A stretch of 32,603 nucleotides of DNA, from positions 1-32,603 of the forward strand of contig CAJCIN010000144.1 in assembly GCA_903970385.1 (NCBI GenBank), in the 5' to 3' direction. The notes beneath the pieces were generated by a model. It did no database searches. It saw nothing but the letters and a program-made list of their open reading frames with translations, and was not told the origin of the DNA. Made by a program: the position numbers and the translations under genes. Source of the stretch: Rhodospirillales bacterium (GTDB lineage: Bacteria; Vulcanimicrobiota; Vulcanimicrobiia; Vulcanimicrobiales; Vulcanimicrobiaceae). This document shows positions 1 to 32,603 of the stretch, piece after piece; within the stretch, counting starts at the first letter, position 1, and each line of letters starts with the position of its first letter.

Positions 1-435
<435 letters not shown>

Positions 436-462
436 CGTTCGCAGTGCAGCGAAGGCGTGCGC

Positions 463-1218
463 ATGCTTCGTTCGCTCGTGTTCATCGCGGGTCTCGGCCT
501 CGTTCCGAAGCCTGCGTTCGTGCCGCCGCAGCCCGTGACGTTCTCGGCCGCGGACGGCACGCAGATCTACGCGACGGCGTACGACGTCGCATCGGCGACC
601 GCGCCCGTCGTGCTCCTCTTCCATCAGGCCGGTTCGAGCAAGAGCGAATACGTGCCGATCGCGCCGCGACTGACGCAACTCGGCTACGGCGCGCTCGCCG
701 TCGATCTGCGTTCCGGCGGCGACCTCTACGCGCCGCCGAACGAAACGGTGCAGCATCTCGGCAAGAGCGCGAGCGATTATCGCGCCGCGCTTCCCGACAT
801 GGACGCCGCGCTCGCGTACGTGAAGAAGATCCATCCGCACGCGCCCGTGTACGCGTGGGGCAGCAGCTACTCCGCGGCGCTCGTGTTCGCGTTCGCGGCG
901 AAGCATCCGGGCGACGTGCGCGCCGTGCTCGCGTTCTCGCCGAACGAGTACGTGCCCGGCGACAAACGGTACGTTCGCGACGCGGCGAAGCGCGTGCGTT
1001 GCCCCGTCTTCGTCGACTCCGCCGCCGATGCGAAAGAAGAACGCGGCGCGCGCGCGATCTTCGATGCGGTGCCGGGTGGCGACAAGATCGATTTCGTGCC
1101 GCGTGCCGGCGTGCACGGCGCGTCGACGCTGCGCGACGATCGCGATCCCGGCGGCGCCGAGGAGAACTGGGACGCCGTGACGCGTTTTCTCGCGCACGTG
1201 ACGGCGACGCTGCGGTAG
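463..1218 (+). CDS. Exported alpha/beta hydrolase, dienelactone-hydrolase-like
   Basis: This 251-residue protein has a hydrophobic N-terminus (MLRSLVFIAGLGLVPKPAF) that looks like a signal sequence, suggesting a periplasmic enzyme. The fold is alpha/beta hydrolase: oxyanion-hole segment LLFHQAG near residue 54, nucleophile elbow WGSSYS with Ser135 (last Gly of GxSxG replaced by Ser), a candidate acid Asp189 in VDSAADAKEE, and the catalytic His219 in GVHGAS. Order and spacing resemble dienelactone hydrolase and related esterases. The substrate cannot be read from sequence. I chose ATG 463 because GAAGG (451-455) sits 7 bases upstream; a GTG at 457 would add two residues but overlaps that spacing. 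It follows the TonB gene by 27 bases in the same direction, so the two may be co-transcribed. Confidence 0.8.
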   Translation: MLRSLVFIAGLGLVPKPAFVPPQPVTFSAADGTQIYATAYDVASATAPVVLLFHQAGSSKSEYVPIAPRLTQLGYGALAVDLRSGGDLYAPPNETVQHLGKSASDYRAALPDMDAALAYVKKIHPHAPVYAWGSSYSAALVFAFAAKHPGDVRAVLAFSPNEYVPGDKRYVRDAAKRVRCPVFVDSAADAKEERGARAIFDAVPGGDKIDFVPRAGVHGASTLRDDRDPGGAEENWDAVTRFLAHVTATLR

Positions 1219-1253
1219 CGCGCGAGTCGTCGCTTTCGGGGTACGGTCCGTTC

Positions 1254-1409
1254 ATGAGTACGTCCGACGATTCGTTCGATCCCGATCCCGATTTCAACGT
1301 CGACACCAGCGTCGATCAGAAACCTGCTCCCGACGAGCCGAGCCTCACCGAGTACGATAAGACGCTCGCGGACTCGTTTCCGTCGAGCGATCCGCCCGCA
1401 CAACCGTAA
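1254..1409 (+). CDS. Small acidic protein with ADSFPSSDPP tail
   Basis: A 51-residue, strongly acidic, proline-rich protein that begins MSTSDDSFDPDPDF and ends with LADSFPSSDPPAQP. The ending matches a motif I know from many small uncharacterised bacterial proteins, whose C-termini read like 'EESFPASDPP'. No function is established for them that I can name. The protein lacks hydrophobic segments and is probably disordered and cytosolic. It lies 35 bases after the hydrolase. Its last 65 bases overlap, on the opposite strand, the 3' end of pbpC, so both C-termini are encoded by the same DNA. There is no strong Shine-Dalgarno sequence (only GGGGT about 12 bases upstream). The conserved tail is the main reason to believe it is real. 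Confidence 0.6.
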   Translation: MSTSDDSFDPDPDFNVDTSVDQKPAPDEPSLTEYDKTLADSFPSSDPPAQP

Positions 1410-3630
1410 ATCCGTTCGAAGCGCGGCGCGGCGGCGCGACGACGGTGATGCGAACCGTCGAGCTGCCGTCGCGCGAGCGTGCCGCGATCGCGTGCGTTCC
1501 GGCGCGGAGCGGCACGAGATAATCGGCGTCGGTCCGCGGAAGCGGCGCGCCGTCCACGGTGACGTCGACGTCGCGCGTTCCGGCGAGTTCGAGCTTGAGC
1601 GTGCGTTCCGGATCGCGCACGAACGTATCGCCGTCTCGCGGAAAAAGGATGCGCGTCGGCATGCGCGCGCGCTCCGGCGACGCCGCGAGCCACGTGTCGT
1701 ACGTCGCGTCGTAGGCAGGCGGCGCGCGTCGTGACGCGAGCTCGGCGCGATCGCGCGCGTCGAGCAGTTCCATGACGACGGCCGGGCAGTGCGGCGCCGG
1801 TCGCGCTCCGGTCGTCGCGCAGATAGCGCGCGCCGCGTATCCGCGCGGCGGCTCGAAGCGCGGCGGATCTTCGCCCGCATGCAGGTGAGCGACGATGCGA
1901 TTCCAGAGCGGTGCCGCGCCGGTGACGCCGGAGACGCCGCGCATCGGCCGCCCGTCGAAATTTCCGACCCACACCGCGACGGTGTACGTTCGCGTGAAGC
2001 CGGCCGTCCAGGTGTCCCGGAAGTCGGACGACGTGCCGGTTTTCGCGGCCGCATCGAAGGGCAGCGACAGAATCGAATCGCGTCCGAACGCGGCGCTGCG
2101 CGCGACCGGGTCGGCGAGAACGTTCGTCACGAACGGCCACGCCGGATCGCCCGGCGCGGCACCGTCGTTCGTCACGAGCGGGGTGGCACCGGCGAACGTC
2201 ATGCGCAGCGCGGTCGGCGCGCCGCCGCGTGCGAGCGTGGCGTACGCGCGCGCGAGTTCGTAGAGCGAGACCTCGCCCGCGCCGAGCGTCAACCCGAGGC
2301 CGTAGTAATCGGGCGACTTCGTGAGATGCGTGAAGCCGAGCGCGTGGAGCCGATCGAGAAACGCCGGCACGCCGACGCGCTCGAGCACGCGCACGGCGGG
2401 AACGTTCAGCGAGTTCGCGAGCGCGACGCGCACGCGTACCGGGCCTTCGAAGCGGTCGGCGTAGTCGGTCGGCCGATACAGCCGCGCTCCCGGTAGCGCG
2501 TACGCGACCGGCACGTCGGCGAGGATCGTCGCCGGGCGCACGTCGCGGCGCTCGAGCGCGAGCTCGTAGAGAAACGGTTTGAGCGTCGAGCCCGGCTGAC
2601 GGAGCGCGCGGACGCCGTCGTTGCGACCGCCTCCCGCATCGTCGAAATAATCGCGCGAACCGACGTACGCGAGAACGTCGCCGCTCGCGTTGTCGACGAC
2701 GATCGCCGCCGCCTGGGAGGCGGCGTGGCCGGCGAGCGAGGCCACGACGTCGCGGACCTGCGCCTCGACGAATCGTTGTAGCGGCCGGTCGAGCGTCGTT
2801 CGGACGCGCTCGCGCTCGGGCGCGATGCTCGGCGCGAGCGAGAAGAGCGCCTGCGGCGCGGCCACGATCCCGGCCGCGCGCGGTGCGAACGCGAGTCGCT
2901 CCGCGGCGGCATCACGTGCCTCGGCGCGCGACAGGACGCCCGCGTCCACCATGCGCGCGAGGACGATGCGCTCGCGTGCGAGCGCGGCGGCGCGATGCTC
3001 GTACGGGTCGAGGCGCGTCGGGTCGCTCGGGAGACCCGCGAGCAGCGCGGCTTGCGCGAGATCGAGATGCTCGGCCGCGATTCCGAAGTACGTGCGCGCG
3101 GCCGCCTCGACGCCGTACACGTTCGAACCCATCGGTGCGCGGTTGACGTACGCTTCGAGGATCTGCGCTTTCGAGAGACCGTTCTCGAGGCGCACGGCGA
3201 CGATCGTCTCGGAAAGTTTTCCGCGTGCGTCCGCGGCGACCGGCACGAGCGCGCGGGCGAGTTGCATCGAGAGCGTCGACGCGCCGTGCGGCACGGTGCG
3301 AGCGCGGAGCGCCTCGCCGAACGAGCGCAGCGTCGCGAGCGGGTCGAGAGCGCCGTGGCGCGCGAAACGGCGATCCTCGGTCGCTTCGAGCGCCGCGAGA
3401 AAGACGGGTGCCACCCGCGCGAGCGGCACCGCGATCGTGTGGCGATCGTCGCGGCCGAGAATCGTTCCGAGAGCGAGACCGCTGCGGTCGACGAACGTCA
3501 GCGCGCGGGCGTCGCGCGGCAGGTCGCTCGCGCGCAGCGGTCGCGAGACGAACGCCGCGGCCGCGAGCACGACCGCGAGCGCGCACGTCACAAAGAGTCG
3601 TCTCGCGGCGCTCGAAAGGACGGGGTACAT
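1345..3630 (-). CDS. pbpC: Penicillin-binding protein 1C (class A, bifunctional)
   Basis: A 761-residue peptidoglycan synthase anchored by one N-terminal membrane helix (about 11-29). The glycosyltransferase domain shows EDRRFARHGALD (catalytic Glu85) and GASTLSMQLAR. The transpeptidase domain shows all three active-site motifs: Ser348 in PGSTLKPF (SxxK), SLN at 407-409, and KTGTS at 530-534. The C-terminus (about 658-731) fits the BiPBP_C domain that marks PBP1C; a basic tail of some 30 residues follows and overlaps the small acidic gene. It polymerises and cross-links glycan strands in the periplasm. ATG 3630 has a fine Shine-Dalgarno sequence, GAGGAA, 8 bases upstream. In E. coli pbpC is co-directional with the alpha-2-macroglobulin gene yfhM; here the partner is divergent, yet still adjacent, supporting a linked role in wall defence or repair. 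Confidence 0.93.
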   Translation of the reverse strand: MYPVLSSAARRLFVTCALAVVLAAAAFVSRPLRASDLPRDARALTFVDRSGLALGTILGRDDRHTIAVPLARVAPVFLAALEATEDRRFARHGALDPLATLRSFGEALRARTVPHGASTLSMQLARALVPVAADARGKLSETIVAVRLENGLSKAQILEAYVNRAPMGSNVYGVEAAARTYFGIAAEHLDLAQAALLAGLPSDPTRLDPYEHRAAALARERIVLARMVDAGVLSRAEARDAAAERLAFAPRAAGIVAAPQALFSLAPSIAPERERVRTTLDRPLQRFVEAQVRDVVASLAGHAASQAAAIVVDNASGDVLAYVGSRDYFDDAGGGRNDGVRALRQPGSTLKPFLYELALERRDVRPATILADVPVAYALPGARLYRPTDYADRFEGPVRVRVALANSLNVPAVRVLERVGVPAFLDRLHALGFTHLTKSPDYYGLGLTLGAGEVSLYELARAYATLARGGAPTALRMTFAGATPLVTNDGAAPGDPAWPFVTNVLADPVARSAAFGRDSILSLPFDAAAKTGTSSDFRDTWTAGFTRTYTVAVWVGNFDGRPMRGVSGVTGAAPLWNRIVAHLHAGEDPPRFEPPRGYAARAICATTGARPAPHCPAVVMELLDARDRAELASRRAPPAYDATYDTWLAASPERARMPTRILFPRDGDTFVRDPERTLKLELAGTRDVDVTVDGAPLPRTDADYLVPLRAGTHAIAARSRDGSSTVRITVVAPPRRASNGFTVVRADRSTETSPRASYRTR

Positions 3631-3644
3631 GCGATTGCTTCCTC
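3614..3644. promoter_or_regulatory. Shared start-codon site with two opposed Shine-Dalgarno sequences
   Basis: CATG at 3628-3631 provides ATG to both strands: pbpC starts at 3630 going left, the macroglobulin at 3629 going right. On the + strand GAAAGGA (3614-3620) lies 8 bases before its ATG. On the - strand GAGGAA (3644-3639) lies 8 bases before the other ATG. Each ribosome-binding site is therefore inside the first codons of the opposite gene, and both promoters must be too. No convincing -10/-35 boxes could be picked out by eye. Confidence 0.75.
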
Positions 3645-6600
3645 GCGTTTCGGTTCGTCGTGTCATCGCGTTTTGCGCGGTGACGTTCGCCGCGAGCGGC
3701 TGCGCGCCCCGGAGCGCGACGACGCAGCCGACGCCGTTACCGGCGGTGTCGCCGGCGCCGAAATCGGCGTTGCCCGCATGGATCGTCTCGCTCTCGCCGA
3801 CGGGCGAGGCAAAGGACGGCGCGCAGATCCGCGTGCGCTTCGCGAACGACGTCGTGCCGGTGGAAGCGCTCGAATCGCCCGACCGGTCGGCGGCACTGTC
3901 GCACGTCCTCGTCGAACCGGCGCTTCCCGGGCGTTTCATCTTCCTGACGCCGCGGATGATCGGGTTCGAATCCGATCGTCGCGTTCCGCACGGCACGCGC
4001 GTGCGCGTGACGCTGACCGCGGGCCTCGCGGATCTCGCCGGTCATCGCTTGACGCACGACCTCGCGTGGTCGTTCACGACGCAGCCGCTCGACTTTCCGG
4101 ACTTCGACGGCGGAGCCTCGCCCGCACCCGGCCCGTTCGTTCCGCGCATCGCGTTCGACGCGAGCGATGCCGTCGACGTGCCGTCGTTGCTCGCGCACGC
4201 GACGCTCACCGATACGAAAGACCGTTCCGTGATCGGGGTCGCGATCGCGCCGACGCCGTCGCCGGATCCGTCGGCGTCGCCGACGCCGGCGAGCGACGCG
4301 AACGGTTCGGACAGCGGGCCGACCACCGTGCGCTACGAGGTCGTGCCGAAGCACCCGCTCGCGTACGATCGCACGTACACGTTTTCGATCGGCGCGGGCG
4401 TGCTCTCGCAAGGCGGCAATCTCCCGACGCAGGGCGAGTACGATCGTTTCGTGCGCAGCTACGGTCCGTTCGTCTATCGCGGGCCGCAAACGCGCGCGAC
4501 GACGCCCGAACGGTTCGTCGAGAGCGTTCCGACGCTCGAGTTTTCGAACCCGCTCGATCCGGCGAGCCTCGCCGCCGCCGTGACGATCTCGCCGCCGGCG
4601 GCGCGCGGCGATCTCGCGAGCGTCGACGACGACGGCGCGATCGCGCTCGATCCGGATCTGCTCGAACCGGACACGACGTACGTCGTGCGCATCGCTCGTT
4701 CGCTGCGCGACCGGTTCGGCCAGACGCTCGGAATGGCCGTGTCCGAGACGTTCCGGACGACGTCGCTGCAGCCGAATCTCGGCGCGCCGAGCGGCGCGCA
4801 CATCTTTCCGGCCGGACTCGACCTCGCGCTGAACGTGGGCTCCGTGAATCTTCCGGAGCGCGCGTTTCGCGCGGCGTACGTCCGCGTGCGTCCGGAAGAC
4901 CTCGTCGCTCACGACGTCGCGCAGAGCGACGGCGTCGCGGCGCTGCTGCCGGCCGCGACGGACTGGCACGCGCACCCGCTCGCGCAAGTGCGCAACGTCC
5001 AACTCGACACGGCGCTACCGCTGCGGTCGCTCGCGGGCGGAACGCACGGTATGGTCGCGTACGGCGTTCGCGCGAAGACGGTCCGGACGACCGACGCGAA
5101 CGGCAAACAGGGTTGGGTCGAGCCCGAATACGACGGTGCCGTACAATTGACGGACCTCGGCGTGTGGACGCAGTGGTTTCCGGGTGCCGGCGAGGTACGC
5201 GTGCGGCGCCTGAGCGACGGAACCGCCGTCGCGGGCGCGGCGGTCGCCGTCTACGAGTCGTTCACCGAATACGGCGTGAGCGCTCCGTCGACGCCGGCGC
5301 AGCCCTGCGCGTCGGGAACGACCGGCGCCGACGGACGTTGGTCGCTTCCGCTCGCCGCCTGGGCCGCGTGCGCGAGTACGGCGAAGAACGCGACCGCCGC
5401 GCCGGCGCTCTTGACCGTCGTGCGCAGCGGCGACGACTGGGCGTACGCGCGCAGCACCTCGTACGAGAACGGCTACGGAGCGGGGCTGAGCGGCGAAGGC
5501 TGGTCCGCCGGCACGCCGAACGCTCGCGGCTCGCTCGTTTCCGACCGGACGCTGTATCAGCCGGGCGAGACCGCGAAGTTCGTCGGCGTCTCGTATTTCG
5601 AGCGCGACGGCACGATCGCGCGCGGGCGCTCGACGTCGTTCGCACTCGTCGCGACCTCGCCGAGCGGAGCGACGCGAAATCTCGGCTCCGCGACGCCCGA
5701 TGCGTTCGGAACGTTCTCCGTGTCGTTCGCGCTGCCGGCATCGGCGCCCGTCGGCGCGTGGCAGATCGCGGCGACCGGCACCGACGGCGAGACGCTCGCG
5801 GGAGCGTTCACCGTGGCGGAGTTCAAGCCGCCGAACTTCAAGGTCGATCTGACGCTCGACGAGGGTCCGGTCGTCGCCGGCGCGACGGTCGGCGCCCGCG
5901 CGCGGAGCAGCTATCTCTTCGGCGCGGCGGTCGGCGCCGGCACCGCCCGCGTCTCGGTGACGCGAGCGCGCACGACGTTCTCGCCGGCGGGGTACGACGA
6001 ATTCTCGTTCGGACGGCAGTGGTCGTATCCCGAAGAAGAACCGTCCGTCACGAGCGACGTGTTGCAACGCGCCTTCCCGCTCGATGCCACGGGCGAGACG
6101 GCGTTTGCGGTTCCGGTCGGCAACGATCTGCCGTTTCCGATGGCCTATACGGTGACGAGCGAGACGACGGACGCCTCGAATCTCGCCGTCGCGGACACGA
6201 AATCGTTCGTCGCTTTACCATCGAAGGACGAGATCGGTCTCGCGACGCCGTTCGTCGGCGAAGCGGGTCGCGCGTTCTCCGTCCGCACCGTCGTCGTCGA
6301 TCCGTCCGGCAAGCCGCGCGACGGGGTCGCGCTCCGGCTCGTGCTGCAGCAACGCGTCGATGCGAGCGCGCCGCAGATCGTCGAAGGCAGCGAGACCTCG
6401 CACGACGCGGTGCGCTACGTCGACGTCGCGACGTCCACGGTGACCTCCGGCGCGCAGCCCGTCGACGTGCCGTTCACGGCGCCGAAGGCGGGCGAGTATC
6501 GCGTCCGCGCGAACGTCGCGGGCGCGCAGGGCGACCTGACGGCGACGGACGCCCCGCTGTGGATCACGGGTGCGGGCGGCGCGGCGTGGTTCGGTGCCGA

Positions 6601-9361
6601 CTCGGACGCACTCGTCGTCAAGCTCGACAAGACGACGTACCGGCCGGGCGACGTCGCCCGCGTGCTCGTGCAATCGCCGTATGCCGACGCGGAGATGTCG
6701 CTCGCCGTGGTGCGCCACGGCGCGTTCTTGCGAAGGACGACGCTCGTGCACGGCGCCGCGCCGGAAGCGACGTTCGTGGTGACGCCCGACATGCTGCCGA
6801 ACGCCGCGGTGCAGGTCGTCCTCGTGCGTCGCGGCGCTCCGCTCGCGCACGGCGTTCCCGCGGGCGTCACCAAACTCGCGCGCACGGGCTTCGCGCCTTT
6901 CGACGTCGCGCTCGATGCGAAGTATCTGCACGTCGATCTGCATCCGCACGCCGCGTCGGTCGCGCCCGGCGGTCGCGAGCGCATCGACGTGCGCGTCACG
7001 GCGAGCGACGGCGCGCCGGTCCGCGGCGAGCTCGCCGTCGCGGTCGTCAACGACGCGATCTTGCAGCTCAGCGGGTATCGTTTCCCGGATCTCGTGAAGA
7101 GCGTGTACGCGACGGAACCGATCTCGACGCGGCTCGCGGACAATTACGGCGACGTCGAACTCCGCACCGAACGCGCGTCGCTCGACAAGGGCTTCGGGTA
7201 CGGCGGCGGCGTCATGGCGGGGCCGGCCGGCACGCGCGTGCGCACGAAATTCCTGCCGCTCGCGTATTGGAATGCCGCGGTGCGGACCGATGCGACGGGT
7301 CGTGCGACGATCGACGTTCCGTTGCCGGACGACCTCACGACGTGGCGCGTGATGGCGCTCGCGCTCACGCGCGACGCGCGCTTCGGAAACGGCGAGACGA
7401 CGTTCGTCGCGACGAAGCCGCTCGTCACGGATCCGATCTTGCCGCAATTCGCGCGACCGGGCGACCGTTTCGCCGCCGGCGTGTCGGTCACGAACGTGGC
7501 GCGCGCGAGCGGGGCGACCGACGTCCGCGCGGCGCTTTCCGGCGGCGCGGCGTTCGCGACCGGAGCGCCGGCGACGGCGCAGACGTCGGCGCCCGCCGCG
7601 GATGCGGGCGCGGCGCTCTCGCGCGTCTATCGCTTCGACGTCGTGGCGCACGCCGCGCGCGACGCGGCGTTCACGTTCCGGTCGTCGCTCGGGCCGAACG
7701 CCGATGCGTTCACGTTCGGCGTTCCGATCGTTGCCGACGACGTGCTCGAAAGCGCGATCACGACGGGGACGACGGAGGATGCCGCGCGCGTTCCGCTCGA
7801 CGTCGCGCCCGCGCTGCGCGGTCCGCTCGGCGGCCTCGAGGTCACGCTCGCGAGCACGCTCCTCGCCGAAGCGCTCGAGCCGACGCGCGCGCTCGACGGC
7901 ACCCCGTTCGGCTTTGCGACCGAACTCGGCAGCCGCATCGCGATCGCCTCCGATGCGATCGTCCTCGACCGCCGCTATGGCCGGCCCGCGGCGATCCCCC
8001 CGCTGCGCGAGACGGCCGGGCGCGACCTCGCGTCGCTGCGCCGCCTCGCCTTACCGGACGGCGGTTTCGCGCCGTGGCCCGGTGCCAAGCAGAGCGAGAT
8101 CTTCTCGACGGCGTTCGTCGCGGTGCAATTGCTGCAGGCGAGGGATGCGGGATTCGCGGTCGACGGCGATCTCTCGCACGCGCTCGCGTACGTCCGGAAG
8201 GTGCTCGCGGATCCGTACGGTCTCGAAGACATTTCGAAGACGGACGACCTCACCGCGGCCGAAGTCCGCCTCGAGGCGCTCGAGACGCTCGGTTCCGCCG
8301 GCGACGCGCGCACCGACTTCTTGACGAGCGTCTGGGCGCAGCAGACGCACTTCGAGTTTTACGAACGCGTCGAGCTCGCGCGCTTCCTGTTGCGGCTGCC
8401 CGCGTGGCACGCGCGCGGGATCGCGCTGCGCGACGAACTGTTGCAGCAGGTCAACCTCGGCGCGCGTCACGCGACGGTCGACGTGCGTGGCGAATTCGGC
8501 GAGAGCGAGCCCGCGGGACAGGCGCAGATGCTGCAGCTCGCCATCGCCGGCGGAACGCCGAAAGAGGACGTCGATCGGCTCCTCGAGTCGCTGCTCGCGC
8601 TGCGGCACGACGGTCGTTGGGGTTGTGCGTGCGACGACGCGGAAGCGATGAACGGGCTCGTGCTGTATGCGGCGCAAGACACGTTGCCGCCGGACTTCAC
8701 GGCCGTCGCGACGCTCCCCGCGCGCGCGCCGCGCACGGAACGTCGTACGTTCGCGGGCTACGCGACGACGAGCGTAACCGACACCGTGCCGATCGACGAC
8801 CTCGCGCGCGGTCGCGGCGACGTCGACCTGCAGAAGACGGGTCGCGGGACGCTGCACTACGCCGTCGCGCTGCGTTATCGCGTGCCGGACGAGTCGCCGG
8901 GCATCTACGCGGGTCTGCGGATCGACCGCGTCGTGCGCACGCCGGGCGATTCCGCGATCGCGGCGACGTTCGGTCTCGCGCTGCCGACCGCGCCGACGAG
9001 CGTCCCCGGCGCGCACGTGTACGATGTCGAGGACCGCATCGTCACGGATCATCCCGTCGAGAACGTCCTCGTGACGGATCCGCTACCGGCCGGCTTCGAA
9101 GCCGTCGACCAGACGTTCCGGACGTCCGCACCCGGGATCGGCGAATCGAACGACACGCTCGCGCTCGATTATCAATCGATCTACCGCACGCGCGTCGTCT
9201 CGTTCGTGCACCATCTCGATCCGGGCGCGTACGCGATCCACTACCTCGTGCGATCGGTGACGCCCGGAACGTTCGCGTGGCCCGGCGCCGTCGTGCAACT
9301 GCAGTACGAACCCGAACAATTCGGGCGCACCGCCGCGACGCAACTGGTCGTTACACCGTAG
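3629..9361 (+). CDS. Bacterial alpha-2-macroglobulin lipoprotein, thioester-less
   Basis: A giant 1910-residue protein. The signal peptide ends in the lipobox AASGC (Cys25), so it should be a lipoprotein facing the periplasm. An N-terminal Ig-like/MG domain (SLSPTGEAKDGAQIRVRF onward) is followed by further MG domains and a macroglobulin core (LAYWNAAVRTDATGRATI, LPDDLTTWRVMALAL), then an alpha-helical TED-like domain. Bacterial macroglobulins trap proteases that enter the periplasm; in the classic type a CxEQ motif forms a thioester that binds the prey. Here the equivalent site reads TPFGFATELGSR (Phe1429-Ala-Thr-Glu1432) where the family has YPYGCxEQxxSR, so no thioester can form. That places it with thioester-less types such as YfaS or Pseudomonas MagD. 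It starts on the CATG shared with pbpC. Its last 11 bases overlap the end of the convergent CoA ligase gene. Confidence 0.92.
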   Translation: MRLLPRVSVRRVIAFCAVTFAASGCAPRSATTQPTPLPAVSPAPKSALPAWIVSLSPTGEAKDGAQIRVRFANDVVPVEALESPDRSAALSHVLVEPALPGRFIFLTPRMIGFESDRRVPHGTRVRVTLTAGLADLAGHRLTHDLAWSFTTQPLDFPDFDGGASPAPGPFVPRIAFDASDAVDVPSLLAHATLTDTKDRSVIGVAIAPTPSPDPSASPTPASDANGSDSGPTTVRYEVVPKHPLAYDRTYTFSIGAGVLSQGGNLPTQGEYDRFVRSYGPFVYRGPQTRATTPERFVESVPTLEFSNPLDPASLAAAVTISPPAARGDLASVDDDGAIALDPDLLEPDTTYVVRIARSLRDRFGQTLGMAVSETFRTTSLQPNLGAPSGAHIFPAGLDLALNVGSVNLPERAFRAAYVRVRPEDLVAHDVAQSDGVAALLPAATDWHAHPLAQVRNVQLDTALPLRSLAGGTHGMVAYGVRAKTVRTTDANGKQGWVEPEYDGAVQLTDLGVWTQWFPGAGEVRVRRLSDGTAVAGAAVAVYESFTEYGVSAPSTPAQPCASGTTGADGRWSLPLAAWAACASTAKNATAAPALLTVVRSGDDWAYARSTSYENGYGAGLSGEGWSAGTPNARGSLVSDRTLYQPGETAKFVGVSYFERDGTIARGRSTSFALVATSPSGATRNLGSATPDAFGTFSVSFALPASAPVGAWQIAATGTDGETLAGAFTVAEFKPPNFKVDLTLDEGPVVAGATVGARARSSYLFGAAVGAGTARVSVTRARTTFSPAGYDEFSFGRQWSYPEEEPSVTSDVLQRAFPLDATGETAFAVPVGNDLPFPMAYTVTSETTDASNLAVADTKSFVALPSKDEIGLATPFVGEAGRAFSVRTVVVDPSGKPRDGVALRLVLQQRVDASAPQIVEGSETSHDAVRYVDVATSTVTSGAQPVDVPFTAPKAGEYRVRANVAGAQGDLTATDAPLWITGAGGAAWFGADSDALVVKLDKTTYRPGDVARVLVQSPYADAEMSLAVVRHGAFLRRTTLVHGAAPEATFVVTPDMLPNAAVQVVLVRRGAPLAHGVPAGVTKLARTGFAPFDVALDAKYLHVDLHPHAASVAPGGRERIDVRVTASDGAPVRGELAVAVVNDAILQLSGYRFPDLVKSVYATEPISTRLADNYGDVELRTERASLDKGFGYGGGVMAGPAGTRVRTKFLPLAYWNAAVRTDATGRATIDVPLPDDLTTWRVMALALTRDARFGNGETTFVATKPLVTDPILPQFARPGDRFAAGVSVTNVARASGATDVRAALSGGAAFATGAPATAQTSAPAADAGAALSRVYRFDVVAHAARDAAFTFRSSLGPNADAFTFGVPIVADDVLESAITTGTTEDAARVPLDVAPALRGPLGGLEVTLASTLLAEALEPTRALDGTPFGFATELGSRIAIASDAIVLDRRYGRPAAIPPLRETAGRDLASLRRLALPDGGFAPWPGAKQSEIFSTAFVAVQLLQARDAGFAVDGDLSHALAYVRKVLADPYGLEDISKTDDLTAAEVRLEALETLGSAGDARTDFLTSVWAQQTHFEFYERVELARFLLRLPAWHARGIALRDELLQQVNLGARHATVDVRGEFGESEPAGQAQMLQLAIAGGTPKEDVDRLLESLLALRHDGRWGCACDDAEAMNGLVLYAAQDTLPPDFTAVATLPARAPRTERRTFAGYATTSVTDTVPIDDLARGRGDVDLQKTGRGTLHYAVALRYRVPDESPGIYAGLRIDRVVRTPGDSAIAATFGLALPTAPTSVPGAHVYDVEDRIVTDHPVENVLVTDPLPAGFEAVDQTFRTSAPGIGESNDTLALDYQSIYRTRVVSFVHHLDPGAYAIHYLVRSVTPGTFAWPGAVVQLQYEPEQFGRTAATQLVVTP

Positions 9362-11348
9362 CCTTCGCGCGGTACCGCTCCGCGAACGACACGTACCAAT
9401 CGAGCGCGTTCGGATCCATCATCGCGTCTCGACTCGCGACCTTCATCGGGACGGCGCCCGCGAGGATACGCCGGATCGGCACCTCCATTTTTTTCCCGGT
9501 CAACGTATACGGAATCGCATCGACCGCGTGCATCTCGTCCGGTACGTGTCGCGGGCTGCAATCGGTCCGCAGTTTTGCGGCGATGCGCGCGCGCAGCGCG
9601 TCGTCGAGCGCGACGCCCGGTACCGTCTTCACGAAGAGCGGCATGTAGAAGCCGCCGCCCGGAAGTTCGAGACAGACGACGAGACTGTCCGCGACGTCGT
9701 CGAGTGCGTCGACGGCGCGATAGATTTCGGCCGAGCCGATGCGCACACCGTAGCGGTTGAGCGTCGAGTCGGAGCGGCCGTAGATGTACGCGCCGCCGCG
9801 TGCGTTGATGCGGATGAAATCGCCGTGCCGCCAGACGCCCGGAAACTGTTCGAAATACGTCTCGCGATAGCGCGCGTCGCCCGGATCGTTCCAGAAGCGC
9901 AGCGGCATCGACGGCGCGGGACTCGTGACGACGAGCTCGCCGACCTCGTCGAACACGTCGTTCCCGGCCTCGTCCCACGCGCGTACGTCCATGCCGAGCG
10001 TGCGCGTCTGGATCTCACCCGCGTACACGGGCAGGATCGGCGAGCCGCCGACCCACGCGGCCACGACTTCCGTTCCGCCTGACGGCGAGTTGACCCAGAG
10101 ATCCGATTTGACGTTCTTGTAGAACCACGCCGTCGTCTCGGGCGACACGGGCGAACCCGTCAGCAGCACGTTGTCGAGCCGGGAGACGTCGACGATCTCG
10201 CGCGGGACGATGCCGGCCTTCACCATCATCTGCACGAACGTGGGACTCGCCCCGAACGTCGTCGCCTGCGCGTCGGCCGCGAGATGCCAGAGCAACGCCG
10301 GCGTCGGGTGCGCGGGGTGCCCGTCGTAGAGCACGACGCTCGCGCCCTGCAACAATGCGGAGAGCAACGCGTTCCACATCATCCAGCCCGTGGTCGAGTA
10401 GAAGAACATGCGCTTGTCGGGACCGAGATCCTGACCGAGGCCGGTCGATTTGAGAAGCTCGACGAGCACGCCGACGTGGCCGTGCACGATCGCCTTCGGC
10501 AAGCCCGTGGTGCCGGAGGAGAAGAGGATCCACAGCGGATGATCTTCGGCGACGTACGCGTAGGCGAAATCGTCCGGGGCGATGCGGGCGCCGTCGGCCA
10601 ACCGGGACCACGGGATCGCGCCCGCGATCGGCGCGGGACGCGCGGCGTCGAGGTACGGGAACCACACGACGTGCCGGACCGTGGGCAATTCCGCGAGGAT
10701 CTCGCGGATGACGGGCTCGCGATCGAAATCTTTGCCGGCGAATCGGTAGCCGTCCGCGACGATCGCGACGGCGGGCTCGATCTGCGCGAACCGGTCGACG
10801 ACCGTGCGCGCGCCGAACTCGGGCGCCGCCGACGACCATACGGCGCCGATCGCCGTCACCGCGAGCATCGCGATCGCCGTCTCCGGAATGTTCGGCATGT
10901 AGGCGACGACGCGGTCGCCCGGCCCGACGCCGAGATCGCGCAGCGACGTCGCGAAGCGTCGCACGGCGTCGCCGAGCTCGTGCCACGTCATGCGCGCGAG
11001 CGGGCGCGTTTCGGACGAATGGAGGAACACCGCTTCGTCCGCGGCCGCGCGCCGCTCGTGACGCAGCATGTGCTCGGCAAAGTTGACGCGCGATCCGGCG
11101 AACCAACGCGTTCCCGGCATCGTCCGCGTATCGAGCACGGCGTCGTACGGCCGTTCCGAATGCACGTCGTAGAACGACCACACCGCGCTCCAGAATCCCG
11201 TCAGGTCGTCGACCGACCACGCGCGCAGCGCTTCGTAATCTGCGAAGTGGAGCCCGCGTTCGCGCTCGAGCCACCCCATGAATCGGAGGAGTTGCGTCGT
11301 GCCGGCGGCGGCGGGATCGGGCGTCCAGAGGAGCTGGCCTTCGGTCAT
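9351..11348 (-). CDS. Acetoacetyl-CoA synthetase (acetoacetate-CoA ligase)
   Basis: A 665-residue member of the adenylate-forming ligase superfamily. It activates acetoacetate with ATP and CoA, feeding polyhydroxybutyrate, ketone-body or lipid metabolism in the cytosol. Seen in the sequence: the ACS-type N-terminus with MPGTRWFAGSRVNFAEHML, the phosphate-binding loop ILFSSGTTGLPKAIVHGH (about 274-291), GWMMWNALLSALLQGA, NSPSGGTEV, the hinge region YIYGRSDSTLNRYGVRIG, and the C-terminal catalytic lysine in TLTGKKMEVPIRRIL (Lys619 or Lys620). The MMWN, GRSDST and tail features match acetoacetyl-CoA synthetases better than acetyl-CoA synthetases; a related short-chain acyl-CoA ligase remains possible. 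Its ATG overlaps the phosphodiesterase stop as ATGA, indicating translational coupling. The 3' end overlaps the macroglobulin gene by 11 bases, leaving no room for a conventional intergenic terminator. Confidence 0.9.
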   Translation of the reverse strand: MTEGQLLWTPDPAAAGTTQLLRFMGWLERERGLHFADYEALRAWSVDDLTGFWSAVWSFYDVHSERPYDAVLDTRTMPGTRWFAGSRVNFAEHMLRHERRAAADEAVFLHSSETRPLARMTWHELGDAVRRFATSLRDLGVGPGDRVVAYMPNIPETAIAMLAVTAIGAVWSSAAPEFGARTVVDRFAQIEPAVAIVADGYRFAGKDFDREPVIREILAELPTVRHVVWFPYLDAARPAPIAGAIPWSRLADGARIAPDDFAYAYVAEDHPLWILFSSGTTGLPKAIVHGHVGVLVELLKSTGLGQDLGPDKRMFFYSTTGWMMWNALLSALLQGASVVLYDGHPAHPTPALLWHLAADAQATTFGASPTFVQMMVKAGIVPREIVDVSRLDNVLLTGSPVSPETTAWFYKNVKSDLWVNSPSGGTEVVAAWVGGSPILPVYAGEIQTRTLGMDVRAWDEAGNDVFDEVGELVVTSPAPSMPLRFWNDPGDARYRETYFEQFPGVWRHGDFIRINARGGAYIYGRSDSTLNRYGVRIGSAEIYRAVDALDDVADSLVVCLELPGGGFYMPLFVKTVPGVALDDALRARIAAKLRTDCSPRHVPDEMHAVDAIPYTLTGKKMEVPIRRILAGAVPMKVASRDAMMDPNALDWYVSFAERYRAKATV

Positions 11349-12175
11349 GCGGGAGCGTTCTCTGCGGCCGCGGCGGACTCCGCGACCGGGACGTAGCGTC
11401 CGTCGTCCGCGCGACGGAACACGGTCGTCACGAAGCCGCGAGCCGCGTCCCACGCATGCGTGGCGAAGCCCGGCCGCTCGCGTCGCAGCGCGAAGGGCCG
11501 CCGTTCGAAGAGCTCGGGAACGACCTGCGGCGCCGTGCTCGGCGCGGTCGAGGCGCGCGCCCCGCCGACGTCGCCGACTCGCACGCAGTGGATGTGTCCC
11601 GAGATCACGCGCACGTGCCGCGCGCGCGGCGCGAGCAGCGCGCGCAGGCGCCGCGCGCCGCCGAATCCGAAGGCGTCGAGATAGTGCAGCCCGGTGCGGA
11701 ACGGCGGCTGGTGCACGCAAACGAGGGCGGGCGTCGCGTCGCGAAGCGCGAGCGTGCGGTCGAGCCAACGCAGCGACGCGTCGTCGAGCCGCGCGCCCGG
11801 CCACGGCCGCGCGCCGTTCGCATCGAGACCGATCACGCGCACGTCGTACTCGTCGATCGCGAAGCGGACGCGCGCGTCGTTCGAGCCGCCGTACGTCCGC
11901 GGCGGAAGGCAGGCGCGCATGGCGTCGCGATCGTCGTGGTTGCCGGGCACGACGAAATACGGCACGCGCGACGCGGCCATGAGTTCGGCGAAACGCTCGT
12001 ACTCGGCCGGCTCGCCGAAGTTCGTCAGATCGCCCGTGACGACGACGACGTCCGGCGCCGGATCGAGCGCGTGCAACGCATCGATCGCATCGCGGAGATA
12101 CGCGGCCGTGTCGACGCCGAAGTACGTGGAGCCCGGGCGCACGACGTGCGTGTCGGTCAACTGGGCGACGAGCAC
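11345..12175 (-). CDS. CpdA-like metallophosphoesterase
   Basis: A 276-residue calcineurin-like phosphoesterase. The metal-binding motifs occur in order: QLTDTH (Asp8, His10), TGDLTN (Asp49), PGNHDDR (Asn79-His80-Asp81), VCVHQPP and SGHIHC. The opening LTDTHVV and overall length resemble class III 3',5'-cyclic-nucleotide phosphodiesterases such as CpdA. Cyclic AMP as substrate is an inference from family likeness, as related enzymes act on other phosphodiesters. I chose GTG 12175 because it lies 11 bases after the upstream gene's stop and places DTH at residues 8-10, as usual in the family. An open frame extends further upstream through the neighbouring gene but is very Arg-rich and looks like a shadow. 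It overlaps the CoA ligase start by four bases (ATGA). Confidence 0.83.
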   Translation of the reverse strand: MLVAQLTDTHVVRPGSTYFGVDTAAYLRDAIDALHALDPAPDVVVVTGDLTNFGEPAEYERFAELMAASRVPYFVVPGNHDDRDAMRACLPPRTYGGSNDARVRFAIDEYDVRVIGLDANGARPWPGARLDDASLRWLDRTLALRDATPALVCVHQPPFRTGLHYLDAFGFGGARRLRALLAPRARHVRVISGHIHCVRVGDVGGARASTAPSTAPQVVPELFERRPFALRRERPGFATHAWDAARGFVTTVFRRADDGRYVPVAESAAAAENAPA

Positions 12176-12186
12176 GCGCCGCGGCG

Positions 12187-12708
12187 TCAGATCGCGGGCG
12201 ACGCGGACGTCACGCCGCGCGTACGTTCGAGACGCGACGCGACGAGCATCCGGTACCGCACGAAGAAGAGCGCGCTCGCGAGCAACACCAGCAACGCGGC
12301 GTTGAGCGCGTCGCCGAAGTGCACCGCACGCGCCGGATCGGAGACGAACGCGACGCGCGCGAGGAGCCGGCACGCGACCGCGCCGACCCAGATCGCGACC
12401 GTCGTCAGCGAGCCACGCGCGTAGAGCACGGATGCGTCGGCCGTCACGCGCACGGTCGTGCGATGCGCGACGGCGTACCCGATCGCGGCGCCGAGCACGA
12501 TCGCGACCACGCTCGCGGCCGCGAGCACGCCCGCGGTCTCCGGGCGCTTGATCACGGCGTACGCCGCGAGCCCGATCGCGACGGCGCCCGCGATCGCCGG
12601 CAGCAGGTAGATGCGCGCGACGACGAACCGCCGCTCTCGGAGTTCGCGCTGCAGAAAGCGCCCGACGACGAGCAGACCGATCACGACCGAGATCGCGACG
12701 TCGTTCAC
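12187..12708 (-). CDS. Small multi-pass membrane protein, possibly CcdC/DUF1453-like
   Basis: A 173-residue protein with four to five predicted membrane helices: about 4-19, 33-51, 58-82, 99-115 and 135-150. Between the first two is a basic loop (LQRELRERRFVVARIYLLP). A segment TTVRVTADASVLYARGS sits before the fourth. The pattern, one helix, an RxxRERR loop and a later 'R-D-x-S-x-x-L-R-S' -like stretch, recalls the CcdC/DUF1453 family, but I cannot confirm that by eye. The start is GTG 12708, whose G is shared with the stop of the preceding hydrolase (TAGTG), so it is translationally coupled to it. Function unknown. Confidence 0.7.
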   Translation of the reverse strand: MNDVAISVVIGLLVVGRFLQRELRERRFVVARIYLLPAIAGAVAIGLAAYAVIKRPETAGVLAAASVVAIVLGAAIGYAVAHRTTVRVTADASVLYARGSLTTVAIWVGAVACRLLARVAFVSDPARAVHFGDALNAALLVLLASALFFVRYRMLVASRLERTRGVTSASPAI

Positions 12709-13490
12709 TAGAGCGCCGCGACGAATCCGTCGATGAGTTCGGCGACGCGATCGGGCCGCTCGAGCGGTAGATAATGTCCGGCTTCTTCGACGACGACGAG
12801 CCGGCTCTCGGGGATCACGTCGGCGACGCGTTCGCGCGTGAACTCGGGCGTCATCGGCCGGTCCGCCGCGGGAGCGAGCACGAGCGTCGGCGTTTCGATC
12901 GTCGCGGCTTCGTCCGCGAAGTCGACGTGCGTCCACGAGTCGAAACTTTCGAGCGCGACGTCGCCCGGCGTCGCGGCCGCGGCGGCGCGCATGATCGTGC
13001 GAGCCTCGGGCGTGGGTTCCGAATACGTCAGCGCGGACAACCACGCGTTCGCGTTCTCGGGATTGCCCGCGGTCGCACGAAACATGGCATCGATCTTCGG
13101 CGAGAACGGCACGCCGCTCGCGGGCACCGGTGCGACGAGCACGAGCCCTTCGACGGCGTCGGGCCGATCGATCGCGAACCGCTGCGCGATCGCGGCGCCC
13201 ATCGAATGTCCGACGACGACCATCGGGTCGAGATCGAGCGCCGCGACGAGCGCGCTCACGTCGTCCGCGAACGTTTCGACGCGGAACGGCCCGGGCGCCG
13301 CGTTCGACGCACCGAATCCGCGGATGTCGAGGGCGATCGTGCGATAGCGCGCGGCGAGCCGCTCCACGATCGGCAACCACACGGCGCCGGCTCCTTGCCA
13401 GCCGTGGAGAAAGAGGATGGCGAGCGCCCCGCGCGGTCCGCGTTCGAAGTAGCTCAATTCGGCGCCGTCGCCGGTCACGAAGGTCGGCAT
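12708..13490 (-). CDS. Alpha/beta hydrolase (HGW / GHSMG type)
   Basis: A 260-residue cytosolic alpha/beta hydrolase without a signal sequence. Motifs are the oxyanion-hole FLHGWQG, DIRGFGAS, the nucleophile elbow VVGHSMGAA (Ser in GHSMG) and the catalytic His in EEAGHYLPLERP; the acid is probably the Asp in LAPAADRPM. This is the broad family that includes esterases, haloperoxidases and C-C bond hydrolases, and the cap region between elbow and His gives no recognisable substrate clue. ATG 13490 follows the recQ stop by 9 bases, and the stop overlaps the next GTG by one base. The gene is thus embedded in a tight run of unrelated functions. Confidence 0.85.
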   Translation of the reverse strand: MPTFVTGDGAELSYFERGPRGALAILFLHGWQGAGAVWLPIVERLAARYRTIALDIRGFGASNAAPGPFRVETFADDVSALVAALDLDPMVVVGHSMGAAIAQRFAIDRPDAVEGLVLVAPVPASGVPFSPKIDAMFRATAGNPENANAWLSALTYSEPTPEARTIMRAAAAATPGDVALESFDSWTHVDFADEAATIETPTLVLAPAADRPMTPEFTRERVADVIPESRLVVVEEAGHYLPLERPDRVAELIDGFVAAL

Positions 13491-13499
13491 CGCTGCGGC

Positions 13500-15386
13500 C
13501 TACGCGTTCTCCTCGGCGTTCTCCCGGGTCGCGCGGCTCGCGATCGCGCTCAGAAACGCCTCGCCGTAATCGGCGAGCTTCTTGTCGCCCACGCCCGGGA
13601 TGCTACGCAGCTCGGCGAGCGACGCCGGCACGTCGCGCGCCATCGCGCGCAGCGTCGTATCCGGAAAGATCACGTAGGCCGGCACGTCGCGCTGATCCGC
13701 GATGCGTTTGCGCAGCGCACGCAAGTCGTCGAAGAGTTCCTCGTCTCCGGGGCCGCCGTCCCCGGACCCGCCGTCGTCCGCGCCGGACGTCCGATCGCGT
13801 TCGACGACGGCCGCCGCCGTCAACTCGACCGTCCGCCGTTCCAAGAGCGTCTTGCGGCCGCTCTCGGTGAGTTCGACGACGCTCCGCAAACCCGGCGTCT
13901 GGCGCAACAATCCGAGCCGCGTGAGCTCGCGGCCGATCGCGATCCATTCGGGACGCGCCGTGCCCTTGCCGATGCCGTACGTCGTGAGCGCGTCGTGATT
14001 CCAGCCGCGCACCTTCTCCGTTTCGCGACCGGTCAGGACGTCGACGAGATGGTTGAGCCCCACGCTGAACCCGCTCGCTTGGCGCACGCGCACGACGTTC
14101 GAGAGAAACTTCTGCGCGGCGACGGTGCCGTCGAAGCGCGCGCGCGGCGCGAAGCAGTTGTCGCACCCCGTGCAATCGCCGGGCGCGAGCCGTTCGCCGA
14201 AATATTCGAGGAGCATCGCGCGGCGGCACTCGGTACCTTCCGCGTAGTGCTGCATCACGCGCAGCGCGTCGCGCGCGCGCTCGCGTTCGTCCGCCTCTTT
14301 CTCCTCGATGAAGCCGAGCAGCTTCGCCGTGTCGTTCGAGCCGTAGAAGAGAACGCACTCGGCCGGCAGGCCGTCGCGGCCGGCGCGGCCCGTCTCCTGA
14401 TAGTAGCTCTCGAGATTCTTCGGCAGATCGAAGTGCACGACGTAGCGCACGTTCGACTTGTTGATGCCCATCCCGAACGCGACGGTCGCGCAGATGACGG
14501 GCACGTCGTCGCGCACGAAGCGCTCCTGATTGTAGCTGCGCTCGGACGGATCGAGCCCGGCATGGTACGGCAACGCCGCGATGCCGGCCTCGCGCAACTT
14601 CTCCGCGAGCGTCTCGACCTGACGCCGGCTCGCCGCGTAGATGATGCCGCTCTCCTTGCGCCGCGTGCGCCCGAACGCGAGAAGCTGCTTGAGCGCGTTC
14701 TGCTTCTCGACGACGCGGTAGCTCAGGTTCGGCCGGTTGAAGCTCGCGACGTAGCGGCGCGGATCGCGCAATTGCAGCGACTCCACGATGTCCTCGCGCA
14801 CGCGCGTGGTCGCGGTCGCGGTCAGCGCGAGGACGGGCACGCTCGGAAAGGCGCGTCGCAACTCGGCGAGGCGCCGGTAGTCCGGCCGGAAGTCGTGACC
14901 CCACTCGCTGATGCAGTGGGCTTCGTCGATCGCGAACCGCGTGACGTTCCAGGCCTCGAGATCGCGATACACGTGCGGTAACGCGAGCCGCTCGGGCGCG
15001 AGGTACAACAGCCGATAACCGCCCTCGTGCAGCGTGCGCAGCCGGCGTCGCGCCTCGTTCGCGTCGAGCGTCGAATTCAGGAACGTCGCAGGGATGCCGG
15101 CGGCCGTGAGGGCGTCGACCTGATCCTTCATGAGCGCGATGAGCGGCGACACGACGACGGTAAGGCCGGGGCGCATCACGGCCGGAAGTTGGAAGCACAG
15201 CGACTTGCCGCCGCCGGTGGGAAGGAGAGCGAAGACGTCGCGGCCGGCGAGCACGTCGTCGACGATGTCCGCTTGCAGCGGACGGAACGCATCGAATCCG
15301 AAGTGGTGCTTGAGCGCGGCCTTCGGATCCGTATCGAAGAGCGTAGACACTGGTTGGCCGACTTCGCGGCCGGCGTCCGGGCTCAT
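13500..15386 (-). CDS. recQ: ATP-dependent DNA helicase RecQ
   Basis: A full-length RecQ (628 residues from this start). It is a 3'-5' DNA helicase acting in recombination and replication-fork repair. Visible in order: LKHHFGFDAFRPLQ (Q-motif), Walker A LLPTGGGKSLCFQLP, the DEAH box FAIDEAHCISEWGHDFRP, TATATTRVREDI, motif VI YYQETGRAGRDGLP, the zinc-binding cysteines with CTGCDNC, a winged-helix (RQC) part with LVDVLTGRETEKVRGWNHD, an acidic Asp/Gly linker, and a C-terminal HRDC domain (SIPGVGDKKLADYGEAFL). I chose ATG 15386; GTG 15404 would add six residues and is equally possible, as neither has a clear Shine-Dalgarno sequence. It is preceded by a gap of about 70 bases after the MATE gene and is followed 9 bases later by the hydrolase. 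Confidence 0.95.
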   Translation of the reverse strand: MSPDAGREVGQPVSTLFDTDPKAALKHHFGFDAFRPLQADIVDDVLAGRDVFALLPTGGGKSLCFQLPAVMRPGLTVVVSPLIALMKDQVDALTAAGIPATFLNSTLDANEARRRLRTLHEGGYRLLYLAPERLALPHVYRDLEAWNVTRFAIDEAHCISEWGHDFRPDYRRLAELRRAFPSVPVLALTATATTRVREDIVESLQLRDPRRYVASFNRPNLSYRVVEKQNALKQLLAFGRTRRKESGIIYAASRRQVETLAEKLREAGIAALPYHAGLDPSERSYNQERFVRDDVPVICATVAFGMGINKSNVRYVVHFDLPKNLESYYQETGRAGRDGLPAECVLFYGSNDTAKLLGFIEEKEADERERARDALRVMQHYAEGTECRRAMLLEYFGERLAPGDCTGCDNCFAPRARFDGTVAAQKFLSNVVRVRQASGFSVGLNHLVDVLTGRETEKVRGWNHDALTTYGIGKGTARPEWIAIGRELTRLGLLRQTPGLRSVVELTESGRKTLLERRTVELTAAAVVERDRTSGADDGGSGDGGPGDEELFDDLRALRKRIADQRDVPAYVIFPDTTLRAMARDVPASLAELRSIPGVGDKKLADYGEAFLSAIASRATRENAEENA

Positions 15387-15456
15387 GCGCGCTTCGACGA
15401 TCACGGGACGTTCATCGCGACGGACGTCGTCGACGCCTAGCGATGACGCGGCTTCG

Positions 15457-16857
15457 TCAGACCAGCCGCTTGAACGGCTTTTTCTTCCAGACGAACCGAT
15501 AGTAGAGGAGCTGCATCGCGAGACCGGCGACGAACGCCGCCGGGTACCCGTACCAGACGCCGCGCAGGCCGAGCGGCGTGTGCTGCGAGAGGACGTACGC
15601 GACCGGAACTTCGACCGCCCAGATCGAGAAGATCGAGATCAACGTCGGCCAGATGACGGTGCCGCTCGAGATCATGATCGCGGAGATGATGCGTGAATTC
15701 CCGAAGAGCACGTAGCTCCAGAGCGTGATCGTCAGCAGCGAATGCGCGATCTCCACCCTCTGCGGCGACGTGATGAAGAGCGAGATCGCGGCACGGCTAC
15801 AGGCGTACACGACGACGATCAGCACGCCCTCGATCGCGTAGTTGAGGGCGACGGCCGAGCGGACGATCGTCGGAATGCGATCGGTGCGGCCGGCGCCGAT
15901 CGATTGCGCGCTGAAGATCGACGCGGCGATGCCGATCGAGATCGCTGGAAACTGCACGTAACTCACGATCTGATTGACGGCGCCGTACGCCGCGAGCGCG
16001 GTCGATCCGAACCGGTTGACGAACGCGAGCACGGCGATCTCCGACAGCGAGACCATCACGAGGTTGATGCTCGTCGGCACGCCGATGCGCGCGATCGTCG
16101 CGACGAGTTTCGGCCGCGGGCGCAGATTCGCGATCATCCGGCCGTCGAACGCGAGCGGATGACGGCGGACGGCGAGATAGCCGAGGAGCGCGGCGAGCGA
16201 GAGTGCGTTCGAGACGATGTTGCCGACCGCCGCGCCGTTCGTGCCGAACGCGGGAATCCCGGCGAAGCCGACGATGAATGCCGGGGTCAGCGCAAACGTG
16301 AGCGCCGTGCTCAGGATCAATGCGAAGAACGGCGTGCGCGTGTCGCCCGTCCCGCGCAGGAACGTCGTGTAGGTGAGGTACGTGAAGAGCAGCGGAATCG
16401 AGAAGAACGTGATCCGCGCGTACGACGCCGACGCCGTGAGCACGTTCTCGGGCGTTCCGAGCGCGCGCAAGAGCGGCTCCGCGAACGCGCCGCCGATCGC
16501 GCCGACCGCGATGCCGAGCACGACCGTCAGCGCGATCGTCGTTCCCGCGATCCGTTTCACGTTCTCTTCGTCGCGCGCGCCGAACGCTTGGCCGATCAAC
16601 ACGCTGCTGCCGGCGCCGAGCCCGATCAAGAACGAGATGAGGAAGAAGACGATCGGAAAGATCGCGGACACGGCCGCGAGCGCGTCGACGCCGACGAGCC
16701 GGCCGAGGTAGATGCTGTTCGCCGTCTGGCCGAGCGACTGCAAGAGATTGCTGAGCGTGAGCGGCAACAGGAAGATCGCGAGCGACTGCCAGATCGGACG
16801 CGCGTCGCTGAGCGCGATCGACGTGCGCCGTGCGGGCGCCGCGGGGCCGGGCGTCAT
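15457..16857 (-). CDS. MATE family efflux transporter
   Basis: A 466-residue inner-membrane protein with about twelve hydrophobic segments. Typical MATE features are the first helix region LLPLTLSNLLQSLGQTANSI, GRLVGVDALAAVSAIFP, GLGAGSSVLIGQAFGARDE, and in the second half FGSTALAAYGAVNQIVSYVQ and ISIGIAASIFSAQSIGAGR. MATE proteins exchange cationic drugs or metabolites, or flip lipid-linked compounds, for Na+ or H+. The substrate cannot be inferred here. The ATG at 16857 overlaps the rqcH stop codon as ATGA, so the two genes are translationally coupled although their functions appear unrelated. The short basic tail KKKPFKRLV is probably cytosolic. Confidence 0.92.
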   Translation of the reverse strand: MTPGPAAPARRTSIALSDARPIWQSLAIFLLPLTLSNLLQSLGQTANSIYLGRLVGVDALAAVSAIFPIVFFLISFLIGLGAGSSVLIGQAFGARDEENVKRIAGTTIALTVVLGIAVGAIGGAFAEPLLRALGTPENVLTASASYARITFFSIPLLFTYLTYTTFLRGTGDTRTPFFALILSTALTFALTPAFIVGFAGIPAFGTNGAAVGNIVSNALSLAALLGYLAVRRHPLAFDGRMIANLRPRPKLVATIARIGVPTSINLVMVSLSEIAVLAFVNRFGSTALAAYGAVNQIVSYVQFPAISIGIAASIFSAQSIGAGRTDRIPTIVRSAVALNYAIEGVLIVVVYACSRAAISLFITSPQRVEIAHSLLTITLWSYVLFGNSRIISAIMISSGTVIWPTLISIFSIWAVEVPVAYVLSQHTPLGLRGVWYGYPAAFVAGLAMQLLYYRFVWKKKPFKRLV

Positions 16858-18569
16858 GCGCCTACCGCAGGCGTCGCGCGCGGCGTGACGACGCGCGTGC
16901 GCGCGTTCGTGTACCACACGAGACCGGGCGGCGCGTTGTGCGCGCGGCGCACGTATTTGCGTTCCGTGTAATCGACCGCGACGTTGTCCGATTCGCGCGC
17001 CTTCGAGTGATAGGCGGCGAGTTCGGCGGCCCGCTCGAGCTCGGCATCGTGCGCCGCGCGCGCCGTGTCGATGTGGAGCACCACGTGCGCCCCCGGCGTC
17101 TCGCGCGCGTGGAACCAGAGATCGTCCGGGCGCGCGAGGCGGAACGTGAGATCGGCGTTGCCCTTCGGCGACCGTCCGACGTAGATGCGCGCGTCGGGCG
17201 CGACGCGTTCGTCGAGCGGGCGCTGTTTCGCCGGCGCGGCTTTCGGCGGGGCGACGGGCCGGCGCTCGAGCCGTTTCGCGGCGTCGGCGACGTCGTCGAG
17301 CGTTTCGGGTTCGGCGCGCTCGAGCTCCCACGCGATCTCGCGCGCGAACGCGAGATCGGCCCGCGCTTCGTCGAGCCGCCGTCCTACGTGATCGAGCTTC
17401 GCGACCGCTTTCCGGTAGCGTTTGAAGATCGCCGCCGCGTTCGCTTTCGCGTCGAGCGCCGGGTCGAGGACGATCGTGACGTCGGGCGCGCTCGGCGGCA
17501 CGAACGCCGCCGCGTGCGGTGGCACGTCGGTCAGGTGCGCGTAGAGCAACTCGCCCGCGCGGCGGAGGACGTCGCGCGCACCGTCGTCGTCGCGCTCGGA
17601 CTCGAGCGCGGTTCGCTCGGCATCGATCGCCGCGCGGCGTTTCTCGATGCGCGCGCGCAACCGCTCGCGCCGCTGCTCGAACGCTTCGCGCGCGCGATCG
17701 TGCGTCGCGCGTACGACGAGATCCGCGAGTAACGCACCGAGCGACGGTTCGCGACGCTCCGCGAACGCGGCGAATTGCGCGAGCGGAAGCACGTGCGCTT
17801 GCACGAGCGTGCCGGCGTCGTCGCGATAGGCGAACACGTCGCCGAGGCCGTCCGGCTCGCCCTCGGTCGCGTCGATCACGGCGCGCGCGCGCGAGCGGCA
17901 ACGCTCCGCGAGCGCGACCGGTGACGCCCCGAGCGCGCGGATCGTTTCCGCGACGAGCGACTCGGCGACGAGGCGCGGCAGCAACGGAAACTCGCCGCGC
18001 AGCGCGCGGATCGCGCTCGCGGGGTCGGGGTCGCTCGACGCGAGTGCCGCGACGGCGTCGTCGAGCGTTCGGTCCGCGCGCGGCGGGTCCGGCAGCGGCG
18101 GCGGCTCGTACGGATCGCCCACGACGATCGACCGCAGCGCGTTACGGCCCGCGCCGAATTCTTTCGCGGCGCTGACGATCGTGCCGTCCTTGAGCAGCAG
18201 CACGTTGCCGAAGCGCGGGACGAGTTCCGCGACGAGCCGGTACGCGCTCGCGACGCCGAACCGCGAACGCGTCGAACACTCGATCGCGATGAGCCGGTCG
18301 CCGCGCCGCGCGCGGACGCGGTCGATGCGCAGGCCGTCGAGCGTCGCCGCAGCGGCGCGGATCCAGCCCGCCGTTCGCTCGAGTTCGTACGGGCCTTCGA
18401 GCGCGACGATCGGCGTCGGTCCGAACGCGTCGATCGCGACGGTGCCTTGGGGTACGCGCAAGCCGAACCGGCCGTCGGCGAGGCGGCCGGCATCGCGGAT
18501 CCGGGCGCCGCGCAGCGCGCGATCGAGTTCGGCCGCGACGCGGCGAACGATCAACCAATCGGTGAGCAC
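16854..18569 (-). CDS. rqcH: RqcH / NFACT family ribosome quality-control factor
   Basis: A 571-residue member of the NFACT family (annotated in older records as fibronectin-binding protein). RqcH binds stalled 50S subunits with peptidyl-tRNA and directs alanine tailing of the blocked nascent chain. Visible: the NFACT-N domain beginning MLTDWLIVRRVAAEL, with the conserved Asp-Arg pair at 91-92 (GDRLIAIEC), which in B. subtilis RqcH is needed for function; a long charged helical coiled-coil region (about 275-440); and an NFACT-R domain near the C-terminus with RPDDLWFHARETPGAHVVLH. The start is GTG 18569, 21 bases after the tamB stop. In B. subtilis the homologue yloA stands near gmk and rpoZ; here tamB separates rqcH from gmk-rpoZ, and the orientation is inverted. 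Confidence 0.9.
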   Translation of the reverse strand: MLTDWLIVRRVAAELDRALRGARIRDAGRLADGRFGLRVPQGTVAIDAFGPTPIVALEGPYELERTAGWIRAAAATLDGLRIDRVRARRGDRLIAIECSTRSRFGVASAYRLVAELVPRFGNVLLLKDGTIVSAAKEFGAGRNALRSIVVGDPYEPPPLPDPPRADRTLDDAVAALASSDPDPASAIRALRGEFPLLPRLVAESLVAETIRALGASPVALAERCRSRARAVIDATEGEPDGLGDVFAYRDDAGTLVQAHVLPLAQFAAFAERREPSLGALLADLVVRATHDRAREAFEQRRERLRARIEKRRAAIDAERTALESERDDDGARDVLRRAGELLYAHLTDVPPHAAAFVPPSAPDVTIVLDPALDAKANAAAIFKRYRKAVAKLDHVGRRLDEARADLAFAREIAWELERAEPETLDDVADAAKRLERRPVAPPKAAPAKQRPLDERVAPDARIYVGRSPKGNADLTFRLARPDDLWFHARETPGAHVVLHIDTARAAHDAELERAAELAAYHSKARESDNVAVDYTERKYVRRAHNAPPGLVWYTNARTRVVTPRATPAVGA

Positions 18570-18590
18570 GGGACTACGCTTGGCGTTCGG

Positions 18591-21500
18591 TCAGAACTTT
18601 CTTTGCAGCGAAAACGAGAAGCCGCTCGCGCCGTTCGCGGGCTCCGTATCGGTCACGGAATTGTTCGTCGAATTGAGCGACTGCGCGCCCTCGAACGTGT
18701 TGAAGCGATTGCTCGCGGGCTGGCTGAAGAAGGTCAGCTGCGCCGCCGTCGATTTGTTCGGGCTCGCGAGCAGACCGATGCTCTGCCGCTGCGGATAGCT
18801 GAACGAATCGGCGAACACGGCGCTCACGTTCTTGAAGATTTTCTTCTGCGCGCCGACGCTCGCGCCGCCGCCCGGCGAATAGTTGATCGCGAGGTTGCTG
18901 AGTCCGACGGCGCCGCCGAGCTGCGACGAGAACGGCTCGAGAATGTTCTGCGTCAGGAGCGAGCCGAGCTGCCCTTCTGCCGCCGCCTGAAACGGATTCT
19001 GCTGCGCCGTCTGCGAGCCCGGCGTGTTCGGAATGCCGCTCACCGCGCCGAGCGCCTGCGCGCCGACGAGGATGCCGACGATCTGTTCGCGCGAGTAGCT
19101 CGGATTCGAATCGAACGCGATGTTGAGTTGCGTGGCGGGGCCCGTCACGTGCAGCGTCACGTCGGTTTGGGGATTGTCGACCGTCGTCGTCGCGAGCGCG
19201 TCGATGTTCGGGATGACGCCCGTGCCGTCGAACGACACCGTCGTCGGATATTGAATGTTGAACGTGCGATAGAAGCTGAGCGTGCCGCCCGTCGAGTCGA
19301 GCTCGCCGAGCACCGTCGGGCTCCCGATCGTGCCGCCCACGGTCAGATCGCCTTTGGCGCCGATGTCGACCGGGCCGCCCTGCACGCGCACGTCGTTCCC
19401 GACGCCGACCGCGAGTTGCAACGACACGGGAAGCGGCGTCGCGCTCGATGCGGGTCCCGCCGCCTTCGGAAGCAGCGCCGTCGTCGGGATGCGTGCCGAC
19501 GTGACCGCGAGCGAACCGCTCACGAGCGCGTTCGAGCGCGCGGCGCGCGCGATCGTCACCGTTCCGTCGATGCGACCCTTGAACAGTGACGGCAGGTCGA
19601 ACACCGCGTTGTTCGAGACGAGCGCGAGCGACCCCGATGCCGACTGCGCGGGCGATTCCAAATCGGGCACGGAGACGTTCCCGCTCGCCGAGATCGTGCC
19701 GCCGCCGACCTTCGCGCTCGTGTCGTGCAGCGTCGCCGTGCGGCCGTTGAACGTCACCTGCGACACGAAGTCGGTGATCTTCGATTTCTCTTGCGGTCCG
19801 ACGAACGAGCCGCTCGTCACGGCGAGCGTTCCGCGCAAGCCGGGTCGTGCGAGCGACCCGACGATTCCGACCTTGCCGTCGAGCAGGCCTGCGAGCTGCG
19901 TGCCCTTCGGGAGCAGCGGCGCGAACTGCGCGAAGTCGACGCGATCCGCGGTGAGTTGGAGCGCGAGCGGCGCGCGCGGGGGTCCGATACCGGGCGGCGT
20001 CATCTCGAGCGGCGCGTATCCGTTCGCGAGCACGCGGCCTCTCTGCAAATCGACCTCGGCCGAGTTCAGCTGCGCGCGCGTGCGCGTCACCGCGATGTCG
20101 GCGCGAGCGCTCGGAACCGTGTACTTGCCGTAGCGGATCGACTCGGCATCGATCGTGTCGGCGAGCGCCGGCCGGGCGAGAGTCCCCGTGATGCGCGCCG
20201 TCGTCGACACCGAGCCCGAGACGTCGTACGCCGTGCCCGTGACCGTCTTGCCGAGCGCGCCGACGTCGGGCGTCTTCGCGACGATCGTCAACGCGAACGG
20301 CGCCTTCGGATCGAGCCCCGCGCTTCCGGATGCCGTCGTCGTCAGGTTGTCGATCGCGAGCACGGCGTTCGTGATCGTGACGCGTCCCGAAGCCGCCCGC
20401 GCGTCGAGCGTCGCCGTGCGGATCGCGACGCGCCCCGCCATGCCGTGCGTGACGTCGGCGTGCGCGGACAGGGCGATCGCGGGGTACGTGCCGCGGATCG
20501 TGGCGTTCGCGTCGGCGAAACCGGAAACGGGTGCTTGAACGTTGGCGGCGGGAAGCCACGTGTCCAGATCGACGTTCGACGCGCGGACGTCGAGCGCGAG
20601 CGCGGTGCGATGCAACGCGTCGCGGAGCGGCGCCGCGGCGGGGAGCACGATGTCGCCGTCCGCGAGAATGCGGCCGGTCGTGCCGCCGACGGCGACGTCC
20701 GTGCGAACGTCACGCCCGCGCGTCGACCAATCCGCGCGCGTCGTGCCGACGTCGAAGCGGCGGAAGCGCGTGTGTTCGAGACGGACGCGGCCGCTCGTGA
20801 CGATGCGATTCGGCTCGTTTCGGACGGACGCCGCGAGGCTGCCCGAGCCGCCGAGCGTGTCGCCCGCGTTGAAGAAGTCGTTGAAGTCCGCGAGCTCGAC
20901 GCGCGGCGCGCGCAACGACGCGGCTTGCGCGTGCTGCGAGACGTCGGCCGCGAAACCGAGCACGGTCGAACCGACGGTCACCGCTCCGTTGCGCGCCGCG
21001 ACGCCCGCGGCCCCACCCGCGAGGGCGACCGACGCGTCGCGAAAACGCAGGCCGTTGATCGAGCCTTCGGGGAGCGCGACGCTGCCGACGATGCGAGGGT
21101 CGGCGCCGCTGCCGCGCACGTCGAGGTCGGCGTCGAGCGTGCCTTCGGGATAGAGTGCGTCGGCACGCGCGATGTGCGCGAGCGTCGCGACGTCCGCTTG
21201 ACGGACGTGTGCGTCGAACGCGTAGGTCGCACGCGCTGGATTGCCGCGCAACCCGGCGACGTCGCCGTCGAGTTCGCCGACGGCGGGTCCGGCGCGGACG
21301 AGCGCGTCGTGGACGTCGAGCCGTCCCGTGTCGTACGTCAGACCCGTGCTCGCGTCCACGGGTAACGCGGCGGCGGCCGCCGCGGCGAGATGCACGCCGC
21401 TCGCGGCGACGCCGGCTTCGACGTGGGGCGAAGTCGCGGTACCGCTGATGGCCGCGACCGCGGAGACGTCGCCGGCGCGCACCGGCAAGCCGGCGGCGCG

Positions 21501-23636
21501 GAGCGACGCGAGATCGATTCCGCTCGCGGAGACGTCGAGCGTTCCGCCGTTGCCGAAACTGCCGTCCGCAACCACGTCGTGACCGTCGATCGTCGCGCGG
21601 GCGCCGTACACGTCGACCGTCCTGCCGCGAACGCGCGCCGTCGCTTCGAGCCCGTCGAGCGCGATGCCGGCGACGGTCGCATCGTGGAACCGCGCGTCGT
21701 GGATCTGGGCGAGGATGTCGTCCGTGCCGCTCGCGACGACGGAGACCGGGATGTCGACGTCTCCCGTCGCGACGATGCGGGCGCCGGCGGCGCGAGCGAT
21801 CGGCGCGAGCGCACCGCGATAGCGCGCGTCGAGCGCCACGTGCGTGCCGTCGACGACCGCCGCGCGTGCCGTCACGTCGTCGATCGGATAGCCGAGCGCG
21901 CGAATGCCGTACGCATGCGCGTTCCCGCCGAGTGCGAAGCGTTTGCCGGCAAACGTTCCCGCCACGTCGCCGTCGAACGTGCCGGAGATCGCGGGCACCG
22001 CGGCCAGGTCGATGCCGGGTAACGCGGGCTGACGGCCGCCGGTATCGAACGCGAAGCGCCGCGCGGAGACGAACGCTCCGCCGGACGACGCCCTCGCGCC
22101 GTCGAGCGCGACGCGAGCGTACAGCTGCCGTGCGCCGGGCCCGTCGAGCACGAAGGGTCCGATCGTTCCCGTACCGTCCGCCGCGACCGAAAAGACGCCG
22201 GAGAGGCGATCGCGCGGAGACGCGCCGTCGACCACGCCCGACGCGGCGAGTTGCGAATCGACGCCGGCGAGCACCGCGTTCGCATGCAACGGCATCGCGC
22301 CGAGCAGCGACGCCGCATACGGAAAACGCTGCATCGGCGCCTCGACGTTCGCGACGATGTCGACCGACGTATGCTTGTCGTGCACGTTCAAGTTGCCGCG
22401 CGCGCTCACGTCCGCACCGTCGTACGCGAGCGCCGTGCGCAGGATCGACGTATCGGGCCCGTGCAGCACGACGAGACCCTTCGGTCCATCGATCGGAATG
22501 CGCTGATACATGACGCGCGGCGAGGCGAAACTCGCGAGCGTCGTCGGCTCCGTCGCGTCGCCTTCGACGAACAGCGCGAACCGGATCGGCCCGGACACCG
22601 GAAGCTTCTTCGCCGCGTCGTTCAACGTGAGCAGGTTTCGCAGGTCGCCGTTCCCGACGATGCCGAGTCGCAGAACCGGCTTTTGCAGATCGTAGATGGC
22701 GCCCGCGATGCGCACGGGGATGCCCGCGATCGAACCGTCGACCTTCGGAATCGCGAGCCCGTCGTCGTAGACACGCAGCGATCCGCGACCGTCGCGCAGG
22801 GGCTTCGCGATGCCGTTGAGGTAAGGCTGGAAGTGATCGAGGTTCGCCGTCACCGATACGTGACGTTGCATCGCACCGGCACGATCCGGCAGACCGTAGA
22901 TGCGCGCGTCGATGTCGTTCAGGACGCCGTCCGCGACGTGCAGCGACGTCGAGTTCAGCGCGTAATCGATCAGCGGCGCGAGCGCGAGCGTCTTCGCGCT
23001 CACGCGCGTGAACTCGTAGCCGCGTTTCTCATCGAGCGTCCCGCGAACGGCGATCGGAAACGTGCCGCCCTCCTCGGTGATCGCGAGATCGACGCTCACG
23101 TGCGACAGACGCTTCGGATCGACGTTCGCATCGGCTTGCAGGTTGCCGATCGCGAGTTTCCGGCTGTGGGCGAAGATGCGCGTCTCGTCGATGACGCCGA
23201 CGGACCCGTCTTCGATGACGAGGTGGATCTTCGGGATGGACGGCGGCGCGCTCTGCTGCGTGTTGTTCGAGGACGGCAGGTTGAAGTTGTAGGTTCCGTC
23301 CTTGTGATGGACGATCGTGATCTTCGGGCGGTCGATCTCGATCGCCGAGATGCCGTAGAGGTACGGACCGCCGAAGACGTCGTGGAGCGAATACGCGACG
23401 TCGATGCGTTCTGCCGTGAACAGCGGTTCGCGGCCGGTGGCGCTCACGTCGGGCCGCGTGATCGTGAGGTGGCCGCCGCGGTTCGTCAGGTCGCCGTACG
23501 TCACGACGTAGCCGGCGAGCCGGCCGCCGAGCGAGATGCCCGTTCGTGCGAGCGGCCCGAGGAAGAGAATAACGCCGAGAACGATGAGAACGAGAACTCC
23601 GGCCCCGATGAGGACGGCGCGGCGCCGACCCTTCAA
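18591..23636 (-). CDS. tamB: TamB-like translocation and assembly module protein (DUF490)
   Basis: A 1681-residue AsmA-like bridge protein. One N-terminal membrane helix (about 8-30, VLIGAGVLVLIVLGVILFL) anchors it in the inner membrane. The long middle part consists of repeated beta-strand segments typical of the groove-shaped periplasmic domain, and the TamB domain occupies roughly the last 230 residues (SGGTLSFYRTFNIQYPTTVS; DSNPSYSREQIVGILVG near 1510). It ends in Lys-Phe with an aromatic residue last, as expected for outer-membrane contact. TamB-type proteins move phospholipids across the periplasm and help insert outer-membrane proteins. The start is TTG 23636 with GGTGG just upstream; no ATG or GTG is available before the membrane helix. 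No TamA/BamA-like gene is adjacent in the window. Confidence 0.9.
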   Translation of the reverse strand: MKGRRRAVLIGAGVLVLIVLGVILFLGPLARTGISLGGRLAGYVVTYGDLTNRGGHLTITRPDVSATGREPLFTAERIDVAYSLHDVFGGPYLYGISAIEIDRPKITIVHHKDGTYNFNLPSSNNTQQSAPPSIPKIHLVIEDGSVGVIDETRIFAHSRKLAIGNLQADANVDPKRLSHVSVDLAITEEGGTFPIAVRGTLDEKRGYEFTRVSAKTLALAPLIDYALNSTSLHVADGVLNDIDARIYGLPDRAGAMQRHVSVTANLDHFQPYLNGIAKPLRDGRGSLRVYDDGLAIPKVDGSIAGIPVRIAGAIYDLQKPVLRLGIVGNGDLRNLLTLNDAAKKLPVSGPIRFALFVEGDATEPTTLASFASPRVMYQRIPIDGPKGLVVLHGPDTSILRTALAYDGADVSARGNLNVHDKHTSVDIVANVEAPMQRFPYAASLLGAMPLHANAVLAGVDSQLAASGVVDGASPRDRLSGVFSVAADGTGTIGPFVLDGPGARQLYARVALDGARASSGGAFVSARRFAFDTGGRQPALPGIDLAAVPAISGTFDGDVAGTFAGKRFALGGNAHAYGIRALGYPIDDVTARAAVVDGTHVALDARYRGALAPIARAAGARIVATGDVDIPVSVVASGTDDILAQIHDARFHDATVAGIALDGLEATARVRGRTVDVYGARATIDGHDVVADGSFGNGGTLDVSASGIDLASLRAAGLPVRAGDVSAVAAISGTATSPHVEAGVAASGVHLAAAAAAALPVDASTGLTYDTGRLDVHDALVRAGPAVGELDGDVAGLRGNPARATYAFDAHVRQADVATLAHIARADALYPEGTLDADLDVRGSGADPRIVGSVALPEGSINGLRFRDASVALAGGAAGVAARNGAVTVGSTVLGFAADVSQHAQAASLRAPRVELADFNDFFNAGDTLGGSGSLAASVRNEPNRIVTSGRVRLEHTRFRRFDVGTTRADWSTRGRDVRTDVAVGGTTGRILADGDIVLPAAAPLRDALHRTALALDVRASNVDLDTWLPAANVQAPVSGFADANATIRGTYPAIALSAHADVTHGMAGRVAIRTATLDARAASGRVTITNAVLAIDNLTTTASGSAGLDPKAPFALTIVAKTPDVGALGKTVTGTAYDVSGSVSTTARITGTLARPALADTIDAESIRYGKYTVPSARADIAVTRTRAQLNSAEVDLQRGRVLANGYAPLEMTPPGIGPPRAPLALQLTADRVDFAQFAPLLPKGTQLAGLLDGKVGIVGSLARPGLRGTLAVTSGSFVGPQEKSKITDFVSQVTFNGRTATLHDTSAKVGGGTISASGNVSVPDLESPAQSASGSLALVSNNAVFDLPSLFKGRIDGTVTIARAARSNALVSGSLAVTSARIPTTALLPKAAGPASSATPLPVSLQLAVGVGNDVRVQGGPVDIGAKGDLTVGGTIGSPTVLGELDSTGGTLSFYRTFNIQYPTTVSFDGTGVIPNIDALATTTVDNPQTDVTLHVTGPATQLNIAFDSNPSYSREQIVGILVGAQALGAVSGIPNTPGSQTAQQNPFQAAAEGQLGSLLTQNILEPFSSQLGGAVGLSNLAINYSPGGGASVGAQKKIFKNVSAVFADSFSYPQRQSIGLLASPNKSTAAQLTFFSQPASNRFNTFEGAQSLNSTNNSVTDTEPANGASGFSFSLQRKF

Positions 23637-23942
23637 AGGACCACCGGCATCGTAGCGAGACCGCTGTGCATCGGTTGTGCCATACCCCGTGGCCTCTACG
23701 GTTAAGCGAACGCCTCGAACGCCTCGAACGCGTCGTACGCTCGCGGGCAGGCCGCCTCGAACGACGCTACGAAGCTTGGAAGTTCGACGACGGGAATCGT
23801 GTCCGCCGTCACACTGCGGCGAACGGTCGCTACGATATCGAAGCGACGAAGTCGATGGTGGTCGTTCGTCGGACGCGCTAGGAGTTCAGGTGCCGGGGCG
23901 CACGTGGGGCATGCCGCCCCGACGCGACCAAGCTCGGTCAAT
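23637..23942. other. Divergent intergenic region between tamB and gmk
   Basis: This 306-base gap is the longest stretch without a gene I can support, and it probably carries the promoters of both divergent blocks. It contains 9-base repeats near the tamB side and an AT-richer stretch TACGATAT (23829-23836) that could be a -10 element for gmk, without a convincing -35. A short hairpin-capable GGGGC...GCCCC lies at 23907-23921. Small open frames on both strands encode nothing recognisable. No RNA gene or riboswitch was recognised. Confidence 0.55.
23712..23762 (+). repeat. Three copies of GCCTCGAAC
   Basis: GCCTCGAAC occurs twice in tandem at 23712-23729 and again at 23754-23762. The 25-base spacing from the start of the last tandem copy's end could suit a regulator binding site, but in such CG-rich sequence chance occurrence is plausible. 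Confidence 0.4.
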
Positions 23943-24653
23943 ATGCAAGAGAAGATCGTCAAAGGCGCAGGGAGTCCGGCGCCGGGGGCCATCGGGGAGC
24001 ACGCCGCCCCGATTTCGATAAAGCCGGGCCCGGGTTTACTGTTCGTGGTGTCGGGCCCGTCCGGGGCCGGCAAGGATACCGTGGTCGACGCGCTCCGGAC
24101 GCGGATGCCGCGGTTGCGCTACTCCGTCTCGGCGACGACGCGGGCGCCGCGCGACGGGGAGCGTGAAGGCGAAGCGTATTTCTTTTTCGACCGCGAACTG
24201 TTCGAACGGAAACTCTCCGAAGGCGCATTCCTCGAAACCAATTCCTACAACGACCACCTCTACGGTACGCCGCGTTCGTTCGTCGAGGGCACCCTCGCGG
24301 ACGGCTACGACGTGATCATGAAGCCCGAAGTGCACGGGGCGCTCGCGGTCAAAGCCGCCTTCCCGCTCGCCGTGCTGATCTTCTTGCTCCCGGACAAATT
24401 CTCCAACCTCCGTTTGCGCCTCGCGGCCCGACGCACGGAATCGAACGACGACATGGCCGCCCGCCTCGCGATCGCCCACCAAGAATTGCAGCAGATCCGG
24501 AACTTCGACTACGTCATCATCAACGAACAGGCCCCGCCGGAACGACAGAAGTCGCTGCCGGCGGTCGACGATCTGGAAGCGATCGTGCGGGCCGAGCGCT
24601 TCCGAATCCATCACTACAACGACGCCATTTTCAGAAACGTGGAAAACGCATGA
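23943..24653 (+). CDS. gmk: Guanylate kinase
   Basis: A 236-residue guanylate kinase converting GMP and ATP to GDP and ADP, an essential nucleotide step. The P-loop is GPSGAGKDTV (38-47; usually GxGKGTV). The GMP-binding region shows YSVSATTRAPRDGE (Arg67, Arg70), Tyr79, Glu98 and LYGTPR (Tyr107). The lid is AARRTES. Instead of the usual 'EIDVQGA' it has KPEVHGA (127-133), so the family's GMP-binding Asp is Glu129 and two neighbours also differ. A tail of about 30 residues precedes the kinase core; it is rich in Gly, Ala and Pro, and no later start codon would spare the first beta strand, so ATG 23943 is the best choice. The stop overlaps the rpoZ start as ATGA. Confidence 0.9.
   Translation: MQEKIVKGAGSPAPGAIGEHAAPISIKPGPGLLFVVSGPSGAGKDTVVDALRTRMPRLRYSVSATTRAPRDGEREGEAYFFFDRELFERKLSEGAFLETNSYNDHLYGTPRSFVEGTLADGYDVIMKPEVHGALAVKAAFPLAVLIFLLPDKFSNLRLRLAARRTESNDDMAARLAIAHQELQQIRNFDYVIINEQAPPERQKSLPAVDDLEAIVRAERFRIHHYNDAIFRNVENA
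23991..24013 (+). other. 7-bp inverted repeat inside the gmk 5' coding region
   Basis: ATCGGGG and CCCCGAT form a perfect seven-base-pair stem around a nine-base loop. It lies 48 bases into gmk, in the part encoding the non-conserved N-terminal tail. No T-run follows, so it is not a classic terminator; it might affect early translation or be chance. Confidence 0.4.
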
Positions 24654-24868
24654 GCGAATCCGTATTCGGAGATCTCGACGGGCTTCTCGAGCACGTCGAC
24701 TCCAAGTTCACCCTCGTCAACGTCGTCACGAAGCGCGCGAAGCAGCTCAACAACGGCGCGCCGCCGCTCACCGAGAATTCGAACCCGAACAAGCCCGTCT
24801 CCACCGCGTTCAACGAAGTCTCGCACGGCAAGATTCCGTACCATCGCGTCAAGGAAGGCATCAAGTAA
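24650..24868 (+). CDS. rpoZ: DNA-directed RNA polymerase omega subunit
   Basis: A 72-residue omega subunit, which chaperones the beta-prime subunit into RNA polymerase. The diagnostic segment is SKFTLVNVVTKRAKQLNNG (18-36), followed by a short tail with NPNKPVSTAFNEVSHGKIPY, the region that in omega precedes the last helix. The length is typical of short omegas in non-proteobacterial phyla. Its ATG overlaps the gmk stop as ATGA. The gmk-rpoZ pairing is among the most conserved two-gene neighbourhoods in bacteria and supports both calls. Confidence 0.93.
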   Translation: MSESVFGDLDGLLEHVDSKFTLVNVVTKRAKQLNNGAPPLTENSNPNKPVSTAFNEVSHGKIPYHRVKEGIK

Positions 24869-24874
24869 CGTTCG

Positions 24875-25612
24875 ATGTGCGGGATCGTCGGTTACGTCGG
24901 AGAGCGCGATAGCGTTCCGGTCATCCTCGATGCGCTCCGGCGCCTCGAGTATCGCGGGTACGACAGCGCCGGCGTCGCGGTCATCGATGCGAGCGGGTCG
25001 CTCGTCGGGTCGAAAGCGGAAGGCAAGCTCGGGCGTCTCGCCGAGCGTCTGACGACGGAGCCCCTGCACGGGAAGACGGGCGTCGGCCACACGCGCTGGG
25101 CGACGCACGGCCGTCCGTCGGACGTCAACGCCCATCCGCACATGGACTGCTCGGCGAAGATCGCGGTGATTCACAACGGCATCATCGAGAACTATGCGCG
25201 CCTGCGCGAGCGCCTGATCGCGTCCGGCCACACGTTTCGCAGCGAGACCGATACCGAAGTCATCGCGCATCTCGTCGAGGAGAACGACGAGGGCGACCTC
25301 GTCGCCGCCGTCCGCAAGACGCTGCGCGAGGTGCGCGGCGCGTTCGCGCTCGGCGTGATCTCCCAGGATGCGCCGGACCAGCTCGTGTTCGCCCGGAGCG
25401 GGGCGAGCCCGCTCGTCGTCGGCATCGGCGAGGGCGAGATGTTCGTCGCGTCGGACACGCCCGCGATCCTGCAGTACACGCGCAAGCAGATCATCTTGCG
25501 CGAAGGCGAGATGGCCGTCGTGGAACGGGACGGCTACGCGCTCACGGACTTCGACGGCGTGCCGATCGAGCGCGAGGTCACGCAGGTGATGTGGGACGCG
25601 AGCTCCGCCTAG
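24875..25612 (+). CDS. glmS: GlmS, glutaminase half, ended by an in-frame amber codon
   Basis: This is the N-terminal 245 residues of glutamine-fructose-6-phosphate aminotransferase, which makes glucosamine-6-phosphate for peptidoglycan and lipopolysaccharide. The class II glutaminase domain is complete: the nucleophile is Cys2 (Cys1 after Met removal) in MCGIVGYVGE, with RLEYRGYDSAG, GHTRWATHG, HNGIIENY and TDTEVIAHL. The frame is stopped by TAG at 25610-25612 (codon 246) in the linker just before the isomerase half. The surrounding translation, WDASSA-stop-KDGFKHFMLKEM, matches the family's '...AEKGGYKHFMLKEI', so the stop sits where Glu is expected and differs from GAG by one base. The gene starts 6 bases after rpoZ. 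It is probably one gene with 25634-26710, disrupted by a mutation or a sequence error. Confidence 0.88.
   Translation: MCGIVGYVGERDSVPVILDALRRLEYRGYDSAGVAVIDASGSLVGSKAEGKLGRLAERLTTEPLHGKTGVGHTRWATHGRPSDVNAHPHMDCSAKIAVIHNGIIENYARLRERLIASGHTFRSETDTEVIAHLVEENDEGDLVAAVRKTLREVRGAFALGVISQDAPDQLVFARSGASPLVVGIGEGEMFVASDTPAILQYTRKQIILREGEMAVVERDGYALTDFDGVPIEREVTQVMWDASSA
25610..25612 (+). other. Premature in-frame TAG in glmS
   Basis: Single amber codon in an otherwise intact 611-codon glmS frame, at the position of a conserved glutamate (GAG to TAG). TAG is used as an ordinary terminator by several other genes in this window (macroglobulin, recQ, hydrolase, mlaE, mlaD), so general recoding of TAG is unlikely. 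Confidence 0.9.
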
Positions 25613-25633
25613 AAGGACGGCTTCAAGCACTTC

Positions 25634-26710
25634 ATGCTCAAGGAGATGTTCGTCCAGCCGAGCGTCGTCAAGGAAACGCTCGCGGGCCGCATCGACGAGG
25701 TCGGCGACTCGCAGCTCGCGGCCGAGCTCAAGATCGACGAAGCGCTCCTGCGCGCGATGACGAAGATTTCGATCACGGGCTGCGGCACCGCGTTCCACGC
25801 GGGCATGGTCGGTATGTATTTGCTGCGCGCGCTCTGCAAGCTGCCGGTCGAAATGGAGCTCGCGAGCGAGTTCCGCTACGGCGATCGCGCGCTCGACCCG
25901 CGGACGCTCACGATCGCGATGTCGCAGTCCGGCGAGACGGCGGATACGATCGAGGCCGTAAAGATCGCGAAGGCCGCGGGCGCGCCCGTGCTCGGCATCT
26001 GCAACGTGCTCGGCTCGCACCTCACGCGGCTCGCCGACGGCGTGCTGTACACGCGCGGCGGTCCCGAGATCGGCGTCGCCGCAACGAAGACGTACGTGTC
26101 GCAGACGATCGCGATGGTGTTGCTCTCGCTCTACCTCGCGCGCATCCGTCGCAGCGAGCCGATCGAGCATCTGCGCGAGATCGCGGAGAACACGAAGACG
26201 CTGCCCGCGGCGATCGACCTCTGCCTCAACGCATCCGACGACGTGCGCCGTGCCGCACGCACGCTGCGCTCGGCGCGTAGCGTGCTCTTCATCGGACGCT
26301 ACGTGAATTTTCCGACCGCGCTCGAGGGCGCGCTCAAACTCAAGGAGATCTCGTACATCCACGCCGAGGGCTTCGCGGCGGGCGAAATGAAGCACGGCCC
26401 GATCGCGCTGCTCGATGCGAAGGTTCCGGTCGTCGCGATCGTCACCGACGGCCGCGTGCGGGAGAAGATGCTCTCGAATCTCGCGGAGGCCAAGGCGCGC
26501 GAAGCGATCACCGTCGTGATCGCGAACCATGGCGACCACGAAGCCGAGGCGCTCGCCGACCACATCTTTTGGGTGCCGAAGGTCGACGAGTTGCTCTCGC
26601 CGATCGTCAACATCGTGCCGCTGCAGTTGCTCGCGTACCACATCGCCGACATCGACGGCAAGGACGTCGATCAGCCGCGTAACCTCGCGAAGACGGTTAC
26701 GGTCGAATAA
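25634..26710 (+). CDS. glmS: GlmS, isomerase (double SIS) half, downstream of the amber codon
   Basis: This frame continues glmS without a shift after the TAG at 25610. It carries both SIS sugar-isomerase domains that convert fructose-6-phosphate and ammonia to glucosamine-6-phosphate: ITGCGTAFHAGMVGMYLL, MSQSGETADTIEAVK, RGGPEIGVAATKTYVSQT, ALEGALKLKEISYIHAEGF with EMKHGPIAL, and the conserved C-terminus PRNLAKTVTVE whose last residues reach into the active site. All parts are intact, so selection has acted on the whole protein until very recently or still does. The first possible independent start is ATG 25634 (MLKEMF), without a well-spaced Shine-Dalgarno sequence. The 358-residue length is from that codon. 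If read as one gene, total length is that of normal GlmS. Confidence 0.85.
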   Translation: MLKEMFVQPSVVKETLAGRIDEVGDSQLAAELKIDEALLRAMTKISITGCGTAFHAGMVGMYLLRALCKLPVEMELASEFRYGDRALDPRTLTIAMSQSGETADTIEAVKIAKAAGAPVLGICNVLGSHLTRLADGVLYTRGGPEIGVAATKTYVSQTIAMVLLSLYLARIRRSEPIEHLREIAENTKTLPAAIDLCLNASDDVRRAARTLRSARSVLFIGRYVNFPTALEGALKLKEISYIHAEGFAAGEMKHGPIALLDAKVPVVAIVTDGRVREKMLSNLAEAKAREAITVVIANHGDHEAEALADHIFWVPKVDELLSPIVNIVPLQLLAYHIADIDGKDVDQPRNLAKTVTVE

Positions 26711-26770
26711 TCCCCGCGCCCGCGCCCGCTCTGACGGGATTTCGCCGGACGCGCGACATACGAAGAATCG

Positions 26771-27505
26771 ATGGCCCCATCCGCAGTCGCCCGTGTCGAC
26801 GGGCGCGCTTTGGACGCGTTGCGTCCCGTCTCGATCGAACCGAATCCGCTCGATTTCGCGGAAGGTAGCGCGCTCATCTCGGTCGGCAACACGCGCGTCC
26901 TGTGCGCGGCGACGATCGAGGAGAAGGTGCCGCCGTGGCTTCGCAATCAGGGCCGCGGCTGGGTCACGGCGGAATATGCGATGTTACCGCGCGCGACGCA
27001 GGAGCGGAACGCGCGCGAAGCCGCTCGCGGCAAGATCGGCGGTCGGACGCACGAGATCCAGCGCTTGATCGGCCGGGCGCTGCGCGCGGTAACCGATCTC
27101 AAATTGCTCGGCGAGCGCAGCGTCATCGTGGATTGCGACGTCTTGCAAGCCGACGGCGGAACGCGTACGGCCGCGATCACGGGCGCCTACGTGGCGCTCG
27201 CGCTCGCGCTGCGGCGCGACTTCACGCCGGGTCCCAAGTGGCCGCTCGTGCGTCACATCGCCGCGGTCAGCGTCGGTTACGTGGACGGTGCGGCCCATCT
27301 CGACCTGCAGTATTCCGAAGACAGTCGAGCCGAGGTGGATATGAACGTCGCGATGACGGATGCCGGCGCGTTCGTCGAGGTGCAGGGCACCGCCGAAACG
27401 AGACCGTTCGATCGGGGGCAGCTCGACGAGATGCTCGCGCTCGCCGAAGGCGGTATCGCGTCGCTCTTCGCCCTCCAGCGTTCGGCGCTCGATCGTGCCG
27501 GTTGA
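26771..27505 (+). CDS. rph: Ribonuclease PH
   Basis: A 244-residue phosphorolytic 3'-5' exoribonuclease that trims tRNA 3' ends. Family strings are clear: [75 protein letters not shown] (the GGTRT phosphate site), [17 protein letters not shown] with the metal-binding aspartates, and [12 protein letters not shown]. It appears complete and active. It begins 60 bases after glmS, so it might have its own promoter or be read through. Its last 11 bases overlap the next, small gene. Confidence 0.95.
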
Positions 27506-27845
27506 TCGCAACCAAATCCGCGCGCTCGCCGACGAGGTGGGGCGCTTCTACGTGCGCGAGCGCACGATGCGTCGCGCGCAGGAAGCCATCCGGACGCTCC
27601 TCGCGAGCGACGTGGAACTCGACGACGCGGCCGTGCGCGGCTATCTGCGCGCCGTGACGACGTACTTCACCGGCTTCGAACGCGAAGCGCGCGGGCATCT
27701 CGCCGACCTCGAGCGCCGTCTCGCGCGCGCGAGTCAATTGCAGTTCAACTTGACGGCCGAGCGCGGCGTCGCCGCGCGCCGCGTCGAGGCGACGCAGGGC
27801 GTCCTGTCGCACCTCGCGGAAGTCGCGCCGCGGTACGGCGCATGA
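27495..27845 (+). CDS. Small helical protein of unknown function
   Basis: A 116-residue charged, helix-rich protein lying between rph and mlaE. It has no signal sequence or membrane segment. The segments [16 protein letters not shown] and [20 protein letters not shown] have heptad-like spacing and may form a coiled coil. I recognise no family. The start is taken as GTG 27495, overlapping rph by 11 bases; the stop overlaps the mlaE start as ATGA. Both overlaps and the sustained codon pattern support it being a real gene. Its coupling to mlaE suggests a link to the lipid transporter, but that is inference only. Confidence 0.65.
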
Positions 27846-28624
27846 GGATGCTCGACGACGTCGGTCGCGGCACGATCGGCCTGCTCGATTACGCCGGCGG
27901 CGTCGCGACGCTGTCGGCGGAGGCGGGTTCGTTCATCGGTCGCCTGCGCATCCGCGTCGCGGAGACGTTCGCGCAAGCCTACTTTCTCGGCGTTCAGTCG
28001 TCCGCGATCGTCCTGCTCACGTCGCTGTTCACGGGCATGGTGATCTCGCTCGAATCGGCCAATCAAGCGAAGAGCTACGGCGCCTCGAGTCTCGTCGGCG
28101 GCGCCGTCGCCTACGTGTGTTCGCGCGAACTCGGCCCGATGCTCACGGCCGTCGTCGTCGCGGGCCGGGCGGGCGCCGCGATCGCGGCCGAGATCGGTTC
28201 GATGGTCGTGACGGAACAGATCGAAGCGCTCGAAGCCCTCGGGCTCTCGCCCGTGCAGATGCTCGTCGTGCCGCGGCTGCTCGCGCTCGTCCTCATGCTG
28301 CCGCTGCTCACGATCTTCGCGGACATCATCGCCATCCTCGGCGGCATGTACCTCGCGCACAACACGGCGCAGATCAGCTACGGCGAATTCATCCAATCCG
28401 CGCGCGAGTTCAGCGCCTTCGACGACTACGTCAAGGGCATGCTCAAAGCGGCGGTGTTCGGAGCGTTGATCGCCGTGATCTGCTGCTACCAGGGATTGCG
28501 CGTGCGCGGCGGTGCGGCGGGCGTCGGCAAGGCGACGACGGCGGCCGTCGTATCGTCGATCATTCTCGTGTTCGTCTCGAACTTCATCATGTCGCTGATC
28601 TTCTTCGGATCGGGGACGAGGTAG
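27842..28624 (+). CDS. mlaE: MlaE-type lipid ABC transporter permease
   Basis: A 260-residue inner-membrane permease of the MlaE family, the membrane part of the Mla transporter that moves phospholipids between the inner and outer membranes. Recognisable strings are LFTGMVISLESANQAKSYGA, RELGPMLTAVVVAGRAGAA, AAEIGSMVVTEQIEALEALG, VVPRLLALVLMLPLLTIFAD and KAAVFGALIAVICCYQGLRV, together with five to six hydrophobic helices and an amphipathic N-terminus. It starts with ATGA overlap on the small helical gene and ends TAG, whose G begins the mlaF GTG. MlaE, MlaF and MlaD follow one another in the standard order. Confidence 0.95.
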   Translation: MRMLDDVGRGTIGLLDYAGGVATLSAEAGSFIGRLRIRVAETFAQAYFLGVQSSAIVLLTSLFTGMVISLESANQAKSYGASSLVGGAVAYVCSRELGPMLTAVVVAGRAGAAIAAEIGSMVVTEQIEALEALGLSPVQMLVVPRLLALVLMLPLLTIFADIIAILGGMYLAHNTAQISYGEFIQSAREFSAFDDYVKGMLKAAVFGALIAVICCYQGLRVRGGAAGVGKATTAAVVSSIILVFVSNFIMSLIFFGSGTR

Positions 28625-29376
28625 TGGCCGCGTACGCGCAGATCGAGAGCGTGACGCTCCGGTTCGGCGAGAAGGTCGTATTGCAGAATTGCACGCTCGA
28701 GATCAAGGAGCGCGCGATCACGTGCTTGATCGGTCTCTCGGGTGCGGGCAAGTCGACGATCCTGCGCCTCCTCAACGGTCTGCGCATGCCGGACGCGGGT
28801 CGCGTGACCGTGCGGGGCCGCGATCTGCGCGATCTCTCGTATCGCGACCTGATCGAACTGCGTCAGAAGATCGGCTTCTCGTTTCAATTCGCGGCGCTCT
28901 TCGACAGTCTGACGATCGGCGACAACGTCGCGATGCCGCTGCGCGAGCACACGCGCATGTCGAAGCGCGAGATCGACGAGATCGTCGTGCAGACGCTCGA
29001 CTCGGTCGGGCTCTCGGGCGCGCGCGACCGGATGCCGTCGCAACTGTCCGGCGGCATGCTCAAGCGGGCCGGGTTCGCCCGGGCGATCGTCACGAACCCG
29101 GAGTGCGTGCTCTACGACGAGCCGACGACGGGCCTCGATCCGATCATCACGCACGTGCTCACCGACACGATCAAACGGCTGCGCAAGCAGCTGAATTCCA
29201 CGGCGGTCGTCGTGTCGCACGATCTCGGGAGCATCTACGCCATGGCGGACTACGTCGCCATGCTCTTCGAAGGGGCGATCATCGCCTACGGAACGGTCGA
29301 CGAACTCAAGCGCTCGCCGAATCCGATCGTCCAGCAATTTCTCCAGGGAAGCGAGGTCGGTCCGATACCGCTTTGA
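28624..29376 (+). CDS. mlaF: MlaF-type ABC transporter ATPase
   Basis: A 250-residue ABC ATPase driving the MlaE permease. Motifs are Walker A GLSGAGKST, Q-loop region FSFQFAALFDSLTIGDNV, signature LSGGMLKRAGFARAI, Walker B CVLYDEPTTGLDP and the switch His in VVVSHD. The LFDSLT and LSGGM variants are typical of MlaF rather than of sugar or amino-acid importers. GTG 28624 shares its G with the mlaE stop (TAGTG), so translation is coupled. A gap of 22 bases separates it from mlaD. No MlaB-type STAS protein is visible next to it. Confidence 0.94.
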   Translation: MAAYAQIESVTLRFGEKVVLQNCTLEIKERAITCLIGLSGAGKSTILRLLNGLRMPDAGRVTVRGRDLRDLSYRDLIELRQKIGFSFQFAALFDSLTIGDNVAMPLREHTRMSKREIDEIVVQTLDSVGLSGARDRMPSQLSGGMLKRAGFARAIVTNPECVLYDEPTTGLDPIITHVLTDTIKRLRKQLNSTAVVVSHDLGSIYAMADYVAMLFEGAIIAYGTVDELKRSPNPIVQQFLQGSEVGPIPL

Positions 29377-29398
29377 GACGGTACGCGACCCGAACGAA

Positions 29399-31066
29399 AT
29401 GAACAAACAAGCTCAGGTCGGACTCTTCACGATCCTCGGTCTCGTCGCAGTCTTCGCCGTGTTTTTCGTACTCGCGGATTTCGGGACGCGTGCCGCCGGT
29501 TACAAGATCGGCGTCCATTTTCGCGCGGCCTCCGGCTTGCGTAACGGCGCGATCGTCTATCTCAGCGGCGTGCCGATCGGTGCGGTCGACGATATCTCGC
29601 TCTTGCCCGATTATTCGACGGAAGTCCATCTCGCGATCAAGCCGAGTTTCGAGATTCCGGTGAACGCACGTTTCCTGATCCAAGCGCCGATCACGGGCGA
29701 TCCGTCGGTGTTGATCGAGCCGCCCGTCGACGTCGACCGGAGCGTCGCCACGCTTCCGCACGAGGTGTTGCCGATCGAGCAGCAGCCGCGCGGCACGAAT
29801 CCCACGTCGTTCGCGGACCTCCTCGAACAGGGGCAGGGCGAAGTCCGCCGGCTCGACGACCTGCTCGCCGAGTTCCAGAAGTCGGAGCCCGTCCTTCTCG
29901 CCGAGCTGCAATCGACGCTGCACAACGCGAACGCGCTGACGACGAACGCGAACGTCTCGCTCTCACGCGTCACGACGAAGGTCGAGGCGCTGACGGATTC
30001 GCTGCAGCGCAACCTGACGGTGGCGAGCGACAACGTCGTCAGCCTCACGGGCGGCCTCAATAGCGTCGTACAACGCGATTCGGTGCAGGTCGACGCGCTG
30101 CTCGCACAACTGTCGCACACCTCGAAATCGTTCGGCGAGACGGTGGATTCGCTGCACGACGTCGCGACGAACCCGCACGTGAAGGCGAACCTGATCGACA
30201 CGACGCGCGACTTCGCCGCGACGGCGAAGGCGTTCGCCGAACTCACGAACGATCTGCGCAACGTCACCGGGAACCCGCAGACGCAAGCGCAACTGCGCGA
30301 TACCGTCGCGCAGCTCGACGCCACGTCGCAGAAAGTGGATTCGCTCGTTGGCCAGCTCGGCGGGACGTCGAAGGTGTACGGTGTCGATCCGAACGCGTCG
30401 CCGCCCGCGAGCGCGACGCCCGTGCCGCCGGGATTCGTCCCGACGTCGCAGCCGGTGCTGCCGCCGGCGGCGGTCTCATCGTCCGCACCGGCTCCTGGCG
30501 AATCGTCACCCGCGTACGGAGCGCCGGCCGGAACGTCGCGCGATCGCGGATCGCCGGGCGCGCCGTCGAGTTCGACCGCGCTCGCGAATTTGCGAAACCG
30601 GCTGAACGGTTTTACGAAAGATCTCGTGCAGTTGCAAGTGCGCGTCGGGCAACTCTCCGTGGCGCGGCCCGGCAGCTTGACGACGAACACGTCGCCGCTG
30701 CTCACGAAGGATCGCGGCCCCGAATCCGACTTCAACCTGTTGATCTTACCGCGCGCGCGCACGGGTCTAGAAGCGGGCGTCAACGACGTCGGGAGCAACG
30801 GAACGTCGACGGCGAACCTGCTGCTCTTGAATCGGAGCGGCGGCCTGACGTACGGCGGCGGCATCGAGTATTCGCGGCTCGGGCTCACGACGAGCGTGGC
30901 GCGCGGGCGCTTCGGATTCGAAGCGCGCGCGTACGATCTCCGGCATCCGACGCTCGACTCGTACCTCAACGTGTTCGCCACCCCGAAGTTTCAGGTCTTC
31001 GGCGGCGAGCGCGATCTCAACCACGTCGATCGCCGTTCGGTGTTCGGACTTCAATTCGAGTTCTAG
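29399..31066 (+). CDS. mlaD: MlaD-type MCE protein with C-terminal beta-barrel-like domain
   Basis: A 555-residue protein, about three times the length of E. coli MlaD. Residues 7-27 form a membrane anchor (VGLFTILGLVAVFAVFFVLA), 36-112 an MCE domain (VHFRAASGLRNGAIVYLSGV), and about 137-325 long helices. A Pro/Ser/Ala-rich linker spans 330-392, and a strand-rich region runs from about 443 to 555. The strand-rich region has alternating hydrophobic patterns (LTYGGGIEYSRLGLTTSV, GRFGFEARAYDL, YLNVFATPKFQVFGGERDL) and ends FGLQFEF with a terminal Phe, like an outer-membrane beta signal. MCE proteins carry lipids through a hydrophobic channel. A fused MlaD of this layout has been reported in the diderm Firmicute Veillonella as a trans-envelope bridge; the same role here is inference. 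Confidence 0.88.
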   Translation: MNKQAQVGLFTILGLVAVFAVFFVLADFGTRAAGYKIGVHFRAASGLRNGAIVYLSGVPIGAVDDISLLPDYSTEVHLAIKPSFEIPVNARFLIQAPITGDPSVLIEPPVDVDRSVATLPHEVLPIEQQPRGTNPTSFADLLEQGQGEVRRLDDLLAEFQKSEPVLLAELQSTLHNANALTTNANVSLSRVTTKVEALTDSLQRNLTVASDNVVSLTGGLNSVVQRDSVQVDALLAQLSHTSKSFGETVDSLHDVATNPHVKANLIDTTRDFAATAKAFAELTNDLRNVTGNPQTQAQLRDTVAQLDATSQKVDSLVGQLGGTSKVYGVDPNASPPASATPVPPGFVPTSQPVLPPAAVSSSAPAPGESSPAYGAPAGTSRDRGSPGAPSSSTALANLRNRLNGFTKDLVQLQVRVGQLSVARPGSLTTNTSPLLTKDRGPESDFNLLILPRARTGLEAGVNDVGSNGTSTANLLLLNRSGGLTYGGGIEYSRLGLTTSVARGRFGFEARAYDLRHPTLDSYLNVFATPKFQVFGGERDLNHVDRRSVFGLQFEF

Positions 31067-31185
31067 CGCCGTTCGCGGTTCCCGCGGTCGTCGCCGCCAA
31101 CGTCGCCGCGTTCTGCTACGAGGCGTCGCTCGGGCCCGACGCGCGCGCCGCGTTCGTCGACGCCTTCGCCGTCATCCCGTACGAC

Positions 31186-31668
31186 GTGACGCACGGCGTG
31201 CAACTCGCGGACGCCCCGCCGACGCTCGCGACGCTGGTGACTGCGCAATTCCTACATGCGAGCGTCCCGCACGTCGTCGCGAACATGCTCTTCCTCGCGG
31301 TCTTCGGACCGGCGATCGAGCGTCTTCTCGGCCCCGCGCGGTTCGTCGCGCTCTACCTCCTGTGCGGCGTACTCGGCAACGTCGCGCAGATCTCGTTCGA
31401 TCCGGGCAGTCACGTTCCGGAGATCGGCGCGTCGGGGGCGATCGCGGGGATCCTCGGAGCGTACGTGCTCCGCTTCCCGGCCGCGCACGTGTTCTTGCGC
31501 ATCCCCGCGTTCGTCGTGATCGGGCTCTGGGCGGTGTTCCAATTCGAGCACGGCTTCGGCGCGCTCGCGACGAACGTGCTCTCCGAACGGGGCGGTACGA
31601 CCGCCTATTTCGCGCACATCGGCGGATTTCTCACCGGCGTCTTCTCGATCGGATTCATCAGGCGGTGA
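31186..31668 (+). CDS. Rhomboid family intramembrane serine protease (start unclear)
   Basis: From GTG 31186 the protein has 160 residues and carries the rhomboid core: HVVAN (the HxxxN motif), the catalytic serine in GASGAIAGILGAY, and the catalytic His in AHIGGFLTG. Rhomboids cut membrane proteins inside the bilayer. In the same frame, 31066-31185 encodes what looks like the first rhomboid membrane helix (FAVPAVVAANVAAFCYEASL) and the following loop, but there is no ATG, GTG or TTG in frame upstream, and the frame runs back into mlaD. The gene therefore either starts at a rare codon such as ATT 31054, has lost its N-terminus, or carries a sequence error. It lies directly after the mlaD stop and 4 bases before panE. 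Confidence 0.75.
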   Translation: MTHGVQLADAPPTLATLVTAQFLHASVPHVVANMLFLAVFGPAIERLLGPARFVALYLLCGVLGNVAQISFDPGSHVPEIGASGAIAGILGAYVLRFPAAHVFLRIPAFVVIGLWAVFQFEHGFGALATNVLSERGGTTAYFAHIGGFLTGVFSIGFIRR

Positions 31669-31672
31669 AGGT

Positions 31673-32599
31673 ATGAACAACGACGTGCGACCGCGGGTCG
31701 CGATTCTCGGCGCGGGCGCGATGGGCACGCTGTTCGCGTACCGGCTCGCCGAACGTTCGGACGTCACGCTGATCGACGTGCGGGGCGATGTCGTCGAGAC
31801 GATCAACGAGACGGGCGTCCAGGTGGACGACGAAGAGCCGCGGCGCGTCGTCGCGACGCAAGATCCGGCCCGCGCCTTCGCGACGAACTTTCTGTTCGTG
31901 TTCGTGAAGGCGCCGAACACGCTCGCCGCCATCCGGCCCTTCGCCGGCAAACTCAATCCGGCGACGCCGATCGTCTCGCTGCAGAACGGCCTCGGCAACG
32001 AGGAGGCGATCAAGACCGCGCTCGGGGGGACCGTGCCGCTCGTCATCGGCATCACGAACGAAGCGGGCCTCGCCGTCGGTCACGGACGCTCGCGGCGACA
32101 GGGTGTCGGCGTGACGGTCGTCGGTTCCGCGGGCGCGTCGACGGCGACGGTGCGTGCGGTCGGAGAGCTGGTCGAGCAGGCCGGCCTCGCCTGCCACGTC
32201 GCGTACGACATCCGGCCGCATCTGTGGGGTAAACTGCTCGCGAACGCCGCGATCAATCCGATTTCCGCGCTCGCGGACGCGAAGAACGGCATCGTCGCGA
32301 GCGACCCCGACGCGGCCGAACTCGCACGCGCCGTCGCGCTCGAAGCGGCCGCCGTCGCGCGCGGCTTGCGCGTCAATCTGCCGTTCAGCGACGCGTGGGA
32401 ATACGTGCGCGACGTCGTCGCCTCGAGCGCGGAAGATCGCAACTCGATGACGATCGATCTCGGCGCGCGGATGAAGACGGAGATCGATCAGGTCAACGGC
32501 GCGATCGTCGCGGCGGGCAGACGGCTCGGCATCCCGACGCCCTACAACGACGCGCTCCTGCGCCTCGTCAAAGCAAAGGAAAACGCGCCGCGTGAGTGA
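31673..32599 (+). CDS. panE: 2-dehydropantoate 2-reductase (ketopantoate reductase)
   Basis: A 308-residue NADPH-dependent enzyme that reduces ketopantoate to pantoate for coenzyme A synthesis. The N-terminal nucleotide-binding fold has ILGAGAMGTLFAYRL (GxGxxG), followed by FVFVKAPNT and SLQNGLGNEE. The catalytic lysine is Lys187 in HLWGKLLANAAINPISAL, and the C-terminal domain has the typical DRNSMTIDLGARMKTEID with the substrate-binding Ser/Asn and Glu. It appears complete. It follows the rhomboid gene by 4 bases; GAAGG lies very close to the ATG. It is last in the + strand run and ends 4 bases before the window edge. Confidence 0.93.
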   Translation: MNNDVRPRVAILGAGAMGTLFAYRLAERSDVTLIDVRGDVVETINETGVQVDDEEPRRVVATQDPARAFATNFLFVFVKAPNTLAAIRPFAGKLNPATPIVSLQNGLGNEEAIKTALGGTVPLVIGITNEAGLAVGHGRSRRQGVGVTVVGSAGASTATVRAVGELVEQAGLACHVAYDIRPHLWGKLLANAAINPISALADAKNGIVASDPDAAELARAVALEAAAVARGLRVNLPFSDAWEYVRDVVASSAEDRNSMTIDLGARMKTEIDQVNGAIVAAGRRLGIPTPYNDALLRLVKAKENAPRE

Positions 32600-32603
32600 C
32601 TCG

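Follow-up and report, generated by a model that had tools for sequence, protein, structure and literature searches.

Short head-to-head overlaps between divergent genes are a recognised, rare class, accounting for 457 of the 42,055 overlaps counted between well-characterised genes, and the divergent overlaps longer than 60 bp were all judged to be misannotations (PMC2478687), which is a warning about start calls. Our literature search for divergent genes whose start codons overlap or coincide found nothing usable. Bidirectional promoters with a symmetric -10 element, as in Escherichia coli acrA/acrR and others, likewise serve divergent, functionally linked genes. They are recognised by a TANNNTA near both starts and by a distance of about 10-23 bp between the two transcription start sites, and polymerase competition is documented at them (PMC12825309). 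In the yfhM-pbpC operon a type I alpha-2-macroglobulin (A2M) gene adjoins the gene of penicillin-binding protein 1C (PBP1C) in the same direction, and the two proteins are viewed as cooperating in periplasmic defence (PMC5764988), which would favour co-expression.

The same two partners adjoin each other in the window analysed here, the whole 32,603 nt of one contig from an uncultured Eremiobacterota bacterium, but they are divergent and the A2M has no CxEQ thioester. Like the short prokaryotic overlaps, they lie on opposite strands and, with the favoured starts, would share a few bases at the beginning of their coding regions. The window differs from them in that both start codons fall in one CATG with a Shine-Dalgarno (SD) sequence on each side. 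The most likely reading of our analysis is that a gene pair arranged head to head across the class has here been compressed to the limit, and not that the arrangement is a conserved regulatory device.

The two genes and their shared CATG

Both genes belong to recognised families on opposite strands, as in a divergent overlapping pair. The pbpC gene (3630-1345, minus strand) encodes 761 aa with transglycosylase, transpeptidase and C-terminal domains; its product reaches 525.9 bits with the TIGR02073 equivalog, above the cutoff of 494.2 that marks PBP1C membership, and matches Pfam Transgly and Transpeptidase. The A2M gene (3629-9361, plus strand) encodes a protease-trap lipoprotein of 1910 aa with Pfam MG2, A2M_BRD, A2M and bMG10. 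Its thioester site reads GFATEL (residues about 1424-1433), so that it falls outside the type I bacterial A2Ms as defined by CxEQ. The motif is also missing from six other Eremiobacteria A2M copies compared, while outgroup A2Ms adjoining pbpC keep it. At its other end the A2M gene overlaps an AMP-binding (acetyl-CoA synthetase-like) gene tail to tail by 11 nt (9351-9361).

Read directly, the palindrome CATG at 3628-3631 supplies ATG 3629-3631 on the plus strand to A2M and ATG 3630-3628 on the minus strand to pbpC; if pbpC starts at ATG 3630, the two genes have 2 bp of coding sequence in common (3629-3630). The SD of A2M is AAAGGA (3615-3620, plus strand; 8 nt from ATG 3629; duplex -8.6 kcal/mol) and that of pbpC is GAGGAA (3644-3639, minus strand; 8 nt from ATG 3630; duplex -5.9 kcal/mol). 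A preliminary description of this DNA had reported two divergent genes on one CATG, each with a strong SD at 8-base spacing inside the other gene, and our data confirm it with the start of PbpC graded below. As background we took 189 kb of this genome, made up of some contigs and the window; there, anti-SD energies at or below -8.6 occur at 1.0% and at or below -5.9 at 6.8% of the ATGs not called as starts.

The A2M start at ATG 3629 is a firm prediction. The N-terminus reads MRLLPRVSVRRVIAFCAVTFAASGC with the lipobox Cys at residue 25, the start codon and the next CG are aligned in all six clade members compared ([AT]TGCG), followed by the lipobox, and the start aligns with M/L-R in five clade relatives. 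The gene caller had instead put the A2M start at GTG 3680, which we rejected as the lipobox Cys would then be preceded by just 7 residues; the start was misplaced because signal-peptide codons score poorly. In consequence the caller set the pbpC and A2M starts 49 nt apart. All the other divergent pairs among the 24 called in the 189-kb sample, pbpC/A2M included in that number, have starts at least 39 nt apart.

A CATG flanked by two SDs is by itself within reach of chance. The pattern AGGA-N5-9-CATG-N5-9-TCCT has five copies in the 3.26-Mb genome against one for the reversed control, and in the stretches read, three of them near contig ends, none of the other four copies lies between two divergent genes. 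The special feature of the window copy is that two real genes flank it. The palindrome also calls for caution, as it offers a possible false second start wherever a C precedes an ATG. Since the genome is a 312-contig metagenome-assembled genome, an artefact of binning or assembly could be considered, but the 32.6-kb contig extends beyond the locus on both sides and 51 other genomes show the pair in this divergent layout, and we regard such an explanation as highly improbable.

The start of PbpC

The overlap of the coding regions rests on the firm A2M start and on ATG 3630 of pbpC, which we favour over a GTG at 3591-3589 (minus strand; Val14). The stretch ahead of Val14, PbpC residues 2-13, reads YPVLSSAARRLF. 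In many other genera a [KR]-x-F-[VA] motif lies inside the protein before the membrane segment (MKLFAL, MKHFVL, MKRFVA, VKLFVR), and the window PbpC has it in the form RRLF. ATG 3630 is favoured because this positively charged motif precedes the membrane segment in so many genera, and on these alignments PbpC quite probably starts there.

If pbpC instead started at GTG 3591, the genes would not overlap, a 37-nt spacer would separate them, and the minus-strand ATG of the CATG would be an unused by-product of the A2M start. The codon is kept as GTG in five of six clade members, its SD reaches -7.1 in L031 and -5.9 in L002, and the implied spacers of 37-52 nt match the usual range of the family; the conserved DNA described below would then be spacer DNA. 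However, this start would strip all positive charge ahead of the membrane segment, leaving no K/R there, unlike the PbpC of other genera, and it would place outside the protein a motif that is internal elsewhere. In the window the SD of GTG 3591 is also weak (-3.0 against -5.9 for ATG 3630), and an independent gene call picked 3630. We therefore consider the GTG start unlikely, even though the homologous upstream ATG/GTG of PbpC has no good SD in L031, L002, L003 and L004. In L146 (G015) the part of the open frame ahead of the PbpC membrane segment contains a CTG but none of ATG, GTG and TTG, which may reflect an unusual start or an assembly error.

Orientation and spacing in relatives

The head-to-head layout is probably a derived state of the class Eremiobacteria, as its distribution indicates. 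Among relatives drawn from Candidatus Eremiobacterota, 52 Eremiobacteria genomes (the window genome and 51 others) have pbpC and A2M in divergent orientation and one has them convergent, counting distinct genomes; a further few had no A2M on the contig piece read. None of the 52 has the codirectional neighbours of an A2M-pbpC operon. Outside Eremiobacteria the two genes are codirectional in all 44 loci with an A2M near pbpC, which bears out the codirectional layout given in the preliminary description, and they are codirectional in the same-phylum outgroups G057 and G058 as well. The convergent case (L143, G051, family f3) is a second rearrangement, with the genes tail to tail and a 24-nt gap between the matched parts. 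PbpCs of Leptolyngbya-like cyanobacteria (L033, L035-L045, L050, L053) are about 49-59% identical to the window PbpC, nearer than those of most other phyla, and no A2M was detected close to them; gene transfer is a possible reading of this similarity.

In one clade the two starts have come together. The PbpC tree places the window genome with six others in a clade of seven genera (L001, L031, L002-L005 and L018) with support 100/98, and L006 (gap 68) stands next outside. In this clade the best start assignments are about -23 to +1 nt apart, for the members with both gene starts on the contig, and elsewhere the spacing spreads widely; the start calls across the family are automatic and some are doubtful, and for L031 we took ATG 5028 and ATG 5050 instead. 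Only the window genome was found to combine a CATG shared in exactly this way with a good SD for each gene. The nearest relative, L031 (PbpC 70-71% identical), has no shared CATG, and the in-frame shared CATGs of L003, L024 and L114 are without a good SD for one or both genes. Because its double-SD form is confined to the window genome and the nearest relative has none, we think that the CATG probably arose incidentally as the spacer was lost, and the explanation does not require the CATG to have a dedicated function of its own.

Candidate control DNA and promoters

The first codons of pbpC may carry control DNA for the A2M gene. A conserved element, TCACAAAGANTCG-N8-CGCTCGAA (3588-3616, plus strand), lies within these codons upstream of A2M and is a candidate A2M promoter or operator. 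Its form CGTCACAAAGANTCG-N8-CGCTCGAA is common to four genera as a perfect match with identical wobble positions. In pbpC codons 6-15, a region chosen after looking, each of the six residues that four genomes have in common is also written with one and the same codon in all four, against 84 of 321 columns of this kind (26%) in the rest of pbpC, and low synonymous change is common near gene starts; the codon of the identical N-terminal residue P3 is not conserved. The wobble conservation is therefore only suggestive of an embedded A2M control site. With up to 3 mismatches allowed, the element occurs once in its own genome, and we rejected a regulon on that account. That the element in the first 15 pbpC codons controls the divergent A2M gene, or both genes, is a tentative proposal, which we think could be right but would not expect to be.

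The promoter scan found no sigma-70-like promoter on either strand in the window, and neither a TANNNT hexamer on either strand nor the TANNNTA of the symmetric -10 class was found there within 80 nt. A sigma-28-like reading of CAAA-N15-GCTCGAA was too weak to claim. Both promoters had been placed inside the opposite genes. The DNA upstream of A2M does lie within pbpC codons; the other half holds only if PbpC starts at ATG 3630, and the scan gave neither promoter a sigma-70-like motif. Several other Eremiobacteria lineages have a symmetric TANNNTA -10-like heptamer between pbpC and A2M (in A2M orientation, L019 3206-3212, L124 1234-1240, L027 3729-3735, L119 1235-1241 and L022 2841-2847). In L019 and L124 it lies 5-6 nt before the A2M start ATG, a position that suggests bidirectional, nearly leaderless promoters when the geometry is compared with that of PMC12825309.

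The preliminary description had further proposed that the arrangement could balance wall synthesis against protease defence. In such an evolved switch the overlapping 5' ends would pair as antisense RNAs, or the promoters would exclude each other. For each mRNA to carry its own SD, the two transcripts have to overlap at the 5' end, the embedded conserved element exists, and polymerases do compete at bidirectional promoters (PMC12825309). But the nearest relative has not retained the shared CATG and others have it without both SDs, the spacing varies widely across the family, and the element is essentially single-copy. The RNA folds of both 5' regions are no better than shuffles, and the cooperation proposed for PbpC and A2M (PMC5764988) predicts co-expression and not a trade-off. 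Geometry alone makes it likely that the two promoters compete, but the evidence does not support a function dedicated to balancing, and we hold an evolved switch to be improbable.

Origin of the arrangement

We lean, with some confidence, towards a genuine divergent pair that has lost its spacer completely. As the distribution suggests, the usual A2M->pbpC operon would have been rearranged head to head in an ancestor of the Eremiobacteria, and in the seven-genus clade the spacer would then have shrunk until the start regions abutted or overlapped. In the window genome the palindrome CATG would happen to serve both start codons, each mRNA retaining its own SD within the first codons of the other gene. 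The A2M control DNA may sit within pbpC codons, at the candidate element, and the pbpC promoter within the A2M signal-peptide codons, so that polymerases heading either way would contend for one stretch of roughly 100 bp, as happens where divergent promoters are known to overlap or to be bidirectional. The data show the two genes, their SDs, their orientation in relatives and the pattern of conservation; we infer the use of these starts in vivo, the promoter positions and the polymerase competition. Three points weigh against spacer loss: the upstream PbpC starts of most relatives have no SD, the conserved GTG at V14 would give a family-like spacer, and no promoter motif was recognised in the window.

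If the proposed role of the element is true, a single 100-bp stretch would, throughout one clade of Eremiobacterota, encode the N-termini of both proteins and also contain both ribosome sites and a promoter or operator common to the two genes. The locus documents a class-wide rearrangement of the widespread A2M/PBP1C pair from operon to head-to-head layout, in which one clade has no spacer left, and its natural series of spacings is material for testing how overlapping divergent promoters coexist.

Follow-up and report, generated by a model that had tools for sequence, protein, structure and literature searches.

The mlaD gene of a soil bacterium from the little-studied phylum Candidatus Eremiobacterota encodes, in a single chain, an MCE domain, long helices, a Pro-rich linker and a predicted C-terminal outer-membrane β-barrel. 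We consider it probable (roughly 0.8) that this MlaD bridges the envelope in one piece, as part of a minimal MlaEFD lipid transporter in which the barrels would moor a lipid tunnel to the outer membrane. Directly established are the gene fusion, its conservation, the predicted fold and the absence of MlaA, MlaC and LolA.

The window analyzed here, a stretch of 32,603 nucleotides, belongs to a genome of 3.26 Mb that is 91% complete and in which mlaD is the only MCE gene found. Eremiobacterota are a diderm phylum: BamA and LPS genes have been reported for them (Ward et al. 2019, PMC6664022), and thin sections of a cultured member, Vulcanimicrobium alpinus, show an LPS-covered outer membrane (PMC9758169).

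The genes mlaE, mlaF and mlaD lie head to tail on the forward strand (Table 1), and the order rph-ORF-mlaE-mlaF-mlaD is conserved within the class. The likely start of mlaF is the GTG at 28621, giving a 4-base overlap with the mlaE stop. The ORF of about 110 codons next to rph overlaps the mlaE start (ATGA), and residues Y57, F58, Q81, N85, A88, E89 and R96 of its product are invariant. Searches of Pfam and the PDB found no relatives of it, and no STAS gene was recognised in the local mla operon. Judging from its position and conservation, the ORF is a probable member of the mla operon and its product a candidate for a new Mla subunit. Downstream of mlaD there are a rhomboid-family gene (31186-31668, +) and a ketopantoate reductase (ApbA/PanE) gene (31673-32599, +), in an order shared by most of the closest relatives. 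The reverse strand of the window also encodes, at 18591-23636, a TamB-domain protein (E 2e-32) that is the second in this genome; it is separate from the bamA-adjacent tamB on contig C46, and only some relatives have such a second copy. An antisense ORF of 456 aa across mlaD (29611-30981) was rejected as coding, the forward frame being the one conserved across the phylum.

Table 1 The mla operon in the window and the domains of its MlaD protein
Feature	Position	Strand	Evidence
ORF of ~110 aa, unknown family	27495..27845	+	Synteny between rph and mlaE in the class
mlaE, permease	27842..28624	+	Pfam MlaE, E 5e-77; synteny across the class
mlaF, ATPase	28621..29376	+	Pfam ABC_tran, E 8e-30; start read from sequence
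mlaD, whole gene, 555 aa	29399..31066	+	Pfam MlaD above cut-off
Predicted inner-membrane TM helix, residues 3-31	29405..29491	+	Sequence; AF2 helix
MCE domain, residues 34-107	29498..29719	+	Pfam; AF2 strands, pLDDT 91-97
Helical (putative tunnel) region, residues 138-319	29810..30355	+	AF2 helices; lengths; hydrophobic period
Pro/Ala/Ser-rich disordered linker, residues 320-389	30356..30565	+	Low pLDDT; variable length among relatives
Helix leading into the barrel, residues 390-407	30566..30619	+	AF2
Predicted ten-stranded β-barrel, residues 410-555, terminal Phe	30626..31063	+	AF2; alternation; 102/107 genomes

Pfam, AF2 and the sequence agree on the layout outlined in the original prediction: an MCE domain (a single Pfam match, residues 34-91, E 1.7e-9) is followed by long helices and then by a Pro-rich linker, and the last residue is Phe. 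In the linker the AF2 pLDDT falls below 50 at residues 333-379 and 381-390, and the mutual placement of the domains is undefined in the full-length model, a monomer with a pTM of 0.36. When residues 388-555 were folded alone (AF2, 57 aligned sequences), the mean pLDDT was 93.1 and the pTM 0.81, with ten strands that are common to the isolated-tail and full-length models; in the latter they comprise residues 410-419, 441-449, 455-464, 471-480, 483-490, 493-502, 505-512, 518-528, 531-538 and 546-554. Between alternating positions of these strands, mean hydrophobicity differed by 1.22 units, against 0.60 ± 0.14 in shuffled sequences, none of which reached this value in 10,000 trials. Outward faces are 80% aliphatic or aromatic and 3.6% charged, compared to 26% and 27% for the inward faces; since faces were assigned by hydrophobicity, the size of this contrast is partly built in, a circularity from which the shuffle test is free. 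The turns 2-3, 4-5, 6-7 and 8-9, on the side of the termini, have 2-5 residues, the loops 1-2, 3-4, 7-8 and 9-10 have 5-22 and loop 5-6 has 2, an arrangement in the model that is roughly typical of outer-membrane barrels, where periplasmic turns are short and outer loops longer. Gly550 is invariant, and the C-terminal residue is Phe in 36 of the 57 MlaD sequences. Foldseek comparison with the PDB gave top matches that are almost all outer-membrane barrels (porin 2por, OmpU, OMPLA, OmpA, AlkL), with weak scores (best E 3e-3, TM 0.3-0.5) that support a fold class and name no relative. A sequence-profile search of the PDB likewise identified no solved-barrel relative of the tail, its single match (E 0.41) being attributable to chance.

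The proposal of a C-terminal outer-membrane barrel thus gains support from ten predicted strands at a pLDDT of 93 and an alternation beyond that of all shuffles. Its borders have to be moved: a C-terminal domain is indeed present, but the start given for it at 30725 (residue 443) is too late and omits both strand 1 and the helix 390-407. Rather than a tail of about 110 residues, the barrel takes up the last ~146, from residue 410, and the whole C-terminal domain including the preceding helix is better bounded as 30566-31063.

The fusion is not a peculiarity of one genome. Of 107 genomes drawn from across the phylum, all at least 85% complete, 102 have a match to the tail profile and 105 a match to PF02470. 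Wherever tail and MCE domain lie on one contig, the two share an open frame in which the tail follows the MCE domain. At the distance of family f3, within the class, identity is 36% for the barrel core, 40% for the MCE domain and 11% for the linker. Missing tail matches within the class were not counted as losses: in G043 a contig start truncates MlaD, and in G052 MlaD itself goes unmatched. The MlaD of family f11 is different, with 449-464 aa and no barrel, and is perhaps of other origin; at loci L123 and L124 the motif GKGTLGK recurs in it and it ends in RKYLTVQFSVVKIF. In families f13-f16 the barrel-bearing MlaD is accompanied by a second MCE protein (loci L125, L127 and L129), which in most cases has 350-385 aa; the two of these that were read, L125 and L127, lack the barrel. 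A second short MCE protein, in an open frame of 311 aa, also occurs in genome G008. The named records closest to the MlaD tail are mostly labelled Candidatus Eremiobacterota, Vulcanimicrobiota or WPS-2; a scan of named genomes with a narrower tail alignment returned essentially Eremiobacterota-like records only and no Veillonella record, and a tblastn search of a deep-branching tail against plasmids, seeking other phyla, gave no match.

The partners known from other Mla systems are missing. No homologue of MlaA or of MlaC was found in the source genome and 60 relatives (0/61 for each) by searches whose positive controls match in E. coli and Caulobacter, in line with the earlier suggestion that neither would be needed as a separate protein; intact mlaA and mlaC genes had been named in advance as evidence against the bridge. 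With MlaE, MlaF and MlaD present, the system therefore consists of MlaEFD only. LolA is absent from all 21 genomes searched, and BamA and TamB are both present in each of them. LpxC was found in 20 of the 21, the exception being the source genome. In the relatives the gene order is TamB, BamA, LpxC, with LpxC a few kb past BamA, and the missing match is most simply explained by contig C46, which carries BamA and TamB, ending before the place of LpxC; for this reason the gap was rejected as a sign of missing LPS. The partner pattern matches that published for diderm Terrabacteria, from which MlaABC and Lol are absent (PMC10665443).

The outer-membrane location and insertion, the hexamer, and the transport with its substrate and direction we infer as follows. 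By analogy with the MlaFEDB, PqiB, LetB and Mce1 structures, six MlaD chains anchored in the inner membrane would sit as a hexamer on MlaE2F2. Their MCE domains would form a ring, and the helices of ~180 residues a hydrophobic tunnel nearly spanning the periplasm. The helical region of ~182 residues would measure ~27 nm if helical throughout, and such a tunnel could suffice for a periplasm like that of Veillonella parvula, where the MlaD model is 23.5 nm long and the periplasm 24 nm wide (PMC10665443). Past the Pro-rich linker, each chain would end in a ten-stranded barrel inserted in the outer membrane by BamA. The most likely role of the barrels is to moor the mouth of the tunnel at the outer membrane, without passing phospholipid themselves; entry or exit of lipid would take place at the tunnel mouth, at the inner leaflet, driven by ATP hydrolysis by MlaF. 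A MlaC shuttle and a MlaA lipoprotein would then not be needed, because lipids would enter or leave the tunnel directly at that leaflet. The idea that one polypeptide could reach from the inner to the outer membrane is supported; counted against it is that six separate ten-stranded barrels per complex would be unusual.

As in Veillonella, transport would probably be retrograde, and TamB would serve the opposite direction. Alternatively, the barrel is real and transport is mainly forward, from the inner to the outer membrane, or its substrate is not phospholipid but, for example, the glycolipids reported for V. alpinus; this departs from the explanation above in substrate or direction only. Sequence cannot reveal direction, and the lipids of V. 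alpinus, glycolipids included, are largely unidentified (PMC9758169). We nevertheless hold this alternative to be unlikely, though it is the strongest of those considered, as the V. parvula mla mutants and their tamB suppressors indicate retrograde glycerophospholipid transport (PMC10665443) and TamB, the presumed forward route, is present here as well.

Whether the barrel is an anchor or a passage for lipid was left open for V. parvula by Grasekamp et al. (PMC10665443), and the lengths of the MlaD segments bear on this question. Of 52 class members, 36 have a stretch of 177 residues between the conserved anchors Leu141 and Leu317; the others depart from this length by -7 (6 members), -11 (5), -18 (1) or +7 (4), and in each case one gap near residues 186-203 accounts for the difference. 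When only the TM-MCE and barrel parts of MlaD are used for the tree, the 177-residue state needs 10 changes, at least 7 of them forced by well-supported branches, and the -11 state needs 5, at least 4 of them forced, which puts the number of independent events in the class at seven or more, and probably ten. Along the helices, hydrophobicity repeats every 3.4-3.6 residues. Steps of 7, 11 and 18 residues correspond to about 2, 3 and 5 whole helix turns, so that the helices keep their face and register, as would be expected of parallel tunnel helices holding one face to the lumen. Beyond the class, deep lineages show gaps of 7, 11, 4, 2 and 9 residues, and the steps hold cleanly only inside the class, whose sequences can be aligned reliably. 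The linker, by contrast, ranges in the class from 9 to 82 residues with no preferred size. These lengths suggest a register-locked tunnel with the barrel on a free tether in the class Eremiobacteria. As far as we could find, both the length steps of the helical region and the free linker length are new.

In the predicted monomer, conserved charged and polar side chains (R415, D444, N473, D520 and R538) point into the barrel, which looks too narrow and too polar inside for phospholipid passage. The free length of the linker and the polar inward face of the barrel therefore favour an anchoring role over a rigid continuation of the tunnel. It is possible, at somewhat less than even odds, that the full arrangement is a mooring outside the channel, with a register-locked tunnel, six Pro-rich tethers of free length and six closed barrels, and with the product of the small ORF perhaps a new subunit in the place of MlaB. 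The barrels might instead fuse or close round the tunnel end to give a coaxial outer-membrane pore, and hence one continuous lipid channel from the outer leaflet. Barrel fusion as in TolC was raised as possible by Grasekamp et al. (PMC10665443), and the linker has just 5-16 residues in five of the six deep-lineage sequences of the phylum. Such a pore nevertheless seems improbable here, given the inward-facing charges of the predicted monomer barrel and a class linker whose disorder, Pro-richness and variable length ill fit a rigid channel; a path for lipid through one rigid continuous conduit is argued against by the flexibility of that linker. A soluble periplasmic or surface-associated β-domain that binds peptidoglycan or another outer-membrane protein, one of the outcomes named in advance as counting against the proposal, is very improbable: the AF2 model by itself sets no membrane placement, but the outward sides of the strands are hydrophobic with hardly any charge, the strand number is even, the C-terminus is hydrophobic with an invariant Gly, and the fold matches, if weak, are mostly to outer-membrane barrels.

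Taken across the phylum, the sequence evidence makes the barrel-bearing one-piece MlaD, here proposed as a moored bridge, the standard form in a deep-branching diderm lineage that has no MlaA, MlaC or LolA, and supports the view of the E. coli Mla system as the exception. In the literature available to us we found no paper on Mla in Eremiobacterota. A publication of 2023 had already described the architecture, its independence of MlaA and MlaC and how widely it occurs among diderm Terrabacteria, and the present case is a well-supported new member. The extension to a further deep-branching lineage, as originally suggested, holds insofar as the main text of Grasekamp et al. does not name Eremiobacterota, but it is a small step, the type being already known as widespread. 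The register-locked tunnel and the free linker bear on whether the Veillonella barrel passes lipid or merely anchors, a question that becomes testable through linker length and stiffness, and a cultured relative, V. alpinus, exists.

The closest known system is that of V. parvula, in which MlaD functions independently of MlaA and MlaC and its barrel fractionates with the outer membrane by experiment (Grasekamp et al. 2023, PMC10665443); the likeness to this trans-envelope MlaD drawn at the outset holds at the level of architecture. Both organisms are diderms with LPS, have MlaEFD only and possess TamB, and both MlaD proteins combine a TM helix, a single MCE domain, long helices and a C-terminal ten-stranded barrel, predicted in the present case. 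In contrast to the 419 aa of V. parvula MlaD, the protein described here has 555 aa, and its barrel is preceded by a disordered Pro-rich linker and a short helix; its operon lies beside rph and a conserved small ORF rather than tolC and tamB, and it is known from sequence and prediction. With the MlaA-MlaC-MlaBDEF system of E. coli it shares MlaE, MlaF and the TM-MCE part of MlaD, whereas the short E. coli MlaD (183 aa) needs the MlaC shuttle and MlaA. Mycobacterial Mce1 (PMC9882608), whose chains are reached by the MlaD sequence profile via the helical part, resembles it in a single MCE ring and a long hexameric helical needle across the periplasm, but is a hetero-hexamer whose end portal takes one strand from each of six chains instead of a barrel per chain. 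PqiB and LetB (YebT) also form MCE rings, and PqiB has a helical needle toward the outer membrane as well, yet in both each chain contributes to several MCE rings and carries no outer-membrane barrel itself.
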